DNA of 64,000 nt, from the NCBI GenBank assembly GCA_947598325.1, contig CANQFD010000006.1, positions 1 to 64,000 of the forward strand. The letters are read 5' to 3'. The notes under the pieces are model-generated. The model ran no database searches and was not told the DNA's origin. It saw only the letters and a program-made list of their open reading frames with translations. Source of the DNA: an uncultured Bacilli bacterium (GTDB lineage: Bacteria > Bacillota_I > Bacilli_A > RF39 > UBA660). Made by a program: the position numbers and the translations under genes. Position 1 is the stretch's first letter. Every line of letters starts with the position of its first letter. Positions 1-64,000 of this stretch are shown piece after piece.

Positions 1-45
1 TAATCTCACGAATGCCCTTATAATAAGGGAAAAATTTGATTGTAG

Positions 46-1068
46 TTATGAGTACAACAAAAGGGCATACCCTGTTATTGGAACTAAACCTACTACTACC
101 ATAAGATTTAATATTGTTTGAAATGCAAGTTGAAATGTTATTCCAAAAGATAGATATTTTCCAAATAAATCATTACAATTAATAGATATTTTAATACATC
201 TATAAAATATTCCAACAAATAAAAGTGAAACTATTATTATTCCAAATATACCAAGTTCTTCACTTATTATTGAAAATATAAAATCAGTCTGTGGTTCTGG
301 AAGATAAAAATGTTTTTGTATAGAATTAAACAAACCAAAACCAAGTAATCCTCCTGGACCTATTGCATAAAGTGATTGTATTGATTGAAAACCTGAACCT
401 AGTGGATCTGTCCAGGGGTTAATAAATGAAACTATCCTTTTCATTCTATATGGTGCTGCAATTATGAGTCCTATAAGACCTAATAAACCAACCATTCCTA
501 TTTTTAGAAAAAAGCTCATATTAACTCCACTAATAAATAATAAACCAATAACACTAACTAATATTATAGCGCCTGTTCCTAAATCAGGTTGAAGCATTAT
601 AAGTCCAAATGCTAAAATTGCAAGAGATAATATTGGAAAAATCCCTTTCACTATATTTTTTACATCTTTTGGGTTCTTACTTAAATATTTTGAAGTAAAA
701 ATTATTATCCCTAATTTCATAAATTCACTAGGTTGAATACCCATTCCACCTACACCAAACCAACTTCTAGAACCATTTCTAATCGTTCCTATTCCAGGTA
801 TTAATACTAAAATTAAAAGAAGAAAGCATATTCCTAGTATAACGTTTGCTTTCTTCAAATATTTCGTATAATCTATTTTTGATACTATGTATAGTATTAT
901 TATTCCAATTATTAAAAATAAACTCTGTAATTTTAAATATCTAAATTGATCATTAAATTTATAAGCAGACCATATCTGTGAGGCTGAATATATCATGAGC
1001 ACTCCAAATAATGACAACAATATTACTAAAATTAGTAATTTATAATCGATTTTTCTCATTAAAACCAC
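46..1068 (-). CDS. ftsW: FtsW/RodA/SpoVE-family SEDS glycosyltransferase, C-terminus abnormal or truncated at the window edge
   Basis: ORF with SEDS motifs (LLMIYSAS, QPSEFMKLGIIIF, LQPDLGTGAI, QSLYAIGPGGLLGFG, PEPQTDFIFSIISEELG). ORF stops just after GLVPITG, where IPLPFxSYGG is expected. Confidence 0.85.
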   Translation of the reverse strand: MVLMRKIDYKLLILVILLSLFGVLMIYSASQIWSAYKFNDQFRYLKLQSLFLIIGIIILYIVSKIDYTKYLKKANVILGICFLLLILVLIPGIGTIRNGSRSWFGVGGMGIQPSEFMKLGIIIFTSKYLSKNPKDVKNIVKGIFPILSLAILAFGLIMLQPDLGTGAIILVSVIGLLFISGVNMSFFLKIGMVGLLGLIGLIIAAPYRMKRIVSFINPWTDPLGSGFQSIQSLYAIGPGGLLGFGLFNSIQKHFYLPEPQTDFIFSIISEELGIFGIIIVSLLFVGIFYRCIKISINCNDLFGKYLSFGITFQLAFQTILNLMVVVGLVPITGYALLLYS

Positions 1069-2051
1069 ACTCCATATGCAATTGCACCTGTTCCTAAAAT
1101 AAAGCCAACTACATAAAATAGTCTCACTATGTCACTTTCACTCCATCCCCATTTTTCAAATGAATGATGTATAGGAGTCATTGGGAATACCTTCTTTCCG
1201 CGTAATTTTACTGATGCTATTTGTATAATTACGGATAATGTTTCAATAACAAATACCCCTCCTATTATAGCTAAAGATAATTCTCTATGAGTTAATATTG
1301 CAAGTGTTGCAAGCGTACCTCCTAATGCAAGTGAACCAACATCACCCATGAAAACTTTTGCAGGATGTGAATTAAATACTAAAAATCCAAGTAATCCTCC
1401 AACTAATATAAAGCAAAAAATTGCAACATCATCATATCCTACAAGCCATCCAGAATTCCATGCAATCATTCCATATATCAAAAATGCAATTGCAGATAAA
1501 CCTGCTGCAAGACCATCAAGTCCATCAGTTAAATTTACAGCATTGCTTGTTCCAACTAGCATAAACAATATGAAAAAGCCATATAAAAAGCCTAAATTAA
1601 TCTCTATATTAAGTGCATATATTTCTATTGTTGGACTTGAGCCATTTTTCATATATATATAAAAGAAGAAAATTGCTATTATAATTTGCGCTATAAGTTT
1701 TTGAATCCTTGTTAATCCCTTTTCATTACTTTTATATTTTATTTTAAGATAATCATCTACAAATCCAATAAGTCCATATCCAAAAAATACGAATAATATA
1801 ATAAGTAAATTACTAGATATATGTAACTTATCTAAGATATATAAAATTAGTATAGTAAATATTGTAGATAGAGTAAATATAAGTCCTCCCATTGTAGGTG
1901 TTCCACTCTTTTTTTGGTGGGCTTTTACAAATATACTAGTTCTTTGGCCAGCTTTTACCCTTCTAAGTAATGGTATAATAACAAGTCCTAACATTACTGA
2001 TGCTATAAATCCTATCATCAATGCCAATACTGATTTAGCTAATATATACAT
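1059..2051 (-). CDS. mraY: phospho-N-acetylmuramoyl-pentapeptide-transferase MraY
   Basis: KKSGTPTMGGLIF, NLTDGLDGLAAG, FMGDVGSLALGG, HHSFEKWGWSE motifs; dcw cluster context. Confidence 0.97.
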   Translation of the reverse strand: MYILAKSVLALMIGFIASVMLGLVIIPLLRRVKAGQRTSIFVKAHQKKSGTPTMGGLIFTLSTIFTILILYILDKLHISSNLLIILFVFFGYGLIGFVDDYLKIKYKSNEKGLTRIQKLIAQIIIAIFFFYIYMKNGSSPTIEIYALNIEINLGFLYGFFILFMLVGTSNAVNLTDGLDGLAAGLSAIAFLIYGMIAWNSGWLVGYDDVAIFCFILVGGLLGFLVFNSHPAKVFMGDVGSLALGGTLATLAILTHRELSLAIIGGVFVIETLSVIIQIASVKLRGKKVFPMTPIHHSFEKWGWSESDIVRLFYVVGFILGTGAIAYGVWF

Positions 2052-2134
2052 ATAAACACATCCTTTATCATTCTATGTTTTTAATTATAACATATTATGT
2101 TAAATTTTTTTTATTTTTTAAATTTACTTTACAT

Positions 2135-4045
2135 CTATTTATCGCTAAGTAAAATTCTTATTTTACTACCTTCTGGAACTCTTTCTCCTGCTTTTGGTGA
2201 CTGAAATTTTACTACATCTCCTGTTCCTGTATATTTAACATCAAAACCATATAATAAACCTTTTACTTTATCCAATTTTTTACCAGTTACATTTGGAACA
2301 GTAACATATTTTTTCTCCCAAAGTTGGTATTTTTTTTCTTTATTTTTCTTACTTTTTTTAATATCTAAAGCTGGAATAATATCCTCCATTATTGCCTTGG
2401 CTATAGGAGCTGCAACAGTTCCACCATATTGAACTACCCCTTTTGGATTATCAATTGCAACATATACAACAGCTTTTGGATCATCAGAAGGTAAAAAGCC
2501 TATAAAAGATAAAATATAGTTTCCTTGCATATAAGCTCCATCTTTTACCTTTTGTGCTGTTCCTGTTTTTCCTCCTACACTATATCCTTCTATATATGCA
2601 TTTCTCCCTGAACCATTAGCAACAACGCTTTCAAGTGCTGATGCAACCTTTTTACTAGTTTTTTCTGATATAACATTTCTAATTAATTGTTTTTTATTTG
2701 TAACTATAGAAGTATTTGTTTCTGGTTCTAAAATATTTTTTACAATATAGGGTTTATATAGTTTACCTCCATTTATTGCAGCGGAAACTGCAGTTATTTG
2801 CTGAATTGGTGTTACTGATACACCTTGACCAAATGCAGTTGTAGCAAGTTCTACTTCACCAACTTGATCTAAATTAAAAATTATTCCCGTCGCTTCTCCA
2901 TTTAAATCTATACCTGTTTTTTCTCCAAAACCAAATTTATCTATATATTCAAATAATTTTTCTTTTCCTATTCTTTGACCTAGTGCTACAAAGCCTGGGT
3001 TACAAGAATTCTCAACAACTTGTAAGAATGTTTGTTCACCATGTCCTCCTGCTTTCCAACATTTTATTTTAGCATTTGCTACTCTAACGCTACCTCCGTC
3101 ATAAAAATGTTCTTTTTCTAAATCTACTAAATTTTCTTCTAATGCAGTTGCAAGTGTTATTATCTTAAAGGTTGATCCTGGTTCATAATTCATCCATATT
3201 GGTAAATTTCTATTTATTTCTTCTAGAGTATATTTTTGATAATTAGATGGAGAGAAATTAGGTCTTGAGCTCATAGCTAAAATTTCTCCTGAATTTGGAT
3301 CCATAACTATTGCCAATGCTTTTTCAGGATTATATTTACTCATAGCATTATCAAGTTCCCTTTCAACTGCCATTTGTATTTCATTATCAATTGTTAGAAC
3401 TACATTCATACCATCTTGTGGTTGTTCATATATCTCACTAAGTTTAAGTTTATTACCCTTAGCATCTGAAAAATACTTTATTGAACCATATTTACCAGTT
3501 AAATATTTATCATATTTAAGTTCAAGACCTGATAATCCTTGATTATCTATACCGACATATCCAAGTACATGAGATAAATTTTTATCATACGGATAATTTC
3601 TTTTTGATTCTTTTACTAAATACACACCATCTATGTTAAGAGCAGCAATTTTATCTGCTATATCAAATGATAATCTTCTTCCTTCTGGATGAACCCTTTC
3701 TATTGAGGCTTTCTTATTGACATGTTTTTCCATTTCTTTTTCAGATACACCAATTATCTTTGATAATTCTTTAATAGCTTTTTCCTTTTCTTTTATTTGA
3801 TTTGGAATAAGAACTAAACTCGTCGTTGTAATATTATCCGCAAGCACAGTATTATTTCGATCATATATTATTCCCCTATTACCTTCTATTGGAAGATTAC
3901 GACTCCATAAATCAGAAGATAAAGATGAAAGTTTATCATATTCAAAAACTTGTATATATATAACTTTTCCAACAATTAATAAAAATAATATTATAACTAT
4001 TACAAAAAATAATCTAATTTTTATATGAATATCTTTAAAAAACAC
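2135..4045 (-). CDS. penicillin-binding protein transpeptidase (FtsI/SpoVD type) with C-terminal PASTA domain
   Basis: N-terminal TM, dimerisation domain, EPGSTFKI (SxxK), SCN, GKTGTAQK motifs, C-terminal PASTA. Confidence 0.93.
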   Translation of the reverse strand: MFFKDIHIKIRLFFVIVIILFLLIVGKVIYIQVFEYDKLSSLSSDLWSRNLPIEGNRGIIYDRNNTVLADNITTTSLVLIPNQIKEKEKAIKELSKIIGVSEKEMEKHVNKKASIERVHPEGRRLSFDIADKIAALNIDGVYLVKESKRNYPYDKNLSHVLGYVGIDNQGLSGLELKYDKYLTGKYGSIKYFSDAKGNKLKLSEIYEQPQDGMNVVLTIDNEIQMAVERELDNAMSKYNPEKALAIVMDPNSGEILAMSSRPNFSPSNYQKYTLEEINRNLPIWMNYEPGSTFKIITLATALEENLVDLEKEHFYDGGSVRVANAKIKCWKAGGHGEQTFLQVVENSCNPGFVALGQRIGKEKLFEYIDKFGFGEKTGIDLNGEATGIIFNLDQVGEVELATTAFGQGVSVTPIQQITAVSAAINGGKLYKPYIVKNILEPETNTSIVTNKKQLIRNVISEKTSKKVASALESVVANGSGRNAYIEGYSVGGKTGTAQKVKDGAYMQGNYILSFIGFLPSDDPKAVVYVAIDNPKGVVQYGGTVAAPIAKAIMEDIIPALDIKKSKKNKEKKYQLWEKKYVTVPNVTGKKLDKVKGLLYGFDVKYTGTGDVVKFQSPKAGERVPEGSKIRILLSDK

Positions 4046-4274
4046 ATGTCCACCTTCTACCTAATAAAATATATGTGTACATGCCTCTTTTATGATTTTT
4101 TAATTATTATATATATCTATATTTATGTCTATTGTACTTTTAATATAAGTATGTATATACTAATTTCTTTTTTTATACATCAAGTAATAATATTTTAAAT
4201 ATAATTTATATTTAAGCTATTTACATTCAAATATATTTTATTATATAATTAATGATGCAAAAAGGAGTAGAGAT

Positions 4275-5684
4275 ATGAAAAAAACAAAGATTATATGTAG
4301 TATTGGTCCTTCTACCCAAAATTGGGAAACTTTTAAAGGACTTGTAGATGCTGGAATGAATGTAGCAAGAATTAATTTTAGTCATGCTACTATGAAAGAA
4401 AGAAAATTAGATGAAGATTTAATAAAGAGAGCTAATAAGGAACTTGGTGCTAATATAGCTACTTTATATGATACAAAAGGTCCTGATCTTAGAACAGGTA
4501 ATTTTGAAAATGATTCTATTACATTAGTTGAAGGAGAAAAAATAAGAATTGTTGATGAAGATGTATTAGGTACAAGTGAAAAAATTTCATTTAATTATAA
4601 AGGTATTCTTAAGGATTTAAAACCAGGAATGTCTATTTTAGTTGATGATGGATTTTATAAATTAATTGTTGAAAGTAATGATAATGATGGTGGTGTCACA
4701 TGTAAAATTTTAAATGGTGGTACTATTAAAAGTAGAAGAGGTGTATGTATACCTGGTATTAAATTAGATGTCCCATATATAAGTAATGAAGATGAACAAG
4801 ATATTAAATATGCTTGTGAGAATGATGGAGATTTTCTTGCCATTTCATTTGTAAACTGCGCAGAGGATATTAGAGAAGTTAGAAAATTATGTGCTAAATA
4901 TGGAAAGGAAAATATGCAGATAATTTCAAAACTTGAAACACAATATGCAATGGATAATTTAGATGAAATAATTGATGAAACTGATATTGTTATGATTGCA
5001 AGAGGAGATCTTAGTACTGAGGTTGGTGTTGAAAATCTTCCTTTATATCAACAAATGATGATAGATAGTTGTAGAAAAAAAGGAAAAAGAGTTATTATGG
5101 CAACTCAAATGATGTCTAGTATGAAAAAAAGTATTAGACCAACAAATGCTGAAGTTACTGATGTTGCTAATGCTGTACTTGCAAGTTGTGATGCAGTTAT
5201 GACAAGTGATGAAACTACTATCGGAAAGTATCCTATTGAAACAATTAGAAATATGTCTGAAATATGTAAAAAGGTTGAAAGTTATCATAAATATAATAAT
5301 AAATATATTGATACAAATAAGGATAAGACAGCTATAATTGCTAAAAGTGTTGTTACTGCTAGTAATGAATTAAATGCAAAAGTAATAGTAGCTGCTACTA
5401 TGTCAGGTCACACAGCTTCTGCAATAAGTAATTTAAGACCTAATGCACTTGTTCTTGCTACAGTACCAAATGAAAAAACTGCAAGAGGATTGGCACTTAA
5501 TTATGGAGTTTATTCATCTGTAGTTAAAGAATATGAGTCAACTGATGAAATAGTTAAAGATGCAAAAGTACAAGCTAAAAAATTTATCAATTTAAGAAAG
5601 GGTGACGAAATAGTTATAACTGGTGGTTTTCCTAATATAGGAAATAAAGTTACTAATTTTATGAAAATAGAAGATATAGATTAA
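4275..5684 (+). CDS. pyk: pyruvate kinase
   Basis: MKKTKIICSIGPSTQNWETFKGLVDAGMNVARINFSHA, IISKLE, MIARGDLSTEVG, ATQMMSSM motifs. Confidence 0.97.
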   Translation: MKKTKIICSIGPSTQNWETFKGLVDAGMNVARINFSHATMKERKLDEDLIKRANKELGANIATLYDTKGPDLRTGNFENDSITLVEGEKIRIVDEDVLGTSEKISFNYKGILKDLKPGMSILVDDGFYKLIVESNDNDGGVTCKILNGGTIKSRRGVCIPGIKLDVPYISNEDEQDIKYACENDGDFLAISFVNCAEDIREVRKLCAKYGKENMQIISKLETQYAMDNLDEIIDETDIVMIARGDLSTEVGVENLPLYQQMMIDSCRKKGKRVIMATQMMSSMKKSIRPTNAEVTDVANAVLASCDAVMTSDETTIGKYPIETIRNMSEICKKVESYHKYNNKYIDTNKDKTAIIAKSVVTASNELNAKVIVAATMSGHTASAISNLRPNALVLATVPNEKTARGLALNYGVYSSVVKEYESTDEIVKDAKVQAKKFINLRKGDEIVITGGFPNIGNKVTNFMKIEDID

Positions 5685-5710
5685 AAAAAGTTCATACATT
5701 GAACTTTTTT
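5684..5710. terminator. bidirectional intrinsic terminator between pyk and the convergent CDS
   Basis: AAAAAAGTTC-atacatt-GAACTTTTTT hairpin with A/T tracts. Confidence 0.8.
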
Positions 5711-6789
5711 TAATTATACTTACTGTTATTTAATATATATCTATATGCATATTCATCTTTTATTACTATAAATTCGCATTCTTTATTTTCTATTGTTTCA
5801 AAGAACAATATTGGTGATTTAAATTCCCTTTCAACATCAACTAAATCAATGAAATTAGTTATATCTATTACCTTATAATCATTTATATTTATTTGTTCTT
5901 TAGTCTCAACAAGTATATTTTTATATTTTTTGAAAATTCTCTTTGATACTTTAGAATAATAATTCTTTTTATTAATAAATAACTGATTATGTAGTAATAC
6001 AAATATTAATATAGTACCAAGTAACAATATTATACCTAAATATACTTTTTTCATATTTTTATTTAAACTTGGTTTAACAATTTCATTTGAAGTTGGAGTA
6101 TATTTCGGTGTTATTTTCATTGTTTCATTAGTAAGAGGAATATCTAATTCAATCATATCCTCTCCTTTTATTTTTTGTTTATCTTTTTGAACTATCCCAT
6201 TATAATCAATATCAACTGTTACTTTTAAATATGCATCTATAGGTAAATTTAATTTTTTACTAAAATCTGATACTATTTTATTATATTCCTCATAATCTAG
6301 TTTTATATTTTGATTTATATCAAATGATTTTGTATCATATAATTGCTTGTTTTGAGGTTGCAGTATTGGATATTTTTTTGTCCATAATTTTGTTTTATTG
6401 CTATCTGATTTAGTATATTCTCCTATTATATCAGCACTAACTGAATACCCATAATTCATATTAGTAGTAAAATTACCATCAAATAAATACGATAAATTTA
6501 TATCAATAAAATCAATTAAATTTGCAGGATAATCTTTATCTTTTTCTAAATATTTATCCTCATAAAATTCATTGTCTTTAAGATAAACTTTATAATCCGC
6601 ATCCCTAGTAACTTTATATTCATAATATTTTTCTGAATTATCTTTAGGAAATAATCCATTATAAATAATTACTCCTGAAGTTAGTAGCGATAGAAATAAA
6701 ATTAAACATAATGTTATTCTAAGCCATTTTTTCATTACTAATCTCTTTCCATTTTTACTCTTTTTCATATAATCACCTCTATTATTCAT
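5710..6789 (-). CDS. membrane protein resembling the DUF5305 family
   Basis: N-terminal TM, extracytoplasmic beta-rich region, second TM, cytoplasmic tail; overall resemblance to DUF5305. Confidence 0.55.
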   Translation of the reverse strand: MNNRGDYMKKSKNGKRLVMKKWLRITLCLILFLSLLTSGVIIYNGLFPKDNSEKYYEYKVTRDADYKVYLKDNEFYEDKYLEKDKDYPANLIDFIDINLSYLFDGNFTTNMNYGYSVSADIIGEYTKSDSNKTKLWTKKYPILQPQNKQLYDTKSFDINQNIKLDYEEYNKIVSDFSKKLNLPIDAYLKVTVDIDYNGIVQKDKQKIKGEDMIELDIPLTNETMKITPKYTPTSNEIVKPSLNKNMKKVYLGIILLLGTILIFVLLHNQLFINKKNYYSKVSKRIFKKYKNILVETKEQININDYKVIDITNFIDLVDVEREFKSPILFFETIENKECEFIVIKDEYAYRYILNNSKYN

Positions 6790-8893
6790 ATTTGTCTTCT
6801 AACTTAGCATTTATTTTTATAATTTTTCCATTTTCATCAACATCAAAATTATATGATTTAACATATCCTATTCCTTCTATATTATAATCTATATTTAAAA
6901 TTTTTGCCAAATTAACTACACTTTTTCTTGAATATCCCATTATATCTGGCATTGTTACATTACTAGAATTAGTAAGTAAAAATACTTTTCCATTTACACT
7001 TATACCTTTTTTTGGATACTGAGATATAACCTTATTACCGTCCCCTAAAACTTCATAACTAACATTTGATATATTAAGTATATTTTTTACCATTTCTATA
7101 TCTTTATTTATAAAATTCTCCATATTATAAACTGTATTATTATCCGCTTCTACACTAGTTAAATTATAATATGTTTCTATATCTCTTATCATTGCTTTAA
7201 TCATCTCAGGCATTGTATTATTTACTGATTTATTAAGTGCTATATAAAATATATATTTTGGATTATCTTTTGGATACATTCCCTCAAAAGATTTGATTGA
7301 TATATATTTACCTGAATAATATTGTCCTGTATTTGAATTTAATATCTGAGCTGTTCCTGTTTTCCCTATTATTTGATATCCATCTAAATGATAGATATTA
7401 CCAGTACCTTCAGGGTTATTTACAACTGAGTCCATTAAATCTTTCATTTTATTTACTGTACTTATCTCAGCAACTTTTGTACCTTTTTGTCTTTTTGATT
7501 TATATTTTATTTTTCCAGTAGATGAATCTACTATTTTTTCAACTATTTTTGGTTCTAATAAATAACCATTATTTGATATAGATGTTAATGCTTTAATATG
7601 TTGAATTGGAGTAGTTGTTATACCTTGACCAAAAGCTGCATTAACTACCTCTACATCATATTTAAATTGTACTTTACCTTCTACTTCATTTGGAAGTTCT
7701 ATATTTGTCTTTTCTCCAAAGCCCAATTTTTTATAATAATTTAATAAATCATTTCTATCTATATAATTTTTCATTACTAAATTAGCAACACCTAGATTTG
7801 ATGACTGCATATAACCATAATCATAGTTTATTTCACCCCAACCATAATCATTCCAATCTTTTATCGTATAATCGCTTACTTCCATTTTACCTGACATGTA
7901 GGTATCTTCTCCCCTATATGTTCCTTTTTCTAAAGCAGCCATATATGCATATGTTTTCATCGTAGATCCAGGTTCAAACGCAGTTGAAACAAGTGGATCT
8001 AGATAATTTTCAATATTTTTAATATTAGGATCAAAACTAGGTCTACTAGATGTTGCAAGTATTTTACCTGTTTTGGCATCCGCTACTACAAATACTGCAC
8101 TTTCAGCACCTGATTCCTCAAAATATGTATTTAATGCTCTTTCAACTATTAACTGAACATTACTATCAATTGTTAAGTATATATCATTTCCATCTATTTT
8201 TTCAATTCTTATTTCTGGACTATTAATAAGTTTATAACCTGATGCATCTTTTTGATATTCTATAGAACCATTTGTTCCTGTTAGTTCTTTATTATAATAA
8301 GCTTCTATACCCATTTCGCCTGTCATTTTCCCATTTTCACCTTGTGTAACATATCCTAAAGTGTAGGATGCAAAATCTAAATTTGGATAATATCTTTTAC
8401 TTGTATTTATAAAATCTATTCCTGGTAATTTCATTTTTTCTATTTCTTCTTTTTGAAGTTGTGTTAAACCTTTTCCGTAGTTTCCAAATTCAACCTGATA
8501 TAGTCCATCTTGATTAAGTAATTTAAAAATTCTATCTTCATCCATTTTAAGTATTGGTGATAATTTTTCCGCTGTCATTTTTTTATCTACTACATGCATT
8601 GGTTTTAAAGAATTTTTACTTCTGCTTTCATCTAAATACGCTATTATGGTATATGAATCTACTGTTTGTGCAAGTGTCTCTCCTTTTGAATCATATACAT
8701 TTCCTCTGGTTGCATATAAAATTTCTTTTGTAGTATTTCTCTTTTTTGCAAACTCTTTTAAATTTATATTATCTATCTCGTCTGACAAATTAAGATATAT
8801 TAGTCTTACAATTATAACTAAAAATAAAAGAAGTCCAGAAATGAATACGAATCTATTTACATGGACTTTATTCACTACTTTCTCCTTCTTCAT
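6782..8893 (-). CDS. penicillin-binding protein 2 (FtsI/PbpB-like) with PASTA domains
   Basis: EPGSTMKTY, SSN, GKTGTAQI motifs, C-terminal PASTA repeats; directly follows ftsL. Confidence 0.93.
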   Translation of the reverse strand: MKKEKVVNKVHVNRFVFISGLLLFLVIIVRLIYLNLSDEIDNINLKEFAKKRNTTKEILYATRGNVYDSKGETLAQTVDSYTIIAYLDESRSKNSLKPMHVVDKKMTAEKLSPILKMDEDRIFKLLNQDGLYQVEFGNYGKGLTQLQKEEIEKMKLPGIDFINTSKRYYPNLDFASYTLGYVTQGENGKMTGEMGIEAYYNKELTGTNGSIEYQKDASGYKLINSPEIRIEKIDGNDIYLTIDSNVQLIVERALNTYFEESGAESAVFVVADAKTGKILATSSRPSFDPNIKNIENYLDPLVSTAFEPGSTMKTYAYMAALEKGTYRGEDTYMSGKMEVSDYTIKDWNDYGWGEINYDYGYMQSSNLGVANLVMKNYIDRNDLLNYYKKLGFGEKTNIELPNEVEGKVQFKYDVEVVNAAFGQGITTTPIQHIKALTSISNNGYLLEPKIVEKIVDSSTGKIKYKSKRQKGTKVAEISTVNKMKDLMDSVVNNPEGTGNIYHLDGYQIIGKTGTAQILNSNTGQYYSGKYISIKSFEGMYPKDNPKYIFYIALNKSVNNTMPEMIKAMIRDIETYYNLTSVEADNNTVYNMENFINKDIEMVKNILNISNVSYEVLGDGNKVISQYPKKGISVNGKVFLLTNSSNVTMPDIMGYSRKSVVNLAKILNIDYNIEGIGYVKSYNFDVDENGKIIKINAKLEDKYE

Positions 8894-8909
8894 TTATTGC
8901 ACTTCCTTT

Positions 8910-9221
8910 TTACTGCTGCTTTATTATTATTATATTATTATTATTATACGCTAGTCCTTCATTATTTGCAACCTCTTGAATGTTTTCTAAAGATGCTAAC
9001 TCATTTATTTTCATAACTAGACTCTGATTAACCTTCTCTTGTTTTGTTACCTCATTAGATAATCTTTCAACTTCAACATTTATTGATGATAATGATATTT
9101 TAGCAAAGAAACTAAGTACCCAAATAGACACTAAAACAAATGCTCCTAAAATTGTGAATTTTTTCTCAAATTTACGTAATTTAATAGTATTTTCTTTTCT
9201 ATTTTTTTTCATCATTATCAC
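8910..9221 (-). CDS. ftsL: FtsL-like cell division protein
   Basis: Short bitopic coiled-coil protein between rsmH and a PBP in the dcw cluster. Confidence 0.7.
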   Translation of the reverse strand: MIMMKKNRKENTIKLRKFEKKFTILGAFVLVSIWVLSFFAKISLSSINVEVERLSNEVTKQEKVNQSLVMKINELASLENIQEVANNEGLAYNNNNIIIIKQQ

Positions 9222-9227
9222 CTTTTT

Positions 9228-10142
9228 CTATATTTTTTCTGCAATTCTTAATATTGCACTTCTTGATCTATTATTATTTTGTAATTCCTCTTTTGATGGT
9301 TTAAGTTTAGCAATTATTTTAAGTTTTGGTTTATACTCATTTGGAATAACTGGTAATCCTTTAACTAATTTATCAACCTCACTTAATTTTTTAAACTTAT
9401 TTTTACATATTCTATCTTCTAATGAATGGAAAGTTATTACACATATTCTTCCCCCATTATTTAATAATTCAATCGCATCATTTAAAGCAATTTTAAATAC
9501 ATCTAATTCCTTATTTACCTCTATCCTAATTGCTTGAAATATTTTTCTTGCTGGATGATGGTTTCTTCTATACTTTTCCGGAACATTATTTTTAACTATT
9601 TCTGCAAGTTCTATTGTAGTTTCTATTTTCTTGTTTTTTCTTTCATTTACAATACCTCTTGCAATACTTTTAGAATACTTCTCTTCTCCATATTCATAAA
9701 ATATTTTAATAAGTTCCTCTTCTGTATAATTATTAACTACATCATAAGCACTAAATTCTGAATTTTGATTCATTCTCATATCAAGTTTTGCATTCTTATG
9801 GTAGCTAAAACCTCTTTCAGTCTCATCAAGTTGAACACTTGATACACCTAAGTCAAATAAAATTCCATCAACTTTTTCTATACCTCTTTTATTTAACTCT
9901 TCTTTTATATTTACAAAATTATTATTAATAATTTCATAATTATCACTAATCTGATCAAGAATCTTTTTACTATAATCGATAGCTTCCCCATCTTGATCAA
10001 AGGCGAATAGTTTGCCCCTTTTTATTCTTTTTAATATTTCTTTGCTATGACCTCCTAGACCTAATGTACAATCAACATAAATTCCATCTTCTTTAATATT
10101 TAAACCTTCTATAGCTTCATTTAATAAAACACTAACATGCAT
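9228..10142 (-). CDS. rsmH: 16S rRNA (cytosine1402-N4)-methyltransferase RsmH
   Basis: MHVSVLLNEAIEGLNI, VDCTLGLGGHSKEIL, FDLGVSSVQLDETERGFSY, ITFHSLEDRI. Confidence 0.97.
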   Translation of the reverse strand: MHVSVLLNEAIEGLNIKEDGIYVDCTLGLGGHSKEILKRIKRGKLFAFDQDGEAIDYSKKILDQISDNYEIINNNFVNIKEELNKRGIEKVDGILFDLGVSSVQLDETERGFSYHKNAKLDMRMNQNSEFSAYDVVNNYTEEELIKIFYEYGEEKYSKSIARGIVNERKNKKIETTIELAEIVKNNVPEKYRRNHHPARKIFQAIRIEVNKELDVFKIALNDAIELLNNGGRICVITFHSLEDRICKNKFKKLSEVDKLVKGLPVIPNEYKPKLKIIAKLKPSKEELQNNNRSRSAILRIAEKI

Positions 10143-10560
10143 TAAACAATTCCTCTGCTATATCACTAAAGTTCTCAATATTTTGATCAAAGAAATTATT
10201 AAACTTATCTATAGACCATATTTCAAGTCTATCATTGACACCAATTATTACACATTCTTTTTCTAAACTTGCATAATTGGTAAGTGGAATTGAAATGTTA
10301 ACTCTACCATTTTTGTCTAGTTCACATTCAGTAGCACCAGATAAAAACATACGCATGAATGAACGAGCTGCTTTATTTGTAAATGGAAGTTCTTTTAGTT
10401 TATTTATAATATTATTCCATTCGTCAATAGAATAAACAAATAAACATTCTTCTAAGCCTCTTGTAACAATAAACTTATCACCTAAATCATCTCTAAATTT
10501 TGAAGGAATAATAAGTCTTCCTTTATCATCAATATTATGATGATACTCTCCCATAAACAT
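10132..10560 (-). CDS. mraZ: transcriptional regulator MraZ
   Basis: MGEYHHNIDDKGRLIIPSKFR, LSGATECELDKNGRVNIS. Confidence 0.97.
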   Translation of the reverse strand: MFMGEYHHNIDDKGRLIIPSKFRDDLGDKFIVTRGLEECLFVYSIDEWNNIINKLKELPFTNKAARSFMRMFLSGATECELDKNGRVNISIPLTNYASLEKECVIIGVNDRLEIWSIDKFNNFFDQNIENFSDIAEELFNAC

Positions 10561-10569
10561 TTTTCATCC

Positions 10570-10608
10570 CCCACATTCAACCACTTTGTCCCACTGGTTA
10601 CCATTATT
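10570..10608 (-). promoter_or_regulatory. mraZ promoter region with three GTGGN boxes (putative MraZ operator)
   Basis: Minus strand GTGGG-N5-GTGGT-N5-GTGGG (plus coordinates 10570-74, 10580-84, 10590-94) next to a TATAAT box. Confidence 0.7.
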
Positions 10609-10714
10609 ATACTATTTAGGTTTATTTTTGTCTACATATTAAACAAAAAACTACAAAAAAAAAGAACAGTTTACACTACTCTTTACATTTTATATATTAA
10701 ATTTCTAAATTACA

Positions 10715-11641
10715 TTAATTTATATTATGATTATTTCTTATATCATTAATCATATTACTATTAAATTCTTTTTTTCTTATCATATCTATTTCTTCTTTAT
10801 ATGGAGCATATAATCTTTCTTTTGAATTGTCATCTTTTGTTATATATGGTGTTTCTAATATTTTAGGAACATTTTTTAATCTCTCATTATAAATAATACT
10901 TATAAGCGTATCAAATCCTATTTCACCAAAGCCTATATTCGCATGTCTATCCTTATGTGTGCCTATTTTATTCATACTATCATTTATGTGAATACATTTA
11001 ATTTTATCTAGGCCTATTTTTTTATCAAATTCATCTAAATATAGATCAAAATCTTTCATATCTACACCAGAATCGCTTAAGTGACAAGTATCTAAACAAA
11101 CACCTAGATTATCACTATTAACATTATCAATTATATATTTTATTTCATCCATGTTTTTACCAAGTTCAGATCCTTTTCCAGCCATTGTTTCTATTAATAT
11201 ATTAGTATATCTCTTTTTATTTAAAATTATTTTTAGTGCATTAACAATATTGTTAAGTCCTGTTTTTTCACCAAGTCCTACATGACTTCCTGGATGAAGA
11301 ACCATGTTTTTTATACCTAATTTTTCACATCTATCAAGTTCTTGTTTCAAAAAATTAATTGCGAAATCATAACTTTCAGGTTTTGAATCATTTGCTAAAT
11401 TTATTATATATGGTGCATGTACAATAACATTATCTTTATCAATACCATTTTCTTTCATAAGATTATCTGCAAGTATAGTATTACTATCATCTATATCACA
11501 TCTATTAGTATTTTGAGGAGCGCCTGTATAAAACATAAATGTATTACTACCATAATCTAAGGCTTCTTTTACACTATTAAGTAATTGTCCATTTTTACTA
11601 AATGAAACATGTGATCCTATTATTAAAGCCATAATTAACAC
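10715..11641 (-). CDS. nfo: deoxyribonuclease IV (AP endonuclease)
   Basis: IIGSHVSFSKNGQLLNSVKEALDYGSNTFMFYTGAPQN, VLHPGSHVG, CLDTCHLSDSG, HINDSMNKIGTHKDRHANIGFGEIG. Confidence 0.95.
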   Translation of the reverse strand: MLIMALIIGSHVSFSKNGQLLNSVKEALDYGSNTFMFYTGAPQNTNRCDIDDSNTILADNLMKENGIDKDNVIVHAPYIINLANDSKPESYDFAINFLKQELDRCEKLGIKNMVLHPGSHVGLGEKTGLNNIVNALKIILNKKRYTNILIETMAGKGSELGKNMDEIKYIIDNVNSDNLGVCLDTCHLSDSGVDMKDFDLYLDEFDKKIGLDKIKCIHINDSMNKIGTHKDRHANIGFGEIGFDTLISIIYNERLKNVPKILETPYITKDDNSKERLYAPYKEEIDMIRKKEFNSNMINDIRNNHNIN

Positions 11642-11645
11642 CTAC

Positions 11646-12209
11646 CTATTCTAAATATTCTTTTGGAGTATATATTCCAACTGTTCTATAATTAAATTTT
11701 CTTTCTTTTCTAATATCATAGTATTCACTTTGTATATTATCTTTTTCATATTCACAAACAATAATAGCATTTCTTTTTAATAATCTACTTTTATATAAAT
11801 ATTTTAATATATCATTTATAACAAGTTCATCATATGGAGGATCAAGTAAAACAATATTAAACTTTATATTCTTTTCTTTTAAATAACTTAATGCTTCCAT
11901 ATAGTCCTTTTCTATTACAACAGCTTTATCTTTTATATTTAAATTTTCTAGATTCTTATTTATTATTTTTATTGCTTTGTTATTATTATCTATAAAATAA
12001 CACTTTTCAGCACCATTACTTATAGCCTCTATTCCAAGATTACCACTTCCAGCAAAAAGATCAAGACAAATACTTCCTTCAATATCATCTTGTATTATAG
12101 CAAACATTGATTCCTTAACCCTATCCATAGTAGGTCTTACACCATCTATAAGGTAACCCTTTACTTCTTTTCCTCTTAATTTTCCACTTATTACTCTCAA
12201 TAAAATCAC
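11646..12209 (-). CDS. rsmD: 16S rRNA (guanine966-N2)-methyltransferase RsmD
   Basis: RVISGKLRGKEVKG, RPTMDRVKESMF, DLFAGSGNLGIEAISNGA, LLDPPYDE. Confidence 0.95.
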   Translation of the reverse strand: MILLRVISGKLRGKEVKGYLIDGVRPTMDRVKESMFAIIQDDIEGSICLDLFAGSGNLGIEAISNGAEKCYFIDNNNKAIKIINKNLENLNIKDKAVVIEKDYMEALSYLKEKNIKFNIVLLDPPYDELVINDILKYLYKSRLLKRNAIIVCEYEKDNIQSEYYDIRKERKFNYRTVGIYTPKEYLE

Positions 12210-12268
12210 CTGTTTATAATTATAACACTTAAAAAACTACTTTCTCAAGTAGTTTCCTCCAATTTTTA

Positions 12269-12529
12269 CTACTTTACTATCTCTAGTAACATGTTATTAA
12301 TTTTATTTACTAATAACCTAATTTTAGTTTGTAATTCCATTAATCTTTTATAACCATCTATTTTATATAAATCTTTTCTTAAAGATATTATAGAAGAGGG
12401 ATTAGTGGCATTATTTATCTTTTTTGTTATATCTTTATATTCATTTAAATTTTCTATTTTTTCTTTTAATACTTTGTATTCTTTGATAAATTCTAAATTA
12501 TCTATTTGTCTAATTATTTCCTTTTCCAT
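12269..12529 (-). CDS. ylbF: YlbF/YmcA-family protein
   Basis: Small all-helical protein with YlbF-like pattern; order ylbD-ylbE-ylbF-rsmD as in Bacillus. Confidence 0.55.
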   Translation of the reverse strand: MEKEIIRQIDNLEFIKEYKVLKEKIENLNEYKDITKKINNATNPSSIISLRKDLYKIDGYKRLMELQTKIRLLVNKINNMLLEIVK

Positions 12530-12540
12530 TTTCTTTCCTT

Positions 12541-12762
12541 CTATTTAAGTACATTCATAAATGTTTTTATTAAATCAAGTTTATTTGATAGTTCATTAAT
12601 CTTATCCGCAGTTGTAAGTTTATATTTTTCCTTCATTTCATCAGTTAAAGAAGATAATAAATTTGGATTCCTATTTAAATATTTATACCAATATGAGTTT
12701 TCTCTAACATATTTTTGAAGCATTGGATCATTCTTTATTTTATATTGTATATCAAATCTCAT
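12541..12762 (-). CDS. ylbE: YlbE-like protein
   Basis: KNDPMLQKYVRENSYWYKYLNRNP resembles YlbE; synteny. Confidence 0.65.
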   Translation of the reverse strand: MRFDIQYKIKNDPMLQKYVRENSYWYKYLNRNPNLLSSLTDEMKEKYKLTTADKINELSNKLDLIKTFMNVLK

Positions 12763-13139
12763 TAATCTTCAAACTTCTTATAAAGAGGTCTTGGTGTATA
12801 TGTATTTTCATTTACAGAACTTGATCCATCTTTTGTAATTAAAGATTGAACAAGGCCTAATGCTTTACTTATATTAGTTATATTTTTTTGAACACTATTT
12901 AAATCAATGTTCTTAACCATATTGATCAAATCAGATACTGAAAAATTTTCTTTTACTTCCTCATTTTCTTCATTTTCAATATCTAATTTACTAAAATATT
13001 TATTCCAAATTTCATTATTACTTCCATATATATCATATATTTCATAAAACTTTTGCCAAGACATCTCACTGGATTTAACAAATTTAATAAGTTCTGGATG
13101 ATCTTTTACAAATAATTTAAACTCTTCTTTTTTAGACAT
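12762..13139 (-). CDS. ylbD: YlbD-like protein (putative coat-protein family)
   Basis: FKLFVKDHPELIKFVKSSEMSWQKFYEIYDIYGSNNEIWNKY resembles YlbD; synteny. Confidence 0.65.
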   Translation of the reverse strand: MSKKEEFKLFVKDHPELIKFVKSSEMSWQKFYEIYDIYGSNNEIWNKYFSKLDIENEENEEVKENFSVSDLINMVKNIDLNSVQKNITNISKALGLVQSLITKDGSSSVNENTYTPRPLYKKFED

Positions 13140-13195
13140 ATTACCACCTACAATAATATATGCCTATTTTTAAGAAAATTTACTTTTATTTGATT

Positions 13196-14935
13196 TTATA
13201 AACGGCTGCCGCCGCCTCCTCCTGCTCCTCCGCCGGAGAATCCACCTCCACCAGAAAAGCTACCGCCACCTGATGTTCCACTTGATTGATAAGGTCTAGA
13301 ACTCATTGTACTACTTACCCCTGAAAGCGTATGATTTAAAGAATTATTAAATGTATTTACATTAAACATACCAGTAGTTACAGAATACATATTGCCCTCA
13401 TACCAAGTTGGAGGTTCCATTATAATTGATTCAAATTTTTTACTCCATTTATCAGATACTCCAAGAACATATGCATAAGGAAGTATATCATAAAAATAAT
13501 TTGGATTTTCTTCAACTAATGCTTCTAATTTGTCCTTTTCAACAAATTCTAAATAATGTTTAAAGCCCCTTATTTTATTATAATATTTAATTCCCTCTTC
13601 TGTTCTTTTTTTATTAAATATTATAAATAATATAGAAAGTACTATGCTAATAAATGTAAGAAATATATATATTATCATATGAATACTATAATATTTCTCT
13701 AACCTATAGGTTGTAAAAATTAATAAAAATGGTAAGAAAAACATAATTATAATTCCAAAAATATATATAACATTACAAACATAATGTGAAGTATTATATA
13801 CTTCATGCGTCTTTTTTAATTTCATAGTTGCAGTATTAAGTGTTGTATAAAACTTTTCTTCTATATCTGATTTTTTTACAATACCTTTATCATTTGCTTT
13901 TTTAAACAATCCATTAAATGTGGTTTTAGCATAATCTGGTTCTGAATTGGGTATATCTTTTATTTTTTTAAGTGAAAATTTATTTTTTCCCTCATCTATT
14001 ATCTGTAAATATCCCTTATTTGCAAAGTAAGTTATTAAAGATACAATATGATTACTTTTTACATATCCATTATATAAATAACCTATTTCAGCAGGAGATA
14101 AGTTATCTGGTACTACATATTCTACTACTAGTAAATCTTTTTTGTGGTAACTATATCTTCTAAATAAAGTAACTTCAAGCACTATAATTGCTATTGATAA
14201 TATAATTAAACCATAAATTATTAAGGAAGTAGGATCAAATACAGCCCTTTCACCAGTAAAATATCCTTCAGGAAGTTCTATTCTAACAGTTAAACCTTCT
14301 CCAGCATTAAGAGCATATCCATATACTCTATCTGGTAATATATATCCTTCTATAGTATTACCTTGAATAGAATATTTAACATCTTCATAATATGTAGAGC
14401 CACTATAACCAACTGTAAAATTAACTAATGTTTCATCAAACTCTTTTGGCATTTGTATTTTAAATGTTGCCTCTTTTATTTGGGTACTCCACTCATTACC
14501 AATAATATTAAAATATAAATCATCATATAGATCAATATTATCATCTCCAATATCATAATCATAACTAATTATATATTGTCTTTTGCCAGTAAAATATTTA
14601 TTAGGATTATATATTTTTAAAATTAATTTACCATTTTCTTCTGATTTATAATACTCTCTATTTACTTTTAAATTTTTTATTTTTGCTTTTGTTTTTACTT
14701 CTATATCTTTTCTTAAATATTTATTCTTAATAGGTATCTCTCTTTGAATGCCTCTACTATCTATTTTAAAATTAACATCTATTGTTTCAGTTATATTAAG
14801 TACATTATTTTCATTTACCTTTATATCAACGTTATACTTTTCTATTACATATCCATCATCCGCTTTTACATTAAATGGAAAAAATAAAAATAGAAAAAAA
14901 GATATAAAAAGTAAATTAATAAAATTCTTTTTCAT
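13196..14935 (-). CDS. DUF2207 domain-containing membrane protein with Gly-rich C-terminus
   Basis: Signal peptide, YVIEKYNVDIKVNENNVLNITETIDVNF, TMs, C-terminal GGGSFSGGGGFSGGGAGGGGG. Confidence 0.88.
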   Translation of the reverse strand: MKKNFINLLFISFFLFLFFPFNVKADDGYVIEKYNVDIKVNENNVLNITETIDVNFKIDSRGIQREIPIKNKYLRKDIEVKTKAKIKNLKVNREYYKSEENGKLILKIYNPNKYFTGKRQYIISYDYDIGDDNIDLYDDLYFNIIGNEWSTQIKEATFKIQMPKEFDETLVNFTVGYSGSTYYEDVKYSIQGNTIEGYILPDRVYGYALNAGEGLTVRIELPEGYFTGERAVFDPTSLIIYGLIILSIAIIVLEVTLFRRYSYHKKDLLVVEYVVPDNLSPAEIGYLYNGYVKSNHIVSLITYFANKGYLQIIDEGKNKFSLKKIKDIPNSEPDYAKTTFNGLFKKANDKGIVKKSDIEEKFYTTLNTATMKLKKTHEVYNTSHYVCNVIYIFGIIIMFFLPFLLIFTTYRLEKYYSIHMIIYIFLTFISIVLSILFIIFNKKRTEEGIKYYNKIRGFKHYLEFVEKDKLEALVEENPNYFYDILPYAYVLGVSDKWSKKFESIIMEPPTWYEGNMYSVTTGMFNVNTFNNSLNHTLSGVSSTMSSRPYQSSGTSGGGSFSGGGGFSGGGAGGGGGSRL

Positions 14936-14949
14936 ATCTTCCTCCTAAA

Positions 14950-15510
14950 TTAAAATTCTACTTTAACGTTTTTTCTTTGTTCTTCTTCTGCTTTAAACAT
15001 TTCCATTGGTTTATGACCAAATATTTTAGCTACTATAAAATTTGGAATTACCGCAATCGCATAATTGTAATTTCTTGCTGCAACATTATAATACTTTCTA
15101 GCTCCTGCAAGTTCTGTTTCAACAGATTTTAAATCATTTTGAAGATTTAAGAAATTTTCGTTTGCTTTTAAATCAGGATAGCTTTCAGTTAAAGCAAATA
15201 ACTTACTAATAGCATTTGTAACTTCATTATCAGCATCAACTTTAGCATTTACACCCTCTGCGCTAACAGCTTTATTTCTAGCATTAATAACCTCTTCTAA
15301 AGTTTCCTTTTCATGTTTAGCATAACCTTTAACAGTATTTACTATATTAGGAATAAGATCATATCTTTTTACAAGTTGTACATCAATATCAGAAAATGCA
15401 TTTTCAGCAACCATTTTCTTTTTAACAAATGAATTTTCAACTATAATTACCCATAATATAATAAGTGCTACAACAATAAGTACTATTCCCCATATTGGCA
15501 TAAATATCAT
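14950..15510 (-). CDS. LemA family protein
   Basis: NSFVKKKMVAENAFSDIDVQLVKRYDLIPNIVNTVKGYAKHEKETLEEV, AARNYNYAIAVIPNFIVAKIFG. Confidence 0.95.
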   Translation of the reverse strand: MIFMPIWGIVLIVVALIILWVIIVENSFVKKKMVAENAFSDIDVQLVKRYDLIPNIVNTVKGYAKHEKETLEEVINARNKAVSAEGVNAKVDADNEVTNAISKLFALTESYPDLKANENFLNLQNDLKSVETELAGARKYYNVAARNYNYAIAVIPNFIVAKIFGHKPMEMFKAEEEQRKNVKVEF

Positions 15511-15596
15511 CTCCTTATGGATTAATTATAACTTATGTTAATTAGTATAGTCAATATACATTTATCTTACGTTTTAAAAAAATTCATTTTGTTTTT

Positions 15597-16985
15597 CTAG
15601 TAATTATATTTTTCATAATTTTTTTCATTTTCCATTAAGATATCATAATTTTTTTGTGATATATAAATCTTTATCTTAATTGAATCTAAATATTTACTTA
15701 TTTGATGATTTTTTATATCTTCTCTTAAATTATTATAAGCATCAAACATATTAAATCCATTCCAATCTACATGATAAACATTATATTTTGAATCATCAGT
15801 TTTATAAATAAAGCAATTAAAACCTTTTGGATAAGTTATTTTAAGTTTAATGTCATCTAAAGAATTGTCTATAATATATTCTAAATTTGAGTGGGTATCT
15901 GAAATAATTATATTATCTTTCATTTCAATTTTGTTTTCCATTGTCTCAAGTCTATTTTTATTTATTTCTTTATAATCATAATCCATAAAATTAATAGTAG
16001 TCATTCCTGAACCTACTCCAATTAATATAAGACCTGTTATAAATAATATAAACATTAATCTAAATTTTATTTCTTTATTAAATATAAAATTGTATGAAAA
16101 ATAAATTATAATAAAACTAATTAATATTGCGCCTAATATTGCAAAAAAGGCGAATATAAACATTGTTCCATATTGGATAAATGTTAGGGTAACTGTATCT
16201 ACTCCTATTAAAACTATCGTAAAAAATATAAATGGTATTATAAATAATATTACAAAAAACTTTATTATATAAAGTATCATTTTTCCAAAAATATTAAAGA
16301 AATTAAAAATTGAATGTTTTGGATCTCTAATGATTATTTTTTCTTTAGGTCTTTCTACAATATATTTTTTATTATTTATTATTTTTTCATCTTCTAATGC
16401 TTTTTCTTTACTTTTTTTAAGTACATTATTATCTTCTATTGTTATAAAATAATCTAAATATCTAATTTTAAATAAATGTAAAAATATAACAATTCCAAGT
16501 ATTATTAACGCTATTAGTATTAATGGATTAAATACATTTTCAGATACAACGTAACCTATAATTGGTAAGTTAGAAATATTATATATTATTAATTCATAAA
16601 TAATAGAATATATAATGGTACCCGCAAGTAATAATATTATAAATATTACAAATAATTCAAATAAACATTTTATTTTTTCTTTAAAATTCATACTCCAAAA
16701 CATATTATATGATTTAGTAATAAAATTTAAGAAATCATTAAAATAATTATTAAAATTAATTTTATTATTTGCTTTTGTATTCCCAATAACTCCATCATCT
16801 AATAAATCCTCTAAATTACAATTTAGTATTTTACACATTGTAAGTATTTTATCCATATCAGGATAAGATGCTCCTGACTCCCATTTTGAAACAGCTTGCC
16901 TTGATACATTCATTTTATCTGCTAATTGTTCTTGGCTTAAATTGTTATCTTTTCTTATTTTAGATAACTTATCACAAAATTTCAT
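15597..16985 (-). CDS. XRE-family HTH regulator fused to a multi-TM domain
   Basis: MKFCDKLSKIRKDNNLSQEQLADKMNVSRQAVSKWESGASYPDMDKI; RBS before the internal Met (start moved from 17072); several TMs. Confidence 0.85.
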   Translation of the reverse strand: MKFCDKLSKIRKDNNLSQEQLADKMNVSRQAVSKWESGASYPDMDKILTMCKILNCNLEDLLDDGVIGNTKANNKINFNNYFNDFLNFITKSYNMFWSMNFKEKIKCLFELFVIFIILLLAGTIIYSIIYELIIYNISNLPIIGYVVSENVFNPLILIALIILGIVIFLHLFKIRYLDYFITIEDNNVLKKSKEKALEDEKIINNKKYIVERPKEKIIIRDPKHSIFNFFNIFGKMILYIIKFFVILFIIPFIFFTIVLIGVDTVTLTFIQYGTMFIFAFFAILGAILISFIIIYFSYNFIFNKEIKFRLMFILFITGLILIGVGSGMTTINFMDYDYKEINKNRLETMENKIEMKDNIIISDTHSNLEYIIDNSLDDIKLKITYPKGFNCFIYKTDDSKYNVYHVDWNGFNMFDAYNNLREDIKNHQISKYLDSIKIKIYISQKNYDILMENEKNYEKYNY

Positions 16986-17103
16986 AATTATCACCTCTAC
17001 CGAAATTATATTATAAATATAATAAGTTGCACTATATATTATTGGTATCTTTTTGTATAAAATTAGTTGCAAAATCTATATAATTCTTAATAAAAAAGAT
17101 GAT

Positions 17104-19653
17104 TTATACTTCAAAATCATCTAAAAAATCATCAATTGTCATTATTTTATCATCTATTTCCTTTAATGATACATCTTTTTTTTGAATTTCATCTAATACT
17201 TCTATATCTTCTTCATTTTCTAAATCAGATTTTGTTTTAAGTAATCTTAATTCAAATACATCTTTAATTTTCTTTTTAGAAATAGTAGAACCAGTAGAAT
17301 ATCTGTCACTAATAGAAATTTCTGTACTTTTTATAATTTTAATATCTTCGTTTTGAAGTATTCCAAGTTCCTCTTTATTTCCTATTACAAATGTTTTAAG
17401 CAGTTTATATGGATTAGTTTTAACTTCTCTAATTAGCAATAATCCACGTCTTGCTCGAGATGATTTTTCCATTTCTTCTATTTTTATTCTTTTTGCAGTC
17501 ATCTTATCTGTAAATACTAATATATATTCATCATTTGAATTAAATAAAGTTCCTGATACTACATAATCATCTTTTAAGTTTATAGATTTAACACCAGATG
17601 ATTTTATTCCAGTTACTGGTACTTCATTAGAAGAATACCAAAGTCCATAACCATTATGGGTTGAAACTAATATTTCGCTATTTTTTGAATTATTTACACT
17701 AACAACTTTATCATCATCTTTTAATTTTATACATGTAACAGCTTTTGAGTATCTTTGAAGTTTAAATTCTTTTATATTTGTCCTTTTTACCATACCATCT
17801 TTAGTAAATATGGTAACTATATCATTATTTTCAAAATTAATTACAGGAATACACTCTATTATATTTTCTTCGGATTTTAAAGATATAATATTACTAATAT
17901 GTTTCCCTAAATCCTTCCACTTTAAATCAGGAAGTTCATGAATAGGAACATATAAATAATTTCCTAAATCAGTAAATAATAATATTGTATCTAAAGTATT
18001 TAATTCATATAAACCTATCACATAATCATTTTCTTTAATATTAGTTTCTTCATTATTAGATAATGCATAGCTCTTTTTAGATACCCTTTTAACATAACCT
18101 TCTTTAGTTACTACTACAATTACATCTTCCTTTGGTATCATTGCAGTTGTATCAATTTTTATTTCTGTTACTTCATCCCTTATCTGTGTTTTTCTTTCTT
18201 TTCCATACTCTTTTTTTATCTCATTTAATTCCTTTTTCATCTGTCTAAATAATACTTTATTATCTGATAATACAGAAGTTAGAAAAGCTATTATCTTCTC
18301 TAAATTTGCTTTTTCTTCCTTTAATGAAACTATATCAGTATTAGTAAGTCTATAAAGTTTCATATCTACTATTGCAGTAGCCTGCTCTTTTGTAAATTCA
18401 AATTCTTTTACTAAATTATTAATAGCATCAAGTCTATTATTACTTCTTCTAATACAAGCTATTACTTCATCTAATATACTCATGGCTTTTAAATAACCAT
18501 CTACTATATGCATTCTAAATTTAGCATGTTCAAGATCAAATTTGCTTCTTCTTGTTATTACATCTATTTGATGTGCTATATAAGCATCAAGGATTTCAAG
18601 TATTCCTACAAGTTTTGGTCTTCTATTTACTATTGCGATCATATTAAAACTATATGATATTTGCATGTCTGTATTTTTAAGTAGATAATTTAAGATAAGT
18701 TCACTATTAGCATCTTTCTTTAAATCAATAGCAATTCTTAAATCCCCTCTTGCACTTTCATCACGAGCATCTAAAATACCATCTATTTTCTTTTCTATTC
18801 TAATATCATTTATTCTCTTTACTAAATTTGCTTTATTTACTTCGTATGGTATTTCAGTAATAATTATTTGGTGATTACCCTTTTCTTTTACTATCTCATA
18901 TTTACATTTTATATTTATTTTACCTTTACCAGTTCTATATGCTTCTTCTATATTCTTTTTACCTTCAACAATCGCCCCTGTTGGAAAATCTGGTCCTTTT
19001 ATAATATCGAATATTTCTTCAAAAGAACAGTTTGGTTTATCAATTCTCTTTATAGTAGCATCTATTACTTCAACTAAGTTATGAGGAGGAATATTTGTTG
19101 CATAACCTGTACTTATTCCTGTTGAACCATTTACTAAGAGATTAGGAAATCTACAAGGAAGTACAGTAGGTTCCATTGTAGTATCATCATAATTAGGTGC
19201 CATATTAACTGTATTTTTTTCAATATCTTTTAATAATTCATTACTAATTTTAGAAAGTCTTGCTTCTGTATAACGCATTGCTGCTGCTGAATCTCCATCC
19301 ATTGAACCATTATTTCCTTGCATATCAATGTATGGTGTCATAAGTTTCCAATCCTGGCTCATTCTAACCATCGCATCATATATACTTGAATCTCCATGTG
19401 GATGGTATTTACCCATTATATCTCCAACAGATTTTGCACTTTTTCTAGTAGGTTTATCATATGTATTTTTGCTTTCATACATTCCGTATAAAATTCTTCT
19501 TTGAACAGGTTTTAAACCATCCCTAACATCAGGAAGCGCCCTATCTTGTATTATTTCTTTTGCATATGATGCAAATCTATCACCCATTATTTCTTCTAAT
19601 GCATAATCATGTATTTTTTGTACTATTGTACTTTCTTCTTTCTTTTTAGCCAT
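17104..19653 (-). CDS. parC: DNA topoisomerase IV subunit A
   Basis: ALPDVRDGLKPVQRRILYGM, KSAKSVGDIMGKYHPHGDSSIYDAMVRMSQDW, AAAMRYTEARLS; paired with parE. Confidence 0.93.
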   Translation of the reverse strand: MAKKKEESTIVQKIHDYALEEIMGDRFASYAKEIIQDRALPDVRDGLKPVQRRILYGMYESKNTYDKPTRKSAKSVGDIMGKYHPHGDSSIYDAMVRMSQDWKLMTPYIDMQGNNGSMDGDSAAAMRYTEARLSKISNELLKDIEKNTVNMAPNYDDTTMEPTVLPCRFPNLLVNGSTGISTGYATNIPPHNLVEVIDATIKRIDKPNCSFEEIFDIIKGPDFPTGAIVEGKKNIEEAYRTGKGKINIKCKYEIVKEKGNHQIIITEIPYEVNKANLVKRINDIRIEKKIDGILDARDESARGDLRIAIDLKKDANSELILNYLLKNTDMQISYSFNMIAIVNRRPKLVGILEILDAYIAHQIDVITRRSKFDLEHAKFRMHIVDGYLKAMSILDEVIACIRRSNNRLDAINNLVKEFEFTKEQATAIVDMKLYRLTNTDIVSLKEEKANLEKIIAFLTSVLSDNKVLFRQMKKELNEIKKEYGKERKTQIRDEVTEIKIDTTAMIPKEDVIVVVTKEGYVKRVSKKSYALSNNEETNIKENDYVIGLYELNTLDTILLFTDLGNYLYVPIHELPDLKWKDLGKHISNIISLKSEENIIECIPVINFENNDIVTIFTKDGMVKRTNIKEFKLQRYSKAVTCIKLKDDDKVVSVNNSKNSEILVSTHNGYGLWYSSNEVPVTGIKSSGVKSINLKDDYVVSGTLFNSNDEYILVFTDKMTAKRIKIEEMEKSSRARRGLLLIREVKTNPYKLLKTFVIGNKEELGILQNEDIKIIKSTEISISDRYSTGSTISKKKIKDVFELRLLKTKSDLENEEDIEVLDEIQKKDVSLKEIDDKIMTIDDFLDDFEV

Positions 19654-19670
19654 ATTACTTCACCTACTTC

Positions 19671-21572
19671 CTATATCTTATAATTATCTTCCATAGAAAA
19701 TTCTACATTTTCTTCTATCCATTCTTTTCTTGGTTCTACTTGATCCCCCATTAAAACTGATACTCTTTTTTCTGCTAAAGCAGCATCTGTTAACTTAACT
19801 CTAATTAAAAGTCTATGTTCTGGATCCATTGTTGTTTCCCATAATTGATCTGCATCCATCTCTCCTAAACCTTTATATCTTTTTACTTCTTCCGCTTTTC
19901 TTCCGTTTGTATATTCTTTCAATTCATCATCATTATATGCATAAACCATTTCATTCTTACTAAATTTTATTTTATATAAAGGAGGTGTTGCTATATAAAG
20001 TTTGCCTTCTTCTATTAAAGGTTTCATAAATCTATAAAAGAATGTTATTAATAATACTTGAATATGTGACCCATCAACATCAGCATCTGTCATTATAATT
20101 ACCTTATCATAATTACAATCTTTAATATCAAAGTCAGATCCAACACCTGCGCCTATTGTATATATAAGAGTACTTATTTCTGCATTTTTATATGCATCTT
20201 CTATTTTAGCTTTTTCTGTATTAAGTACTTTCCCTCTAAGTGGTAGTATTGCTTGATATCTTCTATCTCTTCCTGTTTTAGCAGAACCTCCAGCAGAGTC
20301 ACCCTCTACTATAAATAATTCATTTTTAGATGAATCTTTTTTCTGAGCAGGAGCTAGTTTATCACTAATATTTTTTTCTTTTTTAGTACCTTTTTCTTTC
20401 CTTGCTTCGTCTCTTGCTTTTCTAGCAGCTTCCCTTGCAGCCTTTCCCTTTAATGCTTTAGAAAGTATATTTACTGCAGTTTCCTTATTTTCTTCTAAAT
20501 AAAATTGCATTTTTTCATATACTATATTTTCAACAACAGTTTTAGCAAGAGGTGTACCAAGTTTGCCTTTTGTTTGTCCTTCAAATTGAAGTAATGCTTC
20601 TGGAATTCTAAGTGATATAACCGCAGTTAATCCTTCTCTTACATCTGATCCTTCTAGATTTTTATCCTTTGCTTTTAAATAACCATTACTTTTAGCATAC
20701 TCATTAAATACTTTTGTAAGCGCAGTTTTAAAACCTACTTCATGTGACCCTCCATCAGATGTTTTAACATTATTAACAAAACTAATAATATTTTCATTAT
20801 AAGTATCTGTATATTGAAGAGCAATCTCAACTTCTATTTTTTCTTTTTCTCCTGTAAAATGCACAACATTATGAAGAGACGTCTTACCTTCGTTTATATA
20901 TTCAGCAAATGACTTAATTCCATTTTCATAATGATATTTAGCTTCCTTTTTATCTGCTTCATCAACAACTTCAACAGTTAAGCCTTTAAGAAGAAATGCA
21001 GACTCTTGCATTCTTTCACAAATAGTCGTAAAAGAGAAATTAATAGTAGAAAATATTTCATCATCTGGCATAAATCTTACAGTAGTACCCGTCTTACTAG
21101 TAGTCGCAACTTTTTTTAGATTACTATCAAGTTCTCCGCCATTTTTAAAACTAATGGTATATTCTGCACCATCTCTTTTAGATGTAACAATCATCCATTT
21201 TGATAATGCATTAACAACAGATGCTCCAACACCATGAAGACCACCTGATACTTTATAGTTTCCTTCTTCAAATTTTCCACCAGCATGAAGAACAGTATAA
21301 ATTACTTCAACAGTACTTCTTCCAGATTCATGTTTTCCAACAGGAACACCACGTCCATTATCAGATATACTAACTGAACCATCTGAATGTAAAATAATCT
21401 TTATTTCACTACCATAGCCATTCATAACTTCATCAATAGAATTATCTACTATTTCCCATACAAGATGATGTAACCCTCTTTTATCTGTTGAACCAATGTA
21501 CATACCAGGTCTTTTTCTTACAGCTTCTAAACCTTCTAGTATCTTAATCGATTTCTCATTATATTCTGCCAT
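19671..21572 (-). CDS. parE: DNA topoisomerase IV subunit B
   Basis: ILEGLEAVRKRPGMYIGSTDKRGLHHLVWEIVDNSIDEV, SGGLHGVGASVVNALS, ESAFLLKGL, VEGDSAGGSAKTGRDR. Confidence 0.93.
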   Translation of the reverse strand: MAEYNEKSIKILEGLEAVRKRPGMYIGSTDKRGLHHLVWEIVDNSIDEVMNGYGSEIKIILHSDGSVSISDNGRGVPVGKHESGRSTVEVIYTVLHAGGKFEEGNYKVSGGLHGVGASVVNALSKWMIVTSKRDGAEYTISFKNGGELDSNLKKVATTSKTGTTVRFMPDDEIFSTINFSFTTICERMQESAFLLKGLTVEVVDEADKKEAKYHYENGIKSFAEYINEGKTSLHNVVHFTGEKEKIEVEIALQYTDTYNENIISFVNNVKTSDGGSHEVGFKTALTKVFNEYAKSNGYLKAKDKNLEGSDVREGLTAVISLRIPEALLQFEGQTKGKLGTPLAKTVVENIVYEKMQFYLEENKETAVNILSKALKGKAAREAARKARDEARKEKGTKKEKNISDKLAPAQKKDSSKNELFIVEGDSAGGSAKTGRDRRYQAILPLRGKVLNTEKAKIEDAYKNAEISTLIYTIGAGVGSDFDIKDCNYDKVIIMTDADVDGSHIQVLLITFFYRFMKPLIEEGKLYIATPPLYKIKFSKNEMVYAYNDDELKEYTNGRKAEEVKRYKGLGEMDADQLWETTMDPEHRLLIRVKLTDAALAEKRVSVLMGDQVEPRKEWIEENVEFSMEDNYKI

Positions 21573-21782
21573 TTTCTTGCTCTCCTTTACTTTCCATTAT
21601 TTGATTATAACACAAAAAATCCCATAAAAACAAGGGATTTTACGTTTTGTTGATTATAAATAACATACTAATAAGATGCTAAAATAACTAGTTCATAATT
21701 ATTTTAATATTTATTATATTTTTTATTTTATATATTCCATATATGTTGTTAATATTTTATAACATATTAAAAGATGTCGTAA

Positions 21783-22292
21783 TTATCTAATTTGATTTAA
21801 ATTTATATAACTCTTTTCACTATAAGTATAATTATATCCCTTAGATTCATACTTATCTCCGCATTTTATATATGCATCATAATCATATTCATAGTCATAG
21901 TCATCGTAATCTCTTTCTTTTTGTATAAGTACATACCCCTCACATTTATTTGTTAAATCATTATTTATTAAATTTTCTTTTACTAAATCTTCTATTATTA
22001 TGCTAGATATATTACTACTTAGATCATAATTTTTTAATGATATGTATCTTTCTGTTGCTACTTCTAATGCATCTTCAAAATCTTCATAATTATCTTCAAT
22101 TCTATCATTATGTAATATATTAAATATAATTATAATTCCCATAACAGCAACAAATAAAATTAGACATCCTATTATAATTATTATTTTATTATTTTTTGTT
22201 TTAGTTTCTGTATTATTTATTGGTTCACCGCAGTTACCACAAAATTTAGATTCTTTATTTAATTTTTTACCACATTTTGTACAATATTTCAT
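21783..22292 (-). CDS. zinc-ribbon domain membrane protein
   Basis: N-terminal MKYCTKCGKKLNKESKFCGNCGEPI (CxxC x2) and one TM. Confidence 0.8.
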   Translation of the reverse strand: MKYCTKCGKKLNKESKFCGNCGEPINNTETKTKNNKIIIIIGCLILFVAVMGIIIIFNILHNDRIEDNYEDFEDALEVATERYISLKNYDLSSNISSIIIEDLVKENLINNDLTNKCEGYVLIQKERDYDDYDYEYDYDAYIKCGDKYESKGYNYTYSEKSYINLNQIR

Positions 22293-22429
22293 ACTTTATT
22301 CCTCCTATATAATTTTAGTATACATTTTATTATTATTTTATGTCAATTCAAAAAGTTACTTATACAGTAACTTTACATTGTACTTTTCATATATTAACTA
22401 GTTTAATGTTTTATTTATAATATAAAATA

Positions 22430-23311
22430 TTACTCACTTATACTTATTGGATTAACATGTATCATACAATGTTTTACTATAGGTAATTTTTCCTCTATTT
22501 CATCATGAAGATCCTCTGCAATTTTATGTGCATCCTTAAGTATCATATTTTGATCAACTGATATTTCAATATCAATATATATCTTATTTCCAAATTGTCT
22601 TGTTTTTATATCATCCAAGTTTTTAATATCACTTCTTTTATCAATTATTTCAATTACTTTATTTATAGTTCCCATATCACATGATTTATCAACCATTTTA
22701 TCTATAGAATCTTTAAATATATCTATTGAAATTTTAAATATAAACAAACAAATTACTACACTTGCTATTGAATCTAATACTTTAAATCCAAATCTTGACC
22801 CCAATATACCGATAAGACTTGCAATAGATGATAAAGAATCTGATCTATGGTGCCATGCATCTGCTTTAAGTGAATCTGAATTTATCTTTTTAGCAACCTT
22901 AATTGTATATTGATACATACTCTCTTTAACTAAAATTGAAATTATAGCCGCAACTAATGCTAATATACCTGGTGTTTTTACACTTTCAATATGAATTATT
23001 TTTATTATTCCAGCATACCCTATTGTTAATCCTGTAATAAAAAGCATAACTGATAATATTAATGAACAAACACATTCTAATCTTTCATGTCCATATGGAT
23101 GAGATTTATCAGCATCTTTATTTGATATTTTTATACCTATTATAACAACAAACGTACTAAGTACATCCGACAAAGAATGAATAGAATCTGATATCATTGC
23201 TTGTGAATTTGAAATAACACCTGATATAAATTTTATAATCGTTAATAAAATATTACTAATTATACTGATAAAAGAAACTTTATATGCAAGTTTTTCATGG
23301 TAGTTATCCAT
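22430..23311 (-). CDS. cation diffusion facilitator (CDF) family transporter
   Basis: SQAMISDSIHSLSDVLSTFVV, HPYGHERLE, DAWHHRSDSLSSIASLIG. Confidence 0.93.
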   Translation of the reverse strand: MDNYHEKLAYKVSFISIISNILLTIIKFISGVISNSQAMISDSIHSLSDVLSTFVVIIGIKISNKDADKSHPYGHERLECVCSLILSVMLFITGLTIGYAGIIKIIHIESVKTPGILALVAAIISILVKESMYQYTIKVAKKINSDSLKADAWHHRSDSLSSIASLIGILGSRFGFKVLDSIASVVICLFIFKISIDIFKDSIDKMVDKSCDMGTINKVIEIIDKRSDIKNLDDIKTRQFGNKIYIDIEISVDQNMILKDAHKIAEDLHDEIEEKLPIVKHCMIHVNPISISE

Positions 23312-23438
23312 TTATAATTTCCTCCAATTTTTATGTAAAAGAAAACACATTTATGAAAATTTATAAATTCCCACAAAAGTGAATATATTAATTACAATCA
23401 ATATATAATATGTAGTAAAATAAATTTTGTACTACTTA

Positions 23439-25055
23439 CTAATTTAATTGCGCTAAAACAGCTGGAAGTATTTGTTTCTTTCTAGATACTAAACCATCAA
23501 CATAATATCCTTGTTTAATATTTTGAACATTATATATACCTTCAAGAACTTTTTTAGCATCTTTAGTGTAAATAACATATGAACCATTTTTAAGTATATC
23601 TGTTATTGCAATTATAGTGAACATATAATCTTCTTTAGAATTAATTTCTTCTAATTTTTCAATATATTTATCAAGTTCATTAAATATTTTCTCAATATCA
23701 AGTGTAAATACTTGTCCTATTGCAAATTTATTATCACCTACTGGGAAAGATTTAAAGTCACTTTTAATTACTTCTTCTTTAGTTAAGCCTTCAAGTGATG
23801 TTCCTGCTTTAAACATATTAGTTGCATACTCTTCATAATTAACTTCTGCGATAGATGCTAAATTTTTAACAACTTTTTTATCTAACTCAGTTGTTGTTGG
23901 ACTTTGAAGACATAATGTATCAGATAAAATTCCAGATAACATTAAACCTGCAATATCCTTAGGTATTTTAATGTTATTTTCATCATACATAAAATAAAGA
24001 ATTGTATTTGTACTTCCAACAGTCATATTTCTAAAATTAATTGGATTATTAGTATTTATATTCCCTATTTTATGATGATCAACAATTTCTAAAATATTTG
24101 CTTCATCAAGGCCAGTTACACTTTGATCTTTTTCTTGATGATCAACAAGTATTACTTCTTTATTATTCTTTTTAACTATTTCAGTTATTCTTATTAAACC
24201 TAAGCATTCTTTCTTATTATTTAAGATTGGATAGTTATTATGTTTTAATTTTTTACTCATTTCTATAAAATCATCATAATAATCATTTTCCTTAAATACC
24301 TTTGAATCATCATTTCTAACAATTGTACTAATAGAATTTGATAATCCTAGTAACTTAGATGTATGAAATGAATCATTATTAGTTCTAATAACATTAACTT
24401 TATTTTCTTTTGCAATTTTTAAATGATGATCTTTTATTTCACCATTACCTGTTACAATAAGTAACTTTATTTTTGAATTTACCGCATTTTCTATAATACT
24501 ATGTCTATCTCCTACAATTAATATATTATCTTTGTTTAGTTTTATATTATTTAAAAATGTAGTACTTCTATATGATGCAACTAAAATATTTCCCTTTATT
24601 TCATCGTCAAATTTTAATATTTCTTCTGCATTTAATACATCTAATATATTATCATATCGAGCATCTAATGAATGAATATCACCTTTTATTAATTCTTTAG
24701 CAATATCTTTAACAGTAACTATTCCAAAATACTTATTTTCATTTTCTACTATAGGAATACCTGTTATTCCTTTTTCATTTAAATATTCATATACATCTTT
24801 TATAGATGTTTCTTTATCTATAAATGTATCTTTTAAATATTCAACATCTTTTAATTGTAATTTTACATCATTTAAATATTTTGGCTCTTTAATATTAAAA
24901 TAATCTAATGCATATTTAGTTTCTTTATTTATATGACCTAAAACCCTAGGTTCAGTATCCATACCAAGTTTATTTTTTAAATATGACAAACTAATTGCCG
25001 CTGTTACTGAATCAGTATCTGGATTTTGATGCCCAAAAACATATACTTTTCCCAT
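23439..25055 (-). CDS. manganese-dependent inorganic pyrophosphatase with CBS/DRTGG regulatory insert
   Basis: VFGHQNPDTDSVTAAISLSYL, VDHQEKDQS, IVDHHKIG, LSGILSDTLCLQSPTTT, CBS repeats. Confidence 0.95.
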   Translation of the reverse strand: MGKVYVFGHQNPDTDSVTAAISLSYLKNKLGMDTEPRVLGHINKETKYALDYFNIKEPKYLNDVKLQLKDVEYLKDTFIDKETSIKDVYEYLNEKGITGIPIVENENKYFGIVTVKDIAKELIKGDIHSLDARYDNILDVLNAEEILKFDDEIKGNILVASYRSTTFLNNIKLNKDNILIVGDRHSIIENAVNSKIKLLIVTGNGEIKDHHLKIAKENKVNVIRTNNDSFHTSKLLGLSNSISTIVRNDDSKVFKENDYYDDFIEMSKKLKHNNYPILNNKKECLGLIRITEIVKKNNKEVILVDHQEKDQSVTGLDEANILEIVDHHKIGNINTNNPINFRNMTVGSTNTILYFMYDENNIKIPKDIAGLMLSGILSDTLCLQSPTTTELDKKVVKNLASIAEVNYEEYATNMFKAGTSLEGLTKEEVIKSDFKSFPVGDNKFAIGQVFTLDIEKIFNELDKYIEKLEEINSKEDYMFTIIAITDILKNGSYVIYTKDAKKVLEGIYNVQNIKQGYYVDGLVSRKKQILPAVLAQLN

Positions 25056-25119
25056 TTATATCACTCCTCTTTATCAATATTATTTTATTACTTTAAACAT
25101 TATAATGTCAATAAATTAT

Positions 25120-25986
25120 TTAATTCTTGTACATATAAGCATATTCTTTTTTATATTCTTTGTCTATAGTATTTGGATCATCCATACTTCTTGTTTCTAA
25201 TCTTGTATATCCATCTACATTTGTTTCTTTTTTACTAGTAAATCCTTGAATTTTTCCATTTTCTTTAAGTAATGGAACAAAAATCTCATTTATTTTATTA
25301 GATATATGTCTAATCTTTTCATCATTCATAGAATCTATATTATAAGATAAATTTATAAAATTAAAAGTATTAGTATCAAAATAGTGAGATACTTCTCCAT
25401 CAGTACATATTTTAAAATCTACTGATTTATTTTTTACAATATCTTGTACTTTATTATATTTTAATAAATACTTAATATATTTTACAAGTATTTTATAACT
25501 ATAATTTTTATTATAAAAAAGTTTCGTATTCAAAATATCATATTTTGATACATGACTAAATAGTTCATCAAAAAAATATTTACTTTTATCATCTAATTTA
25601 TTCTTTATTTTATTATATATGTCCATTGAAAATACACTTTGTTTTTTACTATAATCATTAAAAAAATAATTATAATAGTCATCCATCTTATCTAGATAAA
25701 ACATTGCAAGTTTTAGATTTAAAAAATATTCGTCCAATCTATTAGAACTATAACAACATACATCTGATCCATAACAAAGTAAATCAATAACTTCGTCACC
25801 AGAATTATATTTTGTCAAAGATATTTTTCTTTCATTAAGTCTATATTTTTTTAGAAATTTAAGAGACCTATCTGTAAATAATTTTATAGGTCTATACTCT
25901 TTAGAATTTACTTTTTTTAAATTTATAATATTAATTGCTGCTTCTACATCTTTTTCAACTTGTATCATAAAATATCTCCCCTTCAT
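25120..25986 (-). CDS. putative Rossmann/methyltransferase-like protein, divergent paralog of 36104..37174
   Basis: NSGDEVIDLLCYGSDVCCYSSNRLDEYFLNLKLAMFYLDKM aligns by eye with the motif-I region of 36104..37174. Confidence 0.5.
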   Translation of the reverse strand: MKGRYFMIQVEKDVEAAINIINLKKVNSKEYRPIKLFTDRSLKFLKKYRLNERKISLTKYNSGDEVIDLLCYGSDVCCYSSNRLDEYFLNLKLAMFYLDKMDDYYNYFFNDYSKKQSVFSMDIYNKIKNKLDDKSKYFFDELFSHVSKYDILNTKLFYNKNYSYKILVKYIKYLLKYNKVQDIVKNKSVDFKICTDGEVSHYFDTNTFNFINLSYNIDSMNDEKIRHISNKINEIFVPLLKENGKIQGFTSKKETNVDGYTRLETRSMDDPNTIDKEYKKEYAYMYKN

Positions 25987-26013
25987 GGGAAGATATTATA
26001 ACACAAAAATTTT

Positions 26014-27513
26014 TTAATTACTATATTTAGATTTTATATCTAAATATTCTTCTAAAGTCAAACCAGTATTATATACTTTTGTTGAAAGTTGCTCTCCTAA
26101 ATATCTTATATGCCAAGGTTCATACTTATACCCTGTTATTTTTTCCTTTCCTTTTGGATATCTTATTATAAATCCATATTTATATGAATTTTTTTCTATC
26201 CATATTGCTTCTTTTGTTCCTTCAAATGATGAATCAACAATATTTAAATCCATAGCATAACCTGTTTGATGTTCAGAATATCCTGCTCTAGCAGAATAAG
26301 TATCAGCTTTCTTTTTGCCATCCTTTTCTACATAATAATTATATAATTCATCTTGTGTTTCATATGATCTAAATCCAGAGGCTATCCAAAGTTTTATATT
26401 ATCTTTTTTAGCATCATCTCTCATCTTTTCAAATGCTTTTAAAGCTTCATCTTTTAATCCACCAGGATTATAATCTTTAGGAAGAGAATATGTTTTATTT
26501 ACAATTAATATCCCATTTATATATGTCAAACCATTTTTAACTTCTATTTTTGGTTCATTTTTTTTGACTATAACCTCTATTTGTTTTTTTATATTTGAGT
26601 TTTTAATTCCTAGTTGAATTTTAAAATTTCCTACCTTCTTTGCTAATAAATTACCATTTGATATCAAAAAATCATCACCTATATTATAATATGTAACTTT
26701 TTTATTTGTTGCAGTTGTTGGAATATATTTTATTTTAAAATTCACTATATCATTTTTTAATACCTCAATAGAATTATCTATTTGTATATCTGAAACTTTA
26801 ACATATGTTATAAAATATCTTTCATATTTTTTAGATGGAGAAAATGAAACATTTTTACCGTTAATATCAACAGTTTTCTTAATTAACTCTATTTCATTTT
26901 TTTTAGTAATTCCATAAATATCTACAACATTATTCTTATATAAAAATCTTGGTAAAGTTATAGATATCTTTTTTGACATTTTTATTTTATCATTACTATC
27001 TATATATAATGCCTTTGAATAATTAAAATTATCATTATTTATTTTCTTACTATATACTTCATAATTAAATATCATATTATTTTTAATCTTACTAGATGGT
27101 ATAGTAACTGTTAATTCTTTACTTTTTATTTTTATATAAGTGGTATTTTTATGGATATAATTTATTGTTTTCTTATATAATTTTACCTTATTATCCTTTA
27201 ACACCAATAATGGGATTTTATCTTTAGAATTAGTAATATTATTATATATATTAATGTTATATACTGTATATATAATTAATTTAAATAGAAAAAATACTAA
27301 TATTAAAAATAATATTGATAAAAATACTCTTGATTTTCTTAATTTTCTTTTTTTCTTTTTTGTAATTTTTTGATTATTAAGACTATTAGTGTTTTGTGAT
27401 AAATATGTCTTTTTATTTTTATTTGATTCATGTTTATTTTTTTTATATGGTGTATTATTCTTTAACTTTGATTTTTCATAAACATTCTTTTTCTTTTTTG
27501 ACATACTTATCAC
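26014..27513 (-). CDS. M15 D-alanyl-D-alanine carboxypeptidase (VanY-like), membrane anchored
   Basis: IASGFRSYETQDELYNYYVEKDGKKKADTYSARAGYSEHQTGYAMDLN, EPWHIRYLG; N-terminal TM. Confidence 0.92.
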   Translation of the reverse strand: MISMSKKKKNVYEKSKLKNNTPYKKNKHESNKNKKTYLSQNTNSLNNQKITKKKKRKLRKSRVFLSILFLILVFFLFKLIIYTVYNINIYNNITNSKDKIPLLVLKDNKVKLYKKTINYIHKNTTYIKIKSKELTVTIPSSKIKNNMIFNYEVYSKKINNDNFNYSKALYIDSNDKIKMSKKISITLPRFLYKNNVVDIYGITKKNEIELIKKTVDINGKNVSFSPSKKYERYFITYVKVSDIQIDNSIEVLKNDIVNFKIKYIPTTATNKKVTYYNIGDDFLISNGNLLAKKVGNFKIQLGIKNSNIKKQIEVIVKKNEPKIEVKNGLTYINGILIVNKTYSLPKDYNPGGLKDEALKAFEKMRDDAKKDNIKLWIASGFRSYETQDELYNYYVEKDGKKKADTYSARAGYSEHQTGYAMDLNIVDSSFEGTKEAIWIEKNSYKYGFIIRYPKGKEKITGYKYEPWHIRYLGEQLSTKVYNTGLTLEEYLDIKSKYSN

Positions 27514-27595
27514 TATCCTTAACTAAATTATACCATGTATAATATAAATTATCTAGAAATTATTTAATAATTTTAAGTAATGATACGTCATATTA

Positions 27596-28117
27596 CTAGC
27601 ATTTCTCCTCTTCTAACTTTAAATTTTCTTTTGAATCAAAATATTCATGAAACTTTAATATGACAAATCTTGCAACTGGCTGAGCAATTAATAACTCAAC
27701 TGCAAATGCTATGGCAAAATTTCTTGGCCATTTATAAAAGAAATTAATAAATGGTTCAAAGCTTATATTCATAGTGCCTATCCAAGATCCTATAATAGTT
27801 AAGAATATTGACATCAAAAATACTGTACATAAAATATTAATAATAATGTGTGAATTGAAACTATCTTTACTATCTACAATTTTACTTGTCATATATTCCG
27901 CTGGTTTATAAGTAATTAAAACAACAAGAATTACATTTATCCATATAATGGGTATAACTTTTAACGCCATTTTCCATGTATTTAAACTAAAATCAACTTC
28001 AAAACATGTAATAATTGGAGCGATTATATTAACTGATAATATTGATACTATAGCCATAAATAAAGCAAATTCTTTTTTGTTTCTTGGAAGTTTCATATAA
28101 TAATCCATCATAAGCAC
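27596..28117 (-). CDS. DUF2798-like membrane protein
   Basis: Four predicted TMs; KLPRNKKEFALFM and WPRNFAIAFAVELLIAQPVARFV. Confidence 0.6.
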   Translation of the reverse strand: MLMMDYYMKLPRNKKEFALFMAIVSILSVNIIAPIITCFEVDFSLNTWKMALKVIPIIWINVILVVLITYKPAEYMTSKIVDSKDSFNSHIIINILCTVFLMSIFLTIIGSWIGTMNISFEPFINFFYKWPRNFAIAFAVELLIAQPVARFVILKFHEYFDSKENLKLEEEKC

Positions 28118-28204
28118 CTCCTTCTATTTTTAGGGCAAAAAAAGAAGCGCAAGATATAAAATCCTACGCTGAACAATTATACGCGCCTAAATCTTCCAGG
28201 AAAA

Positions 28205-28234
28205 ATTATAAAATATTTTTTACAATTTTGTCAA
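28205..28234 (-). promoter_or_regulatory. sigma-A type promoter for the DUF2798-like gene
   Basis: TTGACA-N18-TATAAT on minus strand; predicted TSS about 28198 leaves an ~80 nt leader. Confidence 0.6.
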
Positions 28235-28283
28235 GAATAAATTTTAAAAAATAAAAAAAGTCATAAAGACTTTATTTTATATA

Positions 28284-28374
28284 TGGCGGAGTGAGAGGGA
28301 TTTGAACCCTCGCGGCAGTTACCCACCCTACACCCTTAGCAGGGGCGCCTCTTCAGCCTCTTGAGTATCACTCC
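28284..28374 (-). tRNA. tRNA-Ser(GCU)
   Basis: Class II cloverleaf with long variable arm, CUGCUAA anticodon loop, encoded CCA. Confidence 0.93.
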
Positions 28375-28589
28375 GTTTGCGCAATATAATTTTATCATTT
28401 TATATTAAATCGGTCAATATCAAATCAAAAAAATTTAAATTGTTCGCTTATTTTTGTTTTATTATCATTTTATAATTTTTATTACAAAAACCCAAATCAT
28501 ATCTACTTTCTTTCTTAAGCAACAAAAAACTAACTATTTCTAGTTAGCAATTTATTATTTACTCAAAAAAATTGAGTTTCCTATCTATA

Positions 28590-28666
28590 TGGTGACCTGT
28601 ACGGGATTCGAACCCGTGAATGCCGCCGTGAAAGGGCGGTGTGTTAAGCCACTTCACCAACAGGCC
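28590..28666 (-). tRNA. tRNA-Glu(UUC)
   Basis: Cloverleaf, anticodon loop CUUUCAC, encoded CCA. Confidence 0.93.
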
Positions 28667-28674
28667 ATTACAAA

Positions 28675-28751
28675 TGGTGGACCTAGATGGACTTGAACCA
28701 TCGACCTCACGCTTATCAGGCGTGCACTCTAACCAGCTGAGCTATAGGTCC
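28675..28751 (-). tRNA. tRNA-Ile(GAU)
   Basis: Cloverleaf, anticodon loop CUGAUAA, encoded CCA. Confidence 0.95.
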
Positions 28752-28909
28752 AAAAAATAACTTTACATAACGCTATTTAATTTTACACTATTGAATATAA
28801 AAAATCAAGTTGTTTTATAAAAAAAATATAATATTTTTTATTATTTACATAAAATATTAATATTTACATTAATATTTTTCCATAATATCCAAATAAAAGA
28901 AAGTAGTAA

Positions 28910-29605
28910 TTACTTTCTTCTAAATAATTTTATTATTGTTATTACTTTATATTTTACTAATTTACAAATCATTTTTAAATAATTTATTATTTTATTATTT
29001 AAACAATTTTCCTCTAATACTATTTGTATATTATTATCATTATCAAAAGAAAATCTTTTTATATTTTTATATACATATATATGATTATTATCTATTATTT
29101 TTATTAAACGATCATAATTATTAAGTTTATTATTATTAAGTTTATTATTAAACCAATCTAAACTAGATATTATACCAATTTTATAATCACTATTATCTAC
29201 TACACTACAAAAAGCTAATACAATCTTAATTAAATCTTCCTTTGATAATTTTTCTTGACTTACATTAGAATAAATTATTGTATTATGATTATCATTTATA
29301 TGCACGTACAATGGATAATCATAATATCTTTTATCTAATATATTAATAAAATAATTTGCTTCTTCTATTGCTTCTTCATAACTAGTAGCACATGATTCAT
29401 AGTATATCCCTATAGGCAAGTTAAAATCTAATGCCTTATTTAAATTATAATCAAAATTTTTATCTTCAAATTTATTTTTGTATGTACTATAACTTGTATA
29501 CCCTGCTCTTACAATTATAAATTCAATGTTTTCATTTTTTATTAGATTAGTAGTTAATTGGTTATTTTCTTCAGATAATAATACTCCTTTTACTCTCATA
29601 TACAT
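28910..29605 (-). CDS. GH25-like protein lacking expected catalytic acidic residues
   Basis: KGVLLS...IEFIIVRAGY...FDYNLNKALDFNLPIGIYYESCATSYEEAIEEANYFI...YPLYVHINDN matches the GH25 framework. Confidence 0.65.
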   Translation of the reverse strand: MYMRVKGVLLSEENNQLTTNLIKNENIEFIIVRAGYTSYSTYKNKFEDKNFDYNLNKALDFNLPIGIYYESCATSYEEAIEEANYFINILDKRYYDYPLYVHINDNHNTIIYSNVSQEKLSKEDLIKIVLAFCSVVDNSDYKIGIISSLDWFNNKLNNNKLNNYDRLIKIIDNNHIYVYKNIKRFSFDNDNNIQIVLEENCLNNKIINYLKMICKLVKYKVITIIKLFRRK

Positions 29606-29664
29606 CTCTCCTTATTATATTAGATGTATTTTTAATATTTTGGAATTTACTATAATCTATAAAA

Positions 29665-30453
29665 TTAAATATATCTAACTGAATTTTTTGAACCACTGTA
29701 AACTCTTTGATCATTATATACATATAAATAATCTATAGGATTTACTCTTGAACCATTTTTTGTTAAATCAAAATGTAAATGATTTCCTGTACTTCTTCCT
29801 GTTGTCCCCATATTACCAATAAATGTTCCTTTTTGAACTCTTGTTCCTACTTTAAGTGAGCTCTTAGAATTCAAATGAAGATATCTGCTAACATCACCAT
29901 TGTCATGTTTTATAGCAATAAAATTACCAGCCTCACTGTCATATGTATTTGTTATAACTGTTCCTTCATAACAAGCATAAACACTTTGATTTTGACCGCC
30001 ATCTGAATTACTCCATCCAAGATCTAATGCTTTATGTTTATTGCTATAATATTGGGTTATTGCAATAAAATTAACAGGATATCTATATTTATTACTTGAT
30101 GGTGATATTGATGAATTTAACTTTTCATATGTTTTTGTACCTGCGATTTCATCTACAACTAATCCATTTTTTGTTTGAAAATCCCTTATTGCAGATATTG
30201 TTGCATTACCAACCATACCATCTACTGCTAAATTGTATCCTTTATCATTCAATTTCACCTGTAAATCTTTTATAACAGCAATTAATTTATTATTAGTATT
30301 AACACCATATATTCCATCAACTGATAAACCTGTATATTTTTGAAAATTTCTATATGCATTTTTTGTTAAAGTACCTTCAATACCATCTATATTCCCTGTA
30401 TAAAATAAATGGTATGTTCTTAAATTTAATTGTCTTTGTTTTATACTAAGCAT
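29665..30453 (-). CDS. M23-family peptidase with two peptidoglycan-binding domains
   Basis: Tandem PG_binding_1-like repeats; HKALDLGWSN, GDVSRYLHLNSKSSLKVGTRVQKGTFIGNMGTTGRSTGNHLHFDL. Confidence 0.88.
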   Translation of the reverse strand: MLSIKQRQLNLRTYHLFYTGNIDGIEGTLTKNAYRNFQKYTGLSVDGIYGVNTNNKLIAVIKDLQVKLNDKGYNLAVDGMVGNATISAIRDFQTKNGLVVDEIAGTKTYEKLNSSISPSSNKYRYPVNFIAITQYYSNKHKALDLGWSNSDGGQNQSVYACYEGTVITNTYDSEAGNFIAIKHDNGDVSRYLHLNSKSSLKVGTRVQKGTFIGNMGTTGRSTGNHLHFDLTKNGSRVNPIDYLYVYNDQRVYSGSKNSVRYI

Positions 30454-30510
30454 TATATCACCCCCCTCTTGCTATATAATATGAATTATAAAATTTATTA
30501 AATATTACTA

Positions 30511-30633
30511 TTGCCAAAGAAAAAGAAAGATTTTTTAATCTTATCACTTATTCTTATTATCTTTTTACTATTAAAAAGCACTCAATCTAACAAGATTAAA
30601 TGCTATAAATATATTAGCGAGTACACATGTTAA
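30511..30633 (+). pseudogene. probable relic of a small hydrophobic toxin-like peptide (TTG start, no clear RBS)
   Basis: LPKKKKDFLILSLILIIFLLLKSTQSN...; 3' flank homologous to that of 31697..31789 but with a deletion. Confidence 0.35.
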
Positions 30634-30757
30634 GTATTCCCTTTTTTATTTTCTTGACAAATACAAAACGACTTTTAAAAAGTCGTTTTCTATTTTTACT
30701 CGAATTTTTCGAGTTTTTTATCAATCTGGTGCCCTAAAGGAAGGAGTACAACAACTT

Positions 30758-31513
30758 TTAATTCATTTTTTTAAATAATCTTTTAGCATTTTTATTAGTA
30801 ATTTCTTCAACTTCTTTATAGCTTCTTTGTCTCACTTCAGCAAGTTTCTTGATTATATATTTTATATTTGCTGTTTCATTCGTTTCTCCTCTTAAAGGTT
30901 CTGGAGTTATATAAGGACTATCTGTTTCAACCAAGAATAAATCATTTGGAACTATTTTTGCACCCTCAATAGATTTTTTTGCTGTCTTATAAGTTATTCT
31001 ACCAGCAAATGATATATAATAACCATTGCTCACCAAATATTTTAAATCTTCTAAATCTGGTTGAAAGCAATGAAATACACATCCATATTTTGGTTTTACA
31101 TATCTTTTAAAAATGTCTATTATTTGTTTATTACAATTATTAGAATGAATAATTACAGGTAAATGTAATTCATTAGCTATTATAATTTGTCTTATTAAAT
31201 ATTTTCTTTGCTCTTTAAAATTATTTTTAGTATTATTTAATCCAATTTCACCAATAGCTACAACTCTTGGATTATCTGCTAAATCATATAAAACTTCTAA
31301 ATTTTGAGATTCAACATATAATGGATGAATGCCAACAGATGAATAAAATTTAGGATTTAATTCTGATATATTGATAGATTCTTTTGAGGATTTTAAATCT
31401 AGTCCAACATTAATAACACTTTCAATAGCTGAATTATTATTTATAAAATCTATATACTTTTTTTCGTCATTTAAAATGATGCTATTAATATGCATATGAA
31501 AGTCAAGTGCCAT
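30758..31513 (-). CDS. TatD family hydrolase
   Basis: LDFHMHIN, SVGIHPLYVE, AIGEIGLNN, PVIIHSNNC, VFHCFQ, VETDSPYITPEPLRG. Confidence 0.93.
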   Translation of the reverse strand: MALDFHMHINSIILNDEKKYIDFINNNSAIESVINVGLDLKSSKESINISELNPKFYSSVGIHPLYVESQNLEVLYDLADNPRVVAIGEIGLNNTKNNFKEQRKYLIRQIIIANELHLPVIIHSNNCNKQIIDIFKRYVKPKYGCVFHCFQPDLEDLKYLVSNGYYISFAGRITYKTAKKSIEGAKIVPNDLFLVETDSPYITPEPLRGETNETANIKYIIKKLAEVRQRSYKEVEEITNKNAKRLFKKMN

Positions 31514-31597
31514 ATTACCACCTACTGTCTAAACGCATATTGATTTGTCAATATGCAAGTATGTTTTTCTAAATTGTCATAATTTTTATAAAATTCA

Positions 31598-31626
31598 TTG
31601 TATTAAAAACAAATGTTTGATATAAT
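31598..31626 (+). promoter_or_regulatory. promoter of small hydrophobic peptide gene, locus 1
   Basis: TTGTAT-N17-TATAAT. Confidence 0.6.
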
Positions 31627-31696
31627 TTTATTAGGAATACTTAGTTAGCTTAGGTACTATTCTCCTTTACTTTTTAAAGTGGAAGGAGGTGAAGTT

Positions 31697-31789
31697 ATGA
31701 GAAAACAAGAGAAATATCTTTGTACTATCATAATACTCCTTATTATTGTGATTTTAATCATATTAATAAAAATAGTACCAACTGTATAA
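31697..31789 (+). CDS. 30-aa hydrophobic peptide, candidate type I toxin (MRKQEKYLCTIIILLIIVILIILIKIVPTV)
   Basis: Strong SD (GGAAGGAGGTG), basic N-terminus plus hydrophobic segment, dedicated promoter and terminator; same architecture as 57135..57227. Confidence 0.7.
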   Translation: MRKQEKYLCTIIILLIIVILIILIKIVPTV

Positions 31790-31874
31790 GTCGGTACTAA
31801 CCTAAAATTTTGGAATAGTACCTAACTCGTCAAAATTAGGTATTCCTTTTTTATTTTATTCAAGTTTCCTTGAC
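31766..31874 (-). ncRNA. putative antisense RNA overlapping the 3' end of the peptide mRNA
   Basis: Minus promoter TTGATA-N17-TATGAT with TG extension (31881-31909); minus terminator TAGTACC/GGTACTA followed by U5. Confidence 0.5.
31812..31852 (+). terminator. intrinsic terminator of peptide mRNA, locus 1
   Basis: GGAATAgtaCCTAA-ctcgtcaaaa-TTAGGTATTCC-TTTTTT. Confidence 0.7.
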
Positions 31875-31956
31875 ATATTCATCATAACATAAAAACGCAC
31901 TTTTATCAAGTACGTTTTCTATTTTTACTCGAATTTTCCGAGTTTTTTTATCAATT

Positions 31957-32032
31957 TGGTGGACCGTTAGGGATTCGAACCCTAGACCCACTGATTAAGA
32001 GTCAGTTGCTCTACCAACTGAGCTAACGGTCC
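31957..32032 (-). tRNA. tRNA-Lys(CUU)
   Basis: Cloverleaf, anticodon loop CUCUUAA, encoded CCA. Confidence 0.95.
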
Positions 32033-32135
32033 AAAATAACTACTACTTCATTATAATTGTTTTTTTTAAAAATTGCAAGTAATATGTGGTGAATAATTGA
32101 CAAATTTAGGGAAATAATAAATTTAGGGTGATAAT

Positions 32136-32681
32136 ATGGGAAAAGCATTAATAATAGTAGGATCAAGACGTGAAGGTAATTCTTATAATTTAGCAAATAA
32201 AATTAAAGATGAATTAAAGAAAGATAGAATTATATCATATATAATAGTCCCTGGTAATCAAAAAATTCATTTATGTACAGGATGTATGGATTGTGATGAA
32301 ACGGGTGTTTGTGATTTTACTGATGATATGCAAAGAAATATTGATAGATTGCTTGAATGTGATACTATTATATTTATAACTCCTACTAGATGGAATTTAT
32401 TATCTGGAGATATTAAGATATTTATGGATAGATTAAATCCTCTATATGCAAATAAAAAGATGAAAGGTAAAAAAATGGTTGCTATTTCAATAGGATCTTC
32501 TCCTAAAGATGTTTATAGTACAGATGACTCAGTTAAATCTCTTACAAATTTTGCTGAAAGTGCTACTATGGATACAGTGTTAACTTATCAATTTAATAAT
32601 TGTTTAGATTTTAAGGATATATTAAATCAAGAAGATAATATAAATAATTTAATAGAGAAACTTAAAATAATACTTAAATAA
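32136..32681 (+). CDS. NADPH-dependent FMN reductase / flavodoxin-fold protein
   Basis: ALIIVGSRREGNSYNLANKI, CTGCMDCDETGVCDFTDDM, TPTRWNLLSGDIKIFMDR. Confidence 0.88.
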   Translation: MGKALIIVGSRREGNSYNLANKIKDELKKDRIISYIIVPGNQKIHLCTGCMDCDETGVCDFTDDMQRNIDRLLECDTIIFITPTRWNLLSGDIKIFMDRLNPLYANKKMKGKKMVAISIGSSPKDVYSTDDSVKSLTNFAESATMDTVLTYQFNNCLDFKDILNQEDNINNLIEKLKIILK

Positions 32682-32757
32682 ACTTTATATAGTTTATTTT
32701 TTTTGATATAATTTTGTTAATTAATATAATATTAGGAGGATAGATTTAGTTATATTA

Positions 32758-32888
32758 ATGAGCGCCAGACCATTAAATTGGTGACGAGGTTGATAGTTAA
32801 TCGAAAATTCGGCGGATACTATCACGGAAATGCAAGTCGTTAGATATATAACAAAAAATAAAATCAAAATTATAACAAAATATATATC
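32758..32888 (+). ncRNA. glmS ribozyme (GlcN6P-responsive self-cleaving riboswitch)
   Basis: AGCGCCAGACC...GGTGACGAGGTTGATAGTTAATCGAAAATTCGGCGGATACTATCACGG...GCAAG core; directly upstream of glmS. Confidence 0.93.
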
Positions 32889-32921
32889 ATGCATATAATT
32901 AATTGATAGGAGAAATAAATT

Positions 32922-34736
32922 ATGTGTGGAATTGTTGGATATATAGGAAAGAATAAAAGGGCCAAAAATGTTGTAATCAATGGATTGGAAAGATTAGAAT
33001 ATAGAGGTTATGACTCTGCAGGTATTGCATTTTCAAATGACAATGAAATTGTAATTCAAAAGGAAGAAGGAAGAATTTCTAATTTAAAAAATAACATTGA
33101 TTTCAATAAAAAATCTAATATTGCTATAGGTCATACAAGATGGGCAACACATGGTGTACCTAGTAAAGATAATGCACATCCTCATAAATGTAATAAAATT
33201 ACTATTGTTCATAATGGAATAATAGAAAATTATATTGAACTTAAAGAAGAATTAAAAAAATTAGGTTATACTTTTAATTCTGAAACAGATACAGAAGTTG
33301 CATGTGCACTCTTAGATTATTTATATAAAGATAAAAAGAATATTAATTTAGCTATTAAAGAATTTCAAAAATTAACAAAAGGATCATATGCTATAGGAAT
33401 ATTATGTGATGACGATTTAGATTCTTTATATGCTATTAAGAAAAATAGTCCATTGATTATAGGAGTAAACGATAATGAAAACTATATTGCATCTGATGTA
33501 CCTGCTATACTTGATTTTACAAATAAATATATAACTTTAGAAGATGGAGAGTTTGCTAAAATCACTCCTTATAATGTACATGTATATGATTCTTTTGATG
33601 AAGTAGTCAAAGAAATTAAACAATTTGAAGGAAGTATTGAAGATATTAATAAAAATGGATATGAACACTATATGGCTAAAGAAATTAATGAACAACCTGA
33701 AGTATTTAAAAAAATGGCAACTATATATATAGATTCTAGCTCAGATAATATAATAAGTAATATGCCTGATCTAAGTAATTATAAGTCTATTACAATTGTT
33801 GCTTGTGGGAGTGCAATGCATGCTGGTCTTATTGGTAAAAATTTAATAGAAGAATATGGAGATATCCCTGTTAATGTTGAAATAGCTAGTGAATTTAGGT
33901 ATAAAAAATTATTTATTAACAAAGATTCATTAGTTATTGCTATATCACAATCTGGAGAAACTGCTGATACATTAGAAGCAATTAAAATAGCCAAGGAAAA
34001 AGGTTGTGATACTTTGGCAATAGTAAATGTCAATGGTAGTTCTATTTCAAGAGTTGTTTCAAAAGTATTATATACAAAAGCAGGTCCTGAAATTGCAGTA
34101 GCAACTACTAAAGCCTACTCTGCTCAAACTACATTACTTTCTTTTATAGCATATAGTCTTGCTAAAAATAGCAATGATAAAAATAAATTAAGTGAAATCA
34201 GTTCGTTTCTCAATGATTTAAATAAATTACCTATTCAAATGAGAGAAATTTTAGATAATGAAAAATATTATAAGGAGATAGCCGACCATATTTCTAAAAA
34301 TAATGATATATTCTTTATAGGACGTGGAATTGATTATGCATTATGTATGGAAGGATCTTTAAAATTAAAAGAAATATCATATATTCATAGTGAAGCTTAT
34401 GCTGCTGGAGAATTAAAACATGGTACAATTTCATTAATAGATAAAGGAACCCCAGTAATAGGCATAGTAACAGATAAAAAAATTGCTGATAAAACAATAA
34501 GTAATATTAAAGAGGTTAAATCAAGAGGTGCAAATGTTATTTATATTACAACTGATGAACTTAGTAAAAATGGTGACTTCTATGATATAAAGATAACTAT
34601 TCCAAAAACAAATGCATTACTTCAACCGCTTCTTACAATATTACCACTTCAATTAATTTCATATCATGTTGCTAAAAATAGAAACTGTGATATTGATAAA
34701 CCTAAAAATTTAGCTAAATCAGTTACCGTTGAATAA
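32922..34736 (+). CDS. glmS: glutamine--fructose-6-phosphate aminotransferase (isomerizing)
   Basis: MCGIVGYIGKN, LERLEYRGYDSAGIA, GHTRWATHG, KPKNLAKSVTVE. Confidence 0.98.
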   Translation: MCGIVGYIGKNKRAKNVVINGLERLEYRGYDSAGIAFSNDNEIVIQKEEGRISNLKNNIDFNKKSNIAIGHTRWATHGVPSKDNAHPHKCNKITIVHNGIIENYIELKEELKKLGYTFNSETDTEVACALLDYLYKDKKNINLAIKEFQKLTKGSYAIGILCDDDLDSLYAIKKNSPLIIGVNDNENYIASDVPAILDFTNKYITLEDGEFAKITPYNVHVYDSFDEVVKEIKQFEGSIEDINKNGYEHYMAKEINEQPEVFKKMATIYIDSSSDNIISNMPDLSNYKSITIVACGSAMHAGLIGKNLIEEYGDIPVNVEIASEFRYKKLFINKDSLVIAISQSGETADTLEAIKIAKEKGCDTLAIVNVNGSSISRVVSKVLYTKAGPEIAVATTKAYSAQTTLLSFIAYSLAKNSNDKNKLSEISSFLNDLNKLPIQMREILDNEKYYKEIADHISKNNDIFFIGRGIDYALCMEGSLKLKEISYIHSEAYAAGELKHGTISLIDKGTPVIGIVTDKKIADKTISNIKEVKSRGANVIYITTDELSKNGDFYDIKITIPKTNALLQPLLTILPLQLISYHVAKNRNCDIDKPKNLAKSVTVE

Positions 34737-34738
34737 AT

Positions 34739-34766
34739 AAAAGAGTTCTTATTTTGAACTCTTTTT
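34739..34766. terminator. bidirectional intrinsic terminator after glmS
   Basis: AAAAGAGTTC-ttatttt-GAACTCTTTTTT. Confidence 0.8.
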
Positions 34767-35300
34767 TGACTGTATATAATTTTTTATATCATCTACAGAA
34801 TTAAATACTTTACATAAATCATTAAATACATATTTATTTGATACTTTATTGTAAATTTTATTAAACATATTAATTAAATCATCATAAAAGCCATTTATAT
34901 TAAATAATAATATCTCTTTATTATGTAGTTTTGTTCTTTTAGATTCTAATATATATACAAATTCTGATAACGTTCCAAATGCCCCAGGAAGAAATATAAT
35001 CAAATCTGATTCTTCTTCTAACATTTTATTACTTTCTTCTAAAGAATTAACCATATGAACTTTATCTAATTTAAGACCCTCTAAATCCTCTTTATACATT
35101 TCATAACAAATACCTATAATTTTTCTATTATTATTTAAAAATTCTCTATAACAAATACCCATAAGTCCCCTATTTGTACAACCAAATACTAAGTCATTAT
35201 TTTCACTTATTTCTTCAACTAAGTATTTTGTTACAATTTTATATTCTTCACTTATTTCATCAGATGATGAACAACCTATAAAAATCCTCATAATATTCAC
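34749..35300 (-). CDS. LOG-family / TIGR00730-like protein
   Basis: IFIGCSSSDEISEEY, FLPGAFGTLSEFVYILESKRTKLHNKEILLFNINGFYDDLI. Confidence 0.75.
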   Translation of the reverse strand: MNIMRIFIGCSSSDEISEEYKIVTKYLVEEISENNDLVFGCTNRGLMGICYREFLNNNRKIIGICYEMYKEDLEGLKLDKVHMVNSLEESNKMLEEESDLIIFLPGAFGTLSEFVYILESKRTKLHNKEILLFNINGFYDDLINMFNKIYNKVSNKYVFNDLCKVFNSVDDIKNYIQSKKSSK

Positions 35301-35391
35301 CTACTTAATATATATCCTCTTACTTTTTTATTTTATTACAATATTATGATATTTTCAATATAATTAATTACTTTTACTATAACTCTTAATA

Positions 35392-35901
35392 TTATCTATG
35401 AGTTTTTCTATGGCTAAAAATAATTATAATATCAATTAACATTAAGAATAGTAATAAAAAAGTTAAAAAATTAGGAATTAAAAATATATATTTATCTATA
35501 AAAGGTTGAATAATATATATTACAAATAATGAACCTAATGTCCAAGATAAAGATATTTCTAATGCAACATATTTTCCAATACTAAATTTAAATTGACTAT
35601 AATCCCAAAATGTAGTATGAAAAACTTTTTCTATTATTACCCCTCCTATCCACTCCAAAAAAGTTAAGATAAACATAATAACTAGTAAAAAAATTAATAC
35701 TTCAAGCCATTTATGAAGTTCTAATATCTTAATTAAAAATCTATAAACAAGCAGTATAAGAACACACCCAATACCATAAATAGGAGTCCAAGGCCCATAC
35801 AATATTCCACTTCCCATTTTTTCTTTTTTTAAAAGACATATTATATTTTCTAATAAAAAACCTAAAAAAGAATATATTAAAAAACAATTAATAAAATACA
35901 T
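35392..35901 (-). CDS. putative ABC-transporter permease-like membrane protein (CmpB family)
   Basis: GFLLENIICLLKKEKMGSGILYGPWTPIYGIG, FLEWIGGVIIEKVFHTTFWDYS. Confidence 0.8.
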   Translation of the reverse strand: MYFINCFLIYSFLGFLLENIICLLKKEKMGSGILYGPWTPIYGIGCVLILLVYRFLIKILELHKWLEVLIFLLVIMFILTFLEWIGGVIIEKVFHTTFWDYSQFKFSIGKYVALEISLSWTLGSLFVIYIIQPFIDKYIFLIPNFLTFLLLFLMLIDIIIIFSHRKTHR

Positions 35902-36103
35902 ACAATCACCATAAATATTATTCCACCAAACATAAAAATTTATTACAGTATTGTATATTTTAAATCATCTGATTTTACATTTTATTAAAAAAGACATATC
36001 ATTTAAATAGAATAATAATCAATAAATTTTTATTTTATGCAATTTTTTGATATATTTTTACTCGAAAGTTCGAGTATCAATCAATCTGGTGCGAGTGGCA
36101 TAG

Positions 36104-37174
36104 TTATTTACAACCTTTTTGATATACTAATATTGAATCTTTAAAACCTAAACCACATCCTAAACCAGTGGGATTCAATTCATGATATCTAATATCCAAA
36201 TCACTTAGATATTTTATAAATTGAGCATTTCTAAAAGCATACAATTTATCCATTAAAGTTCTTTGGCCTTTTTTATAAGCAATTTCATCATGTAAAATTT
36301 TAATACTTGGATTGTTTTCAAATAAACACAAAAGTTTGGCATATAAAATAGATTTTTTACCATATCGTTTAATATCTTTCAAACAGCAACGATATAGATA
36401 TGTAATTAACATTTTTCCATCTTTGTTTAAGCGAGATATCAAATTGATTATAGATTGTGTAAAAACTTGATCCCCATTGTAAAATATTTGCGAATTAACA
36501 TACTCATAAATGTTCGTTAAATTAATTAAATCATATGTATCATTTAATGTACTTGCTAAACTAGATAAATCTTCGTCTAAATATTTAATTTTTATGTTCC
36601 CAAACCTGTTTTGTAAAAATCTATAATTATTATCTTCGAGATATCTAGTAAAATTTATAGCACAATATTTTGAAAAATCGACACCTGTAAGATATGCATT
36701 ATTTTTCTGGAGACCAAGGTACCTAAATAAATTGCTAACAATTTCTTGTATATTACAATTTTTGAATAATTCTTGCCAAAAAGTTGATACATCTTCTGTT
36801 AAATTATTTTTTAAGTAAGTAAAAATAGGTATATTAAAGATATCTTCATACATAAAATTCAAAAATTCTTTTTTAGAAAGATTTTTAATTGCAGCAAATT
36901 TTAATTCTGTAAAATATTTAGAAAGATGATTAATATCAAAACATGTAATTTCTGTAATTCCATTTAATATTGCTTCTAATTGATGATCTCCAGAAGCAGT
37001 TGGTAGTAATGCTTTTTTATAATTTCCATCTAGAAAAGGCATATATTCTTTAATATTTTCAGTTGTGTTTTGATAGATTCTACTATGTTTTTTCATCTCA
37101 TCATAATTATCATAATATTTTGAGAATTTTGCAATTTTAATTGCTTGTTTAATATCTTCTTCTAACCTTGTCAT
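36104..37174 (-). CDS. SAM-dependent methyltransferase-like protein (resembles DUF3419/BtaA-type fold)
   Basis: ALLPTASGDHQLEAILNGITEITCFDINHLSKYFTELKFAAIKNLSKKEFLNFM; YDLINLTNIYEYV...LNKDGKMLITYLYR. Confidence 0.6.
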   Translation of the reverse strand: MTRLEEDIKQAIKIAKFSKYYDNYDEMKKHSRIYQNTTENIKEYMPFLDGNYKKALLPTASGDHQLEAILNGITEITCFDINHLSKYFTELKFAAIKNLSKKEFLNFMYEDIFNIPIFTYLKNNLTEDVSTFWQELFKNCNIQEIVSNLFRYLGLQKNNAYLTGVDFSKYCAINFTRYLEDNNYRFLQNRFGNIKIKYLDEDLSSLASTLNDTYDLINLTNIYEYVNSQIFYNGDQVFTQSIINLISRLNKDGKMLITYLYRCCLKDIKRYGKKSILYAKLLCLFENNPSIKILHDEIAYKKGQRTLMDKLYAFRNAQFIKYLSDLDIRYHELNPTGLGCGLGFKDSILVYQKGCK

Positions 37175-37367
37175 TAAATCCCCCCTTTAAATGCGTCTTA
37201 TTGTATCATACATAATTTATAATTTCAATAATTTAGGCTATTTAAAATTAGTATTTTGTTTTGACAAAATATTTAACCCCCTAGGTATTTTGACAAGCAT
37301 ATCAAAATTACCTAAGGGCTATTCATTTTTATATCAAAGTTCGAAAAAGTTCGAACAGAAACGTCAA

Positions 37368-37443
37368 TGGTGCTGAAAGCAGGAATTGAACCCGCAACCT
37401 ACTGATTACGATTCAGTTGCTCTACCAATTGAGCTATTTCAGC
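37368..37443 (-). tRNA. tRNA-Thr(CGU)
   Basis: Cloverleaf, anticodon loop AUCGUAA, encoded CCA. Confidence 0.93.
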
Positions 37444-37474
37444 ATATATTAATTATATCATAAAATAAAAAAAA

Positions 37475-37744
37475 TTAATCTATTTTTAGATTAACTATTG
37501 TAATTCCTGTATTAAATCCATCTAATTTATAGTCAATTACATTTTTATTATGTTTTAAAAATTTATATACTTCTTCTTTAACTACACCTGTTCCTTTACC
37601 ATGTATTATAACAATTTTTTTATTTTTTAATTTAATACTATCATTTATAAATTCTTCCGTTTTTATCTTTGCATTTACTCTATCATATCCATGAAGATCT
37701 ATAGATGGTAAAAAATCAATAAATGGATTAACTATTTTGTTCAT
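37475..37744 (-). CDS. Smr-domain protein
   Basis: IDLHGYDRVNAKIKTEEFI, VIIHGKGTGVVKEEVYKFLK. Confidence 0.88.
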   Translation of the reverse strand: MNKIVNPFIDFLPSIDLHGYDRVNAKIKTEEFINDSIKLKNKKIVIIHGKGTGVVKEEVYKFLKHNKNVIDYKLDGFNTGITIVNLKID

Positions 37745-38624
37745 ATATTCTTATTACCTCTTTTATATTTAATGTTGTTTTGTTATTATCACATAAAAAT
37801 TTTGATATAGTAGCAAGCTTTATAGCTTTATCTATACTAAATTGATTTGCGATTCCATAAATAATAGTTGCTTTATATATATCAAAACTATTTTCACTTT
37901 TAACATTTTTATTTCCTAATTTTGGTATTATATTTAACCTATTATTACTCTGGTATATTGACCCTATTTCTTCGCTATATATTATTATTTTACCAGAAAA
38001 TAGTTCTTTTGTCTTCATATAAGTATCAATTATTGTTTTTTTATTAACAATATTAATTTTAGATGAAGTTAGTATTTGTGCATATTTAAGAGGTATTATT
38101 ATATAATCAGATAATTTAGCAATGTTTAAGTTTTCTTCATTAAGTGAAGCAATTGTATTTATTACCTTCACATCTGAGTTCATATTTTTTAGTTTTTTTA
38201 CTAATTCATATTGTGCAGAATCTGCATATATTATATCTGGTTTAAAATTTAAGTCTCTTACAAGTTCATATTTATAATTATCCTTTTCATACAATACTGT
38301 CTTTGAATTATTTTTCAAATTTCTTATTATATAGTTTTTATTTGTTTTTGAATTATTTATTACATTTACATAATCTGAGTTTATTAAATTACTATGTAAA
38401 TTATTAATTATCTCTCTTCCTTCAATATCATCACCAATACTTGAAAAATACCAAGTATTAAGTTCGTATTTAGATAATATTATACAAATATTTAATATAT
38501 TTCCTAAGCTTTTTGTTTTTTTAACCAAACTATATGACTGTCCTTCAATAGGATAAGAATTAAAAAATAGATTTATATTATAACTTAAATTACCTACTGC
38601 AATTACATTTTTCATAATTATCAC
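37728..38624 (-). CDS. PfkB-family kinase-like protein, probable pseudokinase
   Basis: AVGNLSYNINLFF, SLGNILNICIILSKYELNTWYFSSIGDDIEG; catalytic GAGD region replaced by ENSFDIYKA. Confidence 0.7.
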   Translation of the reverse strand: MIIMKNVIAVGNLSYNINLFFNSYPIEGQSYSLVKKTKSLGNILNICIILSKYELNTWYFSSIGDDIEGREIINNLHSNLINSDYVNVINNSKTNKNYIIRNLKNNSKTVLYEKDNYKYELVRDLNFKPDIIYADSAQYELVKKLKNMNSDVKVINTIASLNEENLNIAKLSDYIIIPLKYAQILTSSKINIVNKKTIIDTYMKTKELFSGKIIIYSEEIGSIYQSNNRLNIIPKLGNKNVKSENSFDIYKATIIYGIANQFSIDKAIKLATISKFLCDNNKTTLNIKEVIRIYEQNS

Positions 38625-38673
38625 CTAATATTATTATGACAAAATAAAAAGAGCTTATGCTCATTAATATATT

Positions 38674-39258
38674 TCAATTAATATTATTTTTATTTAATAT
38701 ATAACATTTTCCACACATTGGTACATATTTAACATCATCTTTTGCTCCATCAATAAGTATTTCATTTCCATCAAGTGTAAATTTACCATTAATTAATCTA
38801 GCATTAAATTTTGCCCTTTTACCACATTCACAAATTGTTATTAATTCTTCAAGTTCATCTGCAACCTCAAGCAATCTTTTACTACCTTCAAATAAATTAC
38901 TTCTAAAATCAGTTCTAAGTCCATAACAAATTACAGGTATATCTAAAATCTTACTTACATACCAAAGTTCATTCACTTGAAGTGTACTTAAAAATTGAGA
39001 TTCATCTACTAAAATACATGAAACATTATCTTTCCATTCATCAAAATAATTAGATAATGATTTATCATTATCAATTAATATATCAACTTTTCTTTTAAGT
39101 CCTATTCTAGATTCTAAATAATTATCTCCTTTAGTATCAATACTTGATTTTATAACTACAATCTTTCTATTATTTTCATCATAGTTATGTGCAACTTGCA
39201 TTAATGCAGAACTTTTACCACAATTCATTGCACCATATCTAAAATATAATTTAGCCAT
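38674..39258 (-). CDS. tdk: thymidine kinase
   Basis: FRYGAMNCGKSSALMQVAHNY, ILVDESQFLS, CYGLRTDFRSNLFEGSKRLLEVAD, CxCG and CGKC. Confidence 0.95.
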   Translation of the reverse strand: MAKLYFRYGAMNCGKSSALMQVAHNYDENNRKIVVIKSSIDTKGDNYLESRIGLKRKVDILIDNDKSLSNYFDEWKDNVSCILVDESQFLSTLQVNELWYVSKILDIPVICYGLRTDFRSNLFEGSKRLLEVADELEELITICECGKRAKFNARLINGKFTLDGNEILIDGAKDDVKYVPMCGKCYILNKNNIN

Positions 39259-39290
39259 TTTTTATCCTCCTTATAAATTATTAATACATA

Positions 39291-40187
39291 TTATTTATTT
39301 CTTGGATGACATTTTAAAAATACCTCTCTTAAATGTTCATTACTTACATGTGTATATATTTCAGTGGATGATAATGATTCATGTCCAAGTAATTCCTGAA
39401 CCGCTAATAAATTACAATCATTATCTAGTAAATGTGTTGCAAATGTATGTCTAAACATATGAGGTGTTATATTCATTTTTAAACTTGTTTTTTTAATAAT
39501 ATTATCAATAATTTGTTCTATACGTCTTGTAGTTAGCTTATTTCTCTTTTTACCCACTATTAAATATTCACTTGAAACACCATCTAATAATTCATCTCTA
39601 CCGTTTTTAATATATAAATTCATTATCTCAAGGGCATATTTTCCAAATACAACTATTCTCTCTTTACTACCTTTACCATAAATAAGAATTGTTTTTTTTC
39701 TAAAATCAATATCTTTTAATTTTATATTAACTAATTCTGATACACGAATACCACACGCATATAAAATTTCAATAATAAGTCTTTCTCTTTGACCAACTGC
39801 AGTATCTAGATCTGGAATTTCAAGAATTTCTTCTAAATTATTATAACTAATAAAATTAGGAATTTTTTTATCTTTTTTAGGTGAAGATACTAATAAAAAT
39901 GGGTTATTTTTTATTTTACCTTCATTTTCTAAATATTTATAAAAAGTTCTAAGTGAGCTTAATTTTCTTGAAACAGATGTTTTTGCATTTTTGTTGTTAT
40001 TCAAAAATATTAAGTAGTTTAATGATAAATCATAATTCATATCAGTATATTTAATATTTTCTTTATTTAAAAATGTTAAATATTCTTTTAGATCCTTCTC
40101 ATAATTTAAACAAGTATTCTCAGAATAATTCTTTTGATATCTTAAATACTCTATAAAACTATCTATTAATTTTTCCATATTACTCAC
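39291..40187 (-). CDS. XerC/XerD-like tyrosine recombinase
   Basis: YACGIRVSELVNIKLKDID, GKGSKERIV, HMFRHTFATHLLDNDCNLLAVQELLGHESLSSTEIYTHV. Confidence 0.95.
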   Translation of the reverse strand: MSNMEKLIDSFIEYLRYQKNYSENTCLNYEKDLKEYLTFLNKENIKYTDMNYDLSLNYLIFLNNNKNAKTSVSRKLSSLRTFYKYLENEGKIKNNPFLLVSSPKKDKKIPNFISYNNLEEILEIPDLDTAVGQRERLIIEILYACGIRVSELVNIKLKDIDFRKKTILIYGKGSKERIVVFGKYALEIMNLYIKNGRDELLDGVSSEYLIVGKKRNKLTTRRIEQIIDNIIKKTSLKMNITPHMFRHTFATHLLDNDCNLLAVQELLGHESLSSTEIYTHVSNEHLREVFLKCHPRNK

Positions 40188-40957
40188 ATCTTATGTTTAT
40201 TATTTTGATTATTTAATAAGTATTTATATTTTTCCACATAATATCTATATTTATCTGTGTCTTGTAATAAACTATAAAGTTCTTCATATTTTTCTTCTAC
40301 ACTTATATAACTATTTAATATATCTAAAACCTCTTCTTCTTCATTAGATAATACGTCAATTTTATCAAATGTACTTTGGTAAACTTCTTTACATTTTTTA
40401 AATGCTTCCATCTTTTTTTCAGCAGTAAGATTAAATTTAAATTTTTTCATATCATCTTCGTTTAATAGCACTAATGCAAAATCTCTATAGTTTCTATAAT
40501 CACTATTTGTTAATGATAATAAAGAATAGTATTCTTGTGTATTTTTAAGTAACATTGAGAAATATAATCTAAATGCAGGAATTTTTATAAGATCTTCTAT
40601 ATTTTCTGATTTTAAATATTTTTTAATATTATATCTCTTTTCAAGATATTCTTTTACATCATCAACGTTTTTATTTGACATTATTTGTATAATACCATTT
40701 TTATTTTCTTCAAATAATATAGGTCTATGTTTATAATACAATACCCTTTCCTTATTTTTTTGAGAAGATTCAATATAAATTCTATAATTTTCATAATTAA
40801 ATATAGATTCTCCAGCTAGAGAAGTAACCAAAGAATACTGCGATTGAAAACATGAAGTAAAATCATCTATTGATAGTAAGGTATCTCTCATTATTTCTAA
40901 TTTTTTATCATCTGTTTCTAATATTAATCTATAATTCTTTCTCTTTGGATTATTCAT
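40184..40957 (-). CDS. hypothetical protein
   Basis: Long ORF overlapping the Xer gene by 4 nt; no recognised domain. Confidence 0.6.
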   Translation of the reverse strand: MNNPKRKNYRLILETDDKKLEIMRDTLLSIDDFTSCFQSQYSLVTSLAGESIFNYENYRIYIESSQKNKERVLYYKHRPILFEENKNGIIQIMSNKNVDDVKEYLEKRYNIKKYLKSENIEDLIKIPAFRLYFSMLLKNTQEYYSLLSLTNSDYRNYRDFALVLLNEDDMKKFKFNLTAEKKMEAFKKCKEVYQSTFDKIDVLSNEEEEVLDILNSYISVEEKYEELYSLLQDTDKYRYYVEKYKYLLNNQNNKHKM

Positions 40958-40962
40958 ATTAT

Positions 40963-42072
40963 CTACCTAATTACATATGGATTATCTAAAGTTCCATCAC
41001 CTTTCTTATATAATACATCTTTATCTAAATATATAACTGGATATACAGTAAATGAATTAGAAGCATATGTTGCATATGATACTCCATAGTCAATACGATA
41101 TATTTGGTAAGTATTTTCTAAAACCCCATTTAAAGTTCTCATATACCTTGAAACATTATAAAGATAATTGTAGTTTTCACATTCTGGATTTTGTGTAGAT
41201 TGACATTTTTGATCTATACTAGCTCTCATATATTCATTTAATTGAATTAACCCTATATATTGATCCTTTTCTATAATTGAACACTCTGCAGTTCCATCAA
41301 TTGAATGATCATTAAGAGATCTTTTTCCAATACATAAATCATGTTTAACTATTTTTTCTCTATCTGAATTTGTAAAAAAATCACTTTTATATGCTTCTTC
41401 TAAAGTATCTTTAATTCTACTTTTTGAATAATCGTTAATACCTACATTTTCATCTTTTTCGCCATTATATCTATCATCCCATACTACGTCATCATCATAT
41501 GAGACTGTTGATATTAACTTAAGTTCATTATTTTCAGTTATTTCTATAATTTTATACAATTTTTCGCCAAGTAATATATTATTATTAGGATTCTCACCTC
41601 TATATACAAATTTACCATTCATATTATATAATCCGTCATTTTCTAAAACTATATCCTCGTTACTCTTTATATATTGAGAAACTGTAAGAGTTTCATAATA
41701 TTTACCGCACTTTACATATGGTTTATATAAATATTCTTTATCTTTCATAACTATATTTACATATCCAGTACAAGCTATATTTGAATCTTCAACTGCATAT
41801 AATTGCTTAATTTCTTTAGCATTTACTAATGAATCTAAATTTACTCTTTTTACTGCCCCTTCTTCCTTTGGAAGTAATCTTTTATTAGAATTTACATAAT
41901 TAATAGCTGCTTCTTTTAATTGTAATTCCATTTTTTCATATGAATCTGATATTGATTTTTTTGATGTAAACATAAATGAAAATATTATAGTTAAAACAAT
42001 AACAACCGCAAACATTATAACAATTTTTAATATATTATCCCTAAAAAAGCTCATATTAATCCCTACTTTCAT
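40963..42072 (-). CDS. membrane-anchored, pilin-like extracellular protein of unknown function
   Basis: N-terminal TM followed by helical region (prepilin-like), C-terminal domain ending GDGTLDNPYVIR. Confidence 0.6.
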   Translation of the reverse strand: MKVGINMSFFRDNILKIVIMFAVVIVLTIIFSFMFTSKKSISDSYEKMELQLKEAAINYVNSNKRLLPKEEGAVKRVNLDSLVNAKEIKQLYAVEDSNIACTGYVNIVMKDKEYLYKPYVKCGKYYETLTVSQYIKSNEDIVLENDGLYNMNGKFVYRGENPNNNILLGEKLYKIIEITENNELKLISTVSYDDDVVWDDRYNGEKDENVGINDYSKSRIKDTLEEAYKSDFFTNSDREKIVKHDLCIGKRSLNDHSIDGTAECSIIEKDQYIGLIQLNEYMRASIDQKCQSTQNPECENYNYLYNVSRYMRTLNGVLENTYQIYRIDYGVSYATYASNSFTVYPVIYLDKDVLYKKGDGTLDNPYVIR

Positions 42073-42103
42073 AATTATTATAACATTAAATAAAGTATTT
42101 TAA

Positions 42104-42134
42104 AAGAAAAAAACTTCATCAGAAGTTTTTATTT
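42104..42134. terminator. intrinsic terminator hairpin
   Basis: AAAAAAACTTC-atca-GAAGTTTTTATTT. Confidence 0.6.
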
Positions 42135-43013
42135 ATCTTTTTTTATAATTTCTGTTGCTGCAGCAAGCATACCTGCCACATTTTGAAGTTCTGATGGAAT
42201 TATTATTTTTGTAGATTGCCCATCAGCTACTTTTTCAAGTGCTTCAAAAGATTTTAAAGTTAATACTGACTGATCTGCTTTAGCTTCCTTTAATAATTTT
42301 AAACCAGCTGCAGTTGCTTCTTGAACCTTTAATATAGCCTCTGCTTCACCTTCTGCAAGTTTAATTTGTGATTGTTTTTGTGCTTCAGCTCTAAGTATTG
42401 CACTTTCTTTTTCACCTTCTGCTATTAGTATACTTGATTTTTTCTCACCCTCAGCCTGAAGAATTTTTTCTCTTCTTTCTCTTTCAGCACGCATTTGTTT
42501 TTCCATTGCATCTTGTATATCTCTTGGTGGAATAATATTTTTAACTTCAACTCTATTAATTTTAATACCCCATGGATCAGTTGCTTCATCTAAAATAACA
42601 CACATCTTACTATTAATTAAATCTCTTGATGTTAAAGTTTCATCAAGTTCTAAATCACCAATAATATTACGAAGTGTAGTAGCTGTTAAATTTTCAATTG
42701 CACTTATTGGATTTTCAACTCCATAAGTATATAACTTTGGATCAGTTATTTGAAAATAAACAACTGTATCTATTTGCATTGTAACATTATCTTTTGTAAT
42801 AACAGGTTGTGGTGCAAAATCACGAACTTTTTCTTTCAATGATACATTGTTTGATATTCTATCAATAAATGGTATCTTAACTTTTAACCCTGTCTGCCAA
42901 GTAGAATGATAACTTCCTAATCTCTCGATAACATATGCTTTTGATTGTGGAACTATTTTTATATTAGTAACAATAATAACTAATATAATAATTCCTAAAA
43001 TTATAAATCCCAT
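42129..43013 (-). CDS. SPFH/band-7 domain protein (QmcA/stomatin-like)
   Basis: KIVPQSKAYVIERLGSYHSTWQTGLKVKIPFIDRI, LRNIIGDLELDETLTSRD, AEGEKESAILRAEAQKQ. Confidence 0.95.
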   Translation of the reverse strand: MGFIILGIIILVIIVTNIKIVPQSKAYVIERLGSYHSTWQTGLKVKIPFIDRISNNVSLKEKVRDFAPQPVITKDNVTMQIDTVVYFQITDPKLYTYGVENPISAIENLTATTLRNIIGDLELDETLTSRDLINSKMCVILDEATDPWGIKINRVEVKNIIPPRDIQDAMEKQMRAERERREKILQAEGEKKSSILIAEGEKESAILRAEAQKQSQIKLAEGEAEAILKVQEATAAGLKLLKEAKADQSVLTLKSFEALEKVADGQSTKIIIPSELQNVAGMLAAATEIIKKDK

Positions 43014-43015
43014 AC

Positions 43016-43432
43016 TTATTTCTCCTTTTTCTCAACAATAATTTTTGCGCCCTCTATTTTAAGGACTTTTACCTTTTCATCTTTTTTTATTTCTACATCA
43101 GATATAGCCATCCAGTCTTTACCTTCTACATACACTCTTCCTTTTTTTAAAGGAATAATATCAGTAGTTGCTACACCTGTTTTACCAATTATCATGTCAA
43201 AATTGGTTTTTTCAATATTTTTATTTATATATTTATGAAAGATTGGTTTTGTAAATACTAATGATAATATAGTTGTTACCATAAATACTATTAATTGTAT
43301 TAATAAATTACTAGTAAAATATGATGATACAAATGCACATAATGCTCCAAATGCAAACCATATTGTAATTAAATTCATAGTTAATGCTTCAATTATTAAA
43401 AAACCAAAAATAACTATTAACCATTGGTACAT
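43016..43432 (-). CDS. NfeD family protein
   Basis: TMs followed by OB-fold domain GKTGVATTDIIPLKKGRVYVEGKDWMAIS; paired with SPFH gene. Confidence 0.9.
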   Translation of the reverse strand: MYQWLIVIFGFLIIEALTMNLITIWFAFGALCAFVSSYFTSNLLIQLIVFMVTTILSLVFTKPIFHKYINKNIEKTNFDMIIGKTGVATTDIIPLKKGRVYVEGKDWMAISDVEIKKDEKVKVLKIEGAKIIVEKKEK

Positions 43433-43554
43433 ATATTTATACTACCTCCTTCATTAAAATAATTATATGATAAAAATATATTTATTACAATATAAAATTA
43501 TAAAAATAATTTGTTTCCTAAAATAAAAAAGCTACTATATAGTAACTTTATACT

Positions 43555-44034
43555 TTATTTATTTAACATATTTAATAATGTTATTTTAAATTTATCCTTT
43601 TCTGCATTAGCATTACTAATCATAACACCTTTATATGCGCCAAGTTCCATACTGTGACCTTCTAAAAATAAATCTTCAGGTTCTATTGATTTTAATAATA
43701 TTATATTTTTATTGGTATAAACATCATAATGTAATACTACATCTCCATGAACTTTAGAAAATAATTCATCTGTTGGAAGTGTAAGTTCATATGATATTGT
43801 ATTTTTCTCTTCATCAGAAGATACCTTTGTTCCAAGAAAGTTTCCATTTTTCATTTCAGGATAAAAATCAAACACCATCTTCTTAAATGCAAACATATTA
43901 TATTTCTTTAAAGAACGTTCACACTTTCTAAATTTTTGCTCATCAAAATATTCAAAAATATAATTACCTTTCATTATTATTACCCCCTGTTTATCTTGAT
44001 TTCTTACTTCTTGTTTGACTCTAGATTTTAGCAC
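43555..44034 (-). CDS. hypothetical protein
   Basis: Intact ORF; internal Met at MKGNYIFEYFDEQKF may be the true start. Confidence 0.55.
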   Translation of the reverse strand: MLKSRVKQEVRNQDKQGVIIMKGNYIFEYFDEQKFRKCERSLKKYNMFAFKKMVFDFYPEMKNGNFLGTKVSSDEEKNTISYELTLPTDELFSKVHGDVVLHYDVYTNKNIILLKSIEPEDLFLEGHSMELGAYKGVMISNANAEKDKFKITLLNMLNK

Positions 44035-44149
44035 AAATCATCAATAAAGTCAAATAAAATAAGGGTTTATTCTTTTCTATAATTAAATTATATCACTAAT
44101 TTACGTCATAAATACACAAAAAACGTAAAATTTACTCATATTTTACATT

Positions 44150-46744
44150 TTATTTTGCTTCATACCAATTTTTTCCTATTTCAACATCTACTTTAAGTGG
44201 TACACTTAATTTATATGTGTTTTCCATTATATTTATTACAATATTTTTAACTTTTTCTAATTCTTCATTTTTTACATTAAATATAAGTTCATCATGTACT
44301 TGAAGAATCATTTTACTTTTTAACCCTAGTTTATTAAACTCTTCATATATTTCAATCATTGCTTTTTTTAGTATGTCCGCACTTGATCCTTGAATTGGTG
44401 TATTAAGTGCCATTCTTTCTCCTTGACTTCTAATAATATAATTAGTATTTTTAAGTTCGTCAATATTTCTTTTTCTATTCATTATTGTACGTACATACCC
44501 ATTATTATATGCATCTTTTATTACATTTTGTGTATATTCTTTAATACCAGGAAATGTCTCTAAATATGTATCAATAAACTTTTTAGCTGTACCTATATCT
44601 GTATTTAAATCTTCAGCAAGTCCAAAACTACTTATTCCATATAATATTCCAAAGTTAACAGCTTTAGCATCCCTTCTCATATTACTTGTAACTTCTTCTT
44701 TTGGTATATGATATATATCCATTGCAGTTTTTGTATGTATATCAAGATCATTATTAAATGCATCTATTAAATTCTTTTCATTTGACATGTGTGCGAATAA
44801 CCTAAGTTCTATTTGAGAATAATCACTTGATAAAAATACTGAATCTTTTTCTGGAATAAATGCTTTTCTTATCTCTTTTCCTTCTTTATATCTTATTGGT
44901 ATATTTTGTAGATTTGGCTCTATTGATGATAATCTTCCTGTTCTTGTTAATGTTTGTGTATAAATAGTATGAAGCTTACCATCAGGCATTATCATATTTT
45001 TTATTCCTATTATATATGTATTATATATTTTATTCAATGTTCTATGTTCTATTATTTTATCTATAATTGGATGATAATCTTTTATCTTATCTAATATTTC
45101 TCTTGCTGTTGAATATGATGCTACCTTTTTCTTTTTTGGATATGGTATTTGTAATTTATCAAAAAGGATTTCCCCTAGTTTCTTTGGTGATTGAATATTA
45201 AATTCACATCCTGCATATTCATATATTTCATTAGTTAATTTTTGTATTTTATCTTCCAATTTTTCTTTTATTTCATTAAGAACATTTTCATCTATTCTAA
45301 CGCCTTCTATTTCCATATCCGCTAGAACATATGATAATTTCATTTCTATATCTTCAAATAAATGAATTTGATTATCATTTTTAAGTTCATCAATGAATCT
45401 TTCTCTTATTTCATAAATAAATTTTGCTTTCGTGCATCCATTACTAGCAAGTCTATCTTCAGTAATTTCTTTTTCTTTTATAAAATTATCATATAATGTA
45501 ACATTGTAATTAAAATTATTTGCCATATATCCAATATCATCTTTAACATTATAATTAAGAATATAACCCGCTATCATAGCATCAAATGTACAATTATCAA
45601 ATTTAATATTATATTTATTAAGTGAAACTATATTTTTTTTCAAATCATATGTATATTTTTCATATTTATCTAATATATTAGGATTATTTTTTAATATATC
45701 TATTGGAATATAATATGCATTAAGTCCATCATAGATAGATAAACCATATATATTTGACATGTGATAATTAAATCCATCTAGTTCTACATATACAGCAATT
45801 TTTTCATTCAAATTTAAATCATTAGGATCTTTCAATATCTTATAATTTAAATTTTCATCTTTCTTTGTACTTTGAAAATTATTATCTTTTAAAAAACTAT
45901 AAAATTCAAGTTCATTAAACATATCTTTTAATTTTGTATAGTCAGGGCCTTCATATTTAAGATCTTCTAGAGAATAAGGAACTGGAACTTCATTATATAT
46001 TGTTGCAATATCCATACTCATAAATGCACTTTCTTTTCCATCTATTAACTTTTGCTTAACCGCACCCTTTATATTTTCTATATTTTCATATACATTTTCT
46101 AAACTATCATATTCCTGAAGTAATTTAAGAGCTGTTTTTTCACCTATTCCACGAACACCTGGAATATTATCTGATGGGTCTCCTTCAAGACCTTTTAAAT
46201 CTATCATTCTAATTGGTTTAATACCATAAGTTTCAAAAAATGTTTCCTCATTCATTCTTATATAATCTTTTTGTTTTAATAATTTAACGTCAACTTGTTC
46301 GTTAATTAACTGTAATAAATCTTTATCACTACTGACAATCGTTGCATTAAATTCTGGATCATTATATACCATTTTTGAGTAGGTTCCAATTATATCATCT
46401 GCTTCATAGTTATCTATTTCAAAACATTTAATTCCCATTATTGGGACTAATTCTTTAGCTACTTTAAACTGCTTTTTAAGGTCATCAGGAGTCTCATCTC
46501 TACCACCTTTATACTCAGTATATTTGTCATGTCTAAATGTTTTACCTTTATCAAATGCTACAAGCATATATTCTGGATTTTCTTCCTTTATAATTTTATT
46601 AAGCATATTAACAAGTCCATATAAACCATTTGTTGGAAATCCTTTGCTATTTTTCATCATATTACCTGTATATGCTGTTGCAAAATAACTTCTAAATAAT
46701 AAATTATTACCATCTATCAATATCACTTTTTTCATTATTATCAC
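44150..46744 (-). CDS. polA: DNA polymerase I
   Basis: 5'-3' exonuclease domain and polymerase motifs DYSQIELRLFAHMS, RRDAKAVNFGILYGIS, QVHDELIFNV. Confidence 0.97.
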   Translation of the reverse strand: MIIMKKVILIDGNNLLFRSYFATAYTGNMMKNSKGFPTNGLYGLVNMLNKIIKEENPEYMLVAFDKGKTFRHDKYTEYKGGRDETPDDLKKQFKVAKELVPIMGIKCFEIDNYEADDIIGTYSKMVYNDPEFNATIVSSDKDLLQLINEQVDVKLLKQKDYIRMNEETFFETYGIKPIRMIDLKGLEGDPSDNIPGVRGIGEKTALKLLQEYDSLENVYENIENIKGAVKQKLIDGKESAFMSMDIATIYNEVPVPYSLEDLKYEGPDYTKLKDMFNELEFYSFLKDNNFQSTKKDENLNYKILKDPNDLNLNEKIAVYVELDGFNYHMSNIYGLSIYDGLNAYYIPIDILKNNPNILDKYEKYTYDLKKNIVSLNKYNIKFDNCTFDAMIAGYILNYNVKDDIGYMANNFNYNVTLYDNFIKEKEITEDRLASNGCTKAKFIYEIRERFIDELKNDNQIHLFEDIEMKLSYVLADMEIEGVRIDENVLNEIKEKLEDKIQKLTNEIYEYAGCEFNIQSPKKLGEILFDKLQIPYPKKKKVASYSTAREILDKIKDYHPIIDKIIEHRTLNKIYNTYIIGIKNMIMPDGKLHTIYTQTLTRTGRLSSIEPNLQNIPIRYKEGKEIRKAFIPEKDSVFLSSDYSQIELRLFAHMSNEKNLIDAFNNDLDIHTKTAMDIYHIPKEEVTSNMRRDAKAVNFGILYGISSFGLAEDLNTDIGTAKKFIDTYLETFPGIKEYTQNVIKDAYNNGYVRTIMNRKRNIDELKNTNYIIRSQGERMALNTPIQGSSADILKKAMIEIYEEFNKLGLKSKMILQVHDELIFNVKNEELEKVKNIVINIMENTYKLSVPLKVDVEIGKNWYEAK

Positions 46745-46902
46745 CTACTTTTTTCATTATAACAAAAAAAATACTTTATTTAAAGAAATCTTTTACTAAT
46801 AATTATCTATATTTTTTATCATAAATTAAATTTTATATTAATAATATTACTTGAATAATTATTTTTTTTTGGTAAATAATATACATGAAAGGATGATTAT
46901 TT

Positions 46903-47103
46903 GTGAATATAAAAGATTATATAATTCAAAACTTTAAAGATGATTCAAATGAAACTATAAAAAAGGCTATTGATGATAGCGTAAAAGAATATAATGAAGA
47001 TACACTACCTGGTCTTGGAGTATTTTTTATGTTAGTATGGGAAAATTCAAATGAAGATGAAAAAAATACTATTTTAGAAAAGATTAAATCTAATCTAAAA
47101 TAG
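46903..47103 (+). CDS. sspI: small acid-soluble spore protein SspI-like
   Basis: GTG start with RBS; IKKAIDDSVKEYNEDTLPGLGVFFMLVWENSNEDEKNTILEKIKSNLK matches SspI pattern ([25 protein letters not shown]...). Confidence 0.8.
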   Translation: MNIKDYIIQNFKDDSNETIKKAIDDSVKEYNEDTLPGLGVFFMLVWENSNEDEKNTILEKIKSNLK

Positions 47104-47151
47104 TATTTTATATTTTTCAAGATTTTTTCTTATATCTCTTTATATTCAAAT

Positions 47152-49530
47152 TTACATATTTCTTAAACTTACATTTAATTTGGTTGTTACATCATTAATT
47201 ATCTTATTAAATACGCTCATAACTTCTTCTTCCGTTAAAGTTTTTGATATATCTGAAAATGTTAGAGAAAATGCTATTGATTTTTTACCCTTATCAATAT
47301 TATCTCCAGTATATACATCAAATACTTTTATATCTTTTAAAAGTCTTCCTCCAGATTTTTTTATTTCATTTATTATATTAATAGCTTCAACATCTCTATC
47401 AACTATAAATGCAAGATCTTTTGATACACTAGGGAATTTAGATATTTCCTTACATTTTATATTTCTTACTTTTTTATCCATTAATTTTGTTAAATTAAGT
47501 TCAAATACATAAAGTTCATTTTTCTCAACGTTTGGATGTACTTGACCGATGTATCCAATCAATTGTCTTTCAACATATATTCCTGCTTTTCTTCCTGGGT
47601 GTAGTTCTTTTACGTTAATATCACTTTTAAATTCATATCTATTTGTTAAACCTAAAAATTTTAATAAATTTTCTACAATGCCTTTTGCTAAATAAAAATC
47701 TGGTTTTATTCTAACATTATTAAATTCATTAGTTATTATGTTATCTGATAATAATCCTGAAACTAATACTTCTTCTATATACTCATCACCTTTTGTGAAA
47801 TAACTTGAACCTACTTCAAATATATTAATATTATTTACATTTCTTGATTTATTATAATTATATATATCAAGTAATGATGTAACTAATTGTTTTCTTAATA
47901 TTTTTCTATCTTCACTCATAGGATCTAATACGCTTATTTTTCCGTAATCTTCTATTTTAAACATATTACTTTTTTCTTCGCTTAATAAAGAATAACCTAT
48001 TACTTCTGTTAAACCTAGGGAACATAATCTATTTTTTACTTCTTTTATTACTAAATTTTTTCTTGATCTTACTCCCTTTTTTTGTTGTAAAATTGGTAGT
48101 TTACCATCTATTTTAGTAAAACCGTATATTCTACCTATTTCTTCTATTAAATCTTCTTTAATATTAACGTCTAGTCTTCTTGAATTAATTGTTACTTTAT
48201 AATTATTGTTATTTTTTTCATAACTAAAATTTAATCTATCTAGAGTATTATCTACATCATCTGTAGTTAAATTCATACCTAATACAGAATTAATTTTATC
48301 AAGTGTTATTTCAATAATTTTATCTTCCTTATTTGTATTATCATACTTAGCAATACCATTTTGTTTTTCACCACTAGCATATTTTTCAAGAAGATCAGCT
48401 GCTCTTTGTAATGCTTTAATAGTTACATTTGGATCTATTCCTTTTTCATATCTATTTGATGCTTCACTTCTAAGTATTCTATTTGATGTCCTTCTAATTG
48501 ATGCCGGATCAAATATTGCTGCTTCTATAAAGATATTTTTTGTATCATTTTCTACTTCTGTATTAAGTCCTCCCATAACACCTGCAAGTGCTACTGGTCC
48601 ATCTTCATTAGCAATTACAATATCTGAATTATTTAAAATTCTTTCTTTTCCATCAAGTGTAGTAAATTTTTCTTTTTCATTTGCACATCTAATAATTACT
48701 TTATTTCCTAATTTATCATAATCAAAGAAATGAAGAGGATTTCCATATTCAAGCATAACGTAATTTGAAATATCTACTACATTATTAATTGGTCTAATTC
48801 CTGATGCAATTAATCTTGATTTTATAAATTGTGGACTTTCTTTTATTTGTACATTTTTTACAATTTTTCCAAGATACATTAAACATTTATCTGTTTTTAT
48901 ATCTAATATTATGTCTTTATTTATACTATCATCTATATTTAATTTTTTTATATTTGGTTTTCTATTATATATAGCACCTACTTCATAAGCCATACCTATT
49001 ATACTAAGTAAATCTGCTCTATTTGTTGTTAATTCAAAATCTATTACCTCATCATCATAGCCTAAATATTTAATCGCATCAGTTCCTACAATTGCATCAT
49101 CATTTAAAATATGTATTCCTTTTGAATCTTCTTCTTTTAATACTTCATTTGGAAGACCTATTTCAGCTAAAGAACATATCATTCCCTCTGATACTTCTCC
49201 TTTTAAAGTACATTTTTTTATTTCACCACCTGGAAGAATTGCTCCTTCTTTAGCAACTATTACCTTAATTTGCTCTTTTACATTAGGTGCACCACATACA
49301 ATTTGTTTTAATTCTTTTTCACCTATATCAACTTTTGTAATATGAAGATGATCACTATCTTTATGGTTTTTACATTCAACTACTTTACCTACTACTAAAT
49401 TTGTTGATTCACAAATCTTATATACGCTATCATATTCATTACCAATAGATACCATTTTTTCAGCTAAATCATTATAATCTATACCATTTAAATCAATATA
49501 ATCACTTAAAAAACTCTTACTTAGTTTCAT
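47152..49530 (-). CDS. pheT: phenylalanine--tRNA ligase beta subunit
   Basis: tRNA-binding domain, B3/B4, B5 and FDX-ACB domains; paired with pheS. Confidence 0.97.
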
Positions 49531-50581
49531 CTAAATCACCACCTTCAATACGATTTACTTCATTTAACAATCTCAAGTCATTTGAAAATAACATTCTAAC
49601 ATCATTTATTCCATATTTAAGCATAGCAACTCTTTCTATTCCAAGTCCAAATGCAAATCCTGTATATATATCTGGATCATATCCACAATTCCTTAAAACA
49701 TTAGGATGAACAACACCAGCACCAAGTATTTCAATCCAACCAGTATCTTTACATAAACTACATCCTTCTCCATTACATTTATAACAAGAAATATCTACCT
49801 CAAATGATGGTTCTGTAAATGGAAAATAACTTGGTCTTAATCTTATTTGTCTATCTTTTCCAAATAATTTTCTCATAAATACTTCTAATGTACCCTTTAA
49901 ATCTGCTAGTGATATATTTTTATCAACTATAAGTCCTTCCATTTGAGTAAATTGATGAGAATGTGTTGCATCTTCTTCTCTTCTATATACTTTTCCTGGA
50001 CAAATTATTCTAATAGCACTTTTTTCTTTATTAGCATCCATTACTCTTGCTTGAACTGCGGATGTTTGAGTTCTTAATAACCTTTCAGCATTTATATAAA
50101 AACTATCTTGCATATCTCTTGCTGGATGATCTTTTGGTAAGTTTAATTTTTCAAAACAATATTCATCTGTTTCTACCTCAGGACCTTCTGCTATATCATA
50201 TCCCATTGATAAAAATAAATCTTCTATTTCATTTATTACTCTAGTAACTGGATGAAGAGTTCCTACATTTATTGTTGTTGAAGGAAGTGTTACATCTATT
50301 TTTTCTTCTTCCAATTTTTTATTTATTTCTTCTAATTCTAAATTTTGTTTTATTGTATCAAACTTAGTATTTATATTTGTTTTAAGTTCATTTAAAAGTT
50401 TACCATATTTCTTTTTTTCATCATTATCTAAATCTTTCATTAGTGATGATAATTCAGTAACTTTACCTTTTTTACCTAGATATTCTACTTTTAAATCATT
50501 TAATTCTTTTAATGAGTTTACCTTATCTAATTTATTAATAATTTCATCATTTACGTTTTTTACTCTTTCTTCTTTACTCAT
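49517..50581 (-). CDS. pheS: phenylalanine--tRNA ligase alpha subunit
   Basis: [90 protein letters not shown]. Confidence 0.98.
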
Positions 50582-50595
50582 TTTATCCTCCTTAA

Positions 50596-50844
50596 ATTAA
50601 AAAAATCTATGAATGTAGGGACGATTAATCGCGGTACCACCTTACTTCATAGATTACTATGCACTTAAATCTTTAACGCAGATATACGTTATAACTTTAA
50701 TTATACTGCTAAAAGGTGAATTCATATACCTATATTATTAGCTCACACCAAACGCTAACTCTCTTTTAAATATATAATATATTACTACTCCTTTATAATC
50801 GCTTTGACAAAAATATTATAGCACAATATTTTATTTTTGTACAA
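50596..50844 (-). promoter_or_regulatory. T-box leader (Phe-specific) with promoter upstream of pheST
   Basis: AAGGTGGTACCGCG T-box sequence; TTC specifier in GAATTCACC; terminator AATCTATGAA...TTCATAGATTTTTTT; promoter TTGTAC-N18-TATAAT. Confidence 0.93.
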
Positions 50845-50913
50845 GTAAATACCACTTTATTATATTAAAAATTATTAAAATTGTGATATAATTATATTAC
50901 TAGGAGGAATAAA

Positions 50914-51867
50914 ATGAAGAAGTTATCAAAAAAAGAAAAGAAAAAGTTAAAAAAGATAAAAATGGAAAATAAATTAAAAAAGAAAGAAGAAAGATTAAAT
51001 AAAAAAAGAAAATTCAATTTTAATGATATATTTGGTGGAATGTTTGTAGGTATTGCTAATATAATACCTGGTGTTTCTGGTGGAACTATGCTTGTTATAT
51101 TTAATTTGTTTGATAGATTAATGTATGCAATTAGTGATATTTTCAAAAAACAAACATCTACTAGAAAACAAAGTATTATATTATTGTTTAAAGTATTAAT
51201 TGGTGCTGCTATTGGAATTATTTTATTTGCAAAACTTCTTGGAATAACATTAAAGTATTTAGAAGCAGAAACTATATTTTGGTTTATGGGTTTAATTTTA
51301 TTTAGTATTCCTATAATAATAAGAGATGAACTTAAAGGAAATAAATTTAATATAGTACTTTTTATAATTGGTTTTGTATTTATAATAGGTCTTCAATATT
51401 TAAAAATGAAAAATCCTACTAATAATATCAATAACACTATGAATATATTTCATTTTATAAGTTTAATTATTTATGGCGCTATTAGTGGTGCTACTATGAT
51501 ATTTCCTGGAATATCTGGATCTATGGTGCTTTTAGTTATTGGTAAATATGAAATGATTAGAAGCTATATAGATAAACTTACTAGTTTAAATATAGATGCA
51601 TTTATATCACTTTGTTTCTTTGGAATTGGAGTTATTTTAGGTATTATATTAAGTGCTAAATTAACTAGTTTCTTACTAAAAAAATATAAAGGTGGAACGG
51701 TTAGTTTAATTTTAGGATTCATAATTGCAAGTGCATTAATTCTTCCATTTAATATAGAAAATTCATTTGATATAACAACTGCAAAAATATGTGCAATAAT
51801 AACAAGTTTCATTCTTGGAGGATGTGTAATATATTATATAAATAAATTTCAAAATAAAAAGGCTTAA
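50914..51867 (+). CDS. DUF368 family membrane protein (undecaprenyl-phosphate translocase PopT-like)
   Basis: FGGMFVGIANIIPGVSGGTMLVIFNLFDRLM and ISGATMIFPGISGSMVLLVIGKYEMI repeat motifs. Confidence 0.9.
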   Translation: MKKLSKKEKKKLKKIKMENKLKKKEERLNKKRKFNFNDIFGGMFVGIANIIPGVSGGTMLVIFNLFDRLMYAISDIFKKQTSTRKQSIILLFKVLIGAAIGIILFAKLLGITLKYLEAETIFWFMGLILFSIPIIIRDELKGNKFNIVLFIIGFVFIIGLQYLKMKNPTNNINNTMNIFHFISLIIYGAISGATMIFPGISGSMVLLVIGKYEMIRSYIDKLTSLNIDAFISLCFFGIGVILGIILSAKLTSFLLKKYKGGTVSLILGFIIASALILPFNIENSFDITTAKICAIITSFILGGCVIYYINKFQNKKA

Positions 51868-51884
51868 ATCTTAAGTCTTTTTTT
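51856..51884 (+). terminator. intrinsic terminator after DUF368 gene
   Basis: AAAAAGGCTTAA-atc-TTAAGTCTTTTTTTT. Confidence 0.7.
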
Positions 51885-51903
51885 TAGCATAATATTAAAT
51901 TAA

Positions 51904-52242
51904 CTAATTAATAATAAGATTATTAAAGTAATCTTCAAAATTTGATTTAATATTTGTTAATAATGTATTTAACTTTCTACTAGATTTTATATAATTATTA
52001 TATTCTTTATAAGATTTCAATATTTTATATAAGTTTTGTACTTCAAATTCTTCTTTATCTTTGTTTAACCCTTTATTTTCTTTATTTACTATAATTTTTT
52101 GTTTTAATTTTATATTTTCTATTATATCCTTTATATGATCATTATTATTTAAATTATCAACGCTATTTTTATATAAAATGTATTCTTCTGAATCCATTAT
52201 TATTTTTTTTAAATTTTCTATTACATTTTCTTCATCATTCAT
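51904..52242 (-). CDS. YmcA/YlbF-family protein
   Basis: Helical small protein directly downstream of miaB, as with ymcA in Bacillus. Confidence 0.6.
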   Translation of the reverse strand: MNDEENVIENLKKIIMDSEEYILYKNSVDNLNNNDHIKDIIENIKLKQKIIVNKENKGLNKDKEEFEVQNLYKILKSYKEYNNYIKSSRKLNTLLTNIKSNFEDYFNNLIIN

Positions 52243-53674
52243 CTACTTTTTCTCCATTTAAACTCCATGTTTTAGCTTCAATAATTTTAACATTTATTAT
52301 TTTCCCAATATCTTCTTTATTACATTTAACATTAACTAGTTTCATAGTATCTGTGTATCCTGCATATAAATTATTACCCTTTTGAGATTCACCTTCAATT
52401 AACACTGGCAGTATAGTTCCTACTAATTTTTCATTATTAATAAGTGCATATTTATTTACAAGTTCATTTAATTTTTGTAGTCTTTCTTGTTTTACTTCAA
52501 GAGGTACTTTATCTTCCATTTTAGAAGCTGGTGTATTTTCTCTTTTTGAATATATAAATGTAAATGCGCTATCATATTTACATTTTTCTACTACATCAAG
52601 TGTTTCGTTAAAATCTTCTTCTGTTTCATTTGGAAAACCTACTATAATATCTGTTGTAAGGCTTACATTTGGAATTGTATCTTTTATCTTTTTAGCAAGT
52701 TTTAAGTAAGATTCTTTGGTATAACGTCTACCCATAAGTTTAAGTATTTTATCACTACCTGATTGAACAGGAAGATGAACATATGGCATTACATTTGAAT
52801 ATGTTTTTATTATATTTATCATTTGATCTGTAAAATCCCAAGGATGAGATGTTACAAATCTAATCCTCTCTATTTTCATTTTTGCTACTTCTTCAAGTAA
52901 TTTATCAAAAGTTACTCCATTTTCTAAATCTTTTCCATATGCATTAACATTTTGTCCTAATAAAGTTACCTCTTTATAACCATTATCTATTAATTTTTGT
53001 ATTTCACATTTAATATCTTCTAATTTTCTACTTCTTTGTTTTCCTCTAGTGTATGGTACTATACAATATGTACAAAACTTATCACATCCATACATTATAT
53101 TAACATATGCCTTATATTTATTTTCTCTTTTAACAGGAAGATTTTCAACAACATCACCTTCCTTACTAAAAACCTCAATAATAAGTTCATTATCATTTAT
53201 AGCATCACTAATAAGTTTTGGTAAATTATGAATATTATGTGTTCCAAAAACTACATCCATCCATTTAAATTTTTCTTCTATTTCATTTACAACTGCTTCT
53301 TCCTGTGCCATACATCCACATAAACAAGTTATTATATTTGGTTTAGTTTCTTTTAAATGTTTTATTCTTCCTAGCATTCCAAATACTTTATTATGAGCAT
53401 TTTCTCTAATTGCACATGTATTAAGAAGAATTAAATCAGCATCTTCTAAATTATCAGTTTTTACAAATGACATATCTTCTAAAATTGCACTTATAGTTTC
53501 TGAATCTCTTTCATTTGCTTGACAACCATATGTTATAACAACATATTTTTTATTAATTCCTATGTTTTTTAATTCATTATTCATTATATATAAATCGGTT
53601 AATACTTTAACCTTATTATTAGTTCTTTTTTTTGCCTCAATATATGATGGTTTTATTTTTGTATGTTTTAACAT
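52235..53674 (-). CDS. miaB: tRNA-2-methylthio-N6-dimethylallyladenosine synthase MiaB
   Basis: YVVITYGCQANERDSETI, YGCDKFCTYCIVPYTRGKQRSR, TTDIIVGFPNETEEDF, TRAM domain. Confidence 0.97.
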   Translation of the reverse strand: MLKHTKIKPSYIEAKKRTNNKVKVLTDLYIMNNELKNIGINKKYVVITYGCQANERDSETISAILEDMSFVKTDNLEDADLILLNTCAIRENAHNKVFGMLGRIKHLKETKPNIITCLCGCMAQEEAVVNEIEEKFKWMDVVFGTHNIHNLPKLISDAINDNELIIEVFSKEGDVVENLPVKRENKYKAYVNIMYGCDKFCTYCIVPYTRGKQRSRKLEDIKCEIQKLIDNGYKEVTLLGQNVNAYGKDLENGVTFDKLLEEVAKMKIERIRFVTSHPWDFTDQMINIIKTYSNVMPYVHLPVQSGSDKILKLMGRRYTKESYLKLAKKIKDTIPNVSLTTDIIVGFPNETEEDFNETLDVVEKCKYDSAFTFIYSKRENTPASKMEDKVPLEVKQERLQKLNELVNKYALINNEKLVGTILPVLIEGESQKGNNLYAGYTDTMKLVNVKCNKEDIGKIINVKIIEAKTWSLNGEKVDE

Positions 53675-53739
53675 TATTATACACCTCTAATACATATTAA
53701 TTATATCATAGAATTAAAAAAACTAATACAAGAACTGTA

Positions 53740-55962
53740 TTAGTTTCTTCTTAGATTCTTTAAAACCAAAGCCCTCTTCTCTGCTGAAATTTCTGTACTT
53801 TTGTTTTCTTTTTTATCGTCTTCTTTTTCTTTTGCTATTTTTTGTTTTTGATTTTTAGTATATGGTGCAATTTCATCCATATTAACATATTTTGAATATA
53901 ATAATGTTTCTTTATCATTAGAATATGCATCAACTACAAATGAAATTGTAATTTCTGAACCATATTTTTCAAACAATTCATTAGTACCTATATTACTAGT
54001 ACAAACTTTATCAAGTACATCAGAACCATCAAGTACCCATATTTCAGATATTTTATAATAATCTGCCTTTTTTTCAGTTTCTTCTACTTCTGTTATAGAT
54101 TTTAAATTCTTGTCAAAAGCATCATCTGACACGAAATGGTCAACAGTTACATTACCATTTTCATCTAATTGCTTAAGTTTTAATTTTTGACCTACTTTAA
54201 AGCCTGATGCTTCTGTTTCGTAATGTGACTCTTCTTTTTCTATATTTGCATTAGTAGAACCTGATTCTACTTTTATTTTATTTTCTTTTAATAATTCTGG
54301 ATTTTCTATAGTATCAGTTAATGCTTCTGTAACCTTAATTTCTTCTGTTGTTAAATTATTTGATTTACCATCAGTAGTCACCTTGTCCATATTCATTGAA
54401 CTACTATCATCATTTAATTCTAATTCTTTTTGGAACTTACCTTGACTTGATAAATCAATAAAATCCTTTGCATATGAAATAATTGGTGCCCCACAGCTTC
54501 CTAATAAAGATCCTATAAGCGCTAATCTCATAAGCATTTCTTTAGAATAACATATTTTTGGTTTATAACCTAATTTTCTTTGATTAACTGCTGTTTGATA
54601 CTGTTTCAACCAATCTTTTAGATTTAACCAATTTTTTGGTATTCCCAATTTATATGTAAGATTAAAGATTAATCTACCTTTACAATAATCTGCACTTAAA
54701 TTTGTATTATATTTTTTATCTATTTTTGTTTTAATTCCTGATAAAACATTCATATCAAGTAAGTCTATATTTTTTCTATTATATTTGTTAGATATAGACT
54801 TTCTAACTTTATCATTATGTAAGAATGTCTTTGATAAATGCCATGAGTCAAAAATTGAACTTTTCTTACCATTCTCTATCAAATCAAAATAAACATTATA
54901 TCTATATTTCTTACAATCATAAACTATTTCTAAATTTTCTATTTTTACATTTTTTTCTTCTTTACTTATACTTTTTTCCTGTTTTTGTTTTATTTCTTCT
55001 TCTAATTTTTTTATTTCTTTTATTACTTCTTTACTTGGTTCATTTACTACTTCTCTACTTGGTTGTTCTATTACTTTTTTATCTTGTTCATCTATATCTT
55101 CTATTTTCCCCAAATATATTACTTTTGGTGTATTTTTTGGCATTTGTTTTTTCTTTATAATTTTCTTTACAATTGGTTTAACTATAGTTGATAACTCTTT
55201 TTTATCAGTTGGTATTTCTTTTTTATCATCACTGTTATCTATATTTGATATAGGTAAATCTTTTTCAAGATCATCTGTCTTAACTTTCTTAGGTTCATTT
55301 ACTACTTCTTTTGTTAAATTAAATTTATTATCAACAGTTTTAAATGCGTTATTAGCAGTACCTATAACTAAGTCATGATTTATTTTTTCTTCCAATTCTT
55401 TCTTTTCTATTAACAATTTTTCATATTGTTTATTTAATACTTTCCCTATACCTGTATTTTCGTTAATAGTATTAAGATTTTCTTGTATTGAAATTAATTT
55501 TGACTTAATATCATTTAATCTTTTCTTAGTTTCTTCCAACTGATTAACACTCATAATTTTTTCTGTTTTTGGTAATTGTTCTTTTGTTTCAGTATTATTT
55601 TGTGATGTTGCTGGTTCTTCTTTTAATATTTTTTTATCATTACTAATATCTGAACCATATTCAGTAACCTTATATTTGTCTCCAAATACATTTGATGTAA
55701 TTGAAGCTATTAATCCTATATTTGACATTTTTTCTATATATTCTTTTTCTTCTAATAGCTTATCATATTGCTTTTGCATCACTTTATAAATACCAGTATT
55801 TTTATCCATTCCTTCCATATCTTTTTCTATGGAACTTAATTTAGATTCTATTAATTTTATTCTTTCTTGCATTTTTGTTAATTCATTTAAGCCAGTATCT
55901 TCTTCAAGTGTTACAATTCTTTCTTGGATTTCTTTAACCTTTCCTATTGTCATTTCTTCCAT
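53740..55962 (-). CDS. large coiled-coil/membrane-associated protein of unknown function
   Basis: 740-aa ORF with two N-terminal coiled-coil repeats, middle globular domain, TM-like segment, acidic C-terminal domain. Confidence 0.7.
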   Translation of the reverse strand: MEEMTIGKVKEIQERIVTLEEDTGLNELTKMQERIKLIESKLSSIEKDMEGMDKNTGIYKVMQKQYDKLLEEKEYIEKMSNIGLIASITSNVFGDKYKVTEYGSDISNDKKILKEEPATSQNNTETKEQLPKTEKIMSVNQLEETKKRLNDIKSKLISIQENLNTINENTGIGKVLNKQYEKLLIEKKELEEKINHDLVIGTANNAFKTVDNKFNLTKEVVNEPKKVKTDDLEKDLPISNIDNSDDKKEIPTDKKELSTIVKPIVKKIIKKKQMPKNTPKVIYLGKIEDIDEQDKKVIEQPSREVVNEPSKEVIKEIKKLEEEIKQKQEKSISKEEKNVKIENLEIVYDCKKYRYNVYFDLIENGKKSSIFDSWHLSKTFLHNDKVRKSISNKYNRKNIDLLDMNVLSGIKTKIDKKYNTNLSADYCKGRLIFNLTYKLGIPKNWLNLKDWLKQYQTAVNQRKLGYKPKICYSKEMLMRLALIGSLLGSCGAPIISYAKDFIDLSSQGKFQKELELNDDSSSMNMDKVTTDGKSNNLTTEEIKVTEALTDTIENPELLKENKIKVESGSTNANIEKEESHYETEASGFKVGQKLKLKQLDENGNVTVDHFVSDDAFDKNLKSITEVEETEKKADYYKISEIWVLDGSDVLDKVCTSNIGTNELFEKYGSEITISFVVDAYSNDKETLLYSKYVNMDEIAPYTKNQKQKIAKEKEDDKKENKSTEISAEKRALVLKNLRRN

Positions 55963-56135
55963 TTTTATCCCCCCAAAAATTCATATTGCCGTCTACTATA
56001 ACACTTTTTTTAAAATTTGTCCAATTTTCTTAACATTGTTGTTATTTATAACTGTTTAAAAAGTAATTAAAAACTTTCTTTAACATAAGAAAAAGTAGCA
56101 TTGTATTTTTGCTACTTTATAAACTTTACTAAAAT

Positions 56136-56291
56136 TTAATCAATATCTATATTAGACCAATATCTTCTATCTAAATATAATTTTTTCTCTCTTTTCATTG
56201 TTTCATCTGCAATTTCACATAAAACAAGCAAATGATTAGTTTCTATTTCTATCATTTTTTTATTTTCTTGTACACTACTTTCTTTTACCAT
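56136..56291 (-). CDS. small hypothetical protein, 51 aa
   Basis: MVKESSVQENKKMIEIETNHLLVLCEIADETMKREKKLYLDRRYWSNIDID with AAGGAGAG RBS upstream. Confidence 0.4.
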   Translation of the reverse strand: MVKESSVQENKKMIEIETNHLLVLCEIADETMKREKKLYLDRRYWSNIDID

Positions 56292-56311
56292 AAATACACT
56301 CTCCTTAATTA

Positions 56312-56922
56312 TTATATTTTTCCTTTTACAACTACATATGGTTGCTGTCTATGTTCAATTGGCAAAAATCTATCGTCAAACCACATTTTAAAAAATTTAA
56401 ATGCGCTAAAATAAGTATAATCATCTATATAATCATCTGTTTCATCAGATGAATCCGCAAAAATCAAAATGTCTTTTAAAAATGAATCATCATCACTTCT
56501 ATGATCATAACCAATTATAATTTGATAATGCCCTCCATAATACACACTTTCTACTAAAATAGGATATCCTTTTTTTAGATTTGAAATAACAAATTCTCTA
56601 AACGTTCCATAGTTTCAAAACATTTTCCATTAACTGTTTTAGGATGTTCAATACTACTTTCTACCTCATAGCCATTATCTCTAAAAAAATCAACAATATT
56701 TTTAATTTTAATACCACCTGAAATTTTACAATCAACTCTTTTAAGAATTTCTTTTTCATCCATAGAATAATAATTATAATAATTAAGAATCATTAAAATT
56801 AGGCCCACAAGCACATTCTATTGTCCATTGATACGTTTTAAAATTAGTTAATATTGTTAATTCATTATCACTTTTAAATCATAAAAATTGTGATTTACAT
56901 AATATTCACGATTTGCCATATT
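56312..56922 (-). pseudogene. frameshifted C39-like cysteine peptidase pseudogene
   Basis: In shifting frames: MANREYYVNHNFYDLK / DNELTILTNFKTYQWTIECACGP / LILMILNYYNYYSMDEKEIL...ETMER / FREFVISNLKKGYPILVESVYYGGHYQIIIGYD...VVVKGKI. Confidence 0.75.
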
Positions 56923-57043
56923 ATTACCTTCTATTATCAGTATATCACATATTTTATTTTTACAAAATAATTAACCCCCTAGGTATTTTGACAAGTGTAT
57001 CAAAATACCTTACTGAAAAATAATAAAATTAATCAATATTCGA

Positions 57044-57072
57044 TTGTTTTATAATATCAGTTATAGTATAAT
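57044..57072 (+). promoter_or_regulatory. promoter of small hydrophobic peptide gene, locus 2
   Basis: TTGTTT-N17-TATAAT. Confidence 0.6.
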
Positions 57073-57134
57073 ATTTGTAGGAACATTTGATGTGAGTGTC
57101 TGCCTCCAATCTTGAGAAAGAAAGGAGGGATACA

Positions 57135-57227
57135 ATGAAAAAAAGAACTTTTATTGTAAAAGTCCTTCGGCTTGTTGCTATCATTTTATTACTCCTTACC
57201 TTATTGGTAATAGCAATAAAAATATGA
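57135..57227 (+). CDS. 30-aa hydrophobic peptide, candidate type I toxin (MKKRTFIVKVLRLVAIILLLLTLLVIAIKI)
   Basis: AAAGGAGGGATACA SD, basic N-terminus plus hydrophobic helix, dedicated promoter and terminator. Confidence 0.7.
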   Translation: MKKRTFIVKVLRLVAIILLLLTLLVIAIKI

Positions 57228-57330
57228 CACTCAATCAGCATTGATAGAGTGTCAAATCTAAATTCTTAGAGGCGACATTCACTTGCGACTCAAATGTTCC
57301 TCTTTTTTATTTTATGCAAGTTTCCTTGAC
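57218..57330 (-). ncRNA. putative antisense RNA overlapping the 3' end of the peptide mRNA
   Basis: Minus promoter TTGCAA-N17-TATGAT (57337-57365); terminator TGACACTC...GAGTGTCA followed by U-rich tract. Confidence 0.5.
57268..57306 (+). terminator. intrinsic terminator of peptide mRNA, locus 2
   Basis: AGAGGcgACATT...AATGTtCCTCT-TTTTT. Confidence 0.65.
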
Positions 57331-57409
57331 ATATTCATCATAACATAAAAATGAACTTTTTGCAAGTTCTCTATATAAAAGTTCGAAAAAGTTCGAACAG
57401 AAATGTCAC

Positions 57410-57494
57410 TGGTGCAGGTGAAGGGACTTGAACCCCCACTCCGTAAGGAACTAGATCCTAAGTCTAGCGCGTCTGCCAATTTCGCCACACCTGC
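57410..57494 (-). tRNA. tRNA-Leu(UAG)
   Basis: Class II cloverleaf, anticodon loop CUUAGGA, encoded CCA. Confidence 0.95.
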
Positions 57495-57502
57495 AAAAAA
57501 AG

Positions 57503-57579
57503 TGGTGGACCCTATAGGACTCGAACCTATGACCGCCCGGTTATGAGCCGGATGCTCTAACCAACTGAGCTAAGGGTCC
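57503..57579 (-). tRNA. tRNA with CAU anticodon, probably tRNA-Ile2 (lysidine-modified CAU)
   Basis: GGACCCUUAGCUCAGUUGGUUAGAGC...CUCAUAA...GGGUCCACCA resembles Bacillus tRNA-Ile(CAU) more than elongator Met. Confidence 0.88.
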
Positions 57580-57711
57580 ACGACTACTTAAGTTTATCAT
57601 ATCTTTTTGTATTTTTCAATATATATTTTTAAATTTTTAATATATTTCTCATTTTTTTGATAAACTTTATATATTATACATATGAAATTTAAAAATGATG
57701 ACTATTTATCA

Positions 57712-58203
57712 TCATTTTGATTTTATTTTTACTTTTGGATATTTTGCTTTAAATTTATCTATTATTTCTGGCGTACTTTGAACGGCAACTTTGTTTATAG
57801 ATATATTATTGTTATAAGTATAGTTTTCTTTATAATTACTATTTTCTTTAAGTATATCTGTATATTCTTTTTTTATTAAATCAATTATATAGTTTAAATT
57901 ATTACCAGTTACTGATATATATTCTTTATTTTTAGAATATTCTTTAAATTCATATGGATAATTTATATATACCCTTTTTATATTACTATCTACAGATGAA
58001 AAAAGAGCCATTTTAAGTTTAAAATTAGATAAATTTAATATTTCTTCATCAAAATTTATTTCATATTCTTCTTCCCTTAAATTATATGTTCTAATTTCAC
58101 CCATAACAGACATATCATATTCTTCTTTTTTAATATTTAAAAATGATGATAAACATACTATAAATAATAATACAAAAATAAATTGCTTTTTCATTAAAAT
58201 CAC
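57712..58203 (-). CDS. hypothetical exported or membrane-anchored protein
   Basis: N-terminal signal/TM MKKQFIFVLLFIVCLSSFL; no domain recognised. Confidence 0.6.
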   Translation of the reverse strand: MILMKKQFIFVLLFIVCLSSFLNIKKEEYDMSVMGEIRTYNLREEEYEINFDEEILNLSNFKLKMALFSSVDSNIKRVYINYPYEFKEYSKNKEYISVTGNNLNYIIDLIKKEYTDILKENSNYKENYTYNNNISINKVAVQSTPEIIDKFKAKYPKVKIKSK

Positions 58204-58405
58204 CTATTTTATTTTTCGACAAAATTAGATAAAATATGTATTTTTATTTTAGAAAAAATTTACATAAAAAGAGAAAAATAAGTTTTTTCCAAATTCATTG
58301 ATAGAATTAGTTTTATTTAAATCATCATATTTTTTTACTGTTTTTTCTAAATCCATTTTTTATTATTGACTCTTTTAACTTTTCATATTTCTCCTCCGTT
58401 TTTTT

Positions 58406-58451
58406 CCGTAGTCTCATCCACGTGAGATTTAATATTTTGTTAGTCCTACGG
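58406..58451. repeat. inverted-repeat structure of unknown function
   Basis: CCGTAG...CTACGG outer stem with inner TCTCA-tccacg-TGAGA hairpin. Confidence 0.4.
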
Positions 58452-58496
58452 TTGCTATACCACATGAAAAAATCAATATTTCTATTGGCTGAAATG

Positions 58497-58599
58497 ATGC
58501 TTAAAGTTGGAATCGAACAAACACCTCATACTTATTAAATTCAACTAAAAACCTATTTTAGTCATTTTGATTAATATATCCTATACACTATTTAAGCAT
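58497..58599 (-). pseudogene. tRNA-like pseudogene, class II-like
   Basis: 9-bp terminal stem ATGCTTAAA/TTTAAGCAT, T-arm GTTTG-TTCGATT-CCAAC, CTAAA-ATAGGTT-TTTAG arm, no CCA. Confidence 0.45.
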
Positions 58600-58628
58600 A
58601 ATAAAAACACTCTATTGAGTGCTTATAT

Positions 58629-58862
58629 TTATTCATCATCTTCATCAAAATAATCTATAGGTGGTGATCCATTAATAAATAATATATTATCTATATCATT
58701 GTCATCAGCACCTGTTATTTCAAATATATGCTTTTTTATCATTTCATCCTTTAATAATTCGTTATATAAATTATTTCTGAATTTTATATGTTCTTCCTCT
58801 TCAACATCAAATAATTCGTCTAAATTTTTTGCTTGTAATACTTTTTCTTTTATTTTATCCAT
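58629..58862 (-). CDS. small acidic hypothetical protein
   Basis: 77-aa ORF with GGAGG-like RBS. Confidence 0.5.
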   Translation of the reverse strand: MDKIKEKVLQAKNLDELFDVEEEEHIKFRNNLYNELLKDEMIKKHIFEITGADDNDIDNILFINGSPPIDYFDEDDE

Positions 58863-59042
58863 ATTTTAATCCTCCATAATGTTTTTTATATAATTAAACA
58901 ACCTTATCAAAATCAGACATTCTTTGATTTATTTTAGTTGCAATCTACCTGTTTGAGTTGGAAATTTGTCAACTAAAATTAACATTTTAATAATTATACC
59001 ATAAAAAAAAGCAAACTATACATACAGTTTGCTCATTTCTAA

Positions 59043-59792
59043 TTACTTGTCACTTTCTTTTTTTACTTTCTTCAAGTCATATATTACATCAACAGTATCA
59101 CACACATTTTGTGAATGAGTTACAATAATAACACATTTATTTTCTTCGTGAGCTAACTTTTTAAATATATCTAAAATTTCAGTTTCTGTTTGTTTATCAA
59201 GGTTCCCTGTTGGTTCATCAGCAATTATCATTTTAGGATTATAGGATAAACTTCTTGCAATAGCAACTCTTTGTTGCTCACCACCTGATAATCTTAACAC
59301 TTTACGATCAGCATATATTTCTTTTAAACCTACTTTTTCCATTAATTCGATAGCTTTTTCTTTTTTATTCTTAACTTTTAAACCATTAGCATCCATAGAA
59401 AGAATTATATTTTCACTTGCAGTCATAAAAGGTAATAGATTATAACTTTGGAAAACAATACCTATATCACTATTACGATACTTATCTAGATTTATATCTT
59501 TTAAACTTTTACCATCAAATATAATTTCACCTTCAGTACATCTTTCAAGTCCACTTATAAGAGATAATAAGGTTGTTTTACCTGTTCCACTTCGACCTTT
59601 TATTGCATATATTTTTCCACTTTCAAAATCAAAGTTAACATTTCTTAAAGCATAATCATTTTCTTCAGCATCACTATACCTATAACTTGCATTTTTAATA
59701 CTTAAAATAATATTATTTTTCTCTTTAGTTTCATTATTGTTTTTTATTTCTTTTTCTTCTGAAACATAATTATTCATTTTCTTATTTGCCAT
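59043..59792 (-). CDS. ABC transporter ATP-binding protein (MacB/LolD-type)
   Basis: GRSGTGKTTLLSLISGLE Walker A, LRLSGGEQQRVAIARSLSYNPKMIIADEPTGNLD. Confidence 0.96.
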   Translation of the reverse strand: MANKKMNNYVSEEKEIKNNNETKEKNNIILSIKNASYRYSDAEENDYALRNVNFDFESGKIYAIKGRSGTGKTTLLSLISGLERCTEGEIIFDGKSLKDINLDKYRNSDIGIVFQSYNLLPFMTASENIILSMDANGLKVKNKKEKAIELMEKVGLKEIYADRKVLRLSGGEQQRVAIARSLSYNPKMIIADEPTGNLDKQTETEILDIFKKLAHEENKCVIIVTHSQNVCDTVDVIYDLKKVKKESDK

Positions 59793-59794
59793 TA

Positions 59795-61264
59795 TTAAGA
59801 CCTCTCTTTCAATATTGTAAGTGGTGAAAATCTTTGAATACTAACCATTGATGCAATAGAACTTACTAAAACTAGTGAAAGTCCAATACCAAGTAATTCT
59901 AATAAAACTTTAATATCTACTACTGCATCAATAGAATCATATGCTTGAACAACTGGCATACCTTTTCCTCGCATTTCGTTTTTAGTTCCTTCATGGTCAT
60001 GATTTTCAAAATTCATATTTGGACCACCAAAGTTCTTGAAAGTTTCTTCAGTTCTTTCATTACTATTATTTATTTCATTAGCAAGTAATGAATTGCTTAC
60101 CCCTTTAGAACTTACAGCACCAATTCCTGCGCCAAGTATAAGAGCAACTAAGGAAACAATAACAAGTTCTGATACAAATTGCATAGTTAATTTTAATTTA
60201 CTTATACCAATTGTTCTTAAAACACCTATTTCGTATTTTCTTTCACGAATATTAATCATATTGATTACAAATAAAACTATTCCACCAATAATAAGAGTTA
60301 AACTTAAAAATGTAGTTGCAAATGAATTAATATTTTCAATACTTGAAACACCACTTGTTGCTTCTTTCCCATTTGTTTGTAAAACAAAGTTTTTATCCAA
60401 ACCTTTTTCGTAAAATTCATTTTGTAATTTTTCGACATTATCATAAGAATCTATAATAAAAGTTGGATTAATTGTTGATTTTAAATTTTCATTACTTTTA
60501 GTGATACCTGTAACAGCACTTGCATTTGTTACAATAGTATTTACTGAATTTGAAAACATTGACATTGGTTCTTGGTTTCCTTCTTCATTTTCTTTAAAAA
60601 TACCAATAATTTCAAATTCATAAGTATTTCCATCTTCATCTTCTAATTTTATTTTATCATTTAAATTTAAATTATTATAATTAGCAAGTTCTTGATTAAT
60701 AAATACATAATTACCATTAAATGCTATATCCCAAGCATTATCAGTTATATCACTCATAGTATAAGTACCATTTATAAATTCACTCATAGCATCCAATGAG
60801 CTATAACCAGTTAAAGTAAAATCAGTTGATGACATATTTTCTTCTTTTCTATGTCCAAATCCATTTGACATATCATTATTCGACTCAATTTCAGCTTTTT
60901 CAATATTGTTTCCATTTAATCCAACACCATAGGTATAATAATAACTTTTGACATAATTACTATCAGCAAAAGACTCAACATCACTAATTGTATAACTTGC
61001 AATACTATCAAATTTTTCTTTAGCATTTTCTCTTGACTCTTCCTGTGACGGATCAAAATCTTTCATCATATTTTCTCTATTAAAACTAATTGTTACTTCT
61101 TTGTCATAAGCATTTTTATAAGAATCTATCAAATCTACTGCTGTGTTTTTAATTGCAAGCGTTATAGTACAAGCACAAGCAATAATTAAAATAATTATTC
61201 CTATTAAAATGTTCCTTCCTTTATTTCTTTTAATTGAAATCCATGCATTTTTTAATATAAACAT
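59795..61264 (-). CDS. FtsX/MacB-like ABC transporter permease
   Basis: N-terminal TM, extracytoplasmic domain, C-terminal FtsX-type TMs (NMINIRERKYEIGVLRTIGISK). Confidence 0.93.
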   Translation of the reverse strand: MFILKNAWISIKRNKGRNILIGIIILIIACACTITLAIKNTAVDLIDSYKNAYDKEVTISFNRENMMKDFDPSQEESRENAKEKFDSIASYTISDVESFADSNYVKSYYYTYGVGLNGNNIEKAEIESNNDMSNGFGHRKEENMSSTDFTLTGYSSLDAMSEFINGTYTMSDITDNAWDIAFNGNYVFINQELANYNNLNLNDKIKLEDEDGNTYEFEIIGIFKENEEGNQEPMSMFSNSVNTIVTNASAVTGITKSNENLKSTINPTFIIDSYDNVEKLQNEFYEKGLDKNFVLQTNGKEATSGVSSIENINSFATTFLSLTLIIGGIVLFVINMINIRERKYEIGVLRTIGISKLKLTMQFVSELVIVSLVALILGAGIGAVSSKGVSNSLLANEINNSNERTEETFKNFGGPNMNFENHDHEGTKNEMRGKGMPVVQAYDSIDAVVDIKVLLELLGIGLSLVLVSSIASMVSIQRFSPLTILKERS

Positions 61265-61328
61265 AATTTTCCTCCCTCTAAAACAATATCATTTTATTAT
61301 ACAAAGATTAAAGAAACATTAAAAAACA

Positions 61329-62573
61329 TTAACTTTTTTCGTTAATGTTCATTTTTTTAAATTTAACTTCAAAAGTAGTATATTCATCTTTTGAATAAGC
61401 TCTAATGTTGCCATTATGAGCTTTTACAATATTTTTTGCAATTGCAAGACCTAATCCATATCTACCACTTTTTCGATTATGACTTTTATCATTTCTATAA
61501 AATCTTTCAAATATCTTTTCACATTCATCAGATGGTATAGGATCTCCCTTATTAATTACTTCCAATTTTATTTCAGATGCATCACATGTTAGATTAATTT
61601 TAATTTTGCTATTTTCATTACTATGACTTATAGCATTATCAATTAAAATAGATACTAATTCATCTATGCTTTCTTTATTACAAAAGATATTCACCTTTTC
61701 TACAATATTAGTTTCTATATTTATATTTTTTTCATATGCTAAACTTTCAAATGTTAATGCTCTTTTCTCTATAATCATAGAAATATCATTTTTACTAAAA
61801 TTCTCTTTTTTTAAATATTCAGTTTTAGATAAATCAAGTAATCTTGTTATCAAATTACTCATTCTATCAGACTCACTTTTTAAGTTATTGATCCATTTTT
61901 CATTTTTCTTATTCACATCTAAACAATCTATACTTGCCATCATAACAGCAAGTGGCGTTTTGAGTTCATGAGAGGCATTGGCAACAAATTCTTTTTCTCT
62001 ATTAAAACTTTCAAGAACTGGTTTAGTAATCCATTCTGTTATTTTTTTAGAAATGATATAAATAACTAATTCTCCAATACTAATTAATAATAAAGAAATT
62101 AGTAAATTAATAAGCAACATTTTTCTAATATTAGAAATATTTACAATAGTTAAAGATTTATTATTTTCAAAATTATATCCATAACTTTCTAAATATAAAC
62201 ATCCAATTTTTATTTTACTCGTATTATTACTAGTAATAATATTTTTAGCTTTAGTTACAATTTCATCACTAATATCATTATCACTATGACTTATTCTATC
62301 AATAATATCATTATTGTCATTTAAAATAAAAGTATAAACTTCATAATCCATAACCTTTCTATTACGAAGATCATCATCATTTATCGGTTTCATTTCTTTA
62401 TCAAAATATTCAGGTTTTTTTATAGTTAAATTTCTCATTCTTGTCAAATTATTTAATATTCCTTCATATTCTCTATGATAAGTTTGAACATTAAAGAAAA
62501 TGGCAAAAATAATAGCAAATAAAGATATTATAATAAAAATTGTAAAAAATGTTTTTTTCTTTAAATTCTCCAT
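61329..62573 (-). CDS. sensor histidine kinase
   Basis: NASHELKTPLAVMMASID, LVSILIDNAISHS, GRYGLGLAIAKNIVKAHNG. Confidence 0.96.
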   Translation of the reverse strand: MENLKKKTFFTIFIIISLFAIIFAIFFNVQTYHREYEGILNNLTRMRNLTIKKPEYFDKEMKPINDDDLRNRKVMDYEVYTFILNDNNDIIDRISHSDNDISDEIVTKAKNIITSNNTSKIKIGCLYLESYGYNFENNKSLTIVNISNIRKMLLINLLISLLLISIGELVIYIISKKITEWITKPVLESFNREKEFVANASHELKTPLAVMMASIDCLDVNKKNEKWINNLKSESDRMSNLITRLLDLSKTEYLKKENFSKNDISMIIEKRALTFESLAYEKNINIETNIVEKVNIFCNKESIDELVSILIDNAISHSNENSKIKINLTCDASEIKLEVINKGDPIPSDECEKIFERFYRNDKSHNRKSGRYGLGLAIAKNIVKAHNGNIRAYSKDEYTTFEVKFKKMNINEKS

Positions 62574-62579
62574 ATTTCC

Positions 62580-63257
62580 TTATGCCTCCATTTTATAACC
62601 TAGATTACGAACTGCTTTAATAGTTACTTTCGATCCAATAATTTTTATTTTTTTTCTTAAAAAAGATAAATATGCTTCTAAATTATTCGATTCATAATCA
62701 TTATCAATTCCCCAAACTTTATCATAAATTTGCTCTTTTGATATAATTTGTTCTTTATTATTCATAAAATATTCTAGTAATAGAAATTCTCTATAAGGAA
62801 TATTTATTGACTCATTTGTACTTACACAAGTTAGAGTAGAAGTTCTAATATTTAATGATAAATCACTATATTCTAATATATCCTTAACTTTATGATTTCC
62901 TTTGTTTCTTAACTGAACATTTACTCGAGCAATTAATTCTTCAATGTGGAAAGGTTTTGTTACATAATCATCTGTCCCTGTATCAAAGCCTTTTAATTTA
63001 TCATCTAGCTCTGATTTGGCAGTAAGCATGATTACTTTAGCACTTATATCATTTTCTTTTATCTCTTTTAGTATTTCTAAACCATTCATTTTAGGTAACA
63101 TTATATCAAGAATGATTAAATCATATATATTTGTCATAGCATTATATAATCCCTTTTCGCCATCAAAACATATATCAACCTCATATTTTTCATCTTGTAG
63201 TTTTGTTGAAATAACATCTGCTATGGTTTCCTCATCTTCAACAACTAAAATTCTCAT
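62580..63257 (-). CDS. OmpR/PhoB-family response regulator
   Basis: ILVVEDEETIADVI, DLIILDIMLPKMNG, winged helix C-terminus. Confidence 0.97.
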   Translation of the reverse strand: MRILVVEDEETIADVISTKLQDEKYEVDICFDGEKGLYNAMTNIYDLIILDIMLPKMNGLEILKEIKENDISAKVIMLTAKSELDDKLKGFDTGTDDYVTKPFHIEELIARVNVQLRNKGNHKVKDILEYSDLSLNIRTSTLTCVSTNESINIPYREFLLLEYFMNNKEQIISKEQIYDKVWGIDNDYESNNLEAYLSFLRKKIKIIGSKVTIKAVRNLGYKMEA

Positions 63258-63276
63258 CTTTCTACCTCCAATTTTT

Positions 63277-64000
63277 TTAATTTATCGCTTTACCATTTAC
63301 GTACAATGTATAACCATTAAAATCAATATTACTATTACTACTATCAGCATTATCAAGAGAAGTTATATAACTATCGCCTGTTAATTTGATTTTAGATGTC
63401 TTATCTAATGTTAATTTTATCTCTTTAGCAGTATTTTCCCCATTTATTGTTCCTTCATAATAAGAGTTTGTATTCATAGTCATATCAAGTGTTGAAATAG
63501 AATCTATCACAATATTTCCTTTGGCTTCTTGGTTTTCCATCACTAATTCTACAATACCACCATTTGAACTATTATTTCCCCAAGAATCTTTTTGAGCTCT
63601 TAAAAAGTTACCAGTAGAATCATTATTTATAAACTTATTATTTTTTAAAGTGATTTTTGAGCTTGTATTCGTAATGTAGAAAGTATCACCCTTATTTGTA
63701 GTGATTGTTGAATCAGTAGAACTAAACTCTGATACACCATCATTAGCATCTCCACTCATAGATTGATATAGAAAAATATTTTTATAAGTTGTAGATTGTC
63801 CGTTTAATTTATTATTAGTATCAGTTAAGTCTACATTTTCAAGAGTAATTTTATTCTTTCCTTCAACTACAACACCTTCTGATGCAGTAGCAATTAAAGA
63901 TGCATTCCTTACTGTTATATCAGCAGTTGAATAAATAGTAGGAGACCCTGCCCCAGCTGTCTTATATGTTCCACCATCAACACTTACTTTTCCTCCCCCA
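63277..64000 (-). CDS. beta-helix/carbohydrate-binding surface protein (DUF4353-like), partial, truncated by window end
   Basis: Frame stays open to 64000 (GGGGKVSVDGGTYKTAGAGSPTIYSTADITVRNASLIATASEGVVVEGKNKITLENVDLTDTNN...); repetitive beta-helix-like pattern; ORF-track Met at 63759 is internal. Confidence 0.7.
   Translation of the reverse strand, partial: GGGKVSVDGGTYKTAGAGSPTIYSTADITVRNASLIATASEGVVVEGKNKITLENVDLTDTNNKLNGQSTTYKNIFLYQSMSGDANDGVSEFSSTDSTITTNKGDTFYITNTSSKITLKNNKFINNDSTGNFLRAQKDSWGNNSSNGGIVELVMENQEAKGNIVIDSISTLDMTMNTNSYYEGTINGENTAKEIKLTLDKTSKIKLTGDSYITSLDNADSSNSNIDFNGYTLYVNGKAIN

Follow-up and report, generated by a model that had tools for sequence, protein, structure and literature searches.

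In hok/Sok of plasmid R1 and its relatives, the toxin mRNA is closed by fold-back of its 5′ and 3′ ends and forms metastable structures. The transcripts of Fst/RNAII (par, Enterococcus) are convergent, share a terminator region and carry repeated complementary segments. In the AapA/IsoA system of Helicobacter pylori, IsoA pairs with the 5′ part of the AapA mRNA, and the 3′-trimmed mRNA is the active form. The full-length AapA mRNA (~220 nt), which encodes a small hydrophobic peptide, is made inert by a 5′-3′ long-distance interaction (PMC6733600). AapA3 shows successive hairpins that sequester the Shine-Dalgarno (SD) site and a synonymous ORF codon under constraint; metastable toxin-mRNA structures are discussed in the same work (PMC6733600). 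In TxpA/RatA and BsrG/SR4 of Bacillus subtilis, the antisense RNA converges on the 3′ end of the toxin mRNA with 100–140 bp of complementarity, the 3′ pairing leads to RNase III cleavage, and the bsrG mRNA hides its SD too (PMC6562991).

The locus described here lies in the window, a stretch of 64,000 nucleotides from an uncultured Bacilli bacterium (contig CANQFD010000006.1). The candidate unit spans ~310 bases (31598–31909; Table 1), and its parts were checked by direct reading of the sequence. It is very probably a type I toxin-antitoxin system of a new family. This assignment is based on the anatomy of the unit, predicted folding, covariation, conservation of the unit and of its promoters, and purifying selection on the ORF; that the unit is transcribed, that the peptide is toxic, that RNase III mediates decay and how activation occurs are inferences. 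The sense promoter, the SD-burying hairpin, the 30-aa ORF and the plus-strand terminator were each found where the first-pass annotation had placed them, as were the convergent minus-strand promoter and the minus-strand terminator, with the antisense RNA revised from ~105 to ~108 nt. The outer closing helix, the buried AUG and the ORF-internal anti-SD are additional to that description, as are a second copy of the unit in this genome with an identical peptide, an intact member further along the window and a remnant. Promoter-like matches occurred at chance density (15 found, 13.2 expected), and for this reason the promoter-like sites alone are unimpressive. Terminator matches exceeded chance (3 found, 0.3 expected), and the structure is the impressive part.

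Table 1. Coordinates of the predicted features of the unit and of the other members in the window.
Feature	Positions	Strand	Sequence, partner or evidence
Sense (toxin-side) promoter	TTGTAT 31598–31603, N17, TATAAT 31621–31626	+	sequence
Predicted sense RNA (toxin mRNA), ~220 nt	31633–31852	+	fold
Outer closing helix, 5′ arm	31633–31646	+	AGGAATACTTAGTT; partner AATTAGGTATTCCT, 31834–31847
Inner closing helix, 5′ arm	31650–31662	+	TTAGGTACTATTC; partner GAATAGTACCTAA, 31813–31825; 13-nt perfect complement
SD-sequestering hairpin	31662–31688	+	CTCCTTTACTTT 31662–31673 / AAAGTGGAAGGAG 31676–31688; sequence, fold
Shine-Dalgarno site	31683–31689	+	AAGGAGG
Predicted toxin ORF, 30 aa	31697–31789	+	MRKQEKYLCTIIILLIIVILIILIKIVPTV; relatives, pN/pS
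CTC-CTT inside the ORF, second anti-SD	31736–31741	+	codon usage, fold models
Hairpin around the stop codon	31771–31799	+	minus-strand reading is the antisense terminator
3′ arms of both closing helices	31813–31847	+	with the T-run, also form the sense terminator
Sense terminator	T-run 31847–31852 at its end	+	
Predicted antisense RNA (antitoxin), ~108 nt	31766–31874	-	three hairpins; 5′ TCAAG-GAAA-CTTGA
Antisense promoter	TTGATA 31909–31904, N17, TATGAT 31886–31881	-	extended −10 TGtTATGAT
Minus terminator	hairpin 31799–31773 and T-run	-	
Second intact member, subfamily 4	57067–57365		ORF 57135–57227, MKKRTFIVKVLRLVAIILLLLTLLVIAIKI
Closing arms of the second member	57079–57090/57290–57301 and 57094–57106/57269–57280		
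Antisense promoter of the second member	−10 57342–57337, −35 57365–57360	-	
Degenerate member (remnant)	~30511–30665	+	peptide-like frame KKKKDFLILSLILIIFLLLLK; by inspection

A conserved antisense promoter/leader stretch, just beyond the sense terminator, served as the search anchor. In this bacterial family, the larger draw had it in 156 of 289 genomes and another draw in 43 of 99; the reversed control pattern of the anchor had no match in the family genomes. Elsewhere in the class, 1 of ~343 genomes carried it. That lone unit, in a genome from another family of the class, is subfamily-4-like and could be a case of misbinning or transfer. Among the matches listed, every named genome record with the anchor was a metagenome-assembled genome; the labels were almost always uncultured Bacilli, Tenericutes or the like, Candidatus Ventrenecus among them. 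The anchored loci yielded 117 clean units, which fell into five subfamilies with peptides beginning MRKQEKYLC..., MTKREFSQF..., MNKKDFLI..., MKTKTFIIK... and MKKKDLLIS..., respectively. The whole unit, including both promoters and both terminators, is present at over 100 sites in five divergent versions; the pairing segments differ in sequence among the subfamilies, and every subfamily keeps the ring described below. This recurrence with maintained pairing gives strong in silico support to the type I reading that the first-pass annotation had proposed from a single locus. The units apparently form a large and so far undescribed family of gene switches, carried by uncultured bacteria of the gut. 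Anchor matches ranged from 0 to 17 per genome; the genome with 17 has ~1.3 Mb. Good copies of the peptide at this locus were found in about a dozen other genomes of the same family, in tandem in one, and the identical peptide is encoded on contig C8 of this genome. A phage, plasmid or viral origin was considered and rejected, as the peptide was not found in the phage or plasmid records searched, nor the anchor in the viral contigs searched.

RNA folding had been proposed in the first-pass annotation as a check, and both predicted transcripts folded far more stably than shuffled sequences. The sense RNA folded at −68.6 kcal/mol (z = −7.7, matched by 0 of 200 shuffles) and the antisense RNA at −31.6 kcal/mol (z = −4.8, with 0 of 200 shuffles as low). 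Two helices joining the 5′ and 3′ ends close the predicted sense RNA into a ring, in which the SD, held by the 5′UTR hairpin, and the AUG, held by the ORF start, are both buried. The inner helix is the 5′/3′UTR complementarity noticed earlier, which is perfect as reported. A closed ring was predicted in all five subfamilies, with a closure probability of ~0.9 for the first 12 nt, median fold z values from −7.1 to −10.4 by subfamily, and unpaired probabilities of 0.07–0.30 for the SD and 0.00–0.50 for the AUG. The median energies of the own 5′/3′UTR duplexes were −38 to −43 kcal/mol, versus −20 to −27 kcal/mol for swaps between subfamilies. In the non-redundant set, the 5′UTR paired better with its own 3′UTR than with the median 3′UTR of other subfamilies at 95 of 95 loci, and only 1.9% of foreign 3′UTRs paired as well as the own one. 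The consensus helices within subfamilies had 95–99% paired cells, compared to 30–56% with the partners slid by 1–3 columns, and contained double changes, most of them in subfamilies 3 and 4; the loci inside one subfamily are related and are not independent observations.

Of the 3′ and 5′ trims modelled for this locus, nearly all left the SD paired at ~80% and the AUG paired almost completely. In consequence, a simple hok-like activation by 3′ trimming was not reproduced for subfamily 1, and we do not claim it. In the subfamily 3 model, the unpaired probability of the SD rose slightly, from 0.14 to 0.30, and an opening of the SD by 3′ trimming is only hinted at. When the 5′UTR anti-SD was left out of the model, the SD paired instead with the ORF-internal CTC-CTT.

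The predicted antisense RNA is convergent with the mRNA and complementary to its last ~87 nt. Its terminator is the stop-codon hairpin of the toxin, and its U-run is templated by the C-terminal lysine codons (AAA at this locus). The extended antisense −10 was present in 111 of 117 loci, a conservation that is partly by construction because part of the −10 lies within the search anchor. The antisense −35 lies outside the anchor; it had at least five of the six consensus bases at the right spacing in 64 of 117 loci, against 0.5 of 117 at control offsets. Moreover, nearly all 117 loci had the GAAA-capped 5′ hairpin on the antisense RNA. On the sense side, the −10 was exactly TATAAT in 61 of 95 loci, and the −35 was poorly conserved, barely exceeding control offsets in the same set. 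For seven units of this genome, the energies of antisense-mRNA pairing were −128 to −170 kcal/mol within a unit and −28 to −74 kcal/mol between subfamilies; the two subfamily-3 units cross-paired at −111 to −113 kcal/mol.

We also observed that the antisense −35 sits within a hairpin followed by a T-run on the minus strand (31887–31925, CGTACTTGATAAAAGTGCG-TTTTT). The second unit has a matching minus-strand hairpin and T-run over its antisense −35 (57343–57380, GAACTTGCAAAAAGTTC-ATTTTT). The element resembles a terminator belonging to the tRNA upstream. A hairpin of 6 bp or more spanned the antisense −35 spot in 30% of loci and in 6% of shuffles, and the units may be placed at terminators.

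The peptides have 24–30 aa across the five subfamilies and are preceded by a ribosome site. Their frame is kept in the homologous loci, with pN/pS of 0.51 in subfamily 1 and 0.19–0.50 in the other four, and the peptide is therefore under selection. CTCCT occurred in 15 of 15 subfamily-1 ORFs, with 0.0 expected from codon usage, and an internal anti-SD in 22 of 28 subfamily-4 ORFs, with ~0 expected. The genome uses CTC for leucine at a frequency of about 0, yet this codon is invariant in subfamily 1, within CTCCTT, the complement of AAGGAG. Judging from codon usage, some ORF codons, such as CTC, are chosen for the RNA.

The putative membrane peptide is probably toxic to its own cell. Purifying selection on the ORF and the charged N-terminal motif, which is kept within subfamilies, would also suit an antisense-regulated small membrane protein that is non-toxic, e.g. 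one that modulates a transporter or envelope stress; the peptide would then be regulatory, with the RNA logic unchanged. We consider this explanation unlikely. The five divergent peptides have in common only the small size, the basic N-terminus and the hydrophobic run, and a start site concealed several times over befits a product whose leakage has to be prevented. Furthermore, the wide variation in copy number (0 to 17 anchor matches in a genome), mixed-subfamily tandem arrays and turnover at one site fit a housekeeping regulator worse than addiction-type modules.

The first unit adjoins a tRNA-Lys gene and the second intact unit a tRNA-Leu gene. In total, 33 of 100 loci were within 400 nt of a tRNA gene, compared to 10.6% of random points, which were not matched for intergenic position. 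The orthologous tRNA-Lys site in sister species was either empty or occupied by a subfamily-4 unit or a 3′ remnant. The remnant in our window keeps the stop-codon hairpin and the terminator arm, and its 5′UTR and antisense leader are gone. A 48-base duplication ending ...TACTCGAATTTTTCGAGTTTTTTATCAATCTGGTG follows the remnant (30684–30731) and the intact unit (31913–31961), respectively, and only the latter copy runs into tRNA-Lys. Elsewhere in this genome (contig C4, 884–1993), four units of mixed subfamilies form a tandem array beside a tRNA gene, with ~350 nt spacing. A glmS ribozyme (32750–32898) was located upstream of a 604-aa ORF (32922–34736), as expected.

Short, intergenic, multi-copy units enriched near tRNA genes, and a tRNA-Lys site that holds different subfamilies or none in sister species, could also be produced by a dispersed selfish or structural repeat (MITE-like) that spreads through its hairpins, with the ORF and the antisense RNA being incidental. 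Such an origin is very improbable, since the reading frame is kept (pN/pS 0.19–0.51) together with a ribosome site and a start codon, and promoters and terminators are conserved on both strands; the closing arms differ between subfamilies, and no terminal repeats common to all subfamilies were seen. The hairpins and terminators could belong to a cis-acting leader or attenuator of a downstream gene, to which we give almost no credence because the unit has its own terminator, its context varies between copies, and the immediate downstream neighbour here, tRNA-Lys, is on the opposite strand.

We thus return to the type I toxin-antitoxin system, for which we propose the following working. A weak promoter would drive the ~220-nt mRNA, whose 30-aa product, a hydrophobic peptide flanked by lysines and crossing the membrane once, would have the cell’s own membrane as its target. 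In the nascent mRNA, the ribosome site would be hidden by the 5′UTR anti-SD and possibly also by the ORF-internal one. After synthesis of the terminator arms, each 5′ segment would pair with its 3′ partner, and the RNA would close into an inert form that buries the SD and AUG. The ~108-nt antisense RNA would be driven by a stronger convergent promoter, and its duplex with the 3′ end of the mRNA would be expected to undergo RNase III cleavage, removing any opened mRNA. If the antisense supply failed, or if nuclease-trimmed mRNA refolded, the peptide would be made and growth would stop.

Through one conserved antisense leader, a superfamily was revealed that is present in roughly every second genome sampled from an uncultured lineage. 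With genomes of ~1 Mb, each extra gene should be costly to this lineage. The more than 100 loci in five divergent versions constitute a natural alignment, in which compensatory change shows the closed-mRNA architecture, and the diversification of type I modules without cross-talk becomes a directly testable question. A broader reading, which we put forward tentatively and with some doubt, is that this lineage of genome-reduced gut Bacilli carries a self-diversifying superfamily of toxin modules addressed through RNA, with as many as 17 copies in a genome of ~1 Mb. The pairing sequence of each subfamily would be reused for closure, both terminators and antisense recognition; as every subfamily has its own pairing sequence, modules in one cell would be mutually insulated, and they would spread as tiny addictive elements beside tRNA terminators.

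The peptide had been said to match no nameable family, and searches of Pfam, NCBIfam, PADLOC and Rfam likewise gave no match near the cut-off, with the power limited by the short peptides. The libraries searched contain models of hok, Fst, Ldr and other curated toxin families, and no Pfam or NCBIfam model of these and no Rfam antitoxin RNA matched. A SecE hit in one subfamily (E = 0.02) was below the cut-off of that model and looks like generic hydrophobic similarity; it was rejected. Weak protein matches outside the family (E above 0.05) were without the surrounding anatomy and were discarded. RF39, presumably the GTDB group of this lineage, was not mentioned together with toxin-antitoxin in the literature searched, whose coverage is incomplete, and the novelty of the family is therefore provisional.

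Compared with the known systems, the family is predicted to join AapA/hok-like mRNA closure to TxpA/BsrG-like antisense geometry. The predicted mRNA resembles that of AapA/IsoA in its 5′-3′ closure, its length of ~220 nt and its SD-sequestering hairpins, one of which involves the ORF. Unlike in AapA/IsoA, the antisense RNA is convergent on the mRNA 3′ end, and the trimming models of subfamily 1 do not reproduce an opening. With TxpA/RatA and BsrG/SR4 the units share, in silico, an antisense RNA of ~100 nt convergent on the 3′ end and a low-GC Gram-positive host. They differ in their peptides of 24–30 aa, for which neither Pfam nor NCBIfam gave a match, in the two helices that close the mRNA from 5′ to 3′ end, and in occurring on the chromosome in multiple copies, frequently close to tRNA genes. 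The fold-back closure of the mRNA ends is hok/Sok-like; the peptide differs in length and sequence, the antisense RNA covers the 3′ end and not the leader, and no leader-ORF coupling as in hok was seen at these loci by inspection. Convergent transcripts, a shared terminator region and repeated complementary segments recall Fst/RNAII, from which the units differ in the closed-ring mRNA and in having no match to a Pfam toxin family. Of the three analogies drawn in the first-pass annotation, Fst is the weakest. By analogy, the mRNA would have its best functional counterpart in AapA/IsoA, and the antisense geometry in TxpA/RatA or BsrG/SR4.
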